Part shown: positions 1 through 64,000 of the stretch, one piece after another
How the letters are laid out: every line of letters begins with the position of its first letter
How positions within the stretch are numbered: the stretch's first letter is position 1
Source of the DNA: Luteolibacter flavescens
Lineage (GTDB): Bacteria > Verrucomicrobiota > Verrucomicrobiia > Verrucomicrobiales > Akkermansiaceae
DNA: 64,000 nt
Assembly: GCF_025950085.1 (NCBI RefSeq)
Contig: NZ_JAPDDS010000011.1
Span: forward strand, 124,001 to 188,000
Direction: 5' to 3'
Made by a program: the position numbers and the translations under genes
Notes under the pieces: model-generated
Database searches by the model: none
The model's input: only the letters and a program-made list of their open reading frames with translations
Told to the model about the DNA's origin: nothing

Positions 1-11
1 TTTCGGAGGCC

Positions 12-452
12 ATGAGGCGCGAGATCTGGCCGCCTAAGCCTGAGCCAGAGAAGAAAGAATCCCCGTATGCTCAAGCTGAGGTCTCATTCAAGACAAGCGC
101 CTCCGAGAAAGCCATTCACGAAGAGCTTATGAAGTTCATGACGGCTAATCCCAAGGCCACCGTTCTAGCTCTCACGATCCGGGACACGGGACCCAAAGCG
201 CGACAGCATCACCGGATCGTTTTCGACCGGAGCAAGGGCAAGCTGCTCGTGATGCGGAGGACTGAACCTCGCTCACTCGATTTGTCCGACTTTCACACTT
301 GGACATGCTTCCACGTTGGAGAGGCGGGATTCAAAACGGAGATCCCTTGGATTGACGAAAAGGTGTTCAGTTACTCGAAATACCCAGCAGACCCACGGGC
401 CGAATTGCCGCTGAGCTATCCAGAAGAGGAAGATTTGGTACAGTGGCCCTGA
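12..452 (+). CDS. Hypothetical protein, 146 aa
   Basis: I do not recognise this protein. It begins MRREIWPPKPEPEKK with a charged, proline-rich, probably disordered N-terminus (about residues 1-35). A mixed alpha/beta body follows, with VLALTIRDTG and RIVFDRSKGKLLVMRRTEPRS, which reads like a small soluble fold. No signal peptide or membrane segment is visible. A GGAGG sits only two bases before the ATG, too close to be a good ribosome site, and the frame is open to the window edge, so the true start may lie upstream and the gene may be truncated here. It belongs to the small accessory region 1-2 kb. Confidence 0.55.
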   Translation: MRREIWPPKPEPEKKESPYAQAEVSFKTSASEKAIHEELMKFMTANPKATVLALTIRDTGPKARQHHRIVFDRSKGKLLVMRRTEPRSLDLSDFHTWTCFHVGEAGFKTEIPWIDEKVFSYSKYPADPRAELPLSYPEEEDLVQWP

Positions 453-522
453 TGGGTCTTCCCCCAAAATGCATAAATACCGAATTATTGTCGTTCTGCC
501 AAAACGGCGCTAGCCTACGATC

Positions 523-669
523 ATGCCAGACCAACCAACAGAGAAAGAGCCGTCCGCATTCGAGAAGATGCGAGCGCTGGCGGCGCAGGTAGTCAGCACG
601 CCAAAGAGCGAAGTGGACAAGCGCGACAAGGAATGGCGTGCGAAGAAAGACGCCAAGCGGAAGGCTTAA
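523..669 (+). CDS. Small basic protein, 48 aa
   Basis: This short ORF starts MPDQPTEKEPSAFEKM and ends with a lysine/arginine-rich helix containing the pattern PKSEVDKRDKEW. That PKSEVDKR-x-W pattern resembles small uncharacterised proteins I associate with mobile DNA in diverse bacteria, but no function is known to me. The upstream 70 bp are AT-rich, with a possible promoter (TTGTCG, 17 bp, TAGCCT). Its stop overlaps the stop of the convergent minus-strand gene ending at 666. Coding is supported by the amphipathic, highly charged composition only. Confidence 0.5.
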   Translation: MPDQPTEKEPSAFEKMRALAAQVVSTPKSEVDKRDKEWRAKKDAKRKA

Positions 670-875
670 CCGAGAATTTCGGCACTCACCTTCACGCGGT
701 GATTGTGCCGCACTAGAGCGAGGATCTTCTTTCCTGTCTCAGTGGGAACGAACCCAGAACCGTGGCAAGTCTCGCAATCGGTGCATGAGTCACGCTCTGA
801 ATCGTAGGTGCCACAGCGCCCCATGCAAGAGGGGCAAACCTCTTCCAGTTCGGGTAGCTTTTCCAAAGCGTTCAT
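666..875 (-). CDS. Small Cys-rich zinc-ribbon-like protein, 69 aa
   Basis: The protein contains two CxxC knuckles, CPSCMGRCG and CTDCETCHGSG, similar to the DnaJ-type CxxCxGxG zinc repeats (residues about 14-42). A helical tail follows (ETGKKILALVRHNH). No signal peptide is seen. Its ATG overlaps the stop of the upstream HEPN-like gene (ATGA), which indicates translational coupling and a functional link. It may be a zinc-binding partner of that protein. The specific function is unknown. Confidence 0.6.
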   Translation of the reverse strand: MNALEKLPELEEVCPSCMGRCGTYDSERDSCTDCETCHGSGFVPTETGKKILALVRHNHRVKVSAEILG

Positions 876-1801
876 GGGTTGTCAGTAAGCCATAAATCCA
901 CCTCGCACACAAGGTCAATTGCGAGGTCTATGGCAGGATTTTTATGTTCTCTAACGGAAGAACCGGTCAATTTTATTGGCTCCTTTTCGAGCAGCGAAAC
1001 GAATGGTGCGAAGCAAGCTTCATTTGCTAAAATAGACTGACGTTTTATAAACTCATCGTCCACAAATCCCCGCTTATGAACAAAAATGTTCCGGACCGAT
1101 TGAAGAGCCAACAGTCGCAAATCATCCATTATCCCCATGATCTTGGGGCTTTTCGAGAATCCTAGTTCGTATGTGAACCGCATTCCATCAAGCGTCCTGA
1201 ATCCCGTTTTGCGATCCACACCAAGAACCGGATCTTTTCGGTGTTTGTTCATCATGATGCCAGCTTCAAACCCCGGCTTTAGCTGACACGCGCCATCCCA
1301 AACCATCTCAACAAGCATTTCAAAGGAGGTCCAAGTTTCGACCACAACTGCCTGCAATACCGCTTGCAGTCCATCGATCATTCTCTGGTCCCCAGTATCC
1401 ATAAGAACCCCAAGAGCCACTTGATTCAAGGTTGCGGGACTTGGATCTCCAGCCAGCAACCTCTTGGACATGTCATTCATGTAAATTACTCGGAGTTGTT
1501 CCTTATGATCGTAAACCGCCTGGTTGAACTCAGGAGCTTCTGGCCTGAGTCGCAGATCATTAAATCCGGATATGAGGGGATAATCTTCGGACTTGTGTAG
1601 CTCGGCCAGAGCGAGGCAATCGCACCTCTCCCAAGCAATGGTTGAGCCAGCTATTAGAGGCGGCATATACGCTAGCGTGTGAACTCTCGCCATGTTGCCG
1701 ATGAAAGCGTTAAACGCTTCGCGAATTGGACCAAAGCTTGGTCCAATTGCGGGAGTAGCCCTTTGGTATTTTTCGACAGAACAGAAATCAGCGGCATCCA
1801 C
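872..1801 (-). CDS. Predicted HEPN-domain protein, 309 aa
   Basis: No overall family is recognised, but residues 237-242 read RNIFVH, followed by KRGFVDDEF. This matches the R-x4-H motif and downstream pattern of HEPN-type ribonuclease/toxin-like domains, here embedded in a long helical stretch (about residues 140-265). The first 130 residues are unassigned. There is no signal or membrane segment. Base composition is visibly more AT-rich than the neighbouring chromosomal genes, consistent with transfer. The downstream Cys-rich gene overlaps by ATGA. HEPN proteins are often RNases in defence or toxin systems. Whether this one is active cannot be told from sequence alone. Confidence 0.6.
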   Translation of the reverse strand: MDAADFCSVEKYQRATPAIGPSFGPIREAFNAFIGNMARVHTLAYMPPLIAGSTIAWERCDCLALAELHKSEDYPLISGFNDLRLRPEAPEFNQAVYDHKEQLRVIYMNDMSKRLLAGDPSPATLNQVALGVLMDTGDQRMIDGLQAVLQAVVVETWTSFEMLVEMVWDGACQLKPGFEAGIMMNKHRKDPVLGVDRKTGFRTLDGMRFTYELGFSKSPKIMGIMDDLRLLALQSVRNIFVHKRGFVDDEFIKRQSILANEACFAPFVSLLEKEPIKLTGSSVREHKNPAIDLAIDLVCEVDLWLTDNP

Positions 1802-1977
1802 CCATGCAATATGCCCTCATCCATTTACTGAGGCAAGTATATTATCGCCCAAAAAAGCGCCAAATCTAAAGGCAGGAAGAAAATCCCGATTCAGAAAATT
1901 TCGCGGGATTTCGCGGTTCGATCTTTCTTTGTCCGATGCCCGTGCGGTGGCTACAATTCAAAGTGAAATGCTCTAGG

Positions 1978-2042
1978 CAGCCGAGGACTTCGAGGTTGAG
2001 GAACTCGTCTCGGGAGCAGGAGTTGAAGCCCTCGATCTGTTC
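1978..2042 (-). pseudogene. Remnant of an IS3-type transposase (OrfB, rve domain)
   Basis: The reverse strand encodes, without interruption, EQIEGFNSCSRDEFLNLEVL. This matches the C-terminal part of the IS3-family integrase core, typically ESFN-x-x-x-RDEFLN-x-E-x-F. Only about 22 codons remain, with no flanking transposase sequence or terminal repeats, so this is a relic. It suggests past rearrangement between the accessory region and the autotransporter gene. Confidence 0.5.
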
Positions 2043-2158
2043 CGGGTGTGTCGTTTTCTTTTCATGATGAGAGTCGAACCCGGCAGGCGCCGGGGACTCT
2101 CATTGCAGACGATTCAATTTTCGGGGAGCACGCCCTCTGATCTTATATCAACCTCTCT

Positions 2159-2218
2159 GCCCAAAGAAAGCGACCACCCCCGGAGCATGGTGAATACCGG
2201 GGATGGCCGCCTTTGGGC
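2159..2218. terminator. Imperfect stem-loop after the autotransporter gene
   Basis: Outer arms GCCCAAAG/CTTTGGGC and inner arms CCCCGG/CCGGGG form a long imperfect hairpin about 30 bp past the stop of the minus-strand surface protein gene. There is no clear U-tract, so it may be a 3' stabiliser or a REP-like palindrome rather than a classical intrinsic terminator. Confidence 0.4.
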
Positions 2219-2246
2219 TGTTAGATGGATCTATCTCGCCATGGTA

Positions 2247-5200
2247 TCACGGGGCTGTGACCGTGGCGCGGAGGAAGCCCTTGCCGGGCAGACCATTCGA
2301 GCCGCCGAGGCTGAAGCTGCGATAGCTGTAGCCGCTGCCTGCGGGTGGCAGGTCGGTGGTGATGGCGGTCGGCACTGGATTCACCGTGGCGGGGAAGCCA
2401 TTCAGATTGGTGCTGCCCTGGATGGAGTAGGTGATCCCGTCGGCCACGGAGGCGGCCGTGGATGGAGAGCCGGTGCCAAAGGATCCGGCTCCGGTGCGGA
2501 TGGCGGCGGTGAGGATCAGCTCCTTGTTGGTATCTCCGTCGAAATCGCTATCGACGGCGAAGGAGTAGATCTTCACCCGGATGCTGCCGTTGTTCGGGTG
2601 GCCCCCGAAGGCGAACTCGGTGAGGTTGTCCACGCCGTCCTTGTCCGGGTCCGCGGTCTGGCCGATGATGGCCGGGTCGGTGACTCCGGGGAAGAAGGAG
2701 TCGATCCACGTGGCATACGGGGATGCAGCATTCGCACTCGTCACGCTGAGCAGGCCCTCGCCGCTGATCAGCGGGGTCTCGAAGTCGGCTCCGAGCGAGG
2801 CGACCGATCCGGGGCGGCCCCACTTGCCTACGGCCTGCGGTGCTCCATTGATGAACAATTGGTCGACCACGTCCGTGCCCGCCGCCGTGAGGATCAGCAT
2901 GCCACCGGTCTGGAGACGAACGTCCGCGCCATCGGCAAAGGTCGAGGCGACGTTGATGGCCAGCGTGCCTTGGGAGACGGTGGTGTCGCCCTGGTGGCCG
3001 ATGGCTCCGGTGATGGTCTGGAAGCCGCTGCCGGTCTTCGTGATGCCGAGCGCACCGCCGGTCGAGCCGGTGAAGGTGGCCGAGGTGTTGTTGTCGCCGA
3101 TGGTCAGGGTGGCGGCGCTGCTGGCGGTGACGAGGCCGCTTCCATTCAGCCCGTTGATGGTGTCGCTGTGTCCGGCGAGGTTTAGCGTGCCGTTGTTCGT
3201 GACGCTGCCCTTCGATGCACCGTTCGGAATCTGGTTCGGCGCGCCGATGACCAGGGTGGTGCCTGCGCCGATGGTGGTGTCGCCCGCGTAGTCATTCGCG
3301 CTCGCGGTCTGGTTCGCCAGCGTGATGGCCACGGTGGAGGGATTCAGCTCAAAGCCGAGCGGTCCCGTCACCTTGCCGGTCAGGCGAGCCGAGCCGGTAT
3401 TGGTGAAGAGCGCGCGGGAAAGACTCGCCGTGATGGTGCCGGAGAAAGTGTGGCCCGAGGTATCCAATCGGATGCCCGGCTGATCGGTCCCCAGCGCAGT
3501 ATTGAAGGTGATGGCATTCGCCACCGTGTAGCCGTTCATCGTGTCCAGCAGGATGCCTGCCTTGTCCGTGGCGGTCTCACCGATGATGATGGGGCCGGTG
3601 CCCCAGGGGCTGCTGACGATCGCTCCGGCTGGTCCATTCGTCACGGGGGTGCCCGTGATGCGGAGACGCGTGCCGGAGGATGTGCCATTCGCCAGCACGA
3701 GTCCACCGGCGAAGGTGTTCGGAACGTCGAGCCCGAAGGGCGTGACGCCGCTGTTCGCATTCCGGATCAGGACTCGCACCGCTTTCGACGGGCCATTGAG
3801 GATGCGGGTGACGATGGTATTGCCCAGACCCGGTGCAGAGAGGGTGGTGGTGCCTGCGCCCGCGCTGGTGTCCGTGATGGATGCCGTGATCGCTCCGCCG
3901 GCCACGTTGTTGAAGGAGGCGTTGAAACCATTCAAGTCGAGCACGCCGGTGCCGTTCACGGTCAGCAGCGGGCTGACGCCGAATGCCGCCGCATTGCCTG
4001 CCTTCAGCGTGCCCTCGGAGATCGTCGTGTTGCCAGTGTAGTTGCTACCACCAGAGAGCAGCCAGGTGCTGGTGCCGTTCTTGATGAGGGTGGTCGCACC
4101 GGAGGTGCCCGGATTGTTGATCGGGCCGGTCACCTGGTTTCCCGCCGCCGTGCCGGAGAGCACGACGTTGGTGGAGAAGGTGGCATTGGCCGTGTAGCCG
4201 CCGACCAGATAGTTCGCCGAGGTCGGGTTTAGGGTCAGAGTACCGCCGCCGGAGACGTTGTTGATCGGGCCGGTGGCCAGCGAGTAGCCGTTGCCGCCGG
4301 TCACGTTCACCGTGGTGGTGTTCACGTCGTAGCCGGTGGGAGCGATGGTCAGGACATTGCCCGTGCCGGTGCCGAGGTTGTTCACGTCGAAGGTGACGTT
4401 CGCGCTACCCATGCCGCCGATGGCATTGCCGCCGGCGAAGGTGACGGGGGCCTCCGAGCGGAGCTGGAGAATGCCACCGGAGTTCAGGATCAGCGGTTGC
4501 AGGGCGGTGCGCTCCACGGAGAGAGCCGAGGAGATGCCGGAGACGGTGTTGCCCGCGTTGGCCTGCAGTTGCAGCACGCCGCCGGAGTTGATGACGGTGC
4601 GGCTGGCGGAGGCAGCGGGGCGGCCGGTGTTGTTGCCGGAGAGCACCACGGTCGCGCCGTTGTTCACGGTCAGCGTTCCGTCGAAGGTATTGGCCCCGGT
4701 CAGCGTCAGCAGCCCGGCACCGGCGTTCAGGGAGCCGGTGAAGGTATTGTCGCCGTTCAGGACGATCGAGTTGCCACCGCCGGTTGTGAGACTGATCGAG
4801 TCGGTGCCGTTGTCGGCGATGATGGAATTCACCACCAGCGGGTTTGCCGCGCTGTCATTGGTCAGGTTCAGCGTGTTGTAGAGCGTGGTGACCTGTCCTT
4901 GGTTCACAGCGCTACCGAGCACGAGGCTGCCAGCCGCGGGTGCCTGCCAGATGTATCCGCCGGTGCCTTCGCCCACCATGAGCACGTCGGAGGCATTCGC
5001 GGGCGAGATGGTCGCGGAACCCGCGGAAGCATCCATCTGCAGGAAGCCAATGTGCGTCAGCGGGGAATTGGCTAGCGTGATATTGCCCGTGGTGCCGCCA
5101 TTCACGATGCGGACGATGGCGCCGGCATTGTCCGGGATGGAGCTCGGCCCCAGACGGGTGATGTCGGAGTAGCCACCGGCGTAGGGAACGATGGGGCCGT

Positions 5201-7751
5201 CGAAGTCATCCGTGGCATTTGTGGCGAGCACCGGCTTGCCGGCGACCATCACGCGCGCCCATGGAAGGATGCCGTTGATGTTGTAGTTGTCCGTCTTGGC
5301 GATGCCGCTCGCGCCGAGGACCAGCGAGGAACCTGCATTGGCCGTCACGTTGCGGAGCTGGATGGTGGAGTTTCCGCTGCTACGCGTGATGTAGCTGGTC
5401 TTGCCCGGGGCGAGGTTGGTGGAAGAGACGATCTCGTCGTGGCTGCCGCCGGAGAGATCGATCGTGCCGCCATTCATGTTCAGCGCACCGTCGGAGAGCT
5501 TCGAGTCATTGTGGACGGAGTAGTCGAGACGGAGCGTGCCTTCAGTGACGGTGGTGCTGCCGGTGTTCGTATTGCTGCCGGAAAGGGTCCAGATGCCGAG
5601 ACCGCCGTCCTTGAAGACGTTCACCGGGTTCGTGCCGTCGGTGATGGGACCGGAGACGGAGCCGGTCGATGCCCCGCGGAAATTGAAGCCCCGGTTGGCC
5701 ACATTCGAGGAGAGGGTGCCGGTCAGGCTGAGGTGACCTGCACTTGAGAGGAAAGTGGTGCCGCCGCCGCCGGTGGTCGCGACGATGCTGCCAGCGATGG
5801 TGTTGTTGCCCGCCTTGTTGATGATGGCACCTTCGCCCGGGAGGGGCGTGCCGACGATGACGGCATTGCCATCGTAGCTGGTGAAGAAGGAGAAATCCGG
5901 GGACAACGAGATATCGCCGCCGGTGCCATCCAGCACCAGCGAGCTGAGGCTGGCGGGATTCGCCGTGGGGACCACCGTCACGGACTTCGGTCCCACGCCG
6001 AGTGCGGCCGCGCTCGTGATGACCAGGTCGCCGGTATTCACCGTCACGTTGCCGGTGAAGGTGTTGTTGCCGGAGAGCGTCCAGAGGCCGGTGCCGTTGT
6101 TTTTGACCACCGAGGTGCGGTTGACCACTCCCGCCACGGTGATGATGGCGCCGGCAGTGCCGGCTCCCGAGGTGGCCGGGGTCACGGTGACGACACGCGT
6201 GCCGGTATTGATCGCGGTCACGGTGGTGCCGGAGGCGATGCCCGTGCCGGAGATGGCAGCGCCGACCGTGATGCCATCGACCGAGGCCAGCGTGATGGTG
6301 GTGGCGGCCGCAGCGAAATTCGCGCCAAGGGTGGTGGAGCCCGTGGTGGTATTGTCCTGGATTTGGCCGGAAATTTCACCCGTGCCAGCGGTGGAGCCGT
6401 TCAGGGAGAGCGCCCTGCTGCCGAGTCCGCTCGCGGTGACATTGCCGGTGATCTTCAGCAGGCCGGTGCCGGAGTGGTTGATGCCACCGGTGCCGCTGGT
6501 GCCGCCGAGGTCGAAGGTGCGGTTGGTCGTCTCACCCGTGCCAGTGTAGAGCAGGGTGCCTGCGGTGCCACCGGTGCCGAGGGAGATGAGGGCATTCGTG
6601 CCGAGCGGGCCGGATGCGCCGGAGTTGTTGATCGAGGCGACGCTGATATTGCCGCCCATGATGCGGGTCGCGCCGGAGTAGGAGTTGTTTCCCGAGAGCA
6701 CCAAGGTGCCGCCACCGACCTTCGTAAGCGGGCGCGATCCGCCGCTCTCCGAGATGATGCCGGTCATGTAAACGGGTCCGGCATTCGTGCCGACGATGCC
6801 GTCGCCCGCTCCCGTCATCTCGCCTGCGAGGGTGATGGGGCCGGTCCAGGTATTGCCCGCGGTATCCAGACGGAACTGCCCGAGAGATTCGCCCGTGTCT
6901 CCGCCGCCCAGGGTGATCGCGGCATGGTGGATGCCAGCCGTGGAGAAGAAGGTGGCGTGTGGCAACACGTTGATGGTGGCGGCTGCGTTGTCAGGGCCAT
7001 TCATCCAGACGCGGCCGGCTCCTGCGGTGGCGCCTACACCGATGTTCCAGGTACCGGTGAAGTTCGAGTGGTCGCCATTCAGCATCACCGAATTCGCGAC
7101 GGTGCCGAGCGCCGTGACATTCACGGTTCCCGCGCCGCTGAGCGCGGTGCTGATGCCGGTGAAGGTGACGTTGGCCTTGTTGAGATTGAGCGTCGCGTTG
7201 TTCACCACCGGGCCCACGCCGAGGGAGCCCTCGTGGCTGGCGATAAGAGTGCCCGCGTTGATGGTGGTGCCGCCGGAGTAGCTGCTCCCCGCCGCGCCAT
7301 TGAGATTCAGGGTGCCCGCGCCGGCCTTCGTCAGCGAACTGGCGGTGCCCGTGTTGTTCGCCAGCGTCTCGCCGATGGTGGCGGTGTCGGCAGCATTCAT
7401 CACCGTAAAGGTGCTCGCGAGATCGTTCGAAAGGATGAGCTGTCCAGCACCCGCGCTGCTGATGCTGAAGCCGGAGACGCCGAAGGTGATGTCATTGACG
7501 ATGTTGTTCGTCGTCACATTGATCGACTCCGGCGTGCCGGAACTGCCGTCGAAGACCGCGTCCGCATTCTGAGTCCAGACGACGCCACCGGGGTTCCAGT
7601 TTCCATTGCCCGCGGCGGTGCTCCAGTCATTGGAGGGGCCCGCGGAATTCCACGTGAGAGGGGCGGATTGGACGGCCAGGGTCAGGGCCGTGGTTAACAA
7701 CGAAAGACGCGCCGCCGGGGCCAGCGGGAGGCATGAGGAAGGGAGTTTCAC
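2247..7751 (-). CDS. Giant autotransporter-associated beta-strand-repeat surface protein, 1834 aa
   Basis: A Sec signal is visible (LSLLTTALTLAVQSA, residues about 17-31). It is followed by about 1500 residues rich in Gly, Thr, Asn and Ser with recurring units such as GTLTLSGNNTFTG and GNTTISEGTLKAGN, the autotransporter-associated beta-strand repeat (TIGR02601/PATR type), predicted to stack into a beta-helix. No outer-membrane barrel is seen. The C-terminus instead has a DPDKDGVDNLTEFAFGG module followed by about 130 residues, a layout common in Verrucomicrobia secreted proteins. The start is GTG at 7751; no Shine-Dalgarno precedes it. Likely an exported, surface-attached adhesin or scaffold. 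It is divergent from the glycan-degradation genes and shares their control region, so it may be co-regulated. Confidence 0.85.
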   Translation of the reverse strand: MKLPSSCLPLAPAARLSLLTTALTLAVQSAPLTWNSAGPSNDWSTAAGNGNWNPGGVVWTQNADAVFDGSSGTPESINVTTNNIVNDITFGVSGFSISSAGAGQLILSNDLASTFTVMNAADTATIGETLANNTGTASSLTKAGAGTLNLNGAAGSSYSGGTTINAGTLIASHEGSLGVGPVVNNATLNLNKANVTFTGISTALSGAGTVNVTALGTVANSVMLNGDHSNFTGTWNIGVGATAGAGRVWMNGPDNAAATINVLPHATFFSTAGIHHAAITLGGGDTGESLGQFRLDTAGNTWTGPITLAGEMTGAGDGIVGTNAGPVYMTGIISESGGSRPLTKVGGGTLVLSGNNSYSGATRIMGGNISVASINNSGASGPLGTNALISLGTGGTAGTLLYTGTGETTNRTFDLGGTSGTGGINHSGTGLLKITGNVTASGLGSRALSLNGSTAGTGEISGQIQDNTTTGSTTLGANFAAAATTITLASVDGITVGAAISGTGIASGTTVTAINTGTRVVTVTPATSGAGTAGAIITVAGVVNRTSVVKNNGTGLWTLSGNNTFTGNVTVNTGDLVITSAAALGVGPKSVTVVPTANPASLSSLVLDGTGGDISLSPDFSFFTSYDGNAVIVGTPLPGEGAIINKAGNNTIAGSIVATTGGGGTTFLSSAGHLSLTGTLSSNVANRGFNFRGASTGSVSGPITDGTNPVNVFKDGGLGIWTLSGSNTNTGSTTVTEGTLRLDYSVHNDSKLSDGALNMNGGTIDLSGGSHDEIVSSTNLAPGKTSYITRSSGNSTIQLRNVTANAGSSLVLGASGIAKTDNYNINGILPWARVMVAGKPVLATNATDDFDGPIVPYAGGYSDITRLGPSSIPDNAGAIVRIVNGGTTGNITLANSPLTHIGFLQMDASAGSATISPANASDVLMVGEGTGGYIWQAPAAGSLVLGSAVNQGQVTTLYNTLNLTNDSAANPLVVNSIIADNGTDSISLTTGGGNSIVLNGDNTFTGSLNAGAGLLTLTGANTFDGTLTVNNGATVVLSGNNTGRPAASASRTVINSGGVLQLQANAGNTVSGISSALSVERTALQPLILNSGGILQLRSEAPVTFAGGNAIGGMGSANVTFDVNNLGTGTGNVLTIAPTGYDVNTTTVNVTGGNGYSLATGPINNVSGGGTLTLNPTSANYLVGGYTANATFSTNVVLSGTAAGNQVTGPINNPGTSGATTLIKNGTSTWLLSGGSNYTGNTTISEGTLKAGNAAAFGVSPLLTVNGTGVLDLNGFNASFNNVAGGAITASITDTSAGAGTTTLSAPGLGNTIVTRILNGPSKAVRVLIRNANSGVTPFGLDVPNTFAGGLVLANGTSSGTRLRITGTPVTNGPAGAIVSSPWGTGPIIIGETATDKAGILLDTMNGYTVANAITFNTALGTDQPGIRLDTSGHTFSGTITASLSRALFTNTGSARLTGKVTGPLGFELNPSTVAITLANQTASANDYAGDTTIGAGTTLVIGAPNQIPNGASKGSVTNNGTLNLAGHSDTINGLNGSGLVTASSAATLTIGDNNTSATFTGSTGGALGITKTGSGFQTITGAIGHQGDTTVSQGTLAINVASTFADGADVRLQTGGMLILTAAGTDVVDQLFINGAPQAVGKWGRPGSVASLGADFETPLISGEGLLSVTSANAASPYATWIDSFFPGVTDPAIIGQTADPDKDGVDNLTEFAFGGHPNNGSIRVKIYSFAVDSDFDGDTNKELILTAAIRTGAGSFGTGSPSTAASVADGITYSIQGSTNLNGFPATVNPVPTAITTDLPPAGSGYSYRSFSLGGSNGLPGKGFLRATVTAP

Positions 7752-8290
7752 GAGTCTTGGGTTCGTTTGGGTTAGTTAACAAAATGCCCGAGATTCTTTC
7801 AGGCAGTCATACGACTTTGTGTTTCGCAGATCGCTCCGGCAGGTCATTTCCTGTCATGGCGAATTTTGGCAGGATTTGGGAATCACCCTGCACTTGCATG
7901 CCTGATGAAACGTTGCTTGCCCGAGCTTGCGAGAAGGTTGGCACCGCACTTTCGGCCTACCCTTTTCCTAACGCCTCGGATTGACCTCCTAACCAAGGAC
8001 GGCATTTGCCCACCTGGACGCTGTGGCCGCGAGCAGCTCCGTCACGGCCGTTCTCCGGTGTCTCGATATCTCTTCACCATGGGAGTCAGACCCGGATCTC
8101 ACCGAGGAATCCGAAGACTGATAGATCAATCTCAGAGAAGGACACCCGCCCCGTTCAGGGTCTTGGTTGTACATCAATTGTACACCTCCACCGGCAACCG
8201 GGCTTCTTCCTCGGGTAACGTCCGTCGCTATGGATCGTCGGTGGATCACGGCAGATCCATCACCCCCCTTCCCCGATCACATCTTCTAAC
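7752..8290. other. 540-bp divergent intergenic control region
   Basis: No convincing gene lies here. The region separates the minus-strand surface protein from the plus-strand glycan operon and must hold both promoters. The one clear site is the TGTACA-N5-TGTACA dyad at 8168-8184. ORFs of up to 142 codons cross the region but overlap each other on both strands, have biased Arg/Pro/Ser composition, and show no recognisable motif. Confidence 0.5.
8168..8184. promoter_or_regulatory. Probable operator: TGTACA-N5-TGTACA
   Basis: Two TGTACA half-sites are separated by five bases, 107 bp before the start of the first operon gene. The same 17-bp architecture (TGTACC-N5-GGTACA) occurs at 21712-21728, right after the gene for the GntR/LacI-type regulator. 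The shared spacing and position suggest that this regulator binds both. Confidence 0.55.
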
Positions 8291-8959
8291 ATGATGTTCC
8301 GCCATCTCTTCCTCGTCCTCCTGTCCATTGCGGGCACCGCCCCTGCTCAGGACGCGTCCACGGTCTCGGTGCGCACGCTGGCCTTCGATCTGCCCGTCCC
8401 CGCCGTGGAGCTTTCCATGAAGCGCGAGGACGCTGAAGCAACCCAGACACTCGGCGTGCAGGTGAATCAATTCGGCACGCTGGCCAAGCTCGCACCGGGC
8501 ACCTATACGGCCAGTTCGGCGAGCTTCGCGTCGAAGGAAACTTTCAAACTCCCCGCGGGAGAGTCCGGCAGCTTCCTGCTGCTCGTCCTCTCGGACAAGA
8601 AGGGCCAGTGGAAGATCCTGCCCGTGGCGGATGATGCGTCGCGCTTCGCGGCGGGCGATCGCTTCATGATCAATGCCACGGTGGCACCGGTGGCCGTGCG
8701 CTTCGACAAGCAGCGCATCCGCCTCGATCCCGGTCGCTCGTCCTACTTCAAGAGCCCCGTGGGCAAGGCGGAGGGCGACAAGATCGAGATCGAGATGTTC
8801 CAGGAAGTGAAAGGCGCGCTGAAGCCCTTCAACTCCACCTACTGGCCGGTGGCGAAGGACCTCCGCACCGTGGTCCTCATCTACCCCGACCTCCGCACCG
8901 GCAAGCCCCGCGTCCGCAGTCTCGCGGACATGCCCGAGTCCGCCACCGCAGGAAACTGA
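8291..8959 (+). CDS. Small secreted protein of unknown function, 222 aa
   Basis: It starts MMFRHLFLVLLSIAGTAPAQ, a clear Sec signal cleaved near residue 20. The mature part is soluble, with beta-rich stretches (TVSVRTLAFDLPVPAVEL) and no recognised catalytic motif. It is the first gene of the plus-strand series and begins 107 bp after the TGTAC dyad. The next gene starts 54 bp later. Two adjacent ATG codons (8291, 8294) are possible starts. A role in envelope or glycan handling is inferred only from its position. Confidence 0.7.
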   Translation: MMFRHLFLVLLSIAGTAPAQDASTVSVRTLAFDLPVPAVELSMKREDAEATQTLGVQVNQFGTLAKLAPGTYTASSASFASKETFKLPAGESGSFLLLVLSDKKGQWKILPVADDASRFAAGDRFMINATVAPVAVRFDKQRIRLDPGRSSYFKSPVGKAEGDKIEIEMFQEVKGALKPFNSTYWPVAKDLRTVVLIYPDLRTGKPRVRSLADMPESATAGN

Positions 8960-9013
8960 TCCGCACGATTCCCTCCCTCCCGTTTCCCCCATCTCCACAT
9001 CCATCCCCTTCCC

Positions 9014-12000
9014 ATGAACCGATCACGAAAAATCCCCTGGCTGATCATTCTGGCAGCCGCTTCCTGCACCCAGCTCCACGCGCTGGAATCCATAGGCTGG
9101 AACTTCGACAACGGCCACGAGGCCTCGACAAATGACGGGCTGGTGCCGACCGATCTGGCCGGTGCCGGGCCCTATGCCCAGCTCAACTGGAACAACCACG
9201 TGGGTGGCGAGTATCAGAATCCCGGCACCGTTCCCTTCGCTCTGGTGGACAACAGCGGAAGCAGCACGGGCACCTCCGTCACCGCATGGACCCACAGCGA
9301 GAGCCATAGCTGGCACCACTCCTACGAGGGCGCAGATGCGAATGGCAGGATGATGAATGCTTTCGCGTGCCGGAATCCCTCGATCAAGTTTTCCAATGTC
9401 CCGGCGACCTATCAGGACTCCGGCTACTCGGTGGTCGTCTATTACGCCCAGACGGAGCTTTCGCGGGAATCGATGGTGAAAGTAAAAGGCTCGATCTCCG
9501 ACGACAAGGAGCGATCCGTGACCACGGGCATCCCGGGCAATGGCACCTCCTACTTCTCCATGGGATTCGTGGAGCAGGACGACAGCCACACCGGACCGTC
9601 GAACTACACGGTCATCTCCGGACTGAGCGATCCGGATTTCACGCTCTCGCTGGAGAGCGTGAATGGCGCGAACAACAACGGCATCACGGCCGTGCAGATC
9701 GTAAAGGAGAGCGGCGCACCTGCCGAGCCTGCGGGGAACTTCCCCTTCGACTTCATGTCGGAAACGGCGTTGAACCCGGTGCTCACGTGGGATCGCTCCC
9801 TGCGCGCGAATTCCTACCGGGTCTTTCTCTGGCTGGATGGCCAACCACGTCCCACGACGCCCACCGCCACGGTCACCTCTACCTCCTATACGGTCACGAC
9901 CCCGCTCGCTGCGAACACCTACTATCTCTGGTATGTGGTGGCGGTGGGCTCCGAGGGCAATGCGGAGAGCCCGGACTGGAGTTTTTCCACCGGCAGCGCG
10001 GCGGCACCGGCGGTCGCGGAGTTTCCCTTTCCGGTGGAGAATTCCACGAACGTTCCCGCGGACACCATCTTTGACTGGAACTACGCGGATCGCACCTCGA
10101 CCTATGAGTTCTACCTCTGGACAGATACGAAGCCGGCCACGCCCACCGCGGTGAGCCCGCAGATCGGCTACACGTTCCCCGCGATGTTGGAGCCATCCAC
10201 GACCTACCAGTGGCAGGTGGTGACGGTGAATTCGAACGGCCGTACCGAGGGCCCCGTGTGGTCCTTCACCACATCGGACTTCGTTCCGGTTGGCCGCCCC
10301 AGCGTCGGTTGGAACTACCACAACGACTACGACCCGAATGGCGTGCTCGAGGACTACGACGGCGCGGGAGCACCGGGCTACGGCCAGCGGAACTGGAACA
10401 ACCACCGCGGCTCCGGCCAAGGCCCCGGCGACGTGCCCTTCGCCATGATGGACAACGAGGGAAATCCCAGCGGCATCACGCTTTCAACCTGGATCCACCA
10501 TGGCGCGAGCAATAGCTGGCACCAAGACTATGCAGGCACGGACGCGAATGGCCGGCTGATGAATTCCTACGCCTGCCGGGATGCCGAGCTGACCTTCACG
10601 AATATCCCGCCATCCTACACGGACACCGGCTACTCAGTGGTCGTCTATTACGGCCAGGACACCAGCCGCTCCGCAACGCTTGCCCTCACCGGAAATGCGG
10701 ACGACGCCATCTCGCGCACCATCACCGCGGGCTCCTCGGCGAATGGCACCACGTGGGAGGCCGCAGGCTACGTGCAGGAAACCGGCAGCCATGGCGGCCC
10801 GAGCAACTACACGGTCTTCAGCGGGCTCAATGACGCGGCCTTCAGCCTGCGCCTGACGAGCATCGGCACCTCCGGCAACAACGGCTTCCATGCTGTGCAG
10901 ATCATCCAGGAAGAAGCGACGCCCTCCACACCTTCCCAGCCCGCACCTGCCAGCGGAGCTTCTGATCTCGCGAATACGCCGCACCTTTCATGGCGGTCAT
11001 CCCTTCGCGCCACGAGCTACCAGATCCACCTGTGGAAAGACGGCACCACCGAGCCCACGACGCCGACCGGCACTTCCTCGGTCGCGAGCTATGATCCGGC
11101 GTCGCCACTGGACTTCAGCAGCACCTATCACTGGCGGGTGGTCGCGCTGAATGACGCGGGCCCGACCTCGGGTCCCGTGTGGTCCTTCACCACCGGCGCA
11201 CAGGGCGCACCGGATGCCGCCGGGTCGCCATCGCCTGCGAGCGGAGCCACTGCCATCGCGCCCGGCACTTCCTTCACCTGGTCCACGGCAGCACGTGCTT
11301 CGCAGTATCGCTTCTACCTGTGGCCAGCCTCCGGCACCCGCCCGGCACAGCCGACGCATACATCCAGCGAACCCGGCTACACGCCGGCCAGCCCGCTGCA
11401 ACTTGGCACCGCCTACTCGTGGCAGGTCGTCACTTCGAATACCACCGGGACGACGGACGGTCCCGTCTGGACCTTCACGACCGGAGCCTCCCCTAGCGCG
11501 CCCAGCCAACCGTCGCCTGCGAATCTGGCTGCGAATGTTTCACGCGTGGTCACGCTTGATTGGGCGAACTCCACCGGAGCCACCTCCTATCGGGTCTTCC
11601 TCTGGAAGGCCGCCGACCCCGAGCCCGCGTCGCCCACCGCGACCGTCACCGCGAGCAACTGGTCCGGTGCCATCCAATTGGCAGGCGAAACAGCCTATCT
11701 CTGGAAGGTGGAAGCTGTGAACAGCTTCGGCACCTCGACGGGTCCGCAGTGGAGTTTCACCACAACGGCGTCCGCCGGCACCACCCTGGAGAGCATCGGC
11801 TGGAACTACGACAACGGCTTCGGCGGTTCGACCAATGACTCGCTCGCTCCCGAGGAGATCGCAGGAATTCCCGCCACCGCGCAATCGAACTGGAACAACC
11901 ATACCGGCAGTGGCCAAGGCTCAGGTGCGGTGCCGCTCAGCCTGACCGACAATTCCGGAGCGGCCACCGGAACCTCCGTGACCAATTGGACGAATATCGG

Positions 12001-12826
12001 CGGAGCCAACAGTTGGTTCCACGCATACTCCGGCAGCGATCCGAATGGCAAACTGCTGAACGCCTACTCGGCGCAAGGAACCAGCATCACCTTCTCCGGC
12101 GTGCCCGCCAACTACCAGGGCGGCGGCTACTCGGTGATCGTGTATTACGGACAAAACGGCAGCAGCCAGGCTCAGGTCTCGATCACCGGATCCGTGGACG
12201 ATCTCGCCCAGCGCATGATCCGGGCCGGAGCACCGGAGACCTCCAGCGCGTGGGCATCCATCGGCTATGTGATGGAAACGGGCTCCCTCAACGGCCCGAC
12301 GAACGTGACGGTCTTCACCGGGCTCAATGATCCGAACTTCACCGTGGCGATCACCAATCCGAACGGTCCATTCAACAATACCGGCATCTGCGCCGTGCAG
12401 ATCGTGCGTGGCCAAGTCGAGACCGGCAGCGCCTACGAAACGTGGGCCGGTGCGAAGGGCCTCACCGGTGGCGATGCGTCATTCGACGCTGACCCCGATG
12501 ACGACGGCCTGGCCAACGGGCTGGAATTCATCCTCGGTGGTGAGCCGAATCCCGCCAACTCCGGCGCGGCCTCGCTGGCGATGCTGCCGGTGATCGCCGA
12601 CTCCGGCACCTCGGTGACCTTCACCTTCACCCGCACCCACGAGTCATCGGGAGTCGAGCCAATCGTGGAGTTCAATAATGATCTCGGAAGCGAGTGGACC
12701 ATCGCGAATGGCTCGAATTCCTCCACGTCCATCACTCCGGGTGCCAACGCCGATACCGTCACCGTGACCATTCCGAAAGTTTCCGCCCCCAGGCTGTTCG
12801 TCCGGCTGCGCGTTGAGGGACCCTGA
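9014..12826 (+). CDS. Secreted FN3-like/IGW-repeat protein, 1270 aa
   Basis: A signal peptide (MNRSRKIPWLIILAAASCTQLHA) precedes three copies of a roughly 200-residue unit at about residues 25-232, 431-633 and 926-1133. Each copy opens with (E)SIGWNxxN or SVGWNYHN, has a NWNNHxG motif and Y(S)VVVYY(A/G)Q, and ends N(N/T)GIxAVQIV. Between them lie five FN3-like modules with the signature YxxFLWxxGxxPxxPT and WSFTT. The C-terminus has the DADPDDDGLANGLEFILGG module. No enzyme domain is seen, so I infer a glycan- or protein-binding surface protein. I do not know a name for the IGW unit; two more copies occur in the protein at 21830-27451. Ends 105 bp before the GH20 gene. Confidence 0.75.
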   Translation: MNRSRKIPWLIILAAASCTQLHALESIGWNFDNGHEASTNDGLVPTDLAGAGPYAQLNWNNHVGGEYQNPGTVPFALVDNSGSSTGTSVTAWTHSESHSWHHSYEGADANGRMMNAFACRNPSIKFSNVPATYQDSGYSVVVYYAQTELSRESMVKVKGSISDDKERSVTTGIPGNGTSYFSMGFVEQDDSHTGPSNYTVISGLSDPDFTLSLESVNGANNNGITAVQIVKESGAPAEPAGNFPFDFMSETALNPVLTWDRSLRANSYRVFLWLDGQPRPTTPTATVTSTSYTVTTPLAANTYYLWYVVAVGSEGNAESPDWSFSTGSAAAPAVAEFPFPVENSTNVPADTIFDWNYADRTSTYEFYLWTDTKPATPTAVSPQIGYTFPAMLEPSTTYQWQVVTVNSNGRTEGPVWSFTTSDFVPVGRPSVGWNYHNDYDPNGVLEDYDGAGAPGYGQRNWNNHRGSGQGPGDVPFAMMDNEGNPSGITLSTWIHHGASNSWHQDYAGTDANGRLMNSYACRDAELTFTNIPPSYTDTGYSVVVYYGQDTSRSATLALTGNADDAISRTITAGSSANGTTWEAAGYVQETGSHGGPSNYTVFSGLNDAAFSLRLTSIGTSGNNGFHAVQIIQEEATPSTPSQPAPASGASDLANTPHLSWRSSLRATSYQIHLWKDGTTEPTTPTGTSSVASYDPASPLDFSSTYHWRVVALNDAGPTSGPVWSFTTGAQGAPDAAGSPSPASGATAIAPGTSFTWSTAARASQYRFYLWPASGTRPAQPTHTSSEPGYTPASPLQLGTAYSWQVVTSNTTGTTDGPVWTFTTGASPSAPSQPSPANLAANVSRVVTLDWANSTGATSYRVFLWKAADPEPASPTATVTASNWSGAIQLAGETAYLWKVEAVNSFGTSTGPQWSFTTTASAGTTLESIGWNYDNGFGGSTNDSLAPEEIAGIPATAQSNWNNHTGSGQGSGAVPLSLTDNSGAATGTSVTNWTNIGGANSWFHAYSGSDPNGKLLNAYSAQGTSITFSGVPANYQGGGYSVIVYYGQNGSSQAQVSITGSVDDLAQRMIRAGAPETSSAWASIGYVMETGSLNGPTNVTVFTGLNDPNFTVAITNPNGPFNNTGICAVQIVRGQVETGSAYETWAGAKGLTGGDASFDADPDDDGLANGLEFILGGEPNPANSGAASLAMLPVIADSGTSVTFTFTRTHESSGVEPIVEFNNDLGSEWTIANGSNSSTSITPGANADTVTVTIPKVSAPRLFVRLRVEGP

Positions 12827-12851
12827 GCTTCGAACGCGATCCAGACGAGGC

Positions 12852-12891
12852 ATCGACCGGTCCCGCACGACCTCTCCCGGGACCGGTCGAT
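12852..12891. terminator. Perfect 13-bp stem-loop between operon genes
   Basis: ATCGACCGGTCCC and its exact complement are separated by 14 bases, 25 bp after the stop of the 1270-aa gene. There is no T-tract. It may attenuate or stabilise the mRNA between the repeat-protein gene and the GH20 gene rather than end transcription completely. Confidence 0.5.
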
Positions 12892-12931
12892 CGCAGCCGC
12901 CGTTTCACACCATCCGGCTATCCAAGCACCC

Positions 12932-14749
12932 ATGATCTCCACCTCTCATCGCCCGTCGGTTTCTCTCCGCGCCGCCCTCTTGCCCATCGTCGCCGCCATC
13001 GTGCCGCTCACCTCCTTCGCCGAGGAAGCTCGTCCGGCTGCCGCTGGCATCCATCTCATCCCTCCGGTCAAAACGCTCGTCCCCGCGCAAGGCGAGTTCG
13101 CGCTCTCTCCTGCCACCCGCATCGTCTGCTCCAATCCGGAGCTCTCACCACTGGCTGCAATCCTCTCCCGCGAGATCTCCACGCTTTGCGGCATCACGCC
13201 CGCGGCATCCGCCATGCCATCGCGGGCCGGGGACATCTCGCTACATCTCGATCCCGCGCTGAAGGGCGAGGCCTACACCGTGAAGATCGACGAGCAGGCC
13301 GAGATCCGCGCCGGCAACTATCAGGCGCTCGCTTCCGCGACCGTGACGCTGCTGCAACTCCTGCGCCACGAGGAACCGGGCAAGGCGTCCCTGCCCCGCG
13401 TGCAGATCTCCGACCAGCCGGACCTCGCCTTCCGCTCCGCGATGATCGACCTCGGGCGGAAATACCACAGCGTCGGCGGCATCAAGCAGGTTGTGCAGCT
13501 TTGCCGCTTCTACAAGATCCGCTACCTGCACCTCCACCTGTCGGATGACCAGCTCTTCATGTTCCCATCGAAGCGCTTCTCGAAGGCGGGCAAGACGAAT
13601 GCTGAGTTCGCGCGCTTCGAGCCCGCCGCCCAGGAAAAGAGCGAGCCCTACAGCCGGGAGGAACTCGTCGATTTGGACCGCTTCGCGCGAGAACACGGGG
13701 TGCTCATCATTCCCGAGATCGACCTGCCCGGCCACTCGGGCCGGCTGATCGCCAACGAGCCACGCGACTTCGCGATGCCTGGCAACGGCTCCACCGTCCA
13801 CATCGCAAATCCGAAGACCTGCGAGGCGGTCGAGGCGCTGCTGAATGAAGTGATGGACGTCTTCCAGAGCGGACCCTACGTCCACATCGGTGCGGACGAG
13901 GTGAGCCTCGCGGGCCTGGAGGAGACACCGGAGTATCGCGACGCGCTCAAGAAGGACCCAACCCTGAAGACACCGCACGATCTCTACTGCAAGTTCGTCA
14001 ATCACCTGCACTCCATCGTCACGAAGCGCGGGAAGAAGACCCTCGTCTGGGAAGAAGGCTGGAATCCCGGAGGTCCCTACCCCTTGCCAAAGGACGCGGT
14101 GGTAGTGGTGTGGTCGCAGGGGCGCAACCCGGTGGACATCGCGAGCAGCGGCTACTCAATCGTCAATACCACGTGGACGCCGCTCTACATCGTCCGCGAC
14201 AACAAGAAGTCGCCCGAATTTCTCCACGCGTGGAATCCCAGCCTCTTCGGTCGGGAGAACTCAGAGGAATACACGCATCTCGAGGACACCTCGAAGCTCA
14301 TCGGCGCACAGCTCACCTCTTGGGAGAATTCGGAAGCCATCGAGATCCAGAGCATGCGCGAGCGGCTCGCGATCGTCGCCGAGCGTTGCTGGGACCGGAG
14401 CGGCGCGACAGGCGACTACGCGTCCTTCCGCCAACGCTGGGAGAAGACCGACGCAAAGCTGGACCTCATCGTCCACCCCATCGCCATGGAGGTGGATGGG
14501 AAATTCACCCGCGACGAGAACACCTTCAGCGAGCCGATCACCGTCCGGCTCACCTCGCGGAAGGAGGGCTTCACGATCCGCTACACGCTCGACAACACCT
14601 TGCCGAATTCCGGGTGGAAGGACTACGAAGCGCCCTTGGCCATCGACCGCACCGTCTTCCTCCGGGCCGGTCTCTTCGACCGCCGCGGCAAGCAGACCGG
14701 CCCCCTGCTCGGCGCGTGGTTCCGCAGCGAAGCCGATGCGAAGCGCTGA
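12932..14749 (+). CDS. GH20 beta-N-acetylhexosaminidase, 605 aa
   Basis: The enzyme removes terminal GlcNAc/GalNAc from glycans by substrate-assisted catalysis. A signal peptide ends near residue 31. A GH20b-type N-terminal domain (about 40-150) precedes the catalytic barrel, with LHLSDDQ (GH20 typical) and HIGADEV at residues 318-324, where D322-E323 are the catalytic pair. The C-terminus (FTIRYTLDNTLPNSGW) matches the chitobiase/hexosaminidase C-terminal domain. It probably acts in the periplasm or outside the cell. Only 24 bp separate it from the M60-like protease gene, so the two are co-transcribed, which fits joint attack on glycoproteins. Length is normal for the family. Confidence 0.92.
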   Translation: MISTSHRPSVSLRAALLPIVAAIVPLTSFAEEARPAAAGIHLIPPVKTLVPAQGEFALSPATRIVCSNPELSPLAAILSREISTLCGITPAASAMPSRAGDISLHLDPALKGEAYTVKIDEQAEIRAGNYQALASATVTLLQLLRHEEPGKASLPRVQISDQPDLAFRSAMIDLGRKYHSVGGIKQVVQLCRFYKIRYLHLHLSDDQLFMFPSKRFSKAGKTNAEFARFEPAAQEKSEPYSREELVDLDRFAREHGVLIIPEIDLPGHSGRLIANEPRDFAMPGNGSTVHIANPKTCEAVEALLNEVMDVFQSGPYVHIGADEVSLAGLEETPEYRDALKKDPTLKTPHDLYCKFVNHLHSIVTKRGKKTLVWEEGWNPGGPYPLPKDAVVVVWSQGRNPVDIASSGYSIVNTTWTPLYIVRDNKKSPEFLHAWNPSLFGRENSEEYTHLEDTSKLIGAQLTSWENSEAIEIQSMRERLAIVAERCWDRSGATGDYASFRQRWEKTDAKLDLIVHPIAMEVDGKFTRDENTFSEPITVRLTSRKEGFTIRYTLDNTLPNSGWKDYEAPLAIDRTVFLRAGLFDRRGKQTGPLLGAWFRSEADAKR

Positions 14750-14773
14750 ATCGACCTGCATCCCCTCCACGTG

Positions 14774-15943
14774 ATGGTCACGCTCAAACAATCCGCCCTC
14801 TGGGCCATGGCGCTCGCCGCCCTTCCGATATCGCACTCTGCCGCCCAGGAGAAGGAACGCACCGAGGAGAGGAAGGGCAAGCATGTCTCGGTCAGCTTCC
14901 GCAAGGACGACTGGGCGCTCCTCGGAGAACGCAAGGACTTCATCCCCTTCCTCGACTCCACCTACCTGACGATGGCCGAGCTCACGAACCATCGCCCGCC
15001 GATGACGCTGCGCGGCTATCGCGATCTCGGTGCGTGGGGCACGGCGGGACTCGACGGCGTGAACATCGACTGGAACTTCGTGCCGGGTCTCCTCACCGAC
15101 TTCACGAAGGACAAGGTGGAATTCGGCGTGCTGCACGAGATGGGCCACGTCTTCGACGCCCGCAACCACGGCAGATGGTACATCACCCCCAGCGCCGGCG
15201 GCGAGACCTTCGCGAACATCAAGCTCTCCTATGCCGTGGAGTGTCTTCTCACGGATGAGGCACCGTATCGCATCGAGTTCGGCCCCGGCGGCATGCAGAC
15301 CGGGCGTGCCTTCAACGACAACTTCTACCTGAACAAAGGGGAGGAATACCTCGCGGGAAGCCAGCCATGGACCGCGATGGACGTGGATGCGCTGCATGCC
15401 TTCCACCTCCACTTCGTCCGCCTCTACGGGTGGGATGTTTACAAGAAGTGGTTCCGCGCCTACCAGGTCATCGAGGAGGACGCCGATGGACGTGCCCCGG
15501 AGTCCACGGAGGATCCGATCCGCATGCAGATGGTTTGCGCGCTGCTTTCCGCCTTCTGCGGCGAGAATCTCGTGCCGGAATTCCAGCGCTGGCGCATGCC
15601 GGTGACGGACGAGGACGTCGCAACCCTCACGAAGAAGCATCGCCTCGCCTCCGTGGTGAAGCGGGTGAATGCGGACTTTGCCCGTGAATTCACGAAAGGC
15701 GGCATCAACCTCGATCCCCTCAGCCTCGCCATCCGTCCGCAGCCCGGGAAGGAGTCGGTGACGATCTTCAGCATCTTCAGCGATCTGCCGAAGACGGAGG
15801 TGCGCTACTCCATCGATGGCTCCGCTCCCGCCCGATACACCGGCACGCCCGTGAAGGTCGCATCGAGCAAGACCATCGAGGCCTCGCTCCACGTCCCCGG
15901 CAAGCGCGATGCCATCCTGAAGACCCGCCGCACCATTCCGTGA
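14774..15943 (+). CDS. Secreted M60-like (enhancin/mucinase-type) metalloprotease, 389 aa
   Basis: A signal peptide (LWAMALAALPISHSAAQ) is followed by a domain with HEMGH at residues 121-125 and a downstream Glu in GGETFANI. This fits the HExxH-x(8-28)-E zinc signature of the M60-like/enhancin family, whose members cleave mucins and other glycoproteins. The last 60 residues (TEVRYSIDGSAPARYTGTPVK) resemble the chitobiase C-terminal domain also found in the GH20 gene just upstream. I chose ATG 14774; a GTG lies one codon earlier. The 24-bp gap implies co-transcription with GH20. Substrate is inferred. Confidence 0.78.
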   Translation: MVTLKQSALWAMALAALPISHSAAQEKERTEERKGKHVSVSFRKDDWALLGERKDFIPFLDSTYLTMAELTNHRPPMTLRGYRDLGAWGTAGLDGVNIDWNFVPGLLTDFTKDKVEFGVLHEMGHVFDARNHGRWYITPSAGGETFANIKLSYAVECLLTDEAPYRIEFGPGGMQTGRAFNDNFYLNKGEEYLAGSQPWTAMDVDALHAFHLHFVRLYGWDVYKKWFRAYQVIEEDADGRAPESTEDPIRMQMVCALLSAFCGENLVPEFQRWRMPVTDEDVATLTKKHRLASVVKRVNADFAREFTKGGINLDPLSLAIRPQPGKESVTIFSIFSDLPKTEVRYSIDGSAPARYTGTPVKVASSKTIEASLHVPGKRDAILKTRRTIP

Positions 15944-15988
15944 TCCCGCGGGCAGTCCTCACCCCGCCATTCCAAGCCTCATCATTCC

Positions 15989-18900
15989 ATGAAATCGCGA
16001 CTCGAGATTGATCGCCGGACCGGGAGCGGCTTTGCCCTCGTGACCACGCTGGTGATGATGATGCTGATCACCATCATCGCGGTCGGCACCATCAGCCTGT
16101 CCGCGGTCTCGCTGCGAAGCTCGACGCGTGGCGATGCCATGGCGGAGGCAAAGGCGAATGCGCGCCTGGCCCTCGGCCTCGCGATCGCCCAACTCCAGAA
16201 GCACACCGGCCCGGATCGCAGGGTCACCGCGCCCGCCGCCATCCTCGATCCCGGTGACGCCGTCGCGAACGAACGCTGGTGCGGCGTGTGGCGCACGGAC
16301 GGCGGGACCACGCCCGGCGACCGCGATGCGGACTTCTCCGGATGGCTCGTCACCGATGACCACGACACGCCCGAAGTGGGTGACGCCCTGCGCGAGATCC
16401 CCGGCGAATCCGTGGCAATGCGAAAGGCCTCCGGAGCAAAGGAAGTGCGTGTGCCACTGCTCACCCTGCCCGGGGACGGCCGCCTCGGATGGTGGACTGA
16501 AGACGAGTCGCTGAAGGCCCGCGCCGACTTGCCGGACGTCCCTGCCACCACACCGGGCGACCGCACGGTGGCCCGCCACAGTGCCGCGCGGAATTCACCC
16601 GAGAGGCTTCCCGGAGTCGAAGGATTCGATCCAGCGGCGGAGAGCATCACGACGATCGTCACACCCGCGCAGCTCGGACTCGCGGCAAACAAGTGGCCGG
16701 AACCCCATGACCGCGACTTCACCACCTACTCCCGCTCGCTTCTGACGGATGCACGGAACGGCGGCATCAAACACGACCTGAACACCCTCTTCGAGCTGCC
16801 TGCCGACAAGATCACCGGCTTCGGCAAGTGGGAGGGCTCGTCCAGCACCGGCAGCCAGGAAGCCTACCTCTATGGGCAGGCCGGCATGGCGCTGGGTGCG
16901 CGCTGGAATCATCTCCACACCTACTACAATCTCTACAAGGACACTCACTTCAGCGGCGACGAGCCTCGCATCAGTCCGCACTCGCCGCTGATCGACTGGC
17001 ACAAGGCGGACTCCGGCACCGACTACGGCGACGCCGGCGGCGGCTTCCGTTTCCCGCGCGTGGCAAAGGTGGTGTATCTCTTCTCCTACTCCGCCCGCAG
17101 CGAGAACAACCCGCAGCAGCCCTACACGCTGCAGATGATGGCGGACATCTACGTGACGCTGTGGAATCCTTTCGACGCCCGCATCGTCTTCCCCGCGAAC
17201 ACGACCTTCTTCGCCAAGTTCCACAAGCGCCTGCCGCTGAAATTCGACTGGCGCATCAATGGCAGCCCGATCGGCTCGCCCACGCTTGAGGACATGATCT
17301 CGGCAGGCTATTTCACCCAGTCTCCCTTCTACAATCACGCCGCGGGCAGCCAGTTTTCCATGGGTCCCGGCGAGACGCTGACCTTCTCCATCCGCAGGGG
17401 CACGAAGGAGTATCACCCCGGCATCGAATTCGAGGGTGGCATCTCGGGCGACCAGATCGGACCGAACAAGGCAAAGGTCCGCGGACGGGCCAGCGACCGC
17501 ATCTCCGTGGGGCTCTCACCCACCGAGGTCGCGCAGACCGGCACGGGGAACAACTTCTCCCAGTACCTCGACTTCTGGATCTACGACACCTCGCGCGAGG
17601 TCCCCTACTATGAACATCGTGGCGAGATCCTGGCCACCAGCGACACGAAGTTCATCTCCTGGATGCCGGGGCTGGATCCCGCCAGCATCCCCACCCGTTC
17701 CTTCAGCCAGATCATCGGGAAAAAGCAGCCCTTCGCCGCCTTCATCATGGAACTGAAGACCGCGGAGGACAGCACGAATCCGATCAGCGCCTTCCTCAGC
17801 TCCGGCATCATGCGCCTGTCTTCCAAGATGCGCGGCGATCACACGTCCTTCGTCAACGAGCGCTTCGACTACCGCCTCGAGCCCGTCACCAGCTTTGACT
17901 CGGACGTGCTGCAGATCACCCACGCCGGGCACCCCGCCGGGGCGAACCACGGCTACACCGGCTCGGGCACAGGTCCGGGGAACGGCCAGACGCACGTGCT
18001 CGCGGCGTCCATCCCGACCGTTCCGCTCACTTCCCTCGCACAATTGCGCCACGCGGGAACCGGCGACAGTGCCTCGACCATCCGCGCCACGGTGTGGAAT
18101 CACAACGTGAACGTCGCCTCCCCGCCCTACGCCGACCAGGCGATAGCGAATTCCTACGCCCACCCGCTGCTACCCGCGGACAAGTCGGTTAGCGGGGATC
18201 TGCTCGACCACCGCTACCTCGGCAATGAAGCACTGTGGGACCACTATTTCTTCTCCTCGCTCGCGCCGCGGAATGCCGGACGCTTCCAGTCCAGCGAAAG
18301 CATGGCGCAGGCATGGCGCAGTTTCATCGCGGGTGAGAAGGCGCTGCTGAACCCGCGCTTCACCCCGTGGCTGGATGACCGGGACGCGGATGAGATCCAC
18401 GGCGAGATCTTCGAGTCCAGCGGAGCCACGGAGCCGAGGATCGACGCTTATCGCCGGATCGCCGCGCACCTGATGCTGGAAGGAGGCTTCAACGTGAACT
18501 CCACCTCGGTGGACGCCTGGCATGCGCTGCTCGCCTCCACCCACGGCCGCTCCATCACCCGCCTGAAACCGGGTAGCGGCACGAATGGCGACGAGGCGGA
18601 GTCGGCTGGCGCGCTCTTTTCCCGCACGGATGTGGTGCTCGGCGGTGCCGCCGACGCTGGATCGGATGACCTTCAAAGCCACTACACTGGCTATCGGGAT
18701 CTGGATGACGAACAGCTCCGGGAGCTCGCGGTGAAGATCGTAGAGCAGGTGCGATTGCGCGGGCCATTCCTCAGCATGGCGGAGTTCGTGAACCGGAGGC
18801 TCGACCGCGATCCCAAGTTGGGGCTGTCCGGCGCACTCCAGACGGCCATCGACGACGCGGGGCTGAATGACGAGGTGAGGGACGCCGGGCTGCCCGGGTC

Positions 18901-19246
18901 GCCCAGCCCCGGCGGCGCCGCGATGGCCTTCCCCGAGGCCAGCGCGCTGGGCACCGCGGCGGGCACCCCCGGCTGGCTGATGCAGGGTGACCTGCTCGAT
19001 CCCCTCGGGCCGAATCTGGTCGTCCGCGGCGATACCTTCCGCATCCGCGGCTACGGTGAATCTCGTACTTCCACCGGCGAAGTGGGTGCCCGCGCCTGGT
19101 GCGAGGCCGTGGTGCAACGCCTGCCCGGGTATCTGGATGGCAGCGAGAGCCCCGACGCCTACCCGCCCCGGCAACCGCTCAACGAAACCTGGGGACGACG
19201 CTATCGGGTCGTCCACTTCCGCTGGCTCACCGGCGCGGAGTCCTAG
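15989..19246 (+). CDS. Verru_Chthon cassette protein A-like / PilX-type protein, 1085 aa
   Basis: The N-terminus (GFALVTTLVMMMLITIIAVGTISLSAVSLR) is a type IV pilin-like prepilin/hydrophobic helix, followed by AEAKANARLALGLAIAQLQ. That stretch is characteristic of Verru_Chthon cassette protein A (TIGR02600). The remaining 1000 residues are a large exported domain with no catalytic motif I recognise. These proteins are thought to belong to a pseudopilus or type II secretion-like export apparatus. Usual partners B, C and D are not in the window, so this copy is an orphan inside a catabolic operon. Gap of 45 bp from the M60-like gene. Confidence 0.8.
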   Translation: MKSRLEIDRRTGSGFALVTTLVMMMLITIIAVGTISLSAVSLRSSTRGDAMAEAKANARLALGLAIAQLQKHTGPDRRVTAPAAILDPGDAVANERWCGVWRTDGGTTPGDRDADFSGWLVTDDHDTPEVGDALREIPGESVAMRKASGAKEVRVPLLTLPGDGRLGWWTEDESLKARADLPDVPATTPGDRTVARHSAARNSPERLPGVEGFDPAAESITTIVTPAQLGLAANKWPEPHDRDFTTYSRSLLTDARNGGIKHDLNTLFELPADKITGFGKWEGSSSTGSQEAYLYGQAGMALGARWNHLHTYYNLYKDTHFSGDEPRISPHSPLIDWHKADSGTDYGDAGGGFRFPRVAKVVYLFSYSARSENNPQQPYTLQMMADIYVTLWNPFDARIVFPANTTFFAKFHKRLPLKFDWRINGSPIGSPTLEDMISAGYFTQSPFYNHAAGSQFSMGPGETLTFSIRRGTKEYHPGIEFEGGISGDQIGPNKAKVRGRASDRISVGLSPTEVAQTGTGNNFSQYLDFWIYDTSREVPYYEHRGEILATSDTKFISWMPGLDPASIPTRSFSQIIGKKQPFAAFIMELKTAEDSTNPISAFLSSGIMRLSSKMRGDHTSFVNERFDYRLEPVTSFDSDVLQITHAGHPAGANHGYTGSGTGPGNGQTHVLAASIPTVPLTSLAQLRHAGTGDSASTIRATVWNHNVNVASPPYADQAIANSYAHPLLPADKSVSGDLLDHRYLGNEALWDHYFFSSLAPRNAGRFQSSESMAQAWRSFIAGEKALLNPRFTPWLDDRDADEIHGEIFESSGATEPRIDAYRRIAAHLMLEGGFNVNSTSVDAWHALLASTHGRSITRLKPGSGTNGDEAESAGALFSRTDVVLGGAADAGSDDLQSHYTGYRDLDDEQLRELAVKIVEQVRLRGPFLSMAEFVNRRLDRDPKLGLSGALQTAIDDAGLNDEVRDAGLPGSPSPGGAAMAFPEASALGTAAGTPGWLMQGDLLDPLGPNLVVRGDTFRIRGYGESRTSTGEVGARAWCEAVVQRLPGYLDGSESPDAYPPRQPLNETWGRRYRVVHFRWLTGAES

Positions 19247-19283
19247 CCATTTCCCCCTTTTCTTTCGAGGTCACCACAAGTCC

Positions 19284-20519
19284 ATGGAACTCCAGCAAGC
19301 CCCTCCCCGCCAAACATCCACCACACGCCACGACGCACGCCGGGAGGTCGTCCGTCATCTGGATCGCCTGCGCCCGCAGGTCATCATGCCCGCGCGCGGC
19401 TTCATCCGCTACCCCTACTGCATTCCCGGAGGCTTCTATGAACAGCAGTGGGACTGGGATGGATTCTTCATCTCCTGCCACCTCGCCTCGCGCGACCCGG
19501 CACGCCCCGAGTATCTGAAATACTGGACGCTGAACGTGCTGAACTCCGTGCTGCCGGATGGCGACGTGGCTGCCTGCATCTCCACGGAAGGCGTCCGCGC
19601 CCGCCTCCCCTCGCTGCGGCTGAAGCCCTTCCTCGCCCAAGGCGCGGAGCTGGCCGGCAGGCTCGGCGGCGATGACTCGTGGCTCGTACCTCATTATGAT
19701 GAGATCGTCCGCATCGTCACCCGCCGCGAGGCGAGCCATCGGGATGCGGCTACCGGCCTCTATGCCTGGGAGGATGCCATGTCCTCCGGTGCCGACAACA
19801 ACGTGGCGGTCACCAATGACCCGGAGGCCCGGCGAAAGATGGCCGCCGCCGACGTGAATGCCTTCCAGTATCGGGAATACGAAGCCCTTTCCCGGCTCGC
19901 CGACCGGCTGGGACATGCGGAAGACGCGCGCCGCTTCGCGACCATGGCATCCAAGCTCTCCGCAGCCATGATGAAGCACCTGTGGAGTCCGGACGATGTC
20001 AGCTTCTGGACCATGGACCTGCGCGATGGCACTTGGCGACGTCGCGTCTCCTACTCGAATTTTGTCCCACTCTGGGCCGGTCTGGTGCCCCGCGTGCATG
20101 CGAGAGAGATGATCCGGCGCTACCTCTGGAATGCCGATCACCTGCTCTCTCCCCACGGACTCCGCAGCCTCTCCGCCAGGGATCCCGACTACAACAATGT
20201 CAACATGATCGACCCGCACTCGAACTGGCAGGGACCTATCTGGCCGATCGTGAATTACTTCTATTTCACCGCGCTCGTCCGCTACGGCTTCGCCGATGAA
20301 GCGGAGGAACTCGTCGATCGCCTGTGCCGGCTCTACCTCGACGACATCGAATTCTGCGGGTCGCTGCACGAAAACTACGACGCCGAGACGGGCCGTCCGC
20401 TGGCACCCTCCGCGGATCAGTCCGCCACGGGGCGCGAAGGTGGATTCGTGGGATGGAATCTGCTTCTCCAAGACATGATCGAGGTGGTCGAGGGCCGGGA
20501 GCATCCGCTATTCATCTGA
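19284..20519 (+). CDS. Trehalase/GH63-like (alpha/alpha)6 glycoside hydrolase, 411 aa
   Basis: Motifs of the trehalase-like six-hairpin superfamily are present in order: QWDWDGFF (55-62), SGADNN with putative acid D171, HSNWQGPIWPIVNY (312-325), and HENYDAETG with putative base E363, then GFVGWNLLL. There is no signal peptide, so it acts in the cytoplasm, presumably on an imported oligosaccharide. The open frame extends upstream to 18987 inside the preceding gene. ATG 19284 gives a start in the 37-bp gap and an N-terminus typical of the family. Subfamily (trehalase, GH63 or MGH1-like) cannot be settled by eye. Next gene is the regulator, 35 bp downstream. Confidence 0.78.
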   Translation: MELQQAPPRQTSTTRHDARREVVRHLDRLRPQVIMPARGFIRYPYCIPGGFYEQQWDWDGFFISCHLASRDPARPEYLKYWTLNVLNSVLPDGDVAACISTEGVRARLPSLRLKPFLAQGAELAGRLGGDDSWLVPHYDEIVRIVTRREASHRDAATGLYAWEDAMSSGADNNVAVTNDPEARRKMAAADVNAFQYREYEALSRLADRLGHAEDARRFATMASKLSAAMMKHLWSPDDVSFWTMDLRDGTWRRRVSYSNFVPLWAGLVPRVHAREMIRRYLWNADHLLSPHGLRSLSARDPDYNNVNMIDPHSNWQGPIWPIVNYFYFTALVRYGFADEAEELVDRLCRLYLDDIEFCGSLHENYDAETGRPLAPSADQSATGREGGFVGWNLLLQDMIEVVEGREHPLFI

Positions 20520-20554
20520 CAGCAATCGAGCGGTCCAACGGTATTGTTGCGTTG

Positions 20555-21700
20555 ATGGCATCCTCCGACCCCCTGCCGATCCGTCTCACGCTCACCGACC
20601 AGGTGACCGAGTGCCTGCGCCAACGCATCCGCGACGGTGCATGGGACCAGGTCCTGCCATCCGAGGCCGAGCTTTGTCGCGAGCTCGGGGTCAGCCGCGG
20701 CACACTGCGCCGCGCCTCCGCCGTGCTGGTCGAGGACGGCACCATCACCTCCGGCGGACGTGGCGGCAGGTATCGCATCGCTGCCCAGAAGCCTCCGAAG
20801 CGCTCTTCCAAGATTCCCGCCACCGGGAAGATCGTCCGCATTCTCAGCCCGCAGCCGAGGTTCGTCCTCACAACGCTCACGCAAAGCATCTTCCAGGTGA
20901 TGTCCGAGTCGCTGGGCAGGTCGGGCCTTCACCTCGAGTTCGAGTATCATCCCGGCCTCTGGCGGCTGAAGCACCCGGACACCGCGCTGAGGAAGATCAC
21001 TTCGCAACCGGACACCGCGGGCTGGGTGCTGTATCGCTCGACCCGCGAGGTGCAGACCTGGTTCGCCGCATCGGGCATCCCGGCGGTCGTGCTCGGTGGC
21101 ATGTTCGGCGGCATCGCGCTTTCACATGCGGAGTTCAATCTGGAAGCGGTCAGCCGCCACGCCGCCGGGGTCTTCGCCGCGCGGAAGCACCGGCGCATGG
21201 TCTTCCTTTCCGTGGAGAATGCCACCGCGGGGGATCGTGCGAGCGCGAAGGCATTCATCGCCGCCGCCACGGCTGCCGGTGCCTGGGCCGAGCTCGCGAT
21301 CTATGACGACACGGTGGCCGGGCTCTGCCACGTGCTCGACGGACTGCTCCTCGGCCAACCGGTCCCCACCGCATTCTTCGTTGCCTTCCCGAATCACGCG
21401 CCCGCGACGGTGGGCCACTTGACGCGGAGAGGCTTTCCGGTACCCACGCATGCTGCCGTGATCTCGCGGATGGATGCGCGGCTGCTCTCGGAAGCGATCC
21501 CGTCCGTGGCGCGGTATAGCATGGATGGCGAGGCACTCGGCCGCGGCATGGCCCAGCTCCTGAAGCGCTCCATCCGGGCGGGGATCAAGACCTCCCAGCG
21601 CCATTGCGTGATCATGCCGGAATTCATCGATGGCGAGACCGCCGGCGGCCCGCCCCCGGACTGGTATCTCCCGAAGGCGAAGCGGCCCGCAGGCAAGTGA
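20555..21700 (+). CDS. GntR-type winged-helix regulator with LacI-like sensor, 381 aa
   Basis: Residues 10-75 are a GntR winged HTH (LTDQVTECLRQRIRDG, LPSEAELCRELGVSRGTLRRA, LVEDGTITSGGRGGRYRI). Residues about 87-330 look like a periplasmic-binding-protein-type LacI/GalR sensor (ASGIPAVVLGG, RRMVFLSVEN, AAVISRMDARLL). Such chimeras are sugar-responsive regulators. I chose ATG 20555, 35 bp after the glycosidase; the frame continues upstream but overlaps that gene. The dyad TGTACC-N5-GGTACA lies 12 bp after its stop and a close match lies at 8168, so it likely controls the upstream operon, the 1873-aa gene and possibly the divergent surface protein. Confidence 0.85.
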   Translation: MASSDPLPIRLTLTDQVTECLRQRIRDGAWDQVLPSEAELCRELGVSRGTLRRASAVLVEDGTITSGGRGGRYRIAAQKPPKRSSKIPATGKIVRILSPQPRFVLTTLTQSIFQVMSESLGRSGLHLEFEYHPGLWRLKHPDTALRKITSQPDTAGWVLYRSTREVQTWFAASGIPAVVLGGMFGGIALSHAEFNLEAVSRHAAGVFAARKHRRMVFLSVENATAGDRASAKAFIAAATAAGAWAELAIYDDTVAGLCHVLDGLLLGQPVPTAFFVAFPNHAPATVGHLTRRGFPVPTHAAVISRMDARLLSEAIPSVARYSMDGEALGRGMAQLLKRSIRAGIKTSQRHCVIMPEFIDGETAGGPPPDWYLPKAKRPAGK

Positions 21701-21711
21701 GAGTCCGGAAT

Positions 21712-21728
21712 TGTACCACGATGGTACA
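21712..21728. promoter_or_regulatory. Probable operator: TGTACC-N5-GGTACA
   Basis: This perfect inverted repeat with a 5-bp centre is 102 bp before the 1873-aa GH20 gene and directly after the regulator gene. It matches the dyad at 8168-8184 in sequence, spacing and distance to the gene start. Confidence 0.6.
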
Positions 21729-21829
21729 TCTTCCGCCGTGCTCGCGGAGGTATCCTCGCCGCGGCACCCCACCATGATCTCCCGATATCCCCCGGTCCGG
21801 CAGCCCCTTGCACGGACCCTGACGAAACC

Positions 21830-24800
21830 ATGAAACACGCCCTCATCCTCCTCCTCGCGACCTTGTCATGGTTGCTACCCGCCGCGGCACTCTCGCCGCT
21901 CCCCTCCTCGATGACGATGGATGGCGGGAGCATGACCTGGTCGCCCAGCCCGCGGATCTTCTACGCGACGAGAAACACCGCACGCCCTGTTGAAAACAGC
22001 CTCCAACCACTTGCCGAAGTCCTGGCCGGCGAACTGGAAGCGGTGACCGGGGTGAAGCCCGCCATCCTGCCACTCGGTGGCGGAAGCACACCCGGCAATG
22101 GCGACATCTCGCTGGAATTCGCCCCTCTCACCGGGGCCTTCGCCGCCACCGAGGATCTGGAGGATCAATCCTACTCGCTGGTGGTCGCGAACTCGGTGAC
22201 CATCCGCAGCCAGTACTACAAGGGCGTCGCCTACGGCACGGCCACGCTGGTGCAGTCGCTCGTGGAAAGCGGTGGCAGCTTCACCGTTCCGAAGGTGACC
22301 ATCGCCGACAGCCCCGCCGCAGCCTATCGCTCGGTGATGCTGGATCTCGCACGCCAGCCATCCAGCCTCGGCACGGTGAAGGAAGTCATCCGCTTGGCGC
22401 GCCTGCACAAGCTGCGCTACTTGCACCTGCACCTCACCGACGACCAGCACTTCACCTTCCCCTTCCCGCCGGTCACGGACCACCTCTCCGGAAACATCCT
22501 TTATCCGCGCGCGGAACTGGAGGAACTGGTGGCATATGCCGATGCGCGTGGCATCACGATCATCCCGGAGCTCGATCTTCCCGGCCACTCCTCCCGCCTG
22601 AAGGAATCCGGCTACCTCAACCCCGGGGGCACCGATGCCGACGTGGCGCACCCTGACAACTACGCGAAGATCCAGGCGATCGTCGATGAGATGCTGGAGG
22701 TCTTCTACACCTCGCCTTACTTCCACATCGGAGGTGACGAATCCGGCGCGGGCAGTGCACTCATCCCCTTCCTCCGTGCCATGAATCTCCACCTCCGCAG
22801 CAAGCCCGAGGCGGAGCGCAAGCGCCTGATGATTTGGGAAGGCTTCCACGGCTCGCCTACGGTCGACCTTCCTGCCACCGGCCCGGATCGAGTGGTGATC
22901 TTCTCCTGGGAATCCAGTTACAATCCGCCGTGGGACCTGCTGAACAGCGGTTACCAAGTCATCAATGCCTCGTGGAAGCCGATGTACATCGTTGGCTCCG
23001 GAGCCACGAACCGCGGCCCGCACACCACGCAGCGCATGTGGTCGCCGGAGATCATCCACGGCTGGGACAAGGACACCTTCATGCACTGGGAGCCGGGCCG
23101 CCCGGTCTTCGAGGACGCGGGGCCATCCGACCCCAACAAGCAGGACGGGAAGTGGGATGTAAAGGCGATCGGCCGTGAAGCCCAAGTGCTCGGCGGTCAG
23201 ATGCTGAGCTGGGAGCAGAATGAAAAGACAATCCTGAGGGACCTCCTGCCGCGCCTTCCCGCGATGGCAGACCGCTTGTGGAATCCCGTCGGTACCGAAA
23301 ACTACCCTGCATTCGCGGAGCGGCTGGAGTCGGTGCGCGAGCGCGTGCTGACCATCGTCCAGCCGGTGGAGATCCTGCCCGCCGATACGGACCCCGGTTC
23401 GCCCCTCTCCGCCGACTACCGTTCGTATGCCGGCAGCCAGGTCGCGATCACCCTGCGCAACCGCACGAAGATCCCCGGCACGATCCGCTATGAAACTGGC
23501 GGCTTCAACAACAGCCGGACCACCACGGACTTCCACATGGTGCCGCAGACCACCGCGGCCAGCCCCGCTTACAGTGGCCCGATCACTCGCAGCGGCGGCT
23601 TCGGCATCCGCGCCCGCCTGCATCGCCCGGACGGCACGCCGGTCGAGGGACACGATTGGCAACACTACAACAACTGGCAGAACGTCGTCCGCGTGACCGA
23701 ATACGAGGTCCCGCGCAAGCCGCTCGCCGTGGTGCCGGACTTCGCCTCCTACACCTCGGACAAGATCCTGCGCAGCTACGATCTGCCAGTGCTGCGCGGC
23801 CCCTACGTGCTCGACCGGGTGTATGGCCAGATGTTCCGCGCCACCCTGAGCGTGCCGGGAACCGGTAGCTATGACCTCTCGATGCAGACCAGCGACGGAC
23901 GCTCGTCGGTTTACATCGATCGCAACAGGAACGGCATCTGGGAGCCCACCGAAAAGCTCATCGCGGACTCGCCAGGGAATGACACGCCGGTCCACGTGAA
24001 CGTGCAGCTCGAGCAAGGCGACTACCAACTCCGGGTCGATCACGCATCCGGAGCCATCGGCCCCATCCTGTGGCTGAAGCTGAACGGACCCGGCACCTCG
24101 GGAGCGAAGGATGTGACCGATTACCTCTCCCTGCCCATCGATGCGAACGCACCGCCCGCCACCCCGCAGCTCACGTACCCACTGAATGGAGCCACCGGCT
24201 ACAGGTCCTCGCTGCCGCTTTCGTGGACCTCCGCCGGTGCCGCCAGCTACAGCGTGTATCTCTGGCCGCAGGGCAGCCCGAAGCCCGCCACCGCGACGGC
24301 CGGCGGCCTGACTACAGGCCAATACGCTCCGGCAAATCTCAGCGCCGCGACTACCTATCGCTGGACGGTGACGGCCACGAATCCGAACGGCACCGTCGAA
24401 AGCAGCGAGGCCACCTTCACCACCGCGGACAGCCAAGGCCCAGCCGCATCCATCGGCTGGAAATATCTCGGCCTCGGAGGCATCAGCCTAGCCGCCTCCG
24501 ATCTCGCCGGGGCACCCGGCTACCAGCAAGTCTACTGGAACAACCACCAGGGATCCGGCCAGGCACCCGGCTCCGTGCCCCTGGTCCTGAAGGACAGCGA
24601 CGGTCAGGCAACCACGGCCCGCGTGACCTCCTGGACGCAATCGTCGAACAACAGTTGGAAGCACGACGATGGCAGCACCCCGGACCGAGCGCTGACCAAC
24701 GACTTCGCCAACCGCGAGGCGGCCATCACCTTCACCGGCATCCCCTACAGCGGCTATGACGTGGTCGTCTACTACGGGAACAACGAGGGACCTAGTACTT

Positions 24801-27451
24801 CCACGCTGCATGCGGGGAATCGCTCGCGCACCATCCGGACAGGAAACACTGCGCAGTCCTTCCACGCCCATGTCGGCTACGTGGAGGGCACCGATGCGAG
24901 CGCGGCGACGCCTTCGAACTACTCCGTCTTCGAAGGTCTCAGCGGCCAGACCCTTGTCGTCTCCCTTTCCGGAGCGAACAACAACGGCATCTCAGCCATC
25001 CAGATCATCGAAGGCGAGCCCGTGCCCGAAAGCACCACCCCGGCCACCCCATCCCATCCTGCTAACGGATCCTCCGGGATGAAGCCATGGCAACCGCTGG
25101 CGTGGAATGCCGGTGGAGCGGGCGAGACCGGCTACGATGTCTATCTGTGGAAAGACGGCGAAAACAAGCCGGGGTCGCCCACGGGCAGCACCGATGCGAT
25201 CCGCTTTCACCCCCACACCTATCTGGAGGCAAGCCGGGCCTATCGCTGGCAGATCGTCACCCGGCTGCAATCGGGAGGCACGCTGACGAGCGGCGAATTC
25301 ACCTTCACGACCGGCACGCTCGCCGGGGAACCGCCCTTTGACGTGTCACCGGCGGCACGCGAGCCTCGCACCGCCGGGGTCGAGGCGATGAAGGGCATCG
25401 CCGCACTGGTCAGCCCGGACGACGAGTCACGCCGGATTCCGGACGGGACACGCCTCGCTTTCTTCGGAGACTCGATCACGGATGTCTTCACCTACTTCGA
25501 CGGCATCGCGGATGCACTCCAGCAGGCCTCGGATGCAGACCCCGATTTCCCGGAGGTGACCATCCTGAACCGGGGCATCAATGGCGCCACCTCCGACGAC
25601 CTGCTGAATCTCCCCGACGGCGACCAGTTCTCCGGAGGCAGCGGGCCGAATCCCCCGAGACCTTTCGCCGCCCAAGTCGATGCAGATCTCGCCGCTCTCC
25701 CGGATGGAGCGAAATACGTCGCCGTCATCCAGATCGGCATCAATGACGTCTATCAAGGCGACAACACTTCAAAGGCCACCTACAAGGCGCGCCTCGATGC
25801 AATGACCGCCCATGTGCTCGGAAAAGGTCATCACGTCGTGCTCGTCTCGCCCACGGTGATCGGGGAGTCGCCCATCGCCGACATCACGAATGACGGGCGC
25901 TACGATGACGCGGGCAACCAACTGCTGAACCAATACGTCGAGGCCCTGGAAGAGATTGCCACCGCGCGCGGCATTCCCGTCGTGAACCAACGAGAGGCCT
26001 ACCTGAACCTCTACCGAAACGAGAACGTGGCCATCGCTACCGATGCGGCCGGGACCGTGACCTATCCGGCGACGACAGGCATCCTCAATTCCGATGTCGT
26101 CCACCCGAATGCCCGTGGCAAGGCCCTCAGCAGCGAATTGGTCGCGCGGGGAATCGCACAACTTTTCTCCGCGGTGGCAGCACCACCCGCGCAACCCTCG
26201 CCCGCTGACGGTGCTGCCCGGGTTCCTCTGAATCCGGATCTCTCATGGAACCCCGTGATCGGTGCCACCAGCTACGACGTCTATTTCTGGACCGAGGGAG
26301 AAAGCAAACCCGCCGCTCCCACCCACACCGGAGCGACCGCAACATTCTCGCCGGGATTGCTGCCGGTGGGCACCGCGTTTCATTGGCAAGTGGTCGCACA
26401 CACGGAGGGCTATTCCTTGACCGGCCCGGTCTGGACATTCACCACCCGTGCCGCACTCCCGGCCACCATCGGCTGGAAATACGTCGGGTGGAGCGGGGTC
26501 CCGCTTCCTGCATCCGCATCCGCGGGAGCACCCGGCCATGAGCAGAGCCAGTGGAACAATCACGCAGGCTTCGGCCAGGGTCCCGGCTCCGTCCCCTTCC
26601 CGCTGGTGGATGGCACCGGTGCCGCCACCACGGCCAGCATCACGGCATGGACGCAATCGCAGGACAACAGTTGGCACCATGGCCAGACCGACACGCCGGA
26701 TGAGACCCTGCTCAATGACTTCAACGACCGCGAGCCCGCCATCACCTTCTCCGGCATCCCCTACGAGACCTACAACGTGGTCGTTTACTACGGGAACAAC
26801 GAGGGTCCTAGTACTTCGACCCTAAGCCTGACAGCACAGGACAATGCGACCATCTCCCGGACGATCACCACGGGCAACACCTCCACATCGTCCCATCGTG
26901 GTGTCGGCTATGTCGAGGAAACGGGGGCGAATTCCGGCCCCACGAACTACACCGTCTTTACCGGCGTCTCAGCACCGCAACTCCGCATCGCTCTCAGCGG
27001 GGCGAACAACAATGGCATCTGCGCCATCCAGATCGTGGAAAGCTTTCCACCGCTGGAAGGATTCACCGCATGGCTGGCAAACACTCCCGGAGCGGGATCC
27101 GGCCCGGAATCGAACACCGATGGTGACGCGTGGCCGGACTTGGTCGAGTATGCCCTAGGCGGCGACCCGGCCACCGGCGTGGCTCCCGTGGGCCTGCCCG
27201 CGCTCTCCACCACCTCCGGCACCGTCTCCCTCAGCTACCTCAGGCCACTGGACCGCGGCGACATCCTGTACGAGCTTCAAGGCAGCACCACCGGCCAGCT
27301 CTGGCACCTCATCTCGGACATTGCCCCCGTGGTCTCCTCGCAGGACGGCATGCAATCTGTCACCTACCCCGACCTACGGGGCACCGCAGATGTCCCCGGC
27401 CTCGCCTCCAGCCTCACCGCGTTCTTCCGCCTGCGGTTCACCCTGCAGTGA
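21830..27451 (+). CDS. Multidomain secreted GH20 hexosaminidase with SGNH esterase domain, 1873 aa
   Basis: After a signal peptide (HALILLLATLSWLLPAAA) come GH20b and GH20 catalytic domains (about 25-520) with HLHLTDDQ and HIGGDES, where D303-E304 are the catalytic pair. Next is a PA14-like beta domain (about 640-765), then FN3-like modules (YSVYLWPQGSPKP, YDVYLWKDG, YDVYFWTEG). Two IGW units follow (about 874-1060 and 1546-1737), flanking an SGNH/GDSL hydrolase domain (about 1205-1440) with AFFGDSITD, QIGINDVY and DVVHPNARG. The C-terminus has the NTDGDAWPDLVEYALGGDP module. GH20 plus esterase suggests trimming of O-acetylated, HexNAc-containing glycans; the esterase substrate is inferred. 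It has its own operator at 21712. Confidence 0.87.
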   Translation: MKHALILLLATLSWLLPAAALSPLPSSMTMDGGSMTWSPSPRIFYATRNTARPVENSLQPLAEVLAGELEAVTGVKPAILPLGGGSTPGNGDISLEFAPLTGAFAATEDLEDQSYSLVVANSVTIRSQYYKGVAYGTATLVQSLVESGGSFTVPKVTIADSPAAAYRSVMLDLARQPSSLGTVKEVIRLARLHKLRYLHLHLTDDQHFTFPFPPVTDHLSGNILYPRAELEELVAYADARGITIIPELDLPGHSSRLKESGYLNPGGTDADVAHPDNYAKIQAIVDEMLEVFYTSPYFHIGGDESGAGSALIPFLRAMNLHLRSKPEAERKRLMIWEGFHGSPTVDLPATGPDRVVIFSWESSYNPPWDLLNSGYQVINASWKPMYIVGSGATNRGPHTTQRMWSPEIIHGWDKDTFMHWEPGRPVFEDAGPSDPNKQDGKWDVKAIGREAQVLGGQMLSWEQNEKTILRDLLPRLPAMADRLWNPVGTENYPAFAERLESVRERVLTIVQPVEILPADTDPGSPLSADYRSYAGSQVAITLRNRTKIPGTIRYETGGFNNSRTTTDFHMVPQTTAASPAYSGPITRSGGFGIRARLHRPDGTPVEGHDWQHYNNWQNVVRVTEYEVPRKPLAVVPDFASYTSDKILRSYDLPVLRGPYVLDRVYGQMFRATLSVPGTGSYDLSMQTSDGRSSVYIDRNRNGIWEPTEKLIADSPGNDTPVHVNVQLEQGDYQLRVDHASGAIGPILWLKLNGPGTSGAKDVTDYLSLPIDANAPPATPQLTYPLNGATGYRSSLPLSWTSAGAASYSVYLWPQGSPKPATATAGGLTTGQYAPANLSAATTYRWTVTATNPNGTVESSEATFTTADSQGPAASIGWKYLGLGGISLAASDLAGAPGYQQVYWNNHQGSGQAPGSVPLVLKDSDGQATTARVTSWTQSSNNSWKHDDGSTPDRALTNDFANREAAITFTGIPYSGYDVVVYYGNNEGPSTSTLHAGNRSRTIRTGNTAQSFHAHVGYVEGTDASAATPSNYSVFEGLSGQTLVVSLSGANNNGISAIQIIEGEPVPESTTPATPSHPANGSSGMKPWQPLAWNAGGAGETGYDVYLWKDGENKPGSPTGSTDAIRFHPHTYLEASRAYRWQIVTRLQSGGTLTSGEFTFTTGTLAGEPPFDVSPAAREPRTAGVEAMKGIAALVSPDDESRRIPDGTRLAFFGDSITDVFTYFDGIADALQQASDADPDFPEVTILNRGINGATSDDLLNLPDGDQFSGGSGPNPPRPFAAQVDADLAALPDGAKYVAVIQIGINDVYQGDNTSKATYKARLDAMTAHVLGKGHHVVLVSPTVIGESPIADITNDGRYDDAGNQLLNQYVEALEEIATARGIPVVNQREAYLNLYRNENVAIATDAAGTVTYPATTGILNSDVVHPNARGKALSSELVARGIAQLFSAVAAPPAQPSPADGAARVPLNPDLSWNPVIGATSYDVYFWTEGESKPAAPTHTGATATFSPGLLPVGTAFHWQVVAHTEGYSLTGPVWTFTTRAALPATIGWKYVGWSGVPLPASASAGAPGHEQSQWNNHAGFGQGPGSVPFPLVDGTGAATTASITAWTQSQDNSWHHGQTDTPDETLLNDFNDREPAITFSGIPYETYNVVVYYGNNEGPSTSTLSLTAQDNATISRTITTGNTSTSSHRGVGYVEETGANSGPTNYTVFTGVSAPQLRIALSGANNNGICAIQIVESFPPLEGFTAWLANTPGAGSGPESNTDGDAWPDLVEYALGGDPATGVAPVGLPALSTTSGTVSLSYLRPLDRGDILYELQGSTTGQLWHLISDIAPVVSSQDGMQSVTYPDLRGTADVPGLASSLTAFFRLRFTLQ

Positions 27452-27585
27452 TGCGGCCCGGTTTCACGCCGTGAATCTCCGGGCATGCTTGGCTTCGTGA
27501 CTCCTCCCGTGGGCTTCCTGGATTTTTCATGGCTCCACCCTCTCTTCCTGCCTGGCCATCAGCAGCCATCAGACCGACCCCACGC

Positions 27586-27672
27586 TCAAGCAGATCCCTT
27601 CGACCTGCCGATGACTTTTCCAATCACCCCGAAGGCGACCCAGAAGGGAAAATAGTAGAGAAGGATGTCCAT
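27586..27672 (-). CDS. Possible membrane micropeptide, 28 aa
   Basis: A short reading frame, MDILLYYFPFWVAFGVIGK plus nine residues, has one hydrophobic helix and a basic tail, like a small membrane protein. It lies downstream of the tRNA fragment, on the same strand. No Shine-Dalgarno is obvious. With 29 codons chance cannot be excluded. Apart from this, 27452-27755 shows nothing I can support. Confidence 0.25.
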   Translation of the reverse strand: MDILLYYFPFWVAFGVIGKVIGRSKGSA

Positions 27673-27755
27673 CCCACCATCCTCACATCACCCCGAATTT
27701 CCCCTCGATCCTGCACTTCGCCCCGGAGAACCGCCACCACCAACACATAAATCAC

Positions 27756-27799
27756 TGGAGCATAGGAGATTCGAACTCCTGACCTCTTCATTGCGAATG
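27756..27799 (-). other. attL: 3' fragment of tRNA-Ala(CGC)
   Basis: On the minus strand the fragment holds the 3' half of a tRNA: anticodon loop TTCGCAA (anticodon CGC), variable loop, T arm AGGAG-TTCGAAT-CTCCT, acceptor ATGCTCC and discriminator A. U70 and A73 fit alanine. The anticodon stem fails to pair beyond two base pairs and no D arm is present, so this is not a functional tRNA. It is the duplicated target left by integration. The integrase starts 100 bp to the right, and by geometry the intact tRNA should be at the far right end of the element, outside this window. Confidence 0.75.
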
Positions 27800-27898
27800 C
27801 TAGAACGCCTAACTTTATATCACTCATTTTCAATTATCTAGGACACCATCACCTCAGAAACGCTTGCCGGTTGCCACCGCGGTTGCCAAAAACGCACC

Positions 27899-29302
27899 GT
27901 GGCACGTCCCAAGAAGGTAATTGTCTTCAAGCTGTCCTCGTTCAAAAACCGGGGCGGTACAAAGTCGTGGCGGGTGACCGGCACCAAGCCTGACGGTACT
28001 CGGGTACGTCAAAACTACTCGGACAAGTCCGAGGCGGTCCAAGCGATGGCGGACTTGGAAGCGGATGCGGCCGGGAGACCGGAACATCGACGAGCCCTCC
28101 GGACTTCGCTCACGGTCGAGCAACTCGCCGACGCTGAGGCCGCGATCCAGCATTGGGGCGGCGACGGCATTTCGAAGGTGGTGGCACACTACAAGGCGCT
28201 GGAACGACGAGCGCTAGCGAAAGGCGCGAGCCTCGACGATGCCTTCGCGTTTTTCGAGGCCCGCTTCCGTTCGGAGACCAAGGCGATCAGCATCCTCAAT
28301 GCCCGGACCGAGTTTCTCGCCAGCCGCATCGGGATCGAGGAGAGCACCCGACAGAATTACGAGGGCAGCCTGAAGCTGTTGCTGAAGCCCGACCCCAACA
28401 AGCACGTGCATGCGGTCCGGGTGTCCGACCTCGAGAAGATCCTCTCCCGCTTCACCAACATCAGCTCTCGGCGCAGCCACCGGCGGATCTTCTCGATTTT
28501 CTTCAACTGGTGCGTCCGCCACCACTACTGCATGGAGGATCCCTGCAAGCGGCTCGACAAGTTGCCGAAGGACACAAGCAAGATCGCAATACTGTCCTTC
28601 GACGAGGTGAAGCGCCTCCTGTCTGCCGCACTTCGTTATCAGGACGGAGCCACTGCCGCGGCCGTGGCGATTTCCTTGTTCGGCGGCTTACGCCCCAGCG
28701 AGGTGGCCGACCTCAAGGAGGAGGACATCACCGCCGAACGCATCCGGGTGACTGGCGGCAAGCTCCGTCGCACGCTGAAACGCTCGGTTCCCATCCCCCC
28801 GGTTCTCGCTGCGTGGCTGAAGCTTTACCCGTTCAAGGGATTGCCGGCCGGCTGGAACTACAAGCTGAAGGTGCTGAAGGCCGCCACCGGCGCAAAGCGC
28901 TGGGTTCCCGACATCATCCGCCACACGTCGATCACGTTCCAAGCTGAGCGTGACAAGGACGAAGGGCTGACCGCCTTCAACTGCGGCACCTCCAAGGCTA
29001 TGATTGACCGCCATTACCGCAACACGGTGGACGACCTGAAGCTCATCGACCAGTTCTGGAAGCTTTCACCCGACGTGATCCAAGCGGACAAGAAACTGAG
29101 AGTGACACTCCCAGTTCAAGAGCGGGCCACCTGGCCCTCCAAGGCCGAGCTTTCCAGATTGGTCTGGAGCAAGCCCATGATGCACGCGGCAAAAGAAATC
29201 GGGGTATCGGATGTCGCGCTCAAGAAGCGGTGTGTCCGCCTAGGCGTCCAGCTGCCGAAGCGCGGCCAATGGATCAGCCGTTCCAAGGAAAATTGTTCTT
29301 GA
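27899..29302 (+). CDS. Tyrosine recombinase (integrase), 467 aa
   Basis: Core-binding region about 105-215. The catalytic domain shows Arg box FGGLRPSEV (R265), a Lys in the GGKLRRTLKR hairpin, DIIRHTS (R341-H342; the first box-II His is replaced by Asp), and HYRN with nucleophile Y373. The tail (about 400-467) carries an HTH-like segment (AAKEIGVSDVALKKRCVRLG), probably an extra DNA-binding domain. The start is GTG at 27899. It lies 100 bp from the tRNA fragment and reads into the element, as expected for a tRNA-targeting integrase. Nothing indicates inactivation. Confidence 0.88.
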   Translation: MARPKKVIVFKLSSFKNRGGTKSWRVTGTKPDGTRVRQNYSDKSEAVQAMADLEADAAGRPEHRRALRTSLTVEQLADAEAAIQHWGGDGISKVVAHYKALERRALAKGASLDDAFAFFEARFRSETKAISILNARTEFLASRIGIEESTRQNYEGSLKLLLKPDPNKHVHAVRVSDLEKILSRFTNISSRRSHRRIFSIFFNWCVRHHYCMEDPCKRLDKLPKDTSKIAILSFDEVKRLLSAALRYQDGATAAAVAISLFGGLRPSEVADLKEEDITAERIRVTGGKLRRTLKRSVPIPPVLAAWLKLYPFKGLPAGWNYKLKVLKAATGAKRWVPDIIRHTSITFQAERDKDEGLTAFNCGTSKAMIDRHYRNTVDDLKLIDQFWKLSPDVIQADKKLRVTLPVQERATWPSKAELSRLVWSKPMMHAAKEIGVSDVALKKRCVRLGVQLPKRGQWISRSKENCS

Positions 29303-29644
29303 TTCAGAATTCTGATCTGCGACTCCTCGGGCGGAGCTTCGCTTGGCGAATGACTCCCATCCACATATAGCTCTGAGCGAATCGGGCACTTAGGCACACT
29401 CCGCCGCTTCCGCCAATTTTCTTCGCTCAATGAGTTTCGCACCGGTTCCGGTGCCAGTGACACGCTCGCGTGTTGCGAATCCATAGCTTCGTCTTCGGGA
29501 CGATCTGGTCCGACGGGACAGGGTTCAGTCCTCGCCCCTTTGAGCCGGATCAGGCCCGGACCGTTGCTCCGCCAGGCCTTGGTCAAACCGCGTACGTGCG
29601 CGTGCACGTACGCACGATGACCCACACATCAGACCCACATTTTT
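29303..29644. other. 342-bp region with palindromes upstream of the Rep-like gene
   Basis: There is no supported gene. The region carries GCACCGG-TT-CCGGTGC at 29440-29455 and a longer palindrome at 29590-29613 (listed separately). A minus-strand ORF crossing it mostly overlaps the integrase in another frame. It is a plausible control or origin region for the gene that follows. Confidence 0.4.
29590..29613. promoter_or_regulatory. Perfect 10-bp palindrome with 4-bp centre
   Basis: GCGTACGTGC and GCACGTACGC flank GCGT. The site ends 31 bp before the start of the replication-initiator-like gene. It could be an operator for that gene or the stem of a replication origin nicked by its product. 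Confidence 0.5.
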
Positions 29645-30799
29645 ATGTATTCCGATTCCTTCAATCCCCTGCACGTCGACCTGATGCCGGTCGACCACCT
29701 CGCCTTCGCAACCGATCTCCCGGTCTCGCCGAAGCTGGTCGAAAACCCTGCCGCCTTCCTTCAGAACGCTGGTTTGGATTTCAACGACATTGACTTGAAG
29801 CCCGCCCTCCGGCACCGCCCCGTAACCCTTTACCTCGATCTGCTCCGCAAGGGGACGATCAAGCTGAAGATCGTCCAGGACGACCCTGGCAAGTACGCGC
29901 TCCGGGGCGTCCGTTTCAATCCTGGGAAGCTGTTCCACCACCACAATGGCCGGATCCTCGAAAGCCGTGAGGCTATTGAATCGTTCGGCATCCTGCGCGA
30001 AGTGGTAGGGCCCCTTCTCGCCAAGCCCTCCGACGCGTCCCTTCTCATCCCGGGATGCCGCTCGGACAGCCCGTCATTCTGGAAGGAAATCGAGATCGTG
30101 ATGCACCTCGATGACCCGGACGAGGTCGTCCTCGCGGCGCTGCGGAACATCCGCCACCCCTCCATCCGCAAGAAGGCTTCAACCTTCGAGGGAGAATCCA
30201 TCACCCTCGGCACCCGTCGCGGTGAACTCATGATCAGCGCTTATCGCAAGGATCTCCAGATGGATGAATTGCGCCGTTTTGCGGTCGCCAACTTTCCCAA
30301 GGTGGTGCGGATCGAGGTCACTCTCAAGAAGGGGAAGCTCTTGGATTACCTGGGGAGCGCGGGGAATACCCGCCGCATTGCGGGCCAGCTCCGGCTTGTC
30401 GGGTTCCGGGGAGCGGGGCTCCTCCAAGCGCACAAGACCATCATGGATCAGCTCGAGGGGCTCTCGCCCGTCACCGCCGACGAGAGCCTCCCCGGGGACA
30501 ACAAGGTCGCGCACTTCATCGGCATGCTCTCCCTCCGCTACGGGGAATCCATCGCAGCCCTGCTTGACAGCTATGACCACCGCTTCAAGCCGGGGGCTGA
30601 AACGCTCTGCAGGATGAAGAGATCCGCGCTGGATGAAATCTCGCGCCATCCGGGTGCGGCCCCTGATCTCTTCTCCCCTGCCAACTACGAGAACCAGCCC
30701 TGCCTTGTGGTCCCTAAGCTCGAAGAGCCGCCCTATTCGCAGAGGGTCAGCCCCGACGTGCTTGCAGACATCGAGAAGACCTACGGCCCCCGCCGCTGA
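29645..30799 (+). CDS. Putative replication-initiator-like protein, 384 aa
   Basis: The protein has an N-terminal region of short strands (VDLMPVDHLAFATDLPV) and a central GTRRGELMISAYRKDLQMDELRR followed by VVRIEVTLKKGKLLDYLG. That arrangement (strand with YxK, then a helix, then R-x-E-x-x-L strand) recalls phage gene II/X-type replication proteins. I cannot point to a definite HUH motif, so the assignment is tentative. There is no signal peptide. A perfect palindrome lies just upstream. It begins right after the integrase region and opens the core of the element. Confidence 0.4.
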   Translation: MYSDSFNPLHVDLMPVDHLAFATDLPVSPKLVENPAAFLQNAGLDFNDIDLKPALRHRPVTLYLDLLRKGTIKLKIVQDDPGKYALRGVRFNPGKLFHHHNGRILESREAIESFGILREVVGPLLAKPSDASLLIPGCRSDSPSFWKEIEIVMHLDDPDEVVLAALRNIRHPSIRKKASTFEGESITLGTRRGELMISAYRKDLQMDELRRFAVANFPKVVRIEVTLKKGKLLDYLGSAGNTRRIAGQLRLVGFRGAGLLQAHKTIMDQLEGLSPVTADESLPGDNKVAHFIGMLSLRYGESIAALLDSYDHRFKPGAETLCRMKRSALDEISRHPGAAPDLFSPANYENQPCLVVPKLEEPPYSQRVSPDVLADIEKTYGPRR

Positions 30800-30807
30800 G
30801 CCAGAGC

Positions 30808-30874
30808 CGGTAGCCGCAGTTCCCCGGCAGGCGTGAAGCCCTCTTTGGCTCATCCGCAGGAACCGCGGCTACCG
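30808..30874. repeat. Long inverted repeat, 16-bp arms
   Basis: CGGTAGCCGCAGTTCC (30808-30823) pairs with 30859-30874 with one mismatch across a 35-base loop. It lies between the Rep-like gene and the next ORF. It could be a terminator without T-tract, or a REP-like mobile palindrome. Confidence 0.5.
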
Positions 30875-30915
30875 ATCTCGGGGCGCAAGATTCCCAAACT
30901 CAAGGTCCACTTTAC

Positions 30916-32352
30916 ATGAACCCCAGCGATTTGCCCGACAACCTCTTCAGCAATCCCCCTCCGATCCCGCCTGACGCCCTCCGCCTCCTCCGCAGCTTCA
31001 ACTACGGCACCCTCGGTGATGGCAACGCCACCGCCGGGATGATCGCTCTTGTATCGATGTGCTGCACGCTGGCCGCAGTTGCCGGCCCCGGGGCGGCGAT
31101 CACTTCCGACATGGATGGCAACTTCCCGGTGGGGACCAACTTCCTCACCGCCGGGTCACTGGCGGTGGAACAGGTCGGGTCGCAGGTCCTAGGACCTCTC
31201 CGCATGCTCCAGAACTCCCTTTCGGGAAACGCCATGGACGCGGCGGCGAAGTCGAACCACTACCTGACCAAGAAGTTGAATGCGACGGTGGGGCCGGCGA
31301 AGTCCCCGATCTCCCCGGACCATCTGGCGACGGCCAAGGACTCGATGCTCCTCGACTCCCTTAAGCCTTCGGACTTCGATGGAGATGGCTTCCGAGGAGG
31401 GGCGGCAAGCCTACTCCGCCGGAAGGCATTTAGCGGAGGTGCCGAGGTGCTGTATCGCCCAGGCTTCTACTTCGAGGGCCTTAACGCGGAGCTGCTCTCC
31501 AGCCAGCTCGTGCACTGCCACATGCAGCACCCGCTGGTTCACGTTCCCATCAGCGACCTCACTCAGCTGTCCCGGCTGGAAGGAACCTGCCTTGGCATCA
31601 TGGACGGCTGCTCCCTGCCCATCAAAACGCCGATGCACATCAAAGGCTGCGTGATCGCCCGCACGTCGGTCGAAGTGCTGAGTCGCTTCGTCGAGTCACG
31701 GGACAACGCCAGCTGGCCCTACCGGACTCTGTGGCTCGTCGAAGAGCCCCTTGGGCCACTCGCCTCGCAAGTCGCCAATCAGGTCCGCCTGGACCGCATG
31801 CAGGAGCGCTACGCATCTGCGTTGGAGTCGCTCCTTACCAACCGGCTCGGCGAAGGTCCGGCTCCCACGGTTGCGGGAGACATCTTCCTCGGGCAGAAGC
31901 GCGTCGTGAAGCACCTCGTGCAGCTTGAACGGGATCTCCCCGGCGTCGCAGGCGCGCTAAGGAACCTCTTCCCTACGCTGTTCTTCGGAATGAAGCACAT
32001 CGTCGACAGCGCCCAAGCTCCGAAAGGCTTCTCGTGGTACCTTGATTCGATTGCCTCGTTGGCAATTTTCCTCGCCGACCGCATGGTCCACTCGTTCAAG
32101 CGGATGCGGCATGCCGAGTTCCTGGCACACAAACAGAAGCTCGCAGCATCCATCTGCCAGCGGCTGCAAAGAGGGCCCCTAACGGTGACCGCGCTCTGCC
32201 GTAGCCACAACAGGCTCCGGGCGGACGTCTGCCGCGAGGTGCTTGAGGACCTTCGTGCCGCCGGAGCCGTTACCCTCGAAGGCAATCTGTGGCAGCTCGC
32301 CGACAGCCCCCGACTTCCCTACTCCCGCCCCCCGGTGATCGATGTCGGTTAA
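30916..32352 (+). CDS. Unknown element-core protein, 478 aa
   Basis: I do not recognise the family. It has a hydrophobic Gly/Ala-rich stretch (MIALVSMCCTLAAVAGPGAAI, about 42-62), then NFPVGTNFLTAGSLAVEQV, faintly reminiscent of the N-terminal part of DUF3987-type mobile-element proteins. The C-terminus (about 410-470) looks like a winged helix (LQRGPLTVTALCRSHNRLRADVCREVLEDLRAAGAVTLEG). The following protein or protein pair has a similar total length and a similar C-terminal module, so they may be distant relatives or partners. The next gene starts 11 bp before its stop, so they are translationally coupled. Confidence 0.6.
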   Translation: MNPSDLPDNLFSNPPPIPPDALRLLRSFNYGTLGDGNATAGMIALVSMCCTLAAVAGPGAAITSDMDGNFPVGTNFLTAGSLAVEQVGSQVLGPLRMLQNSLSGNAMDAAAKSNHYLTKKLNATVGPAKSPISPDHLATAKDSMLLDSLKPSDFDGDGFRGGAASLLRRKAFSGGAEVLYRPGFYFEGLNAELLSSQLVHCHMQHPLVHVPISDLTQLSRLEGTCLGIMDGCSLPIKTPMHIKGCVIARTSVEVLSRFVESRDNASWPYRTLWLVEEPLGPLASQVANQVRLDRMQERYASALESLLTNRLGEGPAPTVAGDIFLGQKRVVKHLVQLERDLPGVAGALRNLFPTLFFGMKHIVDSAQAPKGFSWYLDSIASLAIFLADRMVHSFKRMRHAEFLAHKQKLAASICQRLQRGPLTVTALCRSHNRLRADVCREVLEDLRAAGAVTLEGNLWQLADSPRLPYSRPPVIDVG

Positions 32353-33208
32353 TCTGATCGCTTGGAACATGGCGGCTGAGAGCAAGGATCCGATGCGCGC
32401 ACTAACCGGGCTGCTCCACCGCTTCCCGGAGCACGACATGTCGCGCTGCCAGTTGGTCGCTTCACTCCTCCTCACGATATGGCAGCTCGGAGGGGAGACT
32501 TTTTCCCCCTCGCCACCATCCTTCGTGCTCGTCAACGCGAACGAGGAGAAGGACGCCGTCTGGCAGGCACTGACCGGGATTCTCCGTTCCCAACTGGCTC
32601 CGATCAAAGCGACACCAAACGAGCCGGAACCATTTAATCCCAACAACATCTTCCGAGGGAATCCCGTAATGAGCCGGAGGACGATGCTGGCTGCGATTGC
32701 CACGCGCGCGAAGCTGGTGAAGCAGCGCCTCCCACCCCACGTGATCGACATTCAGTTGAAGAAGTGGCTGGCAGATTGGCACCAGTGCAAGCCGGAGGTC
32801 TTCCCGGCCCTTGAGATCAACCACTACAACAAGGCCCACGACCCGGATTTCGGATGGGTCACCCAAGCCGACGATCACATCTCCCTCCTGATTCACGGGC
32901 CGAAGAGCGAAGCCGAACTCCGTCGCGACCTGCAGGACAAGCAGTCGAAGCTCCACATTCCCCAAGGTGTCTGCGACGACCTCAGCCGCGGGAACAAGAA
33001 GCTCGCGCTGATCGGAAGGATCACAGGCGAGAGCTGGGACACTTTCTTGGTGGACGGGTTGCTTGGCGGCCCCTTTGCCCGTCGTATTCCTCCCCCACCT
33101 GTCAGCACCGCCCGTGGCCGGGCCGCACCCGGATGCCGGCATCCTGAATTCCATGGTGACCTACTTCACCCGGCATCAGCGCAACCACTGTCCGCCCGCG
33201 AGGGCTGA
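32342..33208 (+). CDS. Unknown protein, N-terminal part of a possibly split gene, 288 aa
   Basis: Residues 1-240 look like genuine protein (FPEHDMSRCQLVASLLLTI; HISLLIHGPKSEAELRRDL). From about residue 241 (GGPFARRIPPPPVSTARGRAAPG) the composition turns Pro/Arg-rich, while frame +1 becomes protein-like. The next ORF overlaps by 146 bp, and together they span 487 codons, close to the 478-aa neighbour upstream. The likely reading is one gene with a frame change near 33065-33105, which contains the C-run CCTCCCCCACC. It could be a mutation, an assembly error, or programmed frameshifting; independent overlapping genes are also possible. Confidence 0.55.
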   Translation: MSVNLIAWNMAAESKDPMRALTGLLHRFPEHDMSRCQLVASLLLTIWQLGGETFSPSPPSFVLVNANEEKDAVWQALTGILRSQLAPIKATPNEPEPFNPNNIFRGNPVMSRRTMLAAIATRAKLVKQRLPPHVIDIQLKKWLADWHQCKPEVFPALEINHYNKAHDPDFGWVTQADDHISLLIHGPKSEAELRRDLQDKQSKLHIPQGVCDDLSRGNKKLALIGRITGESWDTFLVDGLLGGPFARRIPPPPVSTARGRAAPGCRHPEFHGDLLHPASAQPLSAREG

Positions 33209-33803
33209 CCTTCACCTCATGCGGATGGACGGGGAACCCGAGATCTACGCCGACCTGATCCTGAAGTTGTCAGCCGGCCTACCGGGCGACCGCCGCTTCG
33301 GCATCCAACTGCTTCTCCGCGAGCTTCAACTTGTGATCCCGCGGCTCTGCTTGTGGCTGCCCACCGAACAGCAACCAAACACCAGCCAGGTGGAGGCCCT
33401 TCATTACCTGGGTCGCGACCTCTATGTCACCGCTCTCCGTGGAATCGCTTACGGGATGGCGGCGCTTGGCTTCCACGGCATTGGGGTCAGCCTTGGCGAT
33501 GACCGGCCGGCAGCCACGCAGATCCTGACCCACCTGAGGACCGCAGGGCCTTGCAGTCGGCGCGACCTCCAGCGCAAGCTCTACAAGCTGGACAAAAAGG
33601 AACGCGACCGCCTACTGGCCCGGCTGGTGGCGGCATCGTTGATTTCCTCCACGGGAAAGGATGTCGAAGCGGTGCCGCTCGGAGACTTCCTCATCGGGAT
33701 TCCGGGCAGGTCAAGATTCCCCTCCCCCTCCCTCGCCACGACTCCCGCTTACATGGCAGCCATAGAAGCCGCCAAGGCCTCGCAGGCGGATGCCTCAAAG
33801 TGA
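33063..33803 (+). CDS. Unknown protein, C-terminal part of a possibly split gene, up to 246 aa
   Basis: The frame has a TTG start at 33063; an ATG about 30 residues in (MVTYFTRHQRNH) is an alternative. The body (IYADLILKLSAGLPGDRRFGIQLLLRELQLVIPRLCLW) is helical. A winged-helix-like segment follows (LRTAGPCSRRDLQRKLYKLDKKERDRLLARLVAASLISSTG), resembling the C-terminal module of the 478-aa protein upstream. It has no good start signal of its own, which supports its being the 3' part of the preceding gene. Confidence 0.55.
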   Translation: MAAPLPVVFLPHLSAPPVAGPHPDAGILNSMVTYFTRHQRNHCPPARADLHLMRMDGEPEIYADLILKLSAGLPGDRRFGIQLLLRELQLVIPRLCLWLPTEQQPNTSQVEALHYLGRDLYVTALRGIAYGMAALGFHGIGVSLGDDRPAATQILTHLRTAGPCSRRDLQRKLYKLDKKERDRLLARLVAASLISSTGKDVEAVPLGDFLIGIPGRSRFPSPSLATTPAYMAAIEAAKASQADASK

Positions 33804-34171
33804 TGGCACGATCCCGGGGATCCCCGCGGGCGAGCGAAGCTCGCGTCCGCGGGGGACTCCCCATCGCGAAGCTTTCTACCCACCCTTGACGCCGCGACTG
33901 ATGCGACAGCGGTCCCGGGAAACAATCCCATTACAACCCGCTTCAACCTCGATAATTGTCGCGACTGTCAAGAGAAGTGCCCCACCCCACGGCAAGCCAC
34001 GCACCCGGAGCCCAAAAATGGCACTGCACCCACTGCATCCGCACTGCATGGCTTGCTGCGTGAATGATTCTTACCGCCGCGCTTCACCGTGAGAAGTGTT
34101 CCAAGCAACCCTTCACACGCAATTCTCAGCCCCGGAGTGTCATTAGGATTTGAAATCCCCCGACATTTCCC
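33804..34171. other. 368-bp intergenic region
   Basis: It begins with a strong stem-loop (33816-33862). The remainder has no convincing ORF. The short frames present (up to 100 codons) are His/Pro/Arg-rich and start without signals. The sequence before 34172 is relatively AT-rich and could hold a promoter. Confidence 0.45.
33816..33862. terminator. Strong GC stem-loop after the split gene
   Basis: Arms GGGGATCCCCGCGG/CCGCGGGGGACTCCCC with inner GCGAGC/GCTCGC form a nearly continuous hairpin 12 bp after the stop at 33803. No clear T-tract follows. Confidence 0.55.
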
Positions 34172-34369
34172 ATGCCCCGAACCCTCTACAGTCCGAGATT
34201 GTCAAACGACGTAGTGCGCGCCCTCTACCGGGAAGGACAACGTCGCCGCCTGCCCATGACGCGGGTCGCCGACGACCTGCTTCGTCAGGCACTCGCCGCC
34301 ACCGACAGCGACCGCCCAGTGCTCCGCCTCTGCGAAGAGGAACCGGTGCGTGACCTCAACGTCGCCTGA
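34172..34369 (+). CDS. Small ribbon-helix-helix-like protein, 65 aa
   Basis: The sequence MPRTLYSPRLSNDVVRALYREGQRRRLPMTRVADDLLRQAL has the strand-helix-helix pattern of small RHH DNA-binding proteins: a short strand, then a helix with a basic patch, then PMTRVADDLLRQAL as helix 2. The tail is acidic. A control role (copy number, partition or transcription) in the element is inferred only. The start ATG 34172 has no Shine-Dalgarno; the run-up is TTTCCC. Confidence 0.55.
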   Translation: MPRTLYSPRLSNDVVRALYREGQRRRLPMTRVADDLLRQALAATDSDRPVLRLCEEEPVRDLNVA

Positions 34370-34392
34370 AACATCCCCCACCCCACCCGGCG

Positions 34393-34427
34393 AAAGCCTC
34401 GGTCCTCCACGCGAGGTCCGGGGCTTC
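34393..34427. terminator. Stem-loop before the 175-aa gene
   Basis: AAGCCTCGGTCCT pairs with AGGTCCGGGGCTT (two mismatches) around a short loop, followed by CGTCGTTTCG. It is the first of a series of stem-loops that precede an A/C-rich leader and an ATG in this element; here the leader is 55 bases long. Confidence 0.5.
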
Positions 34428-34481
34428 GTCGTTTCGGGGATTCACATTCCCAACCCACATCAACCCCAAAACCAACCAGCC

Positions 34482-35009
34482 ATGGCCATCAAACTGATCG
34501 CAAACTACAGCAAGCGCCTGGGCCTCCCGGGCTACTCGTCCCACCAGTTCAGCATCGAAATCGAGACCGAACTGGTCACGACCGACGATGTCGCCGCCGA
34601 GTCGGCCCGCATCTACGAGCTGCTCCAGACCAACGTCGACGAGCAGATCCGCCAGACCGGCTTCGTGCCTCCCACCGACTACGGCATGGAGGAAACGCCG
34701 GCATCCCCGGCTAACATCGGCCGTACCAATGGTTCCCAGCGTCCCGCGGCATCGGCCGCTTGGAAGTGCACCGACAAGCAGCGCGAGCTGATTGAGAACC
34801 TCGTCACAGAGCATCAACTTGATAAAAATGAAGTCGATCATCTCGCCCGCCAGCGCTTCGGCAAAGGCGTAAGGGAACTCAACAAGGTGGAAGCCTCGGG
34901 GTTGCTGAACGAGTTGCTGGAGTCCCACAGCGGCCAGCAGCGCCCGGCCCCCAACGGCCGCCGCTCGGCCTACGCCGGGATCAATGGCAACACGGGAGGT
35001 AAGCGATGA
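34482..35009 (+). CDS. Conserved-looking element protein, 175 aa
   Basis: I cannot name the family. The N-terminal half (MAIKLIANYSKRLGLPGYSSHQFSIEIETEL) continues into a helix (ESARIYELLQTNVDEQIRQTGF). A linker follows, then a basic C-terminal helical domain (KQRELIENLVTEHQLDKNEVDHLARQRFGKGVRELNKVEASGLLNELL) that looks like a small binding module. The frame is open upstream to 34350, but ATG 34482 follows the leader ACCAACCAGCC and gives a sensible N-terminus. It overlaps the next gene by 4 bp (ATGA), so it is probably a partner of that nuclease. Confidence 0.65.
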   Translation: MAIKLIANYSKRLGLPGYSSHQFSIEIETELVTTDDVAAESARIYELLQTNVDEQIRQTGFVPPTDYGMEETPASPANIGRTNGSQRPAASAAWKCTDKQRELIENLVTEHQLDKNEVDHLARQRFGKGVRELNKVEASGLLNELLESHSGQQRPAPNGRRSAYAGINGNTGGKR

Positions 35010-35830
35010 TCGCGTTCGCCAGCCCACCGGAGTCCACGACCCTCCCGGATTACATCAGTCCGTCGGCGGCGAAGTCCTATCTCGCGTGCTCGCTTCGTTT
35101 TTACTTCGAGCGCGTGGCGGAGATCAAAAAGCCGACCACACCGGCACTGCACCTCGGCAAGGCCGTCCACGCCGCGCTACAGGCCTTCCACCTGGCACGC
35201 TGGCGGGGAACGGACGACTCGCCCGAGGTGATCGCCTCCGCCTTTGAGGACTCGTTCCTCAAGCTGGAGCGTGAGGAAGGGCCGGTGCGGTGGAAGGAAG
35301 GCGAGCGGGAAAGCTGCCGGCTCGCCGGCCTGCGCGTCATCGCCGCCTACTTGGACTCCAGTGAAGTACTCCGTGGGAAACCGCGGGCAGTCGAGGTGCC
35401 GTTGACCGAGACCATCCCCGGGCTGTCGGTGCCGCTCACCGGCGTCATCGACCTCGTGTTGGAGAACTTCGCCCCCATCGACTTCAAGTCGGCGGCGGCG
35501 AAGCCTGACCCGCAGCACGCGGCCTTCGATCACGAACTCCAGCTAGTGGCCTACCAGCTCCTGCTGGAGGCCGCCATCGGTGAGAAGCCGCCGGCTCTAG
35601 ACCTGGTCTACCTCGTGAAGACGAAAGTCCCGAAAGTCATCCGGGTATCGTCGCCACCGGCGGATGGCAAGCGCAAGGACCGGGTGGTCCGCCTGATCGA
35701 CACCGCCGTCACCGGCATGTCGGAGGGGCGCTTTCATCCCCAGCCCGGCATGACCTGCATGAGTTGCCAGTTCCGCAACGAGTGCAAGCGGTGGCCGGGC
35801 ATCATGGATGAAAGGAGGGCGGCCGCATGA
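35006..35830 (+). CDS. Cas4/RecB-like PD-(D/E)XK nuclease, 274 aa
   Basis: The motifs of a RecB/Cas4-type nuclease appear in order: SPSAAKSYLACSLRFYFERV, LHLGKAVHAAL (H55), E130, GVIDLV (D149), PIDFKSA (D159-x-K161), and the QLVAY box (Q179). C28 together with C251, C254 and C260 (CMSCQFRNEC) make the four-cysteine set that binds a 4Fe-4S cluster in Cas4 and AddB. The expected activity is a DNA exo/endonuclease for end processing during replication or recombination of the element. It overlaps the genes on both sides by 4 bp, indicating a translationally coupled operon. No CRISPR genes are nearby. Confidence 0.82.
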   Translation: MIAFASPPESTTLPDYISPSAAKSYLACSLRFYFERVAEIKKPTTPALHLGKAVHAALQAFHLARWRGTDDSPEVIASAFEDSFLKLEREEGPVRWKEGERESCRLAGLRVIAAYLDSSEVLRGKPRAVEVPLTETIPGLSVPLTGVIDLVLENFAPIDFKSAAAKPDPQHAAFDHELQLVAYQLLLEAAIGEKPPALDLVYLVKTKVPKVIRVSSPPADGKRKDRVVRLIDTAVTGMSEGRFHPQPGMTCMSCQFRNECKRWPGIMDERRAAA

Positions 35831-36018
35831 AACCGCTCCTCCTGTCCTGCAGCATCGCGGCGCTCCTGTCCGCAGTCGGTTGCACTTCCTCGCCGCCGGC
35901 CGAAGTCATTCCAGTGGCCGTCACGGATACTGAACCGGTGGGCGAAGGCCTCAAAACGCTCGCCTACGCATTCTTGGGAGCCTCGGTCGTGCTCACGCTC
36001 GGCCGTCTGCTCCGCTAA
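35827..36018 (+). CDS. Small putative lipoprotein with C-terminal membrane helix, 63 aa
   Basis: It starts MKPLLLSCSIAALLSAVGCTSS with a lipobox (SAVGC, Cys19) and ends in a hydrophobic helix (LAYAFLGASVVLTLGRLLR). It overlaps the nuclease gene (ATGA) and precedes another small membrane protein. Lysis (spanin/holin-like) or envelope functions are conceivable; there is no direct evidence. Confidence 0.6.
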   Translation: MKPLLLSCSIAALLSAVGCTSSPPAEVIPVAVTDTEPVGEGLKTLAYAFLGASVVLTLGRLLR

Positions 36019-36030
36019 CCCGTCCCCGAA

Positions 36031-36168
36031 ATGAACCCGCGTCCCTACATCGCGGTCTTCGCGGGCATCTCGATCACGGCGCTCACGCTCCAGATCATCG
36101 GCGACTTCTGGTTGCCGATGCTTCTGGGCGCGATCGCCACGGTCCTGATCGCCCGCTGGACCCGATAG
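36031..36168 (+). CDS. Small membrane protein, 45 aa
   Basis: This short ORF begins MNPRPYIAVFAGISITALTL and continues with two hydrophobic helices (IAVFAGISITALTLQIIG; LPMLLGAIATVLIA) and a basic end (RWTR). It starts 12 bp after the small lipoprotein gene and is followed by an intrinsic terminator, so it is the last gene of the operon 34482-36168. Function unknown. Confidence 0.55.
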   Translation: MNPRPYIAVFAGISITALTLQIIGDFWLPMLLGAIATVLIARWTR

Positions 36169-36182
36169 TCCCACCACAAACG

Positions 36183-36238
36183 ACGAAGCGCCCGCCCGGT
36201 CACCCTGACCCGGTGGGCGCTTCGTTTTCGTCCCCACC
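36183..36238 (+). terminator. Intrinsic terminator
   Basis: ACGAAGCGCCCGCCCGGTCA pairs with TGACCCGGTGGGCGCTTCGT across a 3-base loop, followed by TTTCG. It closes the operon ending at 36168, and the next gene starts about 30 bp after the stem. Confidence 0.8.
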
Positions 36239-36261
36239 ATCAACCCCAACAACCAGCCAAC

Positions 36262-37281
36262 ATGTCCAACAACCAATTCAACATCCCGCTCCTCGAAGCC
36301 GTGTGCCGCCGGGGCGTCCTTTGTGCCACCAGCGTCCGCTACTGGCGCGGTTGCAAGCGACTCAACGCCGAAGACCTCGGCCTTGACCCTGCCAACGTTT
36401 CCGACCGTCTCATCCAGCTCGGCCACAAGCGGCTCGTGCCACGTGAGGCCTTGGCAGCATTCGCGCTAATCGAGTCCCGCGCCCACGCCCTCGTGGAAGG
36501 ATCATCGTTCCCGTTCCTCGGCGGGATTGCCCGCTTCGTCCCCAATCCCCGGCTCGCGGCCCTCAACGAAGGGCTCGACCGATTAAAGGAAGAGTTCCGC
36601 CAGGCGGTGCTCGACTTCGTCGCCGGCTACGGCCCGCTCCGGGATCGTGCCTTGGCGGAGTGGCGGGACGCCGCACAGCACCTCAACGGCAACGCGGAGA
36701 GCCTGCTCATCACCATCGAACAGGCGTTTCCGCCCCACGGCGACATCGCCAAGCGCTTCGGCTTCGAGTCGAAGTTCTTCCAAGTGGCGGCTCCGGAGAG
36801 CCTCCGCCTGGAGGTGTCGGAGTCCATCGAGCAGATGGAGATCGCCGACCAGCGCCGCCGCGTCGCGGAGGATGCTCAGCGCCGTCTCCAATCGGACCTC
36901 GACGGATTCATCCGGGAAAGCGTCACCACGCTCCGGGAGGAAACCGCCCGGCTTGCGTCCGACGTCCTCGCGACCATCGAGGGCAGCGACGGGGGCGTGC
37001 ACCAACGCACGCTCAACCGTCTGACGACGTTCATCGACAGCTTCCGCACCTTGAACTTCGCCGGTGACGCCCAGCTCGAAGGCACCCTCGAACGCTTCCG
37101 CGAGCAACTGCTCACCCGGAGCGCCGAGGACTACCGCAACGACAGCGGCGCGATGACCAACCTGCGGGACGGCCTCAACCGTCTCCATGACGCCGCGCTC
37201 GCCATGGCCCGAACCGACGGCCGCGACGTGATCAGCCGCTTCGGCCAGTTCGGCGGTCGCCGGCTGGCCGTGGCGAGCTGA
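36262..37281 (+). CDS. DUF3150-like protein, 339 aa
   Basis: It is largely alpha-helical, with N-terminal MSNNQFNIPLLEAVCRRGVLCATSVRYWRGCKRLN and a long central coiled region (about 190-260: QMEIADQRRRVAEDAQRRLQ). Overall layout and length fit DUF3150, a family of unknown function found in plasmids, phages and ICE-like elements, often beside AAA ATPases; the match is from memory. There is no signal or membrane segment. It is preceded by a terminator and the leader CAACAACCAGCCAAC, with no Shine-Dalgarno. It shares the core with a Ycf46-type ATPase 3 kb downstream. Confidence 0.5.
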   Translation: MSNNQFNIPLLEAVCRRGVLCATSVRYWRGCKRLNAEDLGLDPANVSDRLIQLGHKRLVPREALAAFALIESRAHALVEGSSFPFLGGIARFVPNPRLAALNEGLDRLKEEFRQAVLDFVAGYGPLRDRALAEWRDAAQHLNGNAESLLITIEQAFPPHGDIAKRFGFESKFFQVAAPESLRLEVSESIEQMEIADQRRRVAEDAQRRLQSDLDGFIRESVTTLREETARLASDVLATIEGSDGGVHQRTLNRLTTFIDSFRTLNFAGDAQLEGTLERFREQLLTRSAEDYRNDSGAMTNLRDGLNRLHDAALAMARTDGRDVISRFGQFGGRRLAVAS

Positions 37282-37296
37282 ATGAACACAACCGAC

Positions 37297-37329
37297 ATGC
37301 CCTGCGGGAGCTTGCCTCCCGCCGGGCAT
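37297..37329. terminator. Stem-loop between the DUF3150-like gene and the first zincin gene
   Basis: ATGCCCTGCGGGAG pairs with CTCCCGCCGGGCAT (one mismatch) across a 5-base loop. The ATG of the next gene follows 23 bases later after an A/C-rich leader. Confidence 0.6.
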
Positions 37330-37351
37330 CGTCTAACCAGAATCACCCCAT

Positions 37352-37906
37352 ATGCCATCCTCCCTCAACAGCGAGCAGCAGAAGGCCCGTGACGCCGTTC
37401 GCCGCGCAGTGAGCTACCTCCGCCAGTGCGGAATCCGGGTGCCCCGGTTCGTGCTCACGACGAGCTGGAGCCGCTCCGTCGGCGGCGCGGAAGTTGCCTT
37501 CGACGGCCGGATCTCCCGGATGAACATGGGGCGATATCCATCAGACTTCCTCCGCGACTGGCTGGCAATGCATGAGCTCGGCCACGTCCTCTGGAACGAG
37601 CACCGTCCCCTCCGCTGGAAGAGATTTCGCGAAGCCTTTGGAACTCCAGCTCCCGACAATTACGATGAACTCTACAGGAGCGAATCCTGGAAGACCGCCG
37701 CGACGCACCGGTTATCTTGGCTGCCGGGCATCCATCGTCCGCACGGCGAACCTTCGTGGTACGGAGCCCGTGCCGGAGGAGAGGAACGGTTTTGTGAATT
37801 GCTGGGCCTGCTTTACGCGAATGAAGACTTTGCCGAGGAACCGCCAGCCGACCTCGCCGACCTCTGGGAGGTCTGTTGGGACCACGGCCTTTGCCGGATG
37901 ATCTGA
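37352..37906 (+). CDS. Zincin-type putative metallopeptidase, 184 aa
   Basis: HELGH at residues 74-78 within WLAMHELGHVLWNEH is a zinc-metallopeptidase signature. The protein is short and has no signal peptide. The third ligand may be a Glu in GGEERFCELLGLLY. An XRE/ImmA-like or SprT-like role is possible, but I see no DNA-binding domain. The next gene, 15 bp downstream, is another HExxH protein of similar size, so the pair is an operon. Substrate is unknown. Confidence 0.65.
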   Translation: MPSSLNSEQQKARDAVRRAVSYLRQCGIRVPRFVLTTSWSRSVGGAEVAFDGRISRMNMGRYPSDFLRDWLAMHELGHVLWNEHRPLRWKRFREAFGTPAPDNYDELYRSESWKTAATHRLSWLPGIHRPHGEPSWYGARAGGEERFCELLGLLYANEDFAEEPPADLADLWEVCWDHGLCRMI

Positions 37907-37921
37907 ACAACCCCACTCCCC

Positions 37922-38494
37922 ATGCCCTACTCCCGCAAAGCCACCCGACAACCGCGCCGGCACTTCGTCGGGATCCGCGACCTCGACGAAGCGAACTGGA
38001 AAGTGACCAACGAGATGGCAGCCCTTCGCGTCTGGACCGATGAGCTTCACGAGGTGGAGGTTCGCCTGGTGCCGCTGTCGCTTGATTGCTACGGCTGGAA
38101 TCAGGGGCACATCCACATTCCGCGGGTGTCAGGGGCTCAGCTGTTCGACTTGTGGCACGGCTTCCACACCCGCTTGACCGATATCCTTCGCCACGAGTTG
38201 GCCCACGCGGTCGCCGACATCCACCCGGACTTCGTCGACTCGTCCCGGTTCGTCCGCTGCTTCGGCGGCGGGCACGACGATGATGACCCCGTCCTTGAAT
38301 ACGATCCACGGCATCACGTCACCCGTTACGCCTCGGTGCGCCCGTGCGAGGACTTCGCGGAAATCTTCCACCTCTACCTGCGCCATCAGGGACGACTGCC
38401 GCAGCGGCTGGCGGTCAAGAAGCCGATCCTCAAGAAGTGGGAGTTCGTCCATCGCATGGCTGTACGCTTGGCGGCCGGTAAATGCGGCTTCTGA
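37922..38494 (+). CDS. Second zincin-type putative metallopeptidase, 190 aa
   Basis: HELAH at residues 91-95 (ILRHELAHAVADIHP) gives the zinc site, and CEDFAEIFHLYLRHQGRLP probably supplies the third ligand (Glu). The N-terminus is basic (PYSRKATRQPRRH) and no signal peptide is seen, so it is cytoplasmic. It is not a close copy of the preceding gene despite similar size and motif. The 15-bp gap indicates co-transcription. It is followed by a terminator at 38523-38555. Confidence 0.65.
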   Translation: MPYSRKATRQPRRHFVGIRDLDEANWKVTNEMAALRVWTDELHEVEVRLVPLSLDCYGWNQGHIHIPRVSGAQLFDLWHGFHTRLTDILRHELAHAVADIHPDFVDSSRFVRCFGGGHDDDDPVLEYDPRHHVTRYASVRPCEDFAEIFHLYLRHQGRLPQRLAVKKPILKKWEFVHRMAVRLAAGKCGF

Positions 38495-38522
38495 CAAGCC
38501 CGCCGCCCACCCATCCTCAACG

Positions 38523-38555
38523 CCCGCTCGCCTTCCAGGCCGGCGGGCATTTTCG
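38523..38555 (+). terminator. Probable intrinsic terminator
   Basis: GCCCGC and GCGGGC form the base of a hairpin with an inner GCC/GGC pairing, followed by ATTTTCG, about 30 bp after the second zincin gene. Confidence 0.6.
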
Positions 38556-38706
38556 TCTACTGACCTTTCCATCAACCGACTGCCCTGAATCACCCGACCT
38601 GACTGCCGCCTCCCTGACCCGCCAGCTTTTCCAACTACGACCACTCCCACAACCACCGAATCCAAAGCCACTACCCAAAACGCCAAGCATCCATTCCCGA
38701 ACCACC

Positions 38707-38746
38707 GCACGAAGGGCGGCTCCACTTACGGAGCCGCCCTTCGTGC
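38707..38746. terminator. Perfect 17-bp stem-loop
   Basis: GCACGAAGGGCGGCTCC and its exact complement surround a 6-base loop (ACTTAC). It lies 35 bp before the DUF1257 gene. 38556-38706 between the two stem-loops holds no gene I can support. Confidence 0.7.
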
Positions 38747-38780
38747 GTCCCCCCTGAACACTGAAAACCAACCAACTCAC

Positions 38781-39167
38781 ATGTCCCATTTCACGACCAT
38801 CCAGACCGAGGTCCGCGACCTCGAAGCCCTCCGCGACGCCTGCACCGAACTCGACCTCGTGCTCGAGTCCGGGATCATGTGCCGCGGCTATGCGGGGATC
38901 AACCGAGCCGCCCACCATGTGGTCCGGCTGAAAGGCCCTTACGATATCGCCGTCGATCCGTCCGAAGACGGAGGACGCTATGCGCTGACCACCGACTGGT
39001 GGGGCGGGCACGTCGAGCGCGAGGTGGGTGCCGGCTTCGGCCGTCTACTGCAAAGCTACGGCGTTCAGAAGACGATCCGGGAAGCCCGGACCCGGGGCCT
39101 TCGCTTCAGCCGTCAGATCGAGCCGGACGGCTGCGTCCTGCTCACCTTGGAAGGAGGTGCGCTGTGA
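38781..39167 (+). CDS. DUF1257 / Ycf35 family protein, 128 aa
   Basis: The opening MSHFTTIQTEVRDLEALRDAC is the hallmark of DUF1257, the bacterial relatives of chloroplast-encoded Ycf35. The middle shows RGYAGINRAAHHVVRLKGPYDIAVD and the C-terminus YGVQKTIREARTRG. Function is unknown. Here it is followed by a DUF2997-like gene with a 4-bp overlap (GTGA) and, 0.9 kb later, by a Ycf46-type AAA ATPase, a grouping known from cyanobacterial and plastid gene sets. Its leader is AACCAACCAACTCAC with no Shine-Dalgarno. Confidence 0.8.
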   Translation: MSHFTTIQTEVRDLEALRDACTELDLVLESGIMCRGYAGINRAAHHVVRLKGPYDIAVDPSEDGGRYALTTDWWGGHVEREVGAGFGRLLQSYGVQKTIREARTRGLRFSRQIEPDGCVLLTLEGGAL

Positions 39168-39364
39168 GCCGCCGCATCCTTGTCCGGGTGTCGCCGACCG
39201 GAGACATCCAGGTGGAAGCGGAGGGCTTCCAAGGCAAGGGCTGCGAGGCATCCACCCGCGAGATCGAGCAAGCCCTCGGTAACCGCACCTCCCGCACGAT
39301 CAAGCCCGAGCACCGGCACGGCGGCATTTCCGTCCAGCAACAGCAAACCCTCGGCGGGTCATGA
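39164..39364 (+). CDS. DUF2997-like small protein, 66 aa
   Basis: The sequence (RILVRVSPTGDIQVEAEGFQGKGCEASTREIEQALGNR, positions 4-41) matches the pattern of DUF2997: short strands, G-F-x-G-x-x-C, then a helix ending ALG. It is usually a companion of DUF1257. The start is GTG 39164, overlapping the DUF1257 stop, with a good Shine-Dalgarno (AAGGAGG) 7 bp before it, one of the few clear ones in the element. The stop overlaps the ATG of the next gene (ATGA). Confidence 0.7.
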   Translation: MSRRILVRVSPTGDIQVEAEGFQGKGCEASTREIEQALGNRTSRTIKPEHRHGGISVQQQQTLGGS

Positions 39365-39996
39365 GCTCGACACTCCGCTTCGACCAACAAGGAGGCATCG
39401 ATTGCCTCTACACCGAGGCGGTCGATCTCCGCGCGCTCGGACGGCTCCATGTCGTCCGGGCGACCGAGATCGCCTTCGACCCGGAGGAACAGCGCTGGGA
39501 GGTCCGCGATGCGGCCTTCGGCAAGCTCCTCCATGCCGATCCCTCCCGCGCGGCCTGTCTCGCGTGGGAATACGCAAATCTGCAACCCGCCGGAACACCC
39601 GTGCCCCCAAACACCAACTCCAGATCCCGCTCCATCATGAAGAAGTCCATCATCGTCATCCTCGTCCTCGCCGCGGTGCTCGCCGCCTGTGGTCCCGACA
39701 AAGCCAAGCTCCGCGCCGAACTCCAATCCATCGACGCGGAGCTGGCGCAGATCCACGCCGTCGCCGAACAATACCGGGCTCGTATGAGCGCGGCGGAGTT
39801 CGACGCGTTCATCGGCTCCTTCGCCGCCGGATACGGTGCCGTGTCAGGCGACTACCAGCTTGCGGGCGACGGCGTCGGCACCGCGGTCGAGTCAGCCATC
39901 CAATACGACGCATCCAGTATCTCGCTGGACCAGCTCAAGCAGCGCCACGAGCACCTCGCCAAACGTCGCGAGGAAATCGTGTCGCAGCTCGACTGA
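39361..39996 (+). CDS. In-frame join of a small protein and a lipoprotein, 211 aa
   Basis: Residues 1-92 (MSSTLRFDQQGGIDCLYTEA...) look like a small soluble protein coupled to the gene before it (ATGA). Residue 93 begins MKKSIIVILVLAAVLAACGP, a textbook lipoprotein signal, so the 119 residues from ATG 39637 could be an independent lipoprotein with coiled-coil character (RAELQSIDAELAQIHAVAEQYRA). No stop separates them. Either ATG 39637 is a second internal start, or a stop was lost and the two are fused; a signal peptide in the middle would not work normally. It is followed by a terminator. Confidence 0.6.
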   Translation: MSSTLRFDQQGGIDCLYTEAVDLRALGRLHVVRATEIAFDPEEQRWEVRDAAFGKLLHADPSRAACLAWEYANLQPAGTPVPPNTNSRSRSIMKKSIIVILVLAAVLAACGPDKAKLRAELQSIDAELAQIHAVAEQYRARMSAAEFDAFIGSFAAGYGAVSGDYQLAGDGVGTAVESAIQYDASSISLDQLKQRHEHLAKRREEIVSQLD

Positions 39997-40012
39997 AAGG
40001 CGTCAACGCCCT

Positions 40013-40050
40013 GCCCCCGGTCCTCGCGAGGACCGGGGGCTCTGTTTTCC
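40013..40050 (+). terminator. Intrinsic terminator
   Basis: GCCCCCGGTCCTCG directly followed by its exact complement makes a 28-base palindrome, then TCTGTTTTCC. It separates the DUF1257/DUF2997 group from the AAA ATPase gene. Confidence 0.8.
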
Positions 40051-40075
40051 AAACCAGTGAAATCCACCCGAATCC

Positions 40076-41599
40076 ATGAATTTGATCACGTATTTACGCG
40101 CTGGGTATCCCGGCCTTGTTCTCGTCACACCTGAAGAAGCACGCGCCGAAGCCGAACTGGCCGCCGCCTGTGCCGAACTCCAACGCCACCTCCACGCCTG
40201 GTCGTCCACCGACGGCCTGGTCGATGTCCAATCCGGCCGCGCCACCCCGTGCCCGGATCCGCTGGAAGCCCTCATGCACGTCGAAGCCCTCTTCCGCCAG
40301 GAGGGGGAACGCCACGTCGTAATGCTGCGCGACCTCCAACTCCACCTTGAACAGAACGACCCGATGCTCGTCCGCCGGCTGAAGGATCTCCTTCGCCTCG
40401 CCAAGGGTGCCGGGCACGCGCTGGTTCCCACCGGTTGCCGCTTCAAGCTGCCGCCGGAACTCGAACACGAAGTCGCCGTCATCGACCTCGACCTGCCCGA
40501 CCTTGGCAAACTCGGCGAGGTCCTCGACGGCATTCTCCGCTCCGCCGACCAGCAGCCCCTCCACGACGAAGTCCGTGAAAGTGTCCTTCATGCGGCCCTC
40601 GGCCTCACCACCGTGGAGGCGGAGAATGCCTTCGCGCTGTCCATGGTCGAATGCGGTCGCGTGGATCCGATCCTAGTCGCCCGGGAAAAGGCCCGCACCT
40701 TGAAGCGCGGTGGTCTCGTCGAAGTGATCGAGGCAAAACCGAACCTCGACGACATCGGTGGGCTCGACTCGCTCAAGCGCTGGCTGTCCCAGCGTCGCCC
40801 CGCATTCGGAGCCGCCGCTCGAGACTACGGGCTGCCGGTGCCGAAGGGGTTGCTCATCGTCGGCATCCCCGGCACCGGCAAGAGCCTCACGGCAAAAGCC
40901 ACCGCCAGCGTGCTGCAGCTCCCCCTGCTGCGTCTCGACATGGGCCGGGTGTTCGGCGGCATTGTCGGCCAGAGCGAGGCCAACCTCCGTTCGGTCATCC
41001 GGACAGCCGAGGCCATTGCCCCTTGTGTCCTGTGGTTAGATGAAATTGAGAAGGGTTTTGCGGGGAGCACTGGCAGCGGAAGTTCCGACGGTGGCACCTC
41101 GTCGCGGGTCTTCGGCTCCTTCCTGTCCTGGATGCAGGAAAAAGAGAAGCCGGTGTTCGTGGTAGCCACGGCCAATGATGTGAGCCAACTCCCGCCGGAG
41201 TTCCTGCGCAAGGGCCGGTTCGACGAGATGTTCTTCGTCGATCTGCCTGACGCGAAGGAGCGCGAGGCCATCTGGAAGATCGTCATCGCCCGGCATCGGC
41301 GTGATCCGAAGTCACAGAGCATCGCCGACCTCGCCAAGGCGACCGACGGGTTCACCGGTGCGGAAATTGAAGGTGCCTACCGGGAGGCATTGCATGAGGC
41401 GTTCGCCGAAGGACGTGAACCGCCCCCCTCGGACATCCGCTCCGCCATTGCAGCCACCACCCCGGTGTCGAAGTTGATGGAGGAGCGCATCGAAGCATTG
41501 CGGAAGTGGTCGAAGGGCCGAGCCCGTGAAGCGGGAGTTGTCGGCAAGCCGGCACCAATGTCACAACGCCCGACGCGCCGGGTGCAGTCCCTGAACTGA
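40076..41599 (+). CDS. Ycf46-type AAA+ ATPase, 507 aa
   Basis: Residues 1-225 form the N-terminal domain seen in Ycf46 proteins (GYPGLVLVTPEEARAEAEL ... VVMLRDLQLHLEQNDPMLVRRLKDLLR). The AAA+ module has Walker A GIPGTGKS (263-270), Walker B CVLWLDEIEKG, sensor-1 VVATAND and an arginine-finger-type FLRKGRFDEMFFVDLP, plus a small C-terminal helical subdomain (GFTGAEIEGAYREAL). These proteins are FtsH/Cdc48-like remodelling ATPases of unknown substrate. No membrane or protease domain is present. The gene belongs with DUF1257 and DUF2997 upstream. Confidence 0.85.
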   Translation: MNLITYLRAGYPGLVLVTPEEARAEAELAAACAELQRHLHAWSSTDGLVDVQSGRATPCPDPLEALMHVEALFRQEGERHVVMLRDLQLHLEQNDPMLVRRLKDLLRLAKGAGHALVPTGCRFKLPPELEHEVAVIDLDLPDLGKLGEVLDGILRSADQQPLHDEVRESVLHAALGLTTVEAENAFALSMVECGRVDPILVAREKARTLKRGGLVEVIEAKPNLDDIGGLDSLKRWLSQRRPAFGAAARDYGLPVPKGLLIVGIPGTGKSLTAKATASVLQLPLLRLDMGRVFGGIVGQSEANLRSVIRTAEAIAPCVLWLDEIEKGFAGSTGSGSSDGGTSSRVFGSFLSWMQEKEKPVFVVATANDVSQLPPEFLRKGRFDEMFFVDLPDAKEREAIWKIVIARHRRDPKSQSIADLAKATDGFTGAEIEGAYREALHEAFAEGREPPPSDIRSAIAATTPVSKLMEERIEALRKWSKGRAREAGVVGKPAPMSQRPTRRVQSLN

Positions 41600-41678
41600 G
41601 TATTTATTCGATAGGGAGGCTGATCGAGCTGCCACGGTGCCCGCCTGGTCTGTGACGGAACGTGTTGTCGCGAACCCC

Positions 41679-41711
41679 AAGTGGCCGTCTTGTGAAGGCG
41701 GCCACTTGTTT
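41679..41711 (+). terminator. Probable intrinsic terminator
   Basis: AAGTGGCCGTC pairs with GGCGGCCACTT around a 7-base loop and is followed by GTTTTCCC, 80 bp after the ATPase stop. 41712-41820 holds no clear gene; the ORF entering the next gene from 41662 is open there, but its sequence is low quality. Confidence 0.65.
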
Positions 41712-41820
41712 TCCCTCATCACCAAAGGTTCCGCGTGGAAGTCCGATCCGGGACCAGATCTCCGTTCTTGTCGACAAGCCGTTCGCCTTCGAAAATCCCA
41801 GAAGCCAGCGTTCATCAATC

Positions 41821-42783
41821 GTGAAGTTCCCCCTCCATCGATCCATCGGCTTCTTGGCTGGTCTGTACCTCCTAACCTTCCTTGCCTGGGCATGGTGGGA
41901 TTCAAATCACCGAATTTCCTTCGCGCGAAAGGATGGGTGGGAGCTGCGCAGCCACTGCTCCGGGATCTCCGTGACGTTCACCACCAGACCGCGGTCGTTG
42001 GAATTTGGAAGCAGCCGGTTCGGCAGGTTCTCGTCTCGCTCAAGGTATTACTCTGTGCCACCCTCTCATCTACTGAGGGGCTCCGGAGTTCCTCATCCCT
42101 CGACCTCTTATGGATCTCTCATCGATGGTCGTAGTTACTGCTGGGATCGTAAAGAGGAGTTTTTACACCGGTCGACCCAAGACTGGACGCGCTTCATTCC
42201 ATACTGGCAAATCTTCCTCGCAGTCGCAGTACCGTGGGCTGGGCTCCTTGTTTGGACCAGTCGCCACTCGGCTCCTGCGAACTTTGTCCGCCGCACCATT
42301 CACGTTTGGTCCGGACCGCTTGTCGTGTGCTGCGTCACGTTGGCTTGGTTGGACTCGGCCACCCGGACATCTCACGTGAGGATCGGTGATTGGGTGCTTG
42401 AAAGTTCGAATTCGGGATTCTCGATCTCTCGCACCAGCTTTGTGTGGTACGGGAGCGGGGTGGAGTATGGCCGCCATTTGAGGAACAAAGAATACGTATG
42501 CGCTTTTAGCTATCTGCCCGCACCGATGCTTGTGATAGGCCAGAACACGCCACCCCTGACCAATTCCATATTGAGCTATTCGATCAATGGGCAGGAGGTA
42601 ACCCGCTCCTTCCGCGAGTATCTGGTGGCGACCTACAAACATCGGCCAAGACGCGATTGGGTGATGTTCGTTCCCCATTGGCTTATCCTATTAGCCACGA
42701 TGCCGACGTGGCTTGTCTTCTTCATCTGGCGTCGACGACGCCAGATGGGAGTCTCTCCTGCGATCCCTGAACCCTTGGTCTAA
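41821..42783 (+). CDS. Membrane protein with two repeated halves, 320 aa
   Basis: The frame is open from 41662, but I choose GTG 41821, which gives a membrane start (VKFPLHRSIGFLAGLYLLTFLAWAWWDS). Helices lie near residues 8-26, 124-145, 155-175 and 290-308. The two halves look alike: WDSNHRISF ... RFIPYWQIFLAVAVPWAGLLVW and LDSATRTSHV ... MFVPHWLILLATMPTWLVFFIW, suggesting internal duplication. I do not recognise the family beyond similar small membrane proteins of Verrucomicrobia. No context link is evident. It is less GC-rich than the core genes. Confidence 0.6.
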   Translation: MKFPLHRSIGFLAGLYLLTFLAWAWWDSNHRISFARKDGWELRSHCSGISVTFTTRPRSLEFGSSRFGRFSSRSRYYSVPPSHLLRGSGVPHPSTSYGSLIDGRSYCWDRKEEFLHRSTQDWTRFIPYWQIFLAVAVPWAGLLVWTSRHSAPANFVRRTIHVWSGPLVVCCVTLAWLDSATRTSHVRIGDWVLESSNSGFSISRTSFVWYGSGVEYGRHLRNKEYVCAFSYLPAPMLVIGQNTPPLTNSILSYSINGQEVTRSFREYLVATYKHRPRRDWVMFVPHWLILLATMPTWLVFFIWRRRRQMGVSPAIPEPLV

Positions 42784-42873
42784 CGAGCTGTCCCGAAAGT
42801 TCGCAGCATCCGTCACGTGAGCGTGGCCGGCACCGATAAGGGCTTTGGGGAAAAACTCCGAGCCATCGATTGA

Positions 42874-42984
42874 TCATCTCTCCAGCATCGTCGTCAGCCC
42901 AGCCGGGAGCCCATCCCGGGACTTCGTCCGCTTCAGTTCGGCCTGCGTGATTAGCCCCCGCTGCAGGCCTTGCAGTCCCGGCAT
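42874..42984 (-). CDS. Small ORF coupled to AbiEii, 36 aa
   Basis: The ATG of this reading frame overlaps the AbiEii stop (ATGA). It reads MPGLQGLQRGLITQAELKR, then ends TKSRDGLPAGLTTMLER. It is basic and probably helical, with no known motif. The ATGA overlap and protein-like composition argue for translation, but its size means chance is possible. It could be the tail of a third component or a degraded gene. The remaining DNA to the convergent gene at 42783 shows nothing else. Confidence 0.4.
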   Translation of the reverse strand: MPGLQGLQRGLITQAELKRTKSRDGLPAGLTTMLER

Positions 42985-43829
42985 CAATCCTGCCAGCCGA
43001 ATGGCAACGCCGCCCGGATCACCCGCACCACCTCCACGAAGTCCGCTGGCGCACCGGTCAGGATGTTGCGGTTCAGGAACGCTTTCCACATCGCCTGCTT
43101 CAGCCGACCGAATTCGTCGCTCAACCCCGTGGGACATTCCTCGGGAAAAGCCGTGCCGCGGCGCTGGAAGGTGCCGTGGATGCTTGCCGCCAACTGGCTC
43201 CGATCAAGCTGATCGCCGGTCAGCAGGAAGTGCAGGTCGAAGAAGTCCTTCAGCCGGCTATTCTGGAGGTCGAGCACCACCAGCGCATCCAGTTTCTCCG
43301 CCACCACCGTCTCCGGCGGATAGACCCGGATCACCGGAGCCGGCAGGGTGCCGAGCAGCACCGGGAACTCGCGCTCCTGCGGTGGCGGATCTACGGCATC
43401 GCCAAAGCCGACGTCCACCTGGATGGGGATGCGGATGTTGCCCAAGCGCGCGGTCATTTTCACCCGGACTCCTCCATACGACGCGTCCTCGCGGATCGGC
43501 TCGGCCACCGGATCGCTGAACTTCAGGCCGTCGTCGGGAACCTCGGCGGCAACAATGCGCCGGAAAACTCCAGCCACACGCTCGGGTTCCGGAGTTCCGC
43601 GCCCGAGTAGATCGAGATCTCGTGTCGGCCGGCGGGTATCGCCACCCCAGACATGGTAGAGCATCGCGCCCTTAAGCACGAAAGCGGCCGCCTCTCCCGA
43701 AGCTTGCAAGCGAAACAGCAGGCGCTCCAAGCCGTACTGGACCAGCAAGGTATCGAAGACGACTCCGCGTTCCCGGCTGAGGTTGATCAGGCGCTGGCGG
43801 ATCGATTCGACAAGTCCCTCGGATTTCAT
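42984..43829 (-). CDS. AbiEii-type nucleotidyltransferase toxin, 281 aa
   Basis: The N-terminal half has FVLKGAMLYHVWGG (51-64) and RPTRDLDLL (67-75), the K-G and D-x-D motifs of the AbiEii/AbiGii nucleotidyltransferase toxins of type IV toxin-antitoxin and abortive-infection systems. ETVVAEKLDALV and RLKDFFDLHFLL (about 165-200) are also typical. I chose ATG 43829, which overlaps the AbiEi stop by 4 bp. The frame extends upstream but runs into the antitoxin gene. The family modifies tRNA ends in related toxins; here that is inference. Confidence 0.87.
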   Translation of the reverse strand: MKSEGLVESIRQRLINLSRERGVVFDTLLVQYGLERLLFRLQASGEAAAFVLKGAMLYHVWGGDTRRPTRDLDLLGRGTPEPERVAGVFRRIVAAEVPDDGLKFSDPVAEPIREDASYGGVRVKMTARLGNIRIPIQVDVGFGDAVDPPPQEREFPVLLGTLPAPVIRVYPPETVVAEKLDALVVLDLQNSRLKDFFDLHFLLTGDQLDRSQLAASIHGTFQRRGTAFPEECPTGLSDEFGRLKQAMWKAFLNRNILTGAPADFVEVVRVIRAALPFGWQD

Positions 43830-44440
43830 GAAAGCAGGCTCTCCAGGTAGGGCTTCATCACGCGCGTCATGCGGAATCTCTCCGCCAGCCGGTTGAGTTC
43901 CTTGAGCTGGAATCTCCGTCCCCTCCACGCCTCGCGAAGCGCCTCGATGGCCACGTCGATGCCGATCTTGTTCCGCTGGCGGAAGAGATCCACGACGGTG
44001 CGGGCGACCGAATAGACCGGCACCTTGGCTCCCTCGATCCCGTGCCATTGCAGTCCCTCGTCCAGCGCGTCCACCTGACAACGTACCACCCTCAGGGGCA
44101 GTGCCGCTTCCTCCGGTACACGGACCGTGCGAGGTAGGGTGATCCACACCTCTCGCGGGTTCTGAGTGGTCAGCCCGTGGAAAGCCAGCGCACTCAGGTG
44201 GCTGATCCTCGCCGACGGAATGCGGGTGACCACCATCACCAGCGTGTGGTTCTCGGTCGCGGGCACATCGGGCAGCGCGTAAAGTCCGCGCCCGATATGC
44301 ACTACTCCTCCTTCCCGCGCTGCCCGACGCAGCGATTCACGAGAAATCCCCCGAGACTCCAGATCCCTGGAGCGCAGCACGGTGGCCCCTCCGAAGGCCC
44401 GAGCCAGCGGATCCATTTCGGACCGGCGATTTGCAGTCAT
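43826..44440 (-). CDS. AbiEi-type antitoxin, about 204 aa
   Basis: An N-terminal winged HTH (FGGATVLRSRDLESRGISRESLRRAAREGGVVHIGRGLYAL) is followed by the AbiEi body (RISHLSALAFHGL, VYSVARTVVDLFRQRNKIG, ALREAWRG). It pairs with the AbiEii gene by a 4-bp overlap. AbiEi proteins neutralise the toxin and repress their own promoter. I chose ATG 44440; a GTG at 44455 is in frame. The region just upstream is AT-rich with a short palindrome over the start, a likely autoregulatory site. Confidence 0.85.
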   Translation of the reverse strand: MTANRRSEMDPLARAFGGATVLRSRDLESRGISRESLRRAAREGGVVHIGRGLYALPDVPATENHTLVMVVTRIPSARISHLSALAFHGLTTQNPREVWITLPRTVRVPEEAALPLRVVRCQVDALDEGLQWHGIEGAKVPVYSVARTVVDLFRQRNKIGIDVAIEALREAWRGRRFQLKELNRLAERFRMTRVMKPYLESLLS

Positions 44441-44482
44441 TTTCAAAATGCACACAAAAGTTCACTATTGATTGCGTTTTGT
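44438..44482 (-). promoter_or_regulatory. Candidate promoter/operator of the AbiE operon
   Basis: CATTTTCAAAATG overlaps the AbiEi start, and ACAAAA (44454-44459) with TTTTGT (44477-44482) forms an inverted pair. The stretch is much more AT-rich than its surroundings, as expected for an autoregulated promoter. Confidence 0.35.
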
Positions 44483-44589
44483 CAAATTCACTTCGCTAAG
44501 CCCTCCGCAGGCAACCCACTGGAGGCAACACGTATGTGCAGAAATCTTGAACATCCGTGCGTTGGCGCGAGCCAGATCGGCCATGATCG

Positions 44590-44652
44590 AAATGGATGAG
44601 AACGGGTGATAAATGGATGGAATTGGGTGGAAATGGGGGTTAGCTTACCCCC
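44590..44652 (+). promoter_or_regulatory. Five 10-bp direct repeats plus stem-loop before the Fic gene
   Basis: From 44590 to 44640 five imperfect tandem 10-mers (AAATGGATGA, AACGGGTGAT, AAATGGATGG, AATTGGGTGG, AAATGGGGGT) follow each other. They are directly followed by GGGGGT-TAGCTT-ACCCCC (44635-44652), which ends 6 bp before the Fic ATG. The helical phasing suggests a protein-binding array, and the stem-loop could hide the translation start. Confidence 0.5.
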
Positions 44653-44658
44653 GCGTCC

Positions 44659-45723
44659 ATGCTCCCACCCCGAATTTCCGTCACTCAGGAAGTCCTCCGC
44701 CTGATTTCGCCCATCGACGAATTCAAGGGAGAGTGGCGCGTGATCAGCGGGCTTGGACCGGAGAGACTCCAGTCGTTGCGCCGGATCGCCACCATTGAAA
44801 GTGCCGGTTCGTCCACCCGGATCGAGGGCGCCCGACTGAGCGATCGGGAAGTGGAAGTCTTGCTTCGGGGGATCGGAGCCGAATCCTTCCAGTCCCGGGA
44901 CGAAGAAGAGGTCGCCGGCTACGCCTACGTGGCCGAGACCGTCCAGGCGGCTCGGCAGGACCTTCGCCTGACCGAGGGGATCCTCCTTCAACTGCACCGC
45001 GATTTGCTCCGCTACAGCGGGAAGGACGAGCGGCATCGGGGAAGCTGGAAAACCCTTCCCAACCACGTCGCGGCTTTCGATGCCGACGGGCGGGAAATCG
45101 GGATCGTTTTCCAAACCACCAGTCCCTTCGACACGCCCCGGGCGATGGAGGAGCTGCTGAGTTGGCACCTCAAGGAAGAGCAGGAATTGGATCTCCACCC
45201 GCTGCTGCGAATCGCCGTGTTCGTCGCCGTCTTCCTCGCCATCCATCCGTTTCAGGACGGCAACGGCCGCCTGTCGCGGATCCTCACCAATCTTCTGTTG
45301 CTACGCGCCGGCTACGGGCATGCCGCCTACAGTTCGCTCGAAAGCGTCATCGAGCACAACAAGGAGGCCTACTACCTGGCCCTGCGCCGGACCCAGACCA
45401 CCTTGACCAGCGGAAGTCCCGACTGGGAGCCCTGGATCCTGTTTTTCCTGCGGTCGATGAATTCCCAAGTGCAGCGCTTGCGGGAACGACTCGGGAAGCT
45501 GCCCGACGGATCGACTCCCGCCAGCCATCTTTCGCCCTTGGCGGAGAAGCTCCTGACGCTCCTCAACGAGCGGGGCACCTTGACGGTGGCCGAAGCTGAA
45601 AGCACGACCGGAGCAAACCGGAATACCCTCAAAGAGAAGTTCCGTGAACTGGTGGAAGCAGGTGCTGCCACCCTCCACGGCAAGGGGCGCGGTGCCCACT
45701 ATCGGCCGGGGCGCGGAAGCTGA
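44659..45723 (+). CDS. Fic family AMPylase-type protein with C-terminal HTH, 354 aa
   Basis: The catalytic motif HPFQDGNGR (H196-R204) is intact. An N-terminal inhibitory helix with SSTRIEG (51-57, E56) marks a class II, self-inhibited Fic enzyme. The C-terminus (LLNERGTLTVAEAESTTGANRNTLKEKFRELVEAGAATLHG) is a winged helix of the kind seen in large DNA-binding Fic proteins. The expected reaction is transfer of AMP or another nucleotide to a protein; target unknown. It is transcribed away from AbiE and lies convergent with the following gene. Possible toxin or stress regulator. Confidence 0.88.
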   Translation: MLPPRISVTQEVLRLISPIDEFKGEWRVISGLGPERLQSLRRIATIESAGSSTRIEGARLSDREVEVLLRGIGAESFQSRDEEEVAGYAYVAETVQAARQDLRLTEGILLQLHRDLLRYSGKDERHRGSWKTLPNHVAAFDADGREIGIVFQTTSPFDTPRAMEELLSWHLKEEQELDLHPLLRIAVFVAVFLAIHPFQDGNGRLSRILTNLLLLRAGYGHAAYSSLESVIEHNKEAYYLALRRTQTTLTSGSPDWEPWILFFLRSMNSQVQRLRERLGKLPDGSTPASHLSPLAEKLLTLLNERGTLTVAEAESTTGANRNTLKEKFRELVEAGAATLHGKGRGAHYRPGRGS

Positions 45724-45734
45724 GGATTCCGTCG

Positions 45735-46028
45735 TCAAAGCAGGCCGAGTTCCCCGGCGATCCGCTCGATTAGCGCCCGGACTTCGCCGGCTGGGGAAGC
45801 TCTGTTCCATCGGTCGAAGTTTTCCTTCTCCGACGTGTGGAGGTTCCCGATGACCTGTTCCCACCAGTATGGTGCGTCGGTCACGCGTGCCAGGTCGGAG
45901 TCCCCCGACTCGTTGAGCTGCCGCTCGATGTCATCGAACGGGTAGCAGTAGCGCAGGATGAGCTCTCGCTCCCACCGGTTGATCAGGATGGTGATGGAGG
46001 ATTCTCCCGGGGGCTTGCGGACTGGCAT
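45735..46028 (-). CDS. Hypothetical protein, 97 aa
   Basis: It is a small, mixed-charge, Trp-rich soluble protein: SSITILINRWERELILRYCYPFDDIERQ and DAPYWWEQVIGNLHTSEKENFDRW. I do not recognise it. I chose ATG 46028 because upstream in-frame sequence (to 46157) is low quality. It ends 12 bp from the convergent Fic gene. It may regulate or accompany Fic, without direct evidence. Confidence 0.5.
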   Translation of the reverse strand: MPVRKPPGESSITILINRWERELILRYCYPFDDIERQLNESGDSDLARVTDAPYWWEQVIGNLHTSEKENFDRWNRASPAGEVRALIERIAGELGLL

Positions 46029-46117
46029 GCCCTGAAAGCTGCCCCGTCGACCCAATGCGATCAAGTTCGAGCCCGTGGCCCCTCCATGCCGGCACACCTC
46101 AGCATCTCGTCCAATCT

Positions 46118-46134
46118 CCCGCCTCATCGGCGGG
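46118..46134. terminator. Short stem-loop before the ligase gene
   Basis: CCCGCC and GGCGGG pair around a 5-base loop, 26 bp before the ATG at 46160. The leader between them is AAACCGCAAACCAACCAACAACC. Confidence 0.4.
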
Positions 46135-46159
46135 CCAAACCGCAAACCAACCAACAACC

Positions 46160-47218
46160 ATGCCTACAACCCTGTATTACCGCGAAGGCGGCTCCGACAA
46201 AGTCTATCAGGCCGACATCGAACCGGCCGGTGATGGCTTCCAGGTCACCTTCGCCTACGGCCGGCGCGGAGCCACGCTCCAGACCGGCACCAAGACCCCG
46301 AAACCCGTCAGCCGGGCTGAAGCCGAATCGATCGCCGCGAAGCTCATCGCTTCCAAGCTCGCCAAAGGTTACACGCCTGCGGAGGACGGCACGCCCTACC
46401 ACGCCACCAGCAACGAAGGCCGTGACAGCGGAGTCCGCCCGCAACTCCTCAACCCGGTCGAAGAATGCGAGCTGCCCCGGCTGCTCGGCGACACCCGCCA
46501 GGTCCTCCAGGAAAAGCACGACGGCAAGCGGATGCTCGTCCGCAAGCTCGGCAAGGACGTCCACGGCATCAACCGCCGCGGGCTCATTGTCGCGCTGCCG
46601 CAGCCGATTGCCGAAGCCGCCTTGGGCATCCCCGTCGATCTCCTCATCGACGGCGAGGCCGTGGGAGATGTCCTCCACGCCTTCGACCTTCTCCAGGTCA
46701 AAGGCAACGATGTAAGGGATCGCTCGTACCTCGACCGCTTTGCCGGTCTGCTCCGCCAGCTCGACGCCAACAGCGCGATCCGACCGGTCAGCACCGTCGT
46801 CGAGCCGAAGGACAAACAGGCGATGTTCGACACCCTCCGCACGACCGGGGCCGAGGGCGTCGTCTTCAAAGACATGCACAGCCACTTCAAGCCCGGCCGC
46901 CCGAACTCGGGAGGGCCGCATTTGAAGTTCAAGTTCGTCACCACCGCGTCCTTCATCGTCGGAGCGATCAACAACCGTCGCAGCGTCGCGCTCGTCCTCC
47001 TCGACGGAGACGAACGCGTGCCCGCCGGCAACGTCACCATCCCACCTGATCACGACATCCCGGCACCGGGCGACACCGTGGAGGTGAGGTTCCTCTACGC
47101 CTTCCCCGAAAGCGGCTGCATCTACCAGCCGGTCTATCGCGGAAGGCGCGATGACATCGACCCCGCCGACTGCCACGTCCGGCAGCTCAATTACAAGGAC
47201 CAGAGCATCGCCGCCTGA
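46160..47218 (+). CDS. ATP-dependent DNA ligase with N-terminal WGR-like domain, 352 aa
   Basis: Residues 1-75 resemble a WGR domain (YYREGGSDKVYQADI, FAYGRRGATLQTG; the usual W is Y). The ligase core has motif I EKHDGKR with adenylated K119, motif III-like LLIDGEAV (162-169), motif IV EGVVFKD (232-238) and motif V LKFKFV (255-260). A short OB-like C-terminus follows. WGR domains in PARP and other proteins bind nicked DNA, so the fusion fits nick sealing or repair of the element. The frame is open upstream, but ATG 46160 follows the A/C-rich leader typical here. Confidence 0.85.
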   Translation: MPTTLYYREGGSDKVYQADIEPAGDGFQVTFAYGRRGATLQTGTKTPKPVSRAEAESIAAKLIASKLAKGYTPAEDGTPYHATSNEGRDSGVRPQLLNPVEECELPRLLGDTRQVLQEKHDGKRMLVRKLGKDVHGINRRGLIVALPQPIAEAALGIPVDLLIDGEAVGDVLHAFDLLQVKGNDVRDRSYLDRFAGLLRQLDANSAIRPVSTVVEPKDKQAMFDTLRTTGAEGVVFKDMHSHFKPGRPNSGGPHLKFKFVTTASFIVGAINNRRSVALVLLDGDERVPAGNVTIPPDHDIPAPGDTVEVRFLYAFPESGCIYQPVYRGRRDDIDPADCHVRQLNYKDQSIAA

Positions 47219-47261
47219 ATCCACAACCCACCGCACTTGTAAAGGCACAGCCTTAGCACCC

Positions 47262-47308
47262 GCGGAAAAGGCCCCGTTCGCAGCACGTCTGCGGCGGGGC
47301 CTTTCCGC
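47262..47308. terminator. Strong stem-loop after the ligase gene
   Basis: GCGGAAAAGGCCCCG pairs with CGGGGCCTTTCCGC (one bulge) with an inner CGCAG/CTGCG, 44 bp after the ligase stop and 28 bp before the next ATG. No T-tract. Confidence 0.65.
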
Positions 47309-47335
47309 ATCCATCCCCAACCACCGAACAGCCAC

Positions 47336-47605
47336 ATGAATCCAACCCCGCTCAGCCAAGAACCGCCAAGCCGTCTGGCCTGGCTATTCAAGGCCGCAGA
47401 ACGCAGCTCACACCGCCGTCCCGGCGACCTGCTGCCCATCGCGTGCCAGCTTCCCGAAACTGCCATGAACGACCCGTTCCAACACCTCGCCGGCCTCGAC
47501 ATGTTGAAAGCGTGGCAGGCCAAGTACTTGGCCTTTTCCAAGGGAGAACCACTCGTTCGCCCCGCGCTCGAAGGCGCCCTATGGAGGACAGCAGAGCGCT
47601 CTTTT
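47336..47605 (+). pseudogene. 5' fragment of an element-core gene, interrupted near 47.6 kb
   Basis: ATG 47336 follows the usual stem-loop and leader (CCAACCACCGAACAGCCAC). About 85 residues are protein-like (LAWLFKAAERSSHRRPGDLL; NDPFQHLAGLDMLKAWQAKYLAFSKGEPLVRPALEGALWRT). Beyond about 47600 the frame merely runs antisense through the convergent PrsW gene. The simplest reading is that a cassette was inserted here and cut the gene; the distal part is not seen in the window. The exact breakpoint cannot be set. Confidence 0.45.
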
Positions 47606-48817
47606 TTACATCACTTCCGGGACTTCCTTTTCCGATGCTTCCTGTTGGACGGCAACTGCCTTGGTGACTTGGGCAATGCCGTCTTGGATCAAAAGCAGCA
47701 CGAGGATCCAGCCGACCGCTCCAAGTGCGACGAACTTCGCAACGTCTCCCAGGATCGGAAAGGTCAAGCTGCTGTTCCAGAGCATGTGGAGTCCGATGGA
47801 GATGGCCAGAATCCGCAGGACTGGCCACTCAAACAACATCCCAAGTGCGAACCTCCTGCCCCCCATGTGGCGCCACAGGGCTCCCGCCGCCGCAGCCGTC
47901 CAGATGACGTGGGTGAAGGGTGCCAGCAGTCCGCGCATGATCATGGTTCCGAAATCGGTTCCACCAAAGGCGTCTGCATTCGCGATATAACCCGCCGTCT
48001 CAAACGCGGCAAAACCCGCCCCGACGGCCGAGCCAAGTAGCAGCCCGTTCAATGTCCACTGTATGCCAGACCACTTTCTGGCCACCGCGACAACGGCCAA
48101 GAGCTTCCCGGTTTCCTCGATCGGACCCGCAGCAACAGGACCAAGCCATAGGCCCACGCCAGTGGCATCGAAAAGGAACAAGCTGAACACGAGTGACAAC
48201 AGCCCACCAAGGAAGAACAGCTTCAGCACCCGGTAGAAAGAGATGTTCCCGGGAGTGTTGGTCTCCAGAAAGAAAACCATTACCGAGAAGGGAATCGAAA
48301 AGGCCCCCATGAATACCCACCCTGGATAAAGGTTCGGATTCTGAAAGCGGATGATTGCCCAAGTAAAGGCGAGGGTCACGAGGACGGAGAAGGCAAGCAA
48401 CCGGACAAACACCCAAGGTGCCGGCCAACCTTGTCCCACCTCGGACAGCGGAGGTGTCGTCCGGCTGGTGCCGACAGCAAAGCACTCTTCCATTTCCTCG
48501 GCGGTACGCTTTCGGAAGATGGATCCGAACACGCCCTTGGCCCGCCCACCGTCGAGCACTTCGAGACCGGCGGCACTGCTGATCCCACCGGCGACCCTGC
48601 TAAGCGTCAAACCGACGAGACTGGTTCCTGATGTACCAGGGGTCGGTGGTGGTGTTTTGAAGTTCGTGAACGCGACATGGAAGGGCATCCACTCGTCGCT
48701 TCCTTCGCGGATTACTTGGGTATCGGACAAGATCACACCGCACCGATGGAGTTCCGCCATCGACGTTTCCCCGAGTGGCCCGACGGCAGTTTCCCCGTTC
48801 GAGTAGTACCAGTTCAT
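47606..48817 (-). CDS. GYF_2-domain PrsW-like intramembrane protease, 403 aa
   Basis: Residues 1-50 are a GYF_2-like domain (MNWYYSNGETAVGPLGETSMAEL ... SDEWMPF). From about 135 to 390 there are roughly eight membrane helices with the PrsW motifs: PIEETGKLLAVV (E-E-x-x-K), GFAAFETAGY, FTHVIWTAAAAGAL and HMLWN. PrsW enzymes cleave membrane-bound anti-sigma factors in some bacteria. An ECF-like sigma factor lies 3 kb away in the same cassette, making that role plausible but unproven. Its ATG overlaps the stop of the zinc-ribbon gene upstream (ATGA), so they form an operon. Confidence 0.82.
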   Translation of the reverse strand: MNWYYSNGETAVGPLGETSMAELHRCGVILSDTQVIREGSDEWMPFHVAFTNFKTPPPTPGTSGTSLVGLTLSRVAGGISSAAGLEVLDGGRAKGVFGSIFRKRTAEEMEECFAVGTSRTTPPLSEVGQGWPAPWVFVRLLAFSVLVTLAFTWAIIRFQNPNLYPGWVFMGAFSIPFSVMVFFLETNTPGNISFYRVLKLFFLGGLLSLVFSLFLFDATGVGLWLGPVAAGPIEETGKLLAVVAVARKWSGIQWTLNGLLLGSAVGAGFAAFETAGYIANADAFGGTDFGTMIMRGLLAPFTHVIWTAAAAGALWRHMGGRRFALGMLFEWPVLRILAISIGLHMLWNSSLTFPILGDVAKFVALGAVGWILVLLLIQDGIAQVTKAVAVQQEASEKEVPEVM

Positions 48818-49647
48818 TTTGTGGAGACCATGTTGCTGTCGTAAACAAAGACACTCGGCGCGAACGCGCTGAAGCCGCCGTCCAACCTATCGTTTATCGA
48901 TATCGTCAAGGAGCCCTTCGACGCCTTGTATCGTCTGGTTCTATTGCCGACTTCATCCTCGGTTGTCTCGGTTTTGATCTCCGTTCCAAGAAACCGACCC
49001 ATGTCCTCTGCCAAGATCTCAACCAGAGCCGTAGGGTAATCGCTTTTGAAGCCGTAATCGAGCTCCACACACGCAAGGCGATCATCCTTAAACGAAAGGT
49101 GAATCCCCTCGCAAGGCCGGGAAAGTATGCCGTCCAGATCAAGTCGTCCCCCTTTCGCCCCCTCCCCGGAAAGCACCTCAGATCCGGGCATCACACCCTG
49201 TAGGTTCCTTCCGGAACTGAGTTCACTGAAGATCCCACGGGATTTGAGATCCTTCATGATCGTTGCGCACTCGTCTTTCCTGGCCCCGATGGTGAAGACC
49301 CAGATGCGTGCCGGAACTCCAAGCCATCCTCCGCCGCTCCCCGTCGCCGGTGGATTGGCATTCCTCAAACCCAAGCCGCCACCGTATTTCCAGATCGCCA
49401 CGCACGTCGCTATGACGACGAGCGCGCACAGCAATCCAATCCGCAGCCGGTTCGATCCTGGCGGCACTGCTGGGCGGCCCAACCCGGCCTCTGGTGCTCC
49501 AAGATCCGACCAGGAATTGGTGACGGCACTTCCGGCAGGCGGAACGAGAATCTCGACGTTGCAGGAAGGGCAACTCGCGATGACTCCAGCCGCTTCATCG
49601 TCAGCCGATACGGAAGCGTGGCATTGGGGACACACAAACTTGATCAT
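48814..49647 (-). CDS. Zinc-ribbon, single-pass membrane protein, 277 aa
   Basis: An N-terminal zinc ribbon (FVCPQCHASVSADDEAAGVIASCPSCNVEILVP, two CxxC) sits before a linker and one membrane helix (LRIGLLCALVVIATCVAIW, about 67-87). An exported domain of about 180 residues follows with no known fold. This layout is common in Planctomycetes/Verrucomicrobia sensor-like proteins. It is translationally coupled to the PrsW-like gene (4-bp overlap) and could be its substrate or partner; that is inference. Confidence 0.68.
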   Translation of the reverse strand: MIKFVCPQCHASVSADDEAAGVIASCPSCNVEILVPPAGSAVTNSWSDLGAPEAGLGRPAVPPGSNRLRIGLLCALVVIATCVAIWKYGGGLGLRNANPPATGSGGGWLGVPARIWVFTIGARKDECATIMKDLKSRGIFSELSSGRNLQGVMPGSEVLSGEGAKGGRLDLDGILSRPCEGIHLSFKDDRLACVELDYGFKSDYPTALVEILAEDMGRFLGTEIKTETTEDEVGNRTRRYKASKGSLTISINDRLDGGFSAFAPSVFVYDSNMVSTK

Positions 49648-49760
49648 GATACTTGGAGAGTGATCAGCCGAATTGAAGGCAAGAGCTGAGAGTCCGGCAA
49701 GCTACAGACAAAGACGGCCGCGGAAGGGCGCCACTACAAAGGAAACACGCGTGATTCCCA

Positions 49761-50408
49761 TCACTCATCGACTTCGTAGCGGACCGGCAACCCCTTCTGC
49801 CGGTCTTCCATCCCTTGGACCATAAGCGCATACGCCTTCAGTTCATCACCGGAGGCACGCTCAGCAAGGATCCTCGCCACCTCGCCATGGACCGGATCCC
49901 GGTATCCCTGCATGTAAAGTTCGTAGGCTGCTCGATTTGCCTTCTGCTTGGAGCTGTAGGTTGAACGGGAACTTTCAATCGCACGTTGTGCAAGCGCCCG
50001 CTCGCGGAACTCTCGGCCGGCCCGCTCCCGCTCGATCTTCGATCGGATTTTGCTGCCGAGCGCTGGCACTAAAAGCAGGCTCACAATGGCGATTCCCACT
50101 GCCTTCTTGCGTGAACCAACCCATTTCAGAACGGCATCGACATCAACGTTACCCGCCACTCTCGCCATCGTAGACGGGCTGGTTTCCCTTCGCCGGTCAG
50201 GGTCCGTTTGATCGAGACCCAACGCTTCCTTGCGGGCTTGAGATGATCCGATTTTGAAAGTTTCCCCGAAGGTGCTCCAGTCCGTTGAACCCTCAGCCAC
50301 GATGGGAGTTACGTCGTCGATCGTGCCGCAGCGGCGCAGGGCATCAATCGCCTCTTGGGGGAGCGGACCCACTACGGTTGTACCGTCGCTGCAGTAGTAC
50401 CAGTTCAT
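49761..50408 (-). CDS. GYF_2-domain membrane protein, 215 aa
   Basis: It begins MNWYYCSDGTTVVGPLPQEAIDALRRCG, a GYF_2-like domain paralogous to that of the PrsW-like protein 1.6 kb away (both have WYY, GPL, RCG and S(D/T)xW). One membrane helix (AVGIAIVSLLLVPALG, about 122-138) precedes a charged helical domain (RSKIERERAGREFRERALAQRAIESS). I chose ATG 50408; the frame extends 10 codons further. No catalytic motif. Probably an adaptor in the same signalling cassette. Confidence 0.62.
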   Translation of the reverse strand: MNWYYCSDGTTVVGPLPQEAIDALRRCGTIDDVTPIVAEGSTDWSTFGETFKIGSSQARKEALGLDQTDPDRRRETSPSTMARVAGNVDVDAVLKWVGSRKKAVGIAIVSLLLVPALGSKIRSKIERERAGREFRERALAQRAIESSRSTYSSKQKANRAAYELYMQGYRDPVHGEVARILAERASGDELKAYALMVQGMEDRQKGLPVRYEVDE

Positions 50409-50559
50409 TTTCTCGGAGGGAGGGACAAGTGTGGGCATCGTTGCGGTGCTCCAGCACCGGTAACCACGATCGACACAAAGCCTGCGAACCGCTCCCTTTT
50501 CACACTACCGATGGTGAGGTGTAAAGCCCAGCATTGGACCTCTATGCTTCCCGGCTCAA

Positions 50560-50826
50560 ATGGGGAGTTCCACGGTCCAAAACCTGCTGAAGCGCTTGAA
50601 GGCGTTGCGCGTCCAGCGGGGCTTGACCCAAGAGCGGTTCGCCGAGTCCGCTGGGATTTCCTACAAATACTATCAGGCAGTAGAGGCCGGCCGGAAGCAG
50701 GACCTTCGGCTCTCCACCTTGGAGCGCTTGGCGAAGGCACACGGATTGGAACCCTGGGAACTGCTGCGACCTGGTGGAGAACCCTTGCGGCAAGCAGAGA
50801 CGGGGAGAAAAAAGCACCTCCGGTAG
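50560..50826 (+). CDS. XRE-family HTH regulator, 88 aa
   Basis: A classic Cro/C1 HTH occupies residues 8-65: LLKRLKALRVQRGLTQERFAESAGISYKYYQAVEAGRK ... LSTLERLAKAHGLEPWELL. The rest is a short basic tail. It is divergent from the GYF_2 gene at 50408 with a 150-bp gap that would hold both promoters, so it likely regulates the cassette and itself. No start ambiguity is obvious. Confidence 0.8.
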   Translation: MGSSTVQNLLKRLKALRVQRGLTQERFAESAGISYKYYQAVEAGRKQDLRLSTLERLAKAHGLEPWELLRPGGEPLRQAETGRKKHLR

Positions 50827-50914
50827 TCTCAGACCGGGACGTCATCTGAGGAATTCTCGACCTCTTTGGACCACAGGAAGGATCGGTCGTTGCACGGGAG
50901 TGCATCCAGACGCC

Positions 50915-51736
50915 TCAGACCAATGGAGCGGAGTAGGACTTCAGTTCCAGCGCTTGGGAAAACGTCCCAATTCTGATGCGCCGCTCGGTCAACGAAGGTA
51001 CCGGGCCGTGGACGACATCGGGAAACCCGTCATGTGTCACTCCATCCAGATCGCGACCGGTGAGATGTTTTCGCGCACCTCCCCACTGTTTGAAGAAGAA
51101 TGGCACCCCCGCGTCCAAACAGAGGTCCCGGATCCGCGAAACCCAGCTCTTCTGGATCGGCCGCGCACCGGGCCCACTCTCGCCGCCAACGATGACCCAA
51201 TCGATGCCGCTCAAATCAAAGTCCCTCAGGTCCTCCAGCAGTGGCTCCACCGAGAGGAACTTCACGCCAACATTGGCAGCACGGAGCATCTCCAACCTGG
51301 GCAGGCCATGCTTCCGGTCTTCCACGCTCACGCCCCACCAGATGTGCTTCATCCGGGCCAGATTCTTCAGTGGGCCGTCAAGCGACTCCAGAAGGCGCTG
51401 AGGCCGCTTGGTGAGCACCTGATAGACGTGCCAATCCGCGGCCTCCATGACCTGGCCAACCAGGCCGATGTAGTCGTCCGGAACGCCCTCGTGAAAGAGA
51501 TCGCTCATCGAGTTGACGAAGATCTTCTTTGGCGAAGGCCATCGCAAGGGTGCATCCAGCTTGTCGGGGACAAGCCGCAGGTCGAACCCGAACTCGAACG
51601 GATGGCCCGGAATTCCCCGCCATCGCTCGGCGAAGGTCTTGGCGTAGCAATTCTTGCAGCCGGGGCTGATCTTGGTGCAACCCCGAACCGGGTTCCAGGT
51701 TGCATTCGTCCACTCGATCTTTGATTGATCGCTCAT
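50915..51736 (-). CDS. DUF5131 (phage Gp37/Gp68-like) three-Cys protein, 273 aa
   Basis: The start IEWTNATWNPVRGCTKISPGC is diagnostic of DUF5131, with C20, C27 and C30 in CTKISPGCKNCYA, a radical-SAM-like metal-binding arrangement. Further conserved blocks are KKIFVNSMSDLFHEGVP, WHVYQVLTKRPQRL, WWGVSVEDRK and DWVIVGGESGPGAR. Biochemistry is unknown to me. Relatives in phages and mobile DNA are often next to a TcmP gene; no TcmP is seen here. It lies 26 bp before the small gene ending at 51763 on the same strand. Confidence 0.85.
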   Translation of the reverse strand: MSDQSKIEWTNATWNPVRGCTKISPGCKNCYAKTFAERWRGIPGHPFEFGFDLRLVPDKLDAPLRWPSPKKIFVNSMSDLFHEGVPDDYIGLVGQVMEAADWHVYQVLTKRPQRLLESLDGPLKNLARMKHIWWGVSVEDRKHGLPRLEMLRAANVGVKFLSVEPLLEDLRDFDLSGIDWVIVGGESGPGARPIQKSWVSRIRDLCLDAGVPFFFKQWGGARKHLTGRDLDGVTHDGFPDVVHGPVPSLTERRIRIGTFSQALELKSYSAPLV

Positions 51737-51762
51737 GAAATCATTGGGGGTTTTGTGAATCG

Positions 51763-51963
51763 TCAGCCCTCGACCTGCGGAGGGTCACCGGGCGCACCTT
51801 CCAACCGGCAGCGGACCATCTCTGCAATGCGACCAATCTCCGGACTCGTCGCAGCTAGTTCGTCCGCGTGATAGGCGGCTTGGAGTTCCTTATCGAGATC
51901 CACCGCTTCTTCGGCGGTGAAGTCGGGGCTGGCGGATCTGGCAATCAAATGGATCAGGTTCAT
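51763..51963 (-). CDS. Small acidic protein coupled to the sigma factor, 66 aa
   Basis: Its ATG overlaps the stop of the sigma-factor gene (ATGA), so translation is coupled. The sequence is acidic and helical (DFTAEEAVDLDKELQAAYHADELAATSPEIGRIAEMVR). The coupling and size suggest a modulator of the sigma factor, such as a small anti-sigma factor, but no known anti-sigma motif is visible. Confidence 0.5.
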   Translation of the reverse strand: MNLIHLIARSASPDFTAEEAVDLDKELQAAYHADELAATSPEIGRIAEMVRCRLEGAPGDPPQVEG

Positions 51964-52586
51964 CGGTAGAATTCCTCCTGGTATTCGCTCCGGGCGGCAA
52001 TCTCCCGGAGCTTGTTCATGGCCTTGTGGATCGTTCGGTCGACCATCGCGCGCTGGATGCCGAGATCGGTCGCCACCGCCACCGGCGGCTCATGCTTGAG
52101 TTTCACCCGCTCGAAGATCTCGAACTGCCGGAGCGGGATCTGGTTTCTCAAGTCCTCAATCAACGTCGCGAGGAGCGACTGCTGGAACGCGTCTGACTCG
52201 GATTCCGACTCATCAGGCAGCTCAGCCTCCACCCCCTCGTGCATAAAGCGCTGATCCAGGGGCCGCTCCTTCCTCAATTTGTCCACGACACGGGCGTTGG
52301 TCAGCTTGCGCAGGAAGGTGCGCAGGCGCCCCTTAGTTGCATCGTAGCCGTATTGGCTCTTGGAAAAGAAATTGGCGACAACCATCGCGACCGCATCCTC
52401 GACAAATTCGCGGGTCGGCTGCTGGCCGCCGGTGTGCCGTCGGTAGGAGGCACGTGCGATGGCGGCAATCGGCTCATGGTAGAGTTCGAGAAAGCGCTTC
52501 CACGACACCTGCCAACTCGCCCCGCCATCAGGGTCTTTGAGCTGCGTTATCAAATGCAGTGGGGTAGTCGGGAAAAGGCCGCTCAT
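51960..52586 (-). CDS. ECF-like RNA polymerase sigma factor, 208 aa
   Basis: Region 2 is visible at about 28-110 (FLELYHEPIAAIARASYRR; YDATKGRLRTFLRKLTNARVVDKLRKERP). Region 4 lies at about 145-200 (LIEDLRNQIPLRQFEIFERVKLKHEPPVAVATDLGIQRAMVDRTIHKAMNKLREIA), with an acidic linker between (ELPDESESESD). This layout fits the ECF groups common in Planctomycetes and Verrucomicrobia, which often sit next to Ser/Thr kinases; one is encoded 0.5 kb upstream here. No zinc-binding anti-sigma factor is adjacent. Confidence 0.78.
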   Translation of the reverse strand: MSGLFPTTPLHLITQLKDPDGGASWQVSWKRFLELYHEPIAAIARASYRRHTGGQQPTREFVEDAVAMVVANFFSKSQYGYDATKGRLRTFLRKLTNARVVDKLRKERPLDQRFMHEGVEAELPDESESESDAFQQSLLATLIEDLRNQIPLRQFEIFERVKLKHEPPVAVATDLGIQRAMVDRTIHKAMNKLREIAARSEYQEEFYR

Positions 52587-52766
52587 CGGAGGTAGATGCT
52601 TTGAATGGAATGGGCGTTGCTGGTGCCTGGGATTAGATTCGGTAGCGGGAAATTCTCAAAGGATCATCTGCCGGCGACCTGGGGCTAGTCGGAGTGCACC
52701 AGGTTCGTCACCCGATGTGGCACGGCGCCACAGGATGGCTGGAGCACCGTGCCTCAACAGATTCGC

Positions 52767-52931
52767 TCAGTTTCCGAACACCCCGTCACCGCCGCATACG
52801 GCACACTTCCACTGGCCATTGCCGCCGGACCATCCGGTCCCCTTGCAGCTTTGGCATTTCACTCCTGCAGCATAGGCGACCGCTCCCAAGGCGGAAGCGG
52901 CCACGACGGCGATCACGATGTACTTTTTCAT
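52767..52931 (-). CDS. Secreted CxxCxGxG mini-protein, 54 aa
   Basis: A signal-like helix (MKKYIVIAVVAASALGAVAYA) is followed by CQSCKGTGWSGGNGQWKCAVCGGDG, two knuckles of the DnaJ-type zinc repeat. The full frame extends upstream to 53084, but ATG 52931 gives a clean signal peptide. It sits between the kinase and the sigma factor on the same strand. Exported zinc- or redox-binding peptide; function unknown. Nothing further is seen in 52587-52766. Confidence 0.6.
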   Translation of the reverse strand: MKKYIVIAVVAASALGAVAYAAGVKCQSCKGTGWSGGNGQWKCAVCGGDGVFGN

Positions 52932-53129
52932 CTGAGTGGGACTGATTTTCGGTTGTCTGGTCATGGGCAGCCCGGAGATCCGGACCGGACGCATTGGCTT
53001 CGGAATCCCAGCGATACCTCCCGCTCGGGACATTCCACAGGGTGGACCGGACGGGCACTGAGGTTGGCAGACGACTGCATCCACCTGCTGATTCGGTGGT
53101 CGTGGGCGAATCTCCCCAGAAAAATGGGA

Positions 53130-54779
53130 TTATTTTTCGGGCAGGATGCGCCGATATTCCCCGAATGCGGGAAACTCCTGCTCGAGCTTTTCCCACTTAA
53201 TCTCCTCTAAAGTCCGTTCAGAGAAGTCCTCCGGCATGCTCTGGAAGGCTGAATCCCTGTCTTCCTGACATCCAGATAGATCGCCCTGTTGCACGCGCAT
53301 TTCTCCACGGAGCCGATAGTATTCAGGCCTCGCCTCCGGACTAGCCGTTTCCAACAAGTTAGTCAGATACTCTTCCCCCTTCCGCGGATACCCCAACGCG
53401 CCGAACAGTCTAACCCGCCACCCGGGATCGATGTCATCGGAATGAAAGGCTGTCAGTGCAGGGTCAACGATTCCTTTGTCCACCGCGCTTTGGTTGCCCG
53501 AGGATTGTTCCAAGAGCAGCTTAGCAAGGCGAGCGGTCGGCAGCAGCGCTAGCTGAGGGAAGATCTCGGAGAGAAGTGCGAACTCCTTGAGAGCGATCTG
53601 GTAGTTGCCCTCCCCGAGCGAATGGTCCAAGCCGGACCACATCGCATGGAAGGCCTCCCGCTGCTTGTCGCTGGCGGCGTCGAAGACCGGAAGGGTCTGA
53701 TAATTTCCCAGTGGTCCGGTAACCAATAGGTGAATCAAATTCTTCCTCTCCTCATCGCCACGCTCATTGGGGATAGGAATACGGGCAGCAACTGCCACTC
53801 CTGATCCGTCAAATGCGGGGTTCTCGGCCTGGCTAGCCTTCTTCCGATGTAACCAAGGGAACAGCAAGATCACTGTGGCTGCCGCGATACAGATTAAGAT
53901 CCCCAAGGGCTTGAGGCGTCTGTTGAACTTCTCAGGGGGGGCGGCAGGCTGCCCCTGAATTGCCGATGCCATGGACTTGAAATCCAAGTAGCGCTCGTCG
54001 GGTCGCTCCTCCACCGCCCTTCGGATCACCGCGTGGAGTCGTTTCCATTCCGCACGTTCCGACTCCGGCATCGACGCCTCGCCCTGCGGCGGCCAGTTGA
54101 ATGCCGAACGCCCCATTCGGTCGGGTGAGTTCCCGGTCAAGAGTGTGTACATTGTCGCCGCCGCGCCGTACATGTCCACATGCCCTCCGGCATACCAAGA
54201 CGGAGCCGCATAGCCCGGAGTGCCGCGGCGGGTGTTCTCCATGCTGTCTGCCCCAAGGAGGCTGATGTCGCTCAGGCACGATCGCCCGTCGAAGAAGAGA
54301 ATGTTCTCGGGCTTCACATCGCGGTGCACCAACCCCGCGGCCGACAGGGTTTGCAGCGCCTCAAGGAGTGGAATTATCAGCAAGACGATTTCTCCTGAGG
54401 AAAGCCAGGCAGGTTCCGCCGCCCTTGCTCGCAACAGGGAGCCAAGCGTCCAGGGCCGCCAACTTTCGTCAGCGGGGTCTAGGCCCGAATTCCCATCGGC
54501 CAGCGGCATCACACTGAACAGCCCATGCTCGTGTCGATTCACGTGCTCGATGGGCATCAAGTGCGGCGAGCGCAGTTGGGCCGCTGCTTTCCGGTATTCG
54601 CCCAGAGCATGATGCTCCTTCTCAAGCAGGTCGGTGTCTCGCGCCGGTATGAACTTCAGCGCCCGGTAGTCGCCCATCGCCTCCGACCGGCAAAGCCAGA
54701 CCTCACCGAAGCCCCCCTGTCCGATGACGCGGATCAGGCGATAGCCGTCGAGCAGTTGGTCCTTTTGCAGCAGTGACAT
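53130..54779 (-). CDS. Transmembrane Ser/Thr protein kinase, 549 aa
   Basis: The kinase domain (about 12-275) has the G-loop IGQGGFGEV (19-27), ALKF with K42, HRDVKPEN (152-159) and GTPGYAAPSWY. The DFG motif is replaced by DIS (D171 kept). One membrane helix lies at about 293-315, then an exported helical domain that looks TPR-like (ALKEFALLSEIFPQLALLPTARLAKLLLE; PEYYRLRGEMRVQQGDLSGCQEDRDSAF). Such kinases often work with ECF sigma factors in this superphylum; one is encoded downstream. Substrate unknown. Confidence 0.87.
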   Translation of the reverse strand: MSLLQKDQLLDGYRLIRVIGQGGFGEVWLCRSEAMGDYRALKFIPARDTDLLEKEHHALGEYRKAAAQLRSPHLMPIEHVNRHEHGLFSVMPLADGNSGLDPADESWRPWTLGSLLRARAAEPAWLSSGEIVLLIIPLLEALQTLSAAGLVHRDVKPENILFFDGRSCLSDISLLGADSMENTRRGTPGYAAPSWYAGGHVDMYGAAATMYTLLTGNSPDRMGRSAFNWPPQGEASMPESERAEWKRLHAVIRRAVEERPDERYLDFKSMASAIQGQPAAPPEKFNRRLKPLGILICIAAATVILLFPWLHRKKASQAENPAFDGSGVAVAARIPIPNERGDEERKNLIHLLVTGPLGNYQTLPVFDAASDKQREAFHAMWSGLDHSLGEGNYQIALKEFALLSEIFPQLALLPTARLAKLLLEQSSGNQSAVDKGIVDPALTAFHSDDIDPGWRVRLFGALGYPRKGEEYLTNLLETASPEARPEYYRLRGEMRVQQGDLSGCQEDRDSAFQSMPEDFSERTLEEIKWEKLEQEFPAFGEYRRILPEK

Positions 54780-55026
54780 GCGAGATTCTAGGCGACCCTA
54801 CCACGGAACAGGAGGCCACCTGTGCCCTCAGATCGAGTGTTTCGCCGGCCAGGTCGTCAAGCTCGCTGTGCCGACACACCAGAACGCGCGGCCAAAAAAA
54901 ACACCCATTTCCTGGGGAGATTCTTCGTCTGCTTCCGAATCTGAAAGAGAAGGCGTTGGTCTTGGTCGTCCCCCACCGAAGCCACCCGGAACCCGTTAAA
55001 TGCCCGACCTCAGTTTACTCACAACA

Positions 55027-55233
55027 ATGCCCACGAAAAAATACGCGAACGACGAAGAGCGAAAAGCCGCCAAACGCGCGAGGGATCGACTGGCCTACGC
55101 TGCAAACCCGGAGCCACACCGGGCTCGAAGCAGAAACTACCAAGCAACCCAGCGGCAAGCAGTCCGAATCTCTCAACTCATTGCTGCGGCGAACATCATC
55201 ACCGAACTCGCTGACCAGATGGGGATCGAGTGA
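55027..55233 (+). CDS. Small basic phage-type protein, 68 aa
   Basis: The sequence MPTKKYANDEERKAAKRARDRLAYAANPEPHRARSRNYQATQ is highly basic and helical, resembling the N-terminal segments of phage and HNH-type proteins that begin KYANDEERKAA. No catalytic domain follows. An upstream in-frame ATG (55000) is possible. It lies at the right edge of the signalling cassette. An overlapping minus-strand ORF covers part of this region. Function unknown. Confidence 0.45.
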   Translation: MPTKKYANDEERKAAKRARDRLAYAANPEPHRARSRNYQATQRQAVRISQLIAAANIITELADQMGIE

Positions 55234-55506
55234 ACCGACTCGTCGGATCAAGGATTCTCGGTCGTCGGGCATTGTTACGAGATTCAAAGGGAAGCCGAGG
55301 TAGTTTGCCAGATCTCCGAGTCGGCTTTCAGGAAGAATCACAAGCAGCATCCCAAGCCCGCGCCGACTCAACGGGGTGGGATCGAAGCCCCTCTTTTGCA
55401 TTGAGTTGCCCGGATCCTCTGGTCGGCTCGGCCACCTATTGTAGAAGAACAAGCCTGTCCTCACTGCGGTTCCCTAGCGGTCGCCGATTCCGATCGCCCT
55501 TGGGTT

Positions 55507-55743
55507 TTGATCGGGCCCAGATCCAAGACCCTCGAACATCGATGGGCGACCCTTGAAGGGGCCGCGGTCTACAGCGGACTTTCTCGCCGGACCTTGGAGG
55601 AAGTCGTCAAAAACGGCGGAATCCGGATGGCCTCGGTCAGGGTGAAGCCCGGCAACCGTCGTGGGAGGCGGCTGGTCGATCTGCGAAGCTTGGATGCTTG
55701 GATCGAACAATGGATCAGCCGACCTTTTGAGGGAATTCGCTGA
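55507..55743 (+). CDS. Excisionase-like helix-turn-helix protein, at least 78 aa
   Basis: RWATLEGAAVYSGLSRRTLEEVVKNGGIR and RRLVDLRSLDAWIEQWI form the winged-helix pattern of MerR-like excisionases (HTH_17). The only conventional start in frame is TTG 55507. The frame is open upstream to 55405 and there encodes ACPHCGS, so the start is uncertain or the gene has lost its 5' end. It could direct excision of a cassette or regulate neighbouring genes. The preceding 55234-55506 has no gene I can support. Confidence 0.55.
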   Translation: MIGPRSKTLEHRWATLEGAAVYSGLSRRTLEEVVKNGGIRMASVRVKPGNRRGRRLVDLRSLDAWIEQWISRPFEGIR

Positions 55744-55748
55744 ACCCC

Positions 55749-56504
55749 TTACTCAGAGCGCGCCAAGTCAACCACCAGGTCCGGCACGAAATCCGGATTC
55801 CGGTGATCCAAGTAGCCGTGCGGATTCGCAATGACCCTCGTACTTCCGATCCGGTAGTCCTGCGAGTGGTGGATGTGCCCGTGGATCCACAATCGAGGTC
55901 CATCGGACTCGATCCACTCGTCCAAGCGCGACGCATAGGCACAGCTCACCGGATCGGAACCGCGATCACCGGGCAAAGAACGCGCCGAGGGAGCATGATG
56001 CGTGACGACCACGGAACGCCGGGGATCCCCCGTTGCCAGGAACTCCCTGATTCTCCTGACGGACTCGAGGTGCCAAGCCCGCGTATCGCTAGGCTTGATC
56101 CGCCGGTAGGTCACCGAGTGCCGGATTCGCCGGTAGTCGTTCATCACCATGGCCTCGATCGCACCGATCCGCGCATCACCGAAAAGCGCGAGGTCGGTCC
56201 ACAGCGTGCAGCCGAAAAAACGCCATCCGTTCAACTCGACCACCTCGTTCTCGATCACGTGGATCTTCGTGTCCGCGGCATCCGCCTTGAGCTTCGCCAA
56301 CAGCCCCGGGATTTTCTCGCCGTAGAACTCATGGTTCCCCGCGATATAGATCACCGTCTGGTCCGGGAACTCCTCCCAGATCCAGGCGAGGCCGTTGCGC
56401 TTGATGTGGACGTCGCCCGCAAGCACCACGAGATCGGCATCGACCTCGGGCAACGAGACCGGGCCGAATTCGAGGTGCAGGTCGCTGAGGATGCGGAGGA
56501 TCAT
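55749..56504 (-). CDS. Calcineurin-like metallophosphoesterase, 251 aa
   Basis: All five metal-site motifs are present in order: SDLHLEF (D-x-H), LAGDVHIK (G-D-x-H, the usual x-x-x of GDxxD altered), AGNHEFYG (G-N-H-E), VVTHHAPSA, and IHGHIHHS (G-H-x-H). The enzyme hydrolyses phosphoester bonds; targets in the family range from nucleotides to nucleic acids. It lies 45 bp downstream of the helicase on the same strand and is likely co-transcribed with it and the HTH gene. No signal peptide, so cytoplasmic. Confidence 0.85.
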   Translation of the reverse strand: MILRILSDLHLEFGPVSLPEVDADLVVLAGDVHIKRNGLAWIWEEFPDQTVIYIAGNHEFYGEKIPGLLAKLKADAADTKIHVIENEVVELNGWRFFGCTLWTDLALFGDARIGAIEAMVMNDYRRIRHSVTYRRIKPSDTRAWHLESVRRIREFLATGDPRRSVVVTHHAPSARSLPGDRGSDPVSCAYASRLDEWIESDGPRLWIHGHIHHSQDYRIGSTRVIANPHGYLDHRNPDFVPDLVVDLARSE

Positions 56505-56549
56505 GGTGAATGTTGGGGATGATTCGGTCTCGCGCCGCCCCCCCCGGTT

Positions 56550-58892
56550 TCAACGTCGTCGAAGAAAGCCCACAATTTGAAGGGCCATGTCCTTCCGCAC
56601 ACCAGCCTCGACCAGCCTCTCCTTGGAGCATTCCCGCAGCAGTTCCACGCTCGAGATCCCGGCCTCTTCAAGCCGGCGTATCGTCCCTTGAGCCGGCGAT
56701 GGCTTGCCGCTACCCAGATGGCTAGTCCTGAGGCGCAAGAAGACCGGCCCTAAGGGACTACACCAGGATACCAGATTCATCAGTCGAAGCGACATTCCCT
56801 GCATCCGCTGGAAAGCCCGCTTGACCAGTAGAATCCGCTCGTCGCCCGCGGTGCACTCCTGTTTGAGGTGGAAAAAGAAGCAGCGGATGTCCCACAGGTT
56901 TCGCATCGCGCCGAGGAGGAACAACCGGTCATCCCTCCACGGCTCCTGGATCTCATCCAGGTCACTGATCTTCCATCGCCTCTCCAGATCCGCAGGCAAG
57001 GCACCATGTGCCCGCTGCCACAGAACGATGGTGCGCAGCATAGCTTGGTAGCCCGCCTTCCGCGATGCCTCATCTTTGGCAGTGACCTTCCAACCATGGT
57101 CGATTCTCAGTGAGCCAAAGATCTCGGATGCCTTGGAAAAACCCTTCTGCCCCCGGATCCAGCTCTGAAACAACACCGACTTCGTCTCATCGCGGCTCGT
57201 CCAGTCATCCACCTGAGCCGCCATCGCATCGCTGAAAGGCTTCCGCAGCACCGGTCGGTTGGTCATCAACTCGGTGAGGAGCAGGAGGTCCAGCATGCCA
57301 AAGCCGAGCAGCATCCCGTCCTGCTCATCGATACTCAAAAGGTCCCGGGTCAGCTGCGCCACCCCTGCGGCCGTCTTGAGGGGAAGACTACCACGCACCG
57401 CGGCTTGGCCAAGGCGGGTCGAAACCCACTCATCCTCGTCCTCGAATGCCAGCAGGTTGGAGCACGATCCCAGCCACCTCAATGTCGGAGCACAGTCTCC
57501 GACGACTTCAGCACCGTTCATCGTGCTGGAGATGAACTTCTCCACCTCGGCGGTTTTGAACTTCGCTTCGGGCCGCCTGGCGAGGAACGACAGCACCGCT
57601 TTGGCGAGGGGGGGCTCACCGCCACTGCCCGGACTGCTTTTGGCGGCTTGAAGGAACACCGACCGCAAAGTCGGCACCTGATTTCTCTCAATCTGGCCGC
57701 GAAGCTCTTCCACGCCCCTCGCCTCCCCCGGTTTCAGAATCAAATAGGCCTGCCCGGGCCGGCTACCACGCCCCGCCCGCCCGGTCATCTGCTGCAATGC
57801 GCCGACCGGAAGTGGCTCGCCGGGTCCAAAGCTGAGGTCCCGGACGATGACATGGGTGGCCGGCAAGTTCACCCCCATCGCCAAGGCCGCCGTGCTCACC
57901 ACGCAGCGAGTGCTTCCCTCCTGAACCTGACGCCTCACGCCGGCTTTGGTCGCGCTGCTCATCCGGGAATGATAGCAGGCCGCTCCTTTCGGCCCGCAAA
58001 GCTCACCCAGCTCGGACTGCAAGACCCTCGCCAGCGCTCCTGCCCACGCGGTCTGGTAGACGAAAATCAGCACTGAATGGGTGGGATCTTCCAGAATCGT
58101 CCGGACCTTCTGGACCACGACCGACTGGATATCCTCTTGGGGCTCGATCTGGCAGATCGACCTCCGCAGCGCCGGCCTGCGGACCTCGGATTGCACCGCA
58201 TCACAGGGATCCAACCATCGCACCAGCGGGGCCACCTTCCCCAGCGTCGCCGACAGCAGCACGAGGCGCGGCAGCACGCGCAGGGTGCGGAAGGACGTCA
58301 CCACGTATTCCAGCGATGCACCCCGGACGGCATCCGCCAGCAAGTGCGCTTCATCCACACAAACGACTCGGAACGACGAGATCCAGTCGTCGAAATCGGG
58401 ATTCCTCAGGATCGCTTCGATCCGCTCCGGCGTGGCGATCACGATCTCCCCCTCCTCTGGCGGCGGGCTCTGCATGGTCTCCTCGTTGAGGCGATAGTCG
58501 CCGGTGGAGATGCTCACTCCGATTTTTCGCCCCAGCACCTCCTGCAGCTCTGCGGTCAGTGACTTCAGTTCGTCGAATTTCTCCTGCGCGATCGCCCGGA
58601 GCGGTTCGAGCAGCAGCACCCGCCCTCCCGACAACGCGCCCCGGAGCAGCGCCAGGTAGGCGAGCAGCGACTTGCCTGAATTCGTTGGTCCCGCGATCAG
58701 CAAGTTCCGCCGAGAGGTCAGCAGTTGGCCATCCCGGATCGCCTTGACCTGGATGTCCGACGGCAAGCTATCCGGAACCAGGTGCCCGACCATCCGGTCC
58801 CATGGCTCACCCAATGAGAGATCCGCCCACCGGATCACCGGACCACCGGTCTCGGTGGCATCTCCCACGGACTCCAGCGGGATCTCAATCAT
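56550..58892 (-). CDS. Ski2/Hel308-like DEAH helicase, 780 aa
   Basis: Superfamily 2 motifs are in order: Walker A AGPTNSGKS (K74), LLLEPLRA, ATPERIEA, DEAH at 180-183, LVLLSATLG, ALAMGVNLP and QMTGRAGRGSRPGQ. The last 70 residues (RRLEEAGISSVELLRECSKERLVEAGVRKDMALQIVGFL) are a helix-hairpin-helix-like DNA-binding end, as in Hel308/Ski2-type enzymes. I chose ATG 58892, which overlaps the upstream HTH gene by 8 bp; longer frames overlap that gene. Divergent from a second, non-identical helicase, so the two probably act in one system. Confidence 0.85.
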   Translation of the reverse strand: MIEIPLESVGDATETGGPVIRWADLSLGEPWDRMVGHLVPDSLPSDIQVKAIRDGQLLTSRRNLLIAGPTNSGKSLLAYLALLRGALSGGRVLLLEPLRAIAQEKFDELKSLTAELQEVLGRKIGVSISTGDYRLNEETMQSPPPEEGEIVIATPERIEAILRNPDFDDWISSFRVVCVDEAHLLADAVRGASLEYVVTSFRTLRVLPRLVLLSATLGKVAPLVRWLDPCDAVQSEVRRPALRRSICQIEPQEDIQSVVVQKVRTILEDPTHSVLIFVYQTAWAGALARVLQSELGELCGPKGAACYHSRMSSATKAGVRRQVQEGSTRCVVSTAALAMGVNLPATHVIVRDLSFGPGEPLPVGALQQMTGRAGRGSRPGQAYLILKPGEARGVEELRGQIERNQVPTLRSVFLQAAKSSPGSGGEPPLAKAVLSFLARRPEAKFKTAEVEKFISSTMNGAEVVGDCAPTLRWLGSCSNLLAFEDEDEWVSTRLGQAAVRGSLPLKTAAGVAQLTRDLLSIDEQDGMLLGFGMLDLLLLTELMTNRPVLRKPFSDAMAAQVDDWTSRDETKSVLFQSWIRGQKGFSKASEIFGSLRIDHGWKVTAKDEASRKAGYQAMLRTIVLWQRAHGALPADLERRWKISDLDEIQEPWRDDRLFLLGAMRNLWDIRCFFFHLKQECTAGDERILLVKRAFQRMQGMSLRLMNLVSWCSPLGPVFLRLRTSHLGSGKPSPAQGTIRRLEEAGISSVELLRECSKERLVEAGVRKDMALQIVGFLRRR

Positions 58893-59469
58893 CGTAGCGG
58901 AGGATTTTCCGGAGCGCCGGGTAGATCTTCGACATCTCGGCGGCGGGCAGATCCTGCACCCGGCTCGCCACCCACTGCCGTTGGGCAAATCCACTCAGGG
59001 GCTCCATCGCGAGGAACAAAGGCACGATCGTCAGGTCGAGGTCCTGATCGATTCCGTGGAGCTTCAGCAGCAGCTTGAGGTTCTTCTTCCTTGGTTTGAT
59101 CTCGCCGCTCGCCCATCGGGAAAACTGGGGCGGGGTGATGCCGATGGCCTTGGCGATGGTCTCCTTCTGTCCGTGCGGAATCGAGTCCACGAGGTAGCGA
59201 AGGTTCTCCCGGAAGATCGAGCTGTCCCGCGTGTAGAAGGGCACGGACACCAGCTCCTCCGCCTCTACCTTGAAGACCTCGCCCAAGACCCGAACCTCGT
59301 CAGGCTTCGCCTCCACCCCGGCCAGCAGGCCATGCGACCTGCTGAATCCAAGGTAGGTCCGCGTGAGTTTGTTCAGCTCCACCGACCACAGGGACGGGTC
59401 CGGGTGCCGCTGGCGCATCAGCCACCGGAGGTTCAAGCAGCACTGGTTGAGATCGGTGAGTCCTCGCAC
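58885..59469 (-). CDS. HTH regulator of the helicase cluster, 194 aa
   Basis: A XRE-type HTH is clear at about 105-150 (KETIAKAIGITPPQFSRWASGEIKPRKKNLKLLLKLHGI). The N-terminal half (LNKLTRTYLGFSRSHGLL ... VRVLGEVFKVEAEELV) looks like a second, diverged HTH/dimerisation unit. It starts 26 bp from a 24-bp dyad (59495-59518) in the intergenic space between the two helicase operons, so it likely represses both directions. Its stop overlaps the helicase start. Confidence 0.72.
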   Translation of the reverse strand: MRGLTDLNQCCLNLRWLMRQRHPDPSLWSVELNKLTRTYLGFSRSHGLLAGVEAKPDEVRVLGEVFKVEAEELVSVPFYTRDSSIFRENLRYLVDSIPHGQKETIAKAIGITPPQFSRWASGEIKPRKKNLKLLLKLHGIDQDLDLTIVPLFLAMEPLSGFAQRQWVASRVQDLPAAEMSKIYPALRKILRYDD

Positions 59470-59494
59470 GGCTTGCTTTTAGACTGCCAAAAGC

Positions 59495-59518
59495 GCAAGA
59501 ATCAAACTTAATTCTTGC
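59495..59518. promoter_or_regulatory. Dyad operator in the divergent helicase promoter
   Basis: GCAAGAAT and ATTCTTGC flank eight bases in the 85-bp AT-rich gap between the HTH gene (59469) and the SWIM helicase gene (59555). A perfect 8-bp inverted repeat here is the expected binding site for the adjacent XRE-type regulator. Confidence 0.6.
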
Positions 59519-59554
59519 TTCCATTGAAATGAAGTGTTCGCTTGAACTCGTCAA

Positions 59555-61915
59555 ATGAACACCGCGCCAGCACCTCATTTGAACCCCGCCCAACAGCGGA
59601 TGATCGACCATGGCGTTCTGGACTCCGGCTTTAGCACCGTCCTGCAAATGCCCACTGGCTCGGGCAAAACCTGGCTCGCCCGGGAAGCCATCCGGTCCTC
59701 GCTGAGCCGGGGATTCCGTGCCGTCTACCTCAGCCCGCTCCGTGCTTTGGCAGATGAGCTTTCTACGTCCTGGACCTCCGTGTTTCCAGACTCTCCGGTC
59801 GGAGTCTTCACCGGCGACTACGGCAAGCCCGGCAAGGCCCTGCCGGTCTCCTACTTCGATGCCCGGGTGATGATCATGACCCCCGAGCGGCTCGATGCGT
59901 GCACACGAGCCTGGCGATCTCACTGGGCCTGGATCCCGGAGGTCGACTGGCTTGTCGTGGACGAGCTGCACCTGCTCGGCGACGGCCAGCGGGGAGCCCG
60001 CCTCGAAGGAACCATCTCCCGCTTCCGCCGCCTTAATCCCTTCTGCCGGGTCCTCGGCCTTTCAGCAACCCTCGGCAACCGCGGGCAACTGGCCGACTGG
60101 CTCGACGGGGTCGAGCTTGGGAGCGATTGGCGGCAAGTCCCGCTCGAATGGAAAGTGGTGCGCTATCGGAAGCCGGACGAGAAACCCGGCCTCCTCGCCA
60201 CGGAAGTAACCCGCATCCGGGATGCAGGCGGTCAGAGTCTTGTCTTCGTCCAAAGCCGCCGCCGCTGCGAACACCTCGCCAAATGGCTTCGGGATCAGGG
60301 ACTCCAAGCCGACCATCACCACGCCGGCCTCACCCACGATTCGCGTCGCAAGGTGGAATGGGGCTTCAGGGAAAGTGCAACACAGGTTCTCGTCGCCACC
60401 GGAACCCTTGAAATGGGAATCAATCTGCCCGCCCGGCAAGTGATCCTTTACGACCTTCAGGGCTTCGATGGACAGGGATTCACTCCCTTGGCGGTCAACA
60501 CCGTCTGGCAGCGGGCCGGCAGGGCGGGACGTCCCGGTCTCGACCCGGTGGGAGAAGCAGTGCTCTTTGCCCCCTCTTGGGAGAAGTCCGCCGACCGCTA
60601 TGCGCTCGGGCGATTCGAACCGATAATCTCCGGATTGACCGAACCCCAGGCCATGGCCGAGCAGATCCTCGCGGAGGTCCACTCCGGTCTCGCCCGCACC
60701 ACTGACCAGTTGGAACGGGTCTTCCACAGCTCACTCGCCGCGTTTCAAGGCAAGACCCTCAAGATCCGCCGGATGGTCACCGAGATGCTGGATGCCGGGA
60801 TGCTCCGCGAGGAAGAGCGCGAAACACGCGTCATCCTCCACGCCACTCCCCTCGGGCGCATCGCGTGCCGCCATCAGCTCCGCCCTGCCACTGTCCTCCA
60901 CCTCCGCCGCCTGCTGGAGGGAAAGGCCGCCCTGACGGACTTCGACCTGCTTCTCGCCTGTGCCAGCGCTCCCGACTGCGAACTTGTCCTTCCCATGGAC
61001 TTCGAGGATTTGGAGAACCTCGCTGAAGAGCTGACCCGCCAGACATCACGCCTTCTCGCAGACCCGGGACACAACCATCTTTCCATCGGAGACAAACGAC
61101 TCCTCGCCGCCCTCAAGACCTGCATCGTACTCTGGCGTTGGACGGTGCTTGGCGACGAGGAAATGGTGGCCGAGGAAGACGGGATCTACCCCTTTGAGAT
61201 CTCCCGCCTCATTGAGTCGATGGACCGGTTGCTCTTGGCATCCGCTTCGATCCAGAAGCTCATCGACACCCCTCGCCTCCCCGAAGGCGTCGAGCCGCCC
61301 GTCATGGATAAGCAGCCGAAGTCGGCAAGTCTGCTCCGCATCGAACTCCTGCGCCAGAAGGTGCTGAACGGCATTGATGGACCCGCAGCATCCCTGACCT
61401 TGATCGATGGCATCGGCTCAGCTTGGGCTCGCAAACTCTCCGCAGGAGGTATCCCCGACCTTGCCGCCCTGGCTCGGTCCTCCGTGGAAACACTCACAGC
61501 GCTTCCAGGACTGTCCGCCAAGCGGGCCACCAAGTGGATTTCAGAAGCATCCTCCGCCGACCTCCAGGTACCTCCGCCCGTCGATGCCCCCCGGGTCCCG
61601 ACCTTCCCTCCCGACGAGGACATGCCCGTCGACCCCTACCGCCTGCGCCGAGCCCTCGACCTCAAGGTCGCCGGTTATGGCAGGAACCGTTGGTCGGTCG
61701 CGGGCGGATCGGAGCCACGCCTCGTCCAACTTGAAGGCGGAGTCTTCTCGTGCAACTGCCCCGACCATGCCAAGGGCCGGGACTGCAAGCACCTCATCGC
61801 CGTGCGGTTGCACCGGAAAGATCCCGAGCTCTGCCGCCTGGTTGCCTCCTTCCGCTTCGGCCAGATGCCCTCCCATCCCTACCTCGACCTCTTCCTACTC
61901 TGGTTCCAACGATGA
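59555..61915 (+). CDS. Ski2/Lhr-like helicase with C-terminal SWIM zinc finger, 786 aa
   Basis: SF2 motifs: MPTGSGKTW (K38), LSPLRALADEL, MTPERLDA, VVDELHLLGD (DELH in place of DEAH, D136), LGLSATLG, TGTLEMGINLPA and WQRAGRAGRPG. A helix-hairpin-helix pair follows (LTLIDGIGSAWARKLSAGGI; LTALPGLSAKRATKWI, about 610-665). The C-terminus has a SWIM finger FSCNCPDHAKGRDCKHLIAV (C-x-C-x(n)-C-x-H), a nucleic-acid/protein-binding module unusual in such a helicase. The TGT-like gene overlaps by 4 bp, so the two are coupled. Confidence 0.87.
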   Translation: MNTAPAPHLNPAQQRMIDHGVLDSGFSTVLQMPTGSGKTWLAREAIRSSLSRGFRAVYLSPLRALADELSTSWTSVFPDSPVGVFTGDYGKPGKALPVSYFDARVMIMTPERLDACTRAWRSHWAWIPEVDWLVVDELHLLGDGQRGARLEGTISRFRRLNPFCRVLGLSATLGNRGQLADWLDGVELGSDWRQVPLEWKVVRYRKPDEKPGLLATEVTRIRDAGGQSLVFVQSRRRCEHLAKWLRDQGLQADHHHAGLTHDSRRKVEWGFRESATQVLVATGTLEMGINLPARQVILYDLQGFDGQGFTPLAVNTVWQRAGRAGRPGLDPVGEAVLFAPSWEKSADRYALGRFEPIISGLTEPQAMAEQILAEVHSGLARTTDQLERVFHSSLAAFQGKTLKIRRMVTEMLDAGMLREEERETRVILHATPLGRIACRHQLRPATVLHLRRLLEGKAALTDFDLLLACASAPDCELVLPMDFEDLENLAEELTRQTSRLLADPGHNHLSIGDKRLLAALKTCIVLWRWTVLGDEEMVAEEDGIYPFEISRLIESMDRLLLASASIQKLIDTPRLPEGVEPPVMDKQPKSASLLRIELLRQKVLNGIDGPAASLTLIDGIGSAWARKLSAGGIPDLAALARSSVETLTALPGLSAKRATKWISEASSADLQVPPPVDAPRVPTFPPDEDMPVDPYRLRRALDLKVAGYGRNRWSVAGGSEPRLVQLEGGVFSCNCPDHAKGRDCKHLIAVRLHRKDPELCRLVASFRFGQMPSHPYLDLFLLWFQR

Positions 61916-62793
61916 ATGCCAAAATCCTCGACACCCCTTCCGGTCCGATCCGGTTTCCTGCCTACGTGCCTGTCACCACCTTTGGTGGCAAGTATCCCCT
62001 CGATGGGCTGATCCAACCCTACCTTCCCCGACTCGCCCCAGCATTGATGGTTAGCCACCACTATGCCCGACAGATGCGGGAGAAACCCCGCCTGCCCGTC
62101 ATGATCGACTCCGGCGGCTTCGCAGCCCTGTTCGAAGGCAGCAAGGTCCTTGCCCGGAAGGGTCTGGGAATTCTCGAAATCCATCTGGGCGAAGAACCCG
62201 AGCTACTCACCCCATGGGATGTCCTGGAGTTTCAGGAACAACATGCCGACATCGCCTTCACCCTCGACTTCCCCATCCCTCCGAACCTGCCGATTCGCGA
62301 CGCCAGACGTCGCCAGAAGCTCACTATCGCAAACGCCTGCTGGGCGCTTGAGAATCGCCGGCGACGCGAGATGAGGCTCTTCGCCTGCATCCAGGCGTGG
62401 GATTCGGAAAGCGCGCGCGACTGCGCCCGTCAACTCGCGGAGCGTCCCTTTGATGGCTTCGCGATCGGAGGGCTCGTGCCTCGTGCTTGGGACTGGGAGC
62501 TCCTTTCGTCCATCGTCCTCAGCGTGAGGAACGAAGTTGGCTCGCGCCCCCTCCACATCTTCGGCCTCGGAAAGCCGGAACTCGCCGCCAAGCTCTTCGA
62601 ACTCGGCGTCGACTCGGTCGACTCAAGCTCCTACGTCAAAGCGGCTGCCGACGGAGTTTCCTGGGCAACAGGTTCAAAAGTTCCAGACCCGAGCGTGTCG
62701 GACCGACTCGCTCTAGCCCTATCCAATCTGGCTCTGGCGACAGGTTCCACTCTGCCACTATCCGTGGGAAAGCTCTTCCCAACGAGGTGCTAG
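61912..62793 (+). CDS. Short tRNA-guanine-transglycosylase-like (DpdA/archaeal-TGT-like) protein, 293 aa
   Basis: The catalytic DSGGF loop is present (VMIDSGGFAAL, D66). FDGFAIGGLVPR corresponds to the GGL(A) substrate loop of TGT enzymes. HIFGLGKPELAAKLFELGVDSVDSSSYVKAA matches the second catalytic segment, with D-S-S-S-Y as in archaeal TGT (FDSxSY) rather than bacterial queuine TGT (FDCVxPTR). No CxCx2C...H zinc site is seen. TGT-fold enzymes swap guanine for a 7-deazaguanine base in tRNA or, for DpdA, in DNA. Coupling to a helicase suggests a nucleic acid other than ordinary tRNA; this is inference. No preQ0 genes are in the window. Confidence 0.72.
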   Translation: MNAKILDTPSGPIRFPAYVPVTTFGGKYPLDGLIQPYLPRLAPALMVSHHYARQMREKPRLPVMIDSGGFAALFEGSKVLARKGLGILEIHLGEEPELLTPWDVLEFQEQHADIAFTLDFPIPPNLPIRDARRRQKLTIANACWALENRRRREMRLFACIQAWDSESARDCARQLAERPFDGFAIGGLVPRAWDWELLSSIVLSVRNEVGSRPLHIFGLGKPELAAKLFELGVDSVDSSSYVKAAADGVSWATGSKVPDPSVSDRLALALSNLALATGSTLPLSVGKLFPTRC

Positions 62794-62820
62794 GCGCTTT
62801 GGGGAAATCGAGCAATCCGG

Positions 62821-62835
62821 TTGACAAAAGTTGAC
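62821..62835 (+). promoter_or_regulatory. Direct TTGAC repeats before the XRE-ImmA gene
   Basis: TTGAC occurs twice ten bases apart (62821-62825, 62831-62835), 30 bp before the ATG at 62865. One copy may be a -35 box or both may form a regulator site. Confidence 0.3.
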
Positions 62836-62864
62836 ACCGCGACTTTCCTCTCGCCGACCCCCGC

Positions 62865-64000
62865 ATGGCGAAAATCCTCAACCTTCCACTCCTTCAGGCC
62901 ACCTTGGCCGAGAAGGGGCTGAGCCAGACCGCCCTATCGGAGGCACTTGGCCTCAGCAAGGCGGCGGTATCCAAGTGGTTCAAGGGTAAGTCCTTCCCTC
63001 GTCCGCAAGAGCTTCTCAAGCTCGGCAAACTTTTGGGACTTGGATTCAAGGATCTGGTCCAGAGCGGCCCGGCTGCCGCCGAACCGCTGGTTGCCTTCCG
63101 AAAGCGGGCCGGAACGGTTACCAAGGACGAACACACTTCGCGTGCTCAGGACATGGGGCGACTTCTGGCCCCGGTGGTCACCCATTTGCCGTTCGACAAC
63201 TTCGTGGCTCCTGTCCGTCTAAAAGACCCTCAGCTGGACTACGACTACATCCAGCAGCTGGTGACCAAAGTCAGGTTGGAACTCGACCTGGACCCGGTGA
63301 AGCCAATCGATTTCGAGAACCTGATCGGCAAGTTCAACGAGCTGCAGGCGGTCCTGGTACCCGTGATGTGGGGTAAGAAATCCCGCCACGAAAACGCGCT
63401 CCACATTTACCTGCCGGATTCGAGGACGACCTGGGTGTTTCTCAACCTCGATAGTGAGCTACACGATTTCAAGTTCTGGATGGCTCACGAACTCGGCCAC
63501 GTCTTGAGCGTCAGCCTGCTCGAAGGAAACGAGATCGAGCGGGCCGAAGATTTTGCGGACGCTTTTGCGGGAGCACTCCTGTTCCCCGAAAGAGCCGCCG
63601 CCGAATCGCTCGACGAGTATTCCCGTAAAAAGACGGACGCCACCAGGATTCAGGCGATCCTTCGCATTGCGAAGGATTACCTGATTTCACCGTTCTCCGT
63701 CTATCGGGAGATCCAGCGCTATTGCGAGCACCACGAGCTGCCCTTCGCCACGGTGAAACAGCCGTCGCTCCACGCTGCAATCAGCCAGTTTAACAAGCGC
63801 TACCAGACGATCCGGGAGATGCTCTTCGACGGTGATGTGCCATCGGCCGATCACTACATGAGGATCAGCAACGAGACCTTTAGCACTCCGGTTTTCAAGG
63901 CGCTTGGCGACTACGTGAAGGCAACCGAGGTATCCCCCTCGGTGCTCAGCCGCATGCTCGATGTTCCCCTGTGGGATGCCCGTGAGCTGAAGCAAGCCCT
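62865..64000 (+). CDS. XRE-HTH plus ImmA/IrrE-type metallopeptidase, cut by window end
   Basis: An N-terminal Cro/C1 HTH (LAEKGLSQTALSEALGLSKAAVSKWFKGKSFPRPQELLKL, residues 13-52) is followed by an ImmA/IrrE-type peptidase domain with FKFWMAHELGHVL (H208-E209-H212) and ERAEDFADAFAGALLFP supplying the third ligand. Such proteins cleave repressors in mobile elements or sense damage. The frame is open to the last base (at least 378 codons), so the C-terminus is missing. It starts 71 bp after the TGT-like gene, on the same strand, and may control this part of the element. Confidence 0.85.
   Translation, partial: MAKILNLPLLQATLAEKGLSQTALSEALGLSKAAVSKWFKGKSFPRPQELLKLGKLLGLGFKDLVQSGPAAAEPLVAFRKRAGTVTKDEHTSRAQDMGRLLAPVVTHLPFDNFVAPVRLKDPQLDYDYIQQLVTKVRLELDLDPVKPIDFENLIGKFNELQAVLVPVMWGKKSRHENALHIYLPDSRTTWVFLNLDSELHDFKFWMAHELGHVLSVSLLEGNEIERAEDFADAFAGALLFPERAAAESLDEYSRKKTDATRIQAILRIAKDYLISPFSVYREIQRYCEHHELPFATVKQPSLHAAISQFNKRYQTIREMLFDGDVPSADHYMRISNETFSTPVFKALGDYVKATEVSPSVLSRMLDVPLWDARELKQA

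What the first reader, a model, noticed from the sequence alone, without database searches (positions are those of the whole stretch)
55749..62793. Divergent helicase / TGT-like / helicase cluster: candidate undescribed modification or defence system
Two distinct Ski2-like helicases (56550-58892 minus; 59555-61915 plus, with SWIM finger) face away from a shared 85-bp promoter holding a perfect dyad. One arm adds an HTH regulator and a metallophosphoesterase; the other adds a short TGT-like protein overlapping the helicase by 4 bp. Known biology: TGT-fold enzymes insert 7-deazaguanines into tRNA, and DpdA does so in DNA as part of the dpd cluster, which also encodes helicases. Inference: this set modifies foreign or element nucleic acid and unwinds it, a compact relative of or alternative to dpd. 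The other dpd components are not visible.
Basis: partly seen in the sequence, partly recalled or inferred. Interest (0 to 1): 0.8.

Follow-up and report, generated by a model that had tools for sequence, protein, structure and literature searches.

The report
DNA-marking island with paired helicases
The finding is one end of a larger, recurring gene set that probably swaps guanines in DNA for modified ones and attacks unmarked DNA; it carries a second base-swapping enzyme tied to a helicase where known relatives carry a different helper protein.

Summary
In detail: HelA, an HTH gene, HelB (Hel308-like, SWIM finger) and a short TGT-fold protein (TGT-s) are where stated; HelB and TGT-s overlap by 4 bp. 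A Verrucomicrobia single-cell genome has nearly the same island; its core recurs in a Proteobacteria-labelled MAG and on two cyanobacterial plasmids. HelB adjoins 9 of 10 TGT-s genes, once as a truncated fusion. Of 24 DpdA-type loci compared, those with a second TGT lack DpdB (0 of 10), while 12 of 14 with one TGT carry it. Best reading: a dpd-like modification-restriction island in which a catalytic second TGT with its helicase takes DpdB's place. The metallophosphoesterase is not part of it. Four plasmids carry TGT-s without DpdA, one of them also without the helicases, so TGT-s may work alone. DNA modification and defence are inferred, not shown. Searches of open-access papers found no such arrangement; three founding papers were not held. 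New variant of a known kind.

The parts
56550..58892 (-). HelA, Ski2/Hel308-like SF2 helicase, 780 aa; helix-hairpin-helix at the C-terminus only as a weak match
   Evidence: Pfam DEAD/Helicase_C, HHH_5 0.19; 40-45% identical over about 765-785 aa in SCGC AAA164-E04, the MAG L035 and two cyanobacterial plasmids
58885..59469 (-). HTH (Cro/C1-like) protein, probable regulator, overlaps HelA by 8 bp
   Evidence: Pfam HTH_3 1.7e-4, just below cut-off; homologues in the same cluster in 4 of 4 other HelA loci, 24-42% identity
59470..59554 (.). 85-bp divergent intergenic region with an inverted repeat at 59495-59518, a possible operator
   Evidence: 3.35% of shuffles hold an equal dyad, so weak on its own
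59555..61915 (+). HelB, Hel308-like helicase with HHH_5 and a C-terminal SWIM zinc finger, 786 aa
   Evidence: Pfam DEAD, Helicase_C, HHH_5 2.5e-12; SWIM residues C733/C735/C744/H746 invariant in 7 of 7
61912..62793 (+). TGT-s, short TGT-fold transglycosylase, 293 aa, no C-terminal CxCxxC zinc motif
   Evidence: PF01702 1.5e-22; model pLDDT 86.6; Z 29.1 to 2ash; active-site columns invariant in 9 of 9; one branch with support 99/97 apart from tRNA TGT and DpdA

Best explanation
The cluster is one end of a dpd-like island that marks its own DNA with a 7-deazaguanine base and restricts DNA that lacks the mark. The island makes preQ0 (or a derivative) with its own QueD/E/C/F set. DpdA, fused to a DpdC-like domain, and the short TGT-s exchange guanine for that base. 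TGT-s with HelB (and usually HelA) does the job that DpdB does in canonical dpd: ATP-driven opening or delivery of the DNA strand, with TGT-s itself catalytically competent. HerA-NurA and UvrD-PD-(D/E)XK are the likely nuclease arm. Shown: gene content, recurrence, conserved active sites, TGT fold by prediction, and that a DpdB profile finds nothing in this genome. Inferred: DNA as substrate, the base inserted, restriction, and physical coupling of TGT-s to HelB.
For: Same contig: DpdA-fused (NF041059 431.9 bits, cut-off 200), QueD, QueE, QueC, QueF, HerA, NurA, UvrD, PD-(D/E)XK. A separate QueF+QueC pair is on contig C23, so the island's pair is extra. In one comparison SCGC AAA164-E04 has HelA, HTH, HelB, TGT-s, PD-(D/E)XK, UvrD, HerA, NurA, DpdA and QueD/E/C/F; L035 and the Picosynechococcus plasmid have the same without que genes (L035's DpdA-type gene being divergent); the Nostoc NIES-3756 plasmid has DpdA, HelB, TGT-s, HelA, HTH, HerA and NurA. 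HelB adjoins 9 of 10 TGT-s genes, with a truncated fusion in Deinococcus gobiensis and 4-bp overlaps in the window, D. ficus and D. grandis. Active-site columns kept in 9 of 9 TGT-s but changed (D66 to T, D237 to S) in both helicase-free relatives, G416 and G592. Second TGT and DpdB exclude each other: DpdB in 0 of 10 two-TGT and 12 of 14 one-TGT neighbourhoods, Fisher 6.7e-5; whole-record DpdB searches at E 0.01 negative in G000, G289, W02, W03, W07, W11-W13, W21, and positive in 9 records, 5 of them (W15-W19) not used to build the profile.
Against: Nostoc sp. MS1 has a catalytic-looking TGT-s but neither helicase in the 19 kb read and no DpdA on its plasmid; three Deinococcus plasmids have TGT-s and HelB (one truncated) without DpdA. 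So TGT-s need not be a DpdA partner. L033's contig has only a fragment of the DpdA fusion and of the nuclease. L035's genome holds a weak DpdB-like match elsewhere (24 bits). Two one-TGT loci also lack DpdB. Nostoc NIES-3756 lacks UvrD and PD-(D/E)XK on the stretches read. By Pfam TGT alone, Natronosalvus and Haloarcula show one TGT, not two; their large one was called with a profile built from haloarchaeal genes, Natronosalvus's own among them. The 24 loci are related to each other and six of the ten two-TGT loci were found only through TGT-s searches. No nucleoside data. Ski2-like helicases also act on RNA (general knowledge).
Confidence: 0.6

Rival explanations
1. TGT-s modifies tRNA or another RNA, for example like archaeosine TGT, and the Ski2-like helicases open structured RNA; the island neighbours are chance defence-island companions.
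For: The best match by sequence among solved structures is archaeosine tRNA TGT 1iq8 (2.3e-17); the structural matches listed are tRNA TGTs; Ski2-like helicases include RNA helicases (general knowledge).
Against: The genome already has a canonical-type TGT on C1. TGT-s is shorter (293 aa against 375-390 aa for the bacterial TGT chains listed), lacks the zinc motif and falls outside the tRNA TGT branch. HelA and HelB score best against Hel308-type DNA helicase models, though under their cut-offs. A DpdA-type gene, HerA and NurA accompany it in 5 loci from three labelled groups.
Confidence: 0.15
2. A self-protection (anti-restriction) device of plasmids and islands: the element marks its own DNA to escape host restriction, and the nucleases serve replication or transfer.
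For: Six of the ten TGT-s carriers are plasmids; the Nostoc NIES-3756 plasmid is typed conjugative and also encodes ArdA. Phage 7-deazaguanines protect against restriction (PMC6884629, abstract in listing and passages).
Against: HerA and NurA travel with the modification genes in 5 loci and UvrD-PD-(D/E)XK in 4 of these 5, which self-protection alone does not need.
Confidence: 0.2
3. Two marks: DpdA inserts preQ0, turned into dADG by its DpdC-like domain, while TGT-s inserts a second base made by the island QueF (preQ1 or a formamidine).
For: DpdA with a DpdC-like part, TGT-s with intact active-site columns, and QueF occur together in the window's island and in SCGC AAA164-E04.
Against: Both cyanobacterial plasmids have the two TGTs without a match to the four island que proteins at 1e-5 (all of the Picosynechococcus plasmid and 69 of 76 kb of the Nostoc one). 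The window's island QueF lacks the ETKSLK stretch kept by the C23 and SCGC copies, so its product is unclear.
Confidence: 0.2
4. Chance assembly of unrelated genes.
For: Nostoc MS1 has TGT-s without the helicases, and four plasmids have it without DpdA.
Against: The same genes recur together in Verrucomicrobia, a Proteobacteria-labelled MAG, and cyanobacterial and Deinococcus plasmids. In the phylum samples HelA (1 of 387 genomes at 1e-60) and full TGT-s (1 of 288) were found in the same single genome, the window's own.
Confidence: 0.03

Closest known systems
Dpd (7-deazapurine in DNA) systems, dpdA-K (PMC11888242 and PMC12839542, passages read; Thiaville 2016, Yuan 2018 and Gedara 2023 not held, recalled)
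   Same: DpdA that passes the NCBI DpdA model, a DpdC-like (DUF6884) part, preQ0 genes, helicases and nucleases in one cluster
   Different: No DpdB found; DpdC-like part fused to DpdA; a second, short TGT; Hel308-like HelA/HelB; HerA, NurA and UvrD-PD-(D/E)XK; no confident DpdD-K match
BRIGADE (PMC12458937, abstract and passages read)
   Same: Dpd-like hybrid with 7-deazaguanine genes and two helicases; haloarchaeal plasmids seen here also have two TGT-type genes, though whether they are BRIGADE was not tested
   Different: BRIGADE helicases are YprA-like and were reported only in halophilic archaea; here the helicases are Hel308-like and in bacteria
BRC, BREX-related capture systems (PMC12839542, passages read)
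   Same: TGT together with a HerA-type translocase
   Different: No PglZ, DUF6079, DUF4007 or GNAT match among the island proteins scanned; two TGTs; que genes present
Eukaryotic QTRT1-QTRT2 tRNA TGT (heterodimer, named so in PDB rows; details recalled)
   Same: Two TGT-fold subunits working together is a known way to build a transglycosylase
   Different: QTRT2 is non-catalytic (recalled); TGT-s keeps every active-site column checked

Membership tests
Dpd system | DpdA transglycosylase | tested here: met
   NF041059 431.9 bits, cut-off 200; PADLOC DpdA 1.1e-119; on the same contig, outside the window
Dpd system | DpdB (DGQHR/DndB-like) | tested here: not met
   Profile A6 finds none in G000 at E 0.01 (genome 97.5% complete) while it finds 5 records not used to build it (W15-W19); none in the 39 kb of island read
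Dpd system | DpdC | tested here: inconclusive
   N-terminal part of the DpdA fusion: PADLOC DpdC 2.6e-6; DUF6884 27.6 bits against cut-off 30
Dpd system | Restriction genes dpdD-K | tested here: not met
   No confident DpdD-K match among the island proteins scanned. HelA and HelB match PADLOC DpdF at 50 and 76 bits through the shared helicase core, as they match HamB, SngC and BrxHI; NCBI's DpdF model gives HelA 26.5 of 550 bits. Not every island protein went against every library
Dpd system | preQ0 synthesis genes nearby | tested here: met
   QueC and QueF pass NCBI cut-offs; QueD passes Pfam PTPS but not TIGR03367, and QueE is a radical-SAM protein whose best NCBI families are QueE models, under their cut-offs
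Dpd system | 7-deazaguanine in DNA and restriction of unmarked DNA | not testable with these tools
   Needs LC-MS and transformation assays
tRNA-guanine transglycosylase (queuine or archaeosine type), for TGT-s | TGT superfamily, fold and active site | tested here: met
   TIGR00449 82.7 bits, cut-off 47.6; Z 29.1; active-site columns invariant
tRNA-guanine transglycosylase (queuine or archaeosine type), for TGT-s | Equivalog score and C-terminal zinc site | tested here: not met
   TIGR00430 51.1 of 306.75 and TIGR00432 65.9 of 350 bits; no CxCxxC motif in the nine aligned TGT-s
DpdA, for TGT-s itself | NCBI DpdA model | tested here: not met
   44.9 of 200 bits; separate branch in the tree
BRIGADE | Two YprA-family helicases | tested here: not met
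   HelA and HelB match Hel308-type models best and show no DUF1998 in Pfam; one search says Dpd members of the YprA family lost it, so this rests mainly on the best model
BRC | HerA/FtsK translocase | tested here: met
   DUF87 2.9e-17, outside the window
BRC | PglZ, DUF6079 and DUF4007 | tested here: not met
   None among the Pfam results for the island proteins scanned

The most novel reading that the evidence does not exclude
DNA base exchange by DpdA-type systems is in general a two-subunit, NTPase-driven reaction. DpdB is one solution; a second TGT paired with an NTPase has replaced it several times: TGT-s with HelB/HelA here, a haloarchaeal short TGT with a BrxC/D-like ATPase, and a Paenibacillus/Deinococcus taeanensis type with a KAP- or DpdH-like ATPase. 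TGT-s with HelB would then be the smallest helicase-coupled DNA transglycosylase, once even in one reading frame.
Probability: 0.35. Interest if true: 0.85.

Novelty: new variant of a known kind. Interest (0 to 1): 0.7.

Why it matters
What DpdB does for DpdA is, to my knowledge, not settled (recalled). If a second TGT plus helicase stands in for DpdB, the two kinds of system can be compared directly, and HelB-coupled TGT-s could become a tool for writing 7-deazaguanines into DNA. It also adds a bacterial, partly plasmid-borne modification-restriction layout that I found neither as a system in the PADLOC matches nor in the papers searched.

Tried and rejected
Considered and rejected: the metallophosphoesterase (55749-56504) as a member, since it has no match at 1e-5 in six compared loci. 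The ImmA/IrrE-HTH gene (62865-) as core: among the same six only L033's contig has it.

Led nowhere: viral-contig scan with the TGT-s alignment (20 pattern matches, none a relative). Phage records: P0003 gave three at 24.5-24.9% identity, P0007 one DpdA relative. The model of the HTH protein is too poor to use (pLDDT 60.2), so no fold search was run on it. The 566-704 aa 'X' protein near HerA evolves fast: no Pfam match in the four copies scanned and only weak likeness between loci. DpdA 7ui4 is not among the 50 rows shown of either structural list, which excludes nothing; the sequence profile does find it (4.9e-13).

Mistakes corrected and rows dropped: several canonical TGTs were read on the wrong strand and not used; one search tried eleven and used nine (L013 and L028 dropped because the motif used to trim them was not found), and left out one haloarchaeal large TGT. 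In one search the G416 protein was read on the wrong strand; one search is the valid tree, where the nine TGT-s with the two changed relatives form one branch (95/92) and one clade for the nine alone is neither shown nor rejected (p-AU 0.28). L036 (a 3.4-kb contig, 45 residues matched) was left out of the counts. H55 and H57 match only the DUF6884 part and were left out of the 18-record test without a scan for TGT. D. gobiensis TGT-s was not in the active-site table; its printed sequence has the DSGG and DSSS motifs. First looks of the genome search scored only some candidates per genome (2 in the rows shown, up to 5), so absences there are not strict.

Full report
Observation. HelA and HelB are SF2 helicases nearest to Hel308-type models though far below their cut-offs. 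HelB ends in a SWIM finger whose four metal ligands are invariant in 7 of 7 aligned homologues. The 61912-62793 protein (TGT-s) has the TGT fold: E 1.5e-22 in Pfam, AlphaFold2 pLDDT 86.6, Z 29.1 to 2ash over 268 residues. The 85-bp gap holds an inverted repeat, only mildly unusual (3.35% of shuffles).

What lies next door. The window ends at base 188000 of a 216771-base contig. The remaining 28.8 kb encode, after an ImmA/IrrE-HTH protein that begins in the window: a protein with a weak PIN match, a PLD-domain protein, two unknowns, a PD-(D/E)XK protein, a small unknown, a UvrD-type helicase, a 610-aa unknown, HerA, a protein with a NurA match just above cut-off, a 699-aa DpdA with a DpdC/DUF6884-like N-terminal part, a 1884-aa sacsin/NOV-type protein, QueD, QueE, QueC and QueF. 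The DpdA scores 431.9 bits against the NCBI DpdA model (cut-off 200). A second QueF and QueC pair stands on contig C23, so the island's pair is additional; a canonical-type TGT is on C1.

Recurrence. One scan of genome contigs with TGT-s gave four loci. One search compares 22 proteins of the window and island with six neighbourhoods. SCGC AAA164-E04 has HelA, HTH, HelB, TGT-s, PD-(D/E)XK, UvrD, a relative of the 610-aa unknown, HerA, NurA, DpdA (66% identical), QueD, QueE, QueC and QueF, in the same order and with no sacsin gene. The Proteobacteria-labelled MAG L035 has the core with a divergent TGT-DUF6884 protein near its contig end and no que match. On plasmids, HelA gives two records at E 1e-20, Nostoc sp. 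NIES-3756 and Picosynechococcus sp. PCC 73109; both have fused DpdA, HTH, HelB, TGT-s and HelA in one row, plus HerA and NurA; Picosynechococcus also has UvrD and PD-(D/E)XK, Nostoc does not on the 69 of 76 kb read. Deinococcus ficus and D. grandis have TGT-s then HelB with a 4-bp overlap; D. gobiensis has a 430-aa frame in which TGT-s runs into the first part of HelB and stops, a truncated fusion. In a sample of the window's phylum, TGT-s was found in full only in the window's genome (265 of 288 genomes match, the best other at 49.1 bits, mostly in frames of canonical TGT length, not checked one by one), and HelA at 1e-60 in 1 of 387.

Tally. Of 10 TGT-s genes (window, L033, SCGC, L035, Nostoc 3756, Picosynechococcus, Nostoc MS1, three Deinococcus), 9 have HelB beside or fused, and 5 have HelA (L033's contig ends inside HelB). 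Five have a DpdA-type gene on the record, L035's being the divergent kind. Four plasmids (Nostoc MS1 and the three Deinococcus) have none and L033's contig has only an 88-residue fragment. Nostoc MS1 shows neither helicase in the 19 kb read.

Catalysis. All 14 active-site and neighbouring columns checked are identical in 9 of 9 TGT-s. Two further relatives from the phylum of L035's genome (3 of 395 genomes matched at 1e-50, the third being L035's own) show no match to the island helicases in 40 kb and 14 kb and have D66 changed to T and D237 to S. So the helicase-linked copies look selected for catalysis. The roles of these residues are recalled from TGT literature.

Tree. With canonical TGT, DpdA and haloarchaeal rows, the nine TGT-s form one branch (99/97). 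With the two changed relatives added, the eleven form one branch (95/92), and the nine alone are neither supported nor rejected as a clade (p-AU 0.28).

DpdB. In canonical dpd, DpdB helps DpdA; the same source says it has been suggested dispensable in certain clusters (PMC12839542, passages). A DpdB profile (A6, five rows) hit 9 records (W08-W10, W14-W19), of which W08, W09, W10 and W14 supplied its rows, so five are independent controls. It found nothing at E 0.01 in G000, G289, W02, W03, W07, W11-W13, W20, W21, nor in the TGT-s plasmids without DpdA (W01, W04-W06); L035's genome gave one weak 24-bit match. One search scanned the fetched neighbourhoods of 24 DpdA-type loci with six TGT profiles and the DpdB profile: two TGTs, 10 loci, DpdB in 0; one TGT, 14 loci, DpdB in 12 (Acetobacter and Methylorubrum lack it). 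Several profiles were built from genes of these same loci. A Pfam TGT search agrees for Nostoc, Picosynechococcus, Paenibacillus and D. taeanensis (two or more places) and for most one-TGT records, but finds one place in Natronosalvus and Haloarcula, two copies of the short kind in Natronococcus, and none in Methylobacterium, whose DpdA is annotated. Fisher gives 6.7e-5; restricted to 18 of the 20 plasmid hits of the DpdA search, 0 of 4 against 12 of 14, p 0.0049. The loci are related to one another, six of the ten two-TGT loci came in only through TGT-s searches, and neighbourhoods differ in size (11 to 69 kb), so the p values are guides only.

Second TGTs elsewhere. They are of at least three kinds. 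Those in Paenibacillus and D. taeanensis are followed by an unknown gene and a KAP- or DpdH-like ATPase; in Natronosalvus and Haloarcula by an unknown gene and a BrxC/D-like ATPase. In Natronococcus no ATPase is listed in that place.

QueF. The island QueF lacks the ETKSLK stretch that the C23 and SCGC copies have. That this stretch binds NADPH is recalled; the QueF-like paper (PMC5485725, passages) shows that a QueF relative can make a formamidine instead of preQ1. The base inserted by this island is therefore open.

Literature. Seven searches of an open-access library and passages of five papers describe Dpd, BRIGADE and BRC, among others, but in what I read no helicase-coupled second TGT and no exclusion of DpdB by it. 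Three founding dpd papers were not held, so prior mention there cannot be excluded.

Verdict. A new variant of the dpd kind, with most of its parts outside the window. DNA as substrate and defence as purpose are inferred from DpdA, the que genes and the nuclease genes.

Noticed in passing
L046:3519-5372 and L034:18656-20545: HerA is 89% and NurA 80% identical between the window's island and SCGC AAA164-E04, while HelA is 45%, HelB 63% and DpdA 64-66%: the islands look mosaic, with a recently exchanged HerA-NurA part.
   Followed up: no
G416:C9:511527-512372 and G592:C231:1345-2187: TGT-s relatives with both presumed catalytic aspartates changed and no island helicase nearby: candidate pseudo-enzymes of unknown role.
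   Followed up: partly
L050:17043-17966, L052:7492-8478, L042:8986-10020: Other short second TGTs near a DpdA-type gene in Paenibacillus, Deinococcus taeanensis and haloarchaeal plasmids, each of these three followed by an unknown gene and an ATPase.
   Followed up: partly
L046:17085-17480: Island QueF lacks the ETKSLK stretch present in the genome's other QueF on C23; its product may not be preQ1.
   Followed up: partly
L045:10028-15532 and window 62865-63998: Between TGT-s and the PD-(D/E)XK gene lie an ImmA/IrrE-HTH gene (85% identical in L033), a weak PIN match, an 832-aa PLD-domain gene and two unknowns; the last four have no match in the six loci compared, so probably inserted cargo.
   Followed up: partly
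L046:8683-14337: A 1884-aa sacsin/NOV-type protein resembling PADLOC TmtA (1.1e-104) sits between DpdA and QueD here but in none of the six loci compared.
   Followed up: partly
L071 (whole contig of L033): TGT-s and the end of HelB beside QueC, QueD and QueE, with only fragments of the DpdA fusion and the PD-(D/E)XK gene: possibly a decaying island.
   Followed up: no
L037 (Nostoc sp. MS1 plasmid) 8977-9912: A catalytic-looking TGT-s beside dnaB, with MT-A70, AlkB, cytosine methyltransferase and glycosyltransferase genes nearby: another possible DNA-modification setting.
   Followed up: no
window 46055-47218 and 50915-51736: A WGR-domain DNA ligase and a DUF5131 protein upstream of the cluster.
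   Followed up: no
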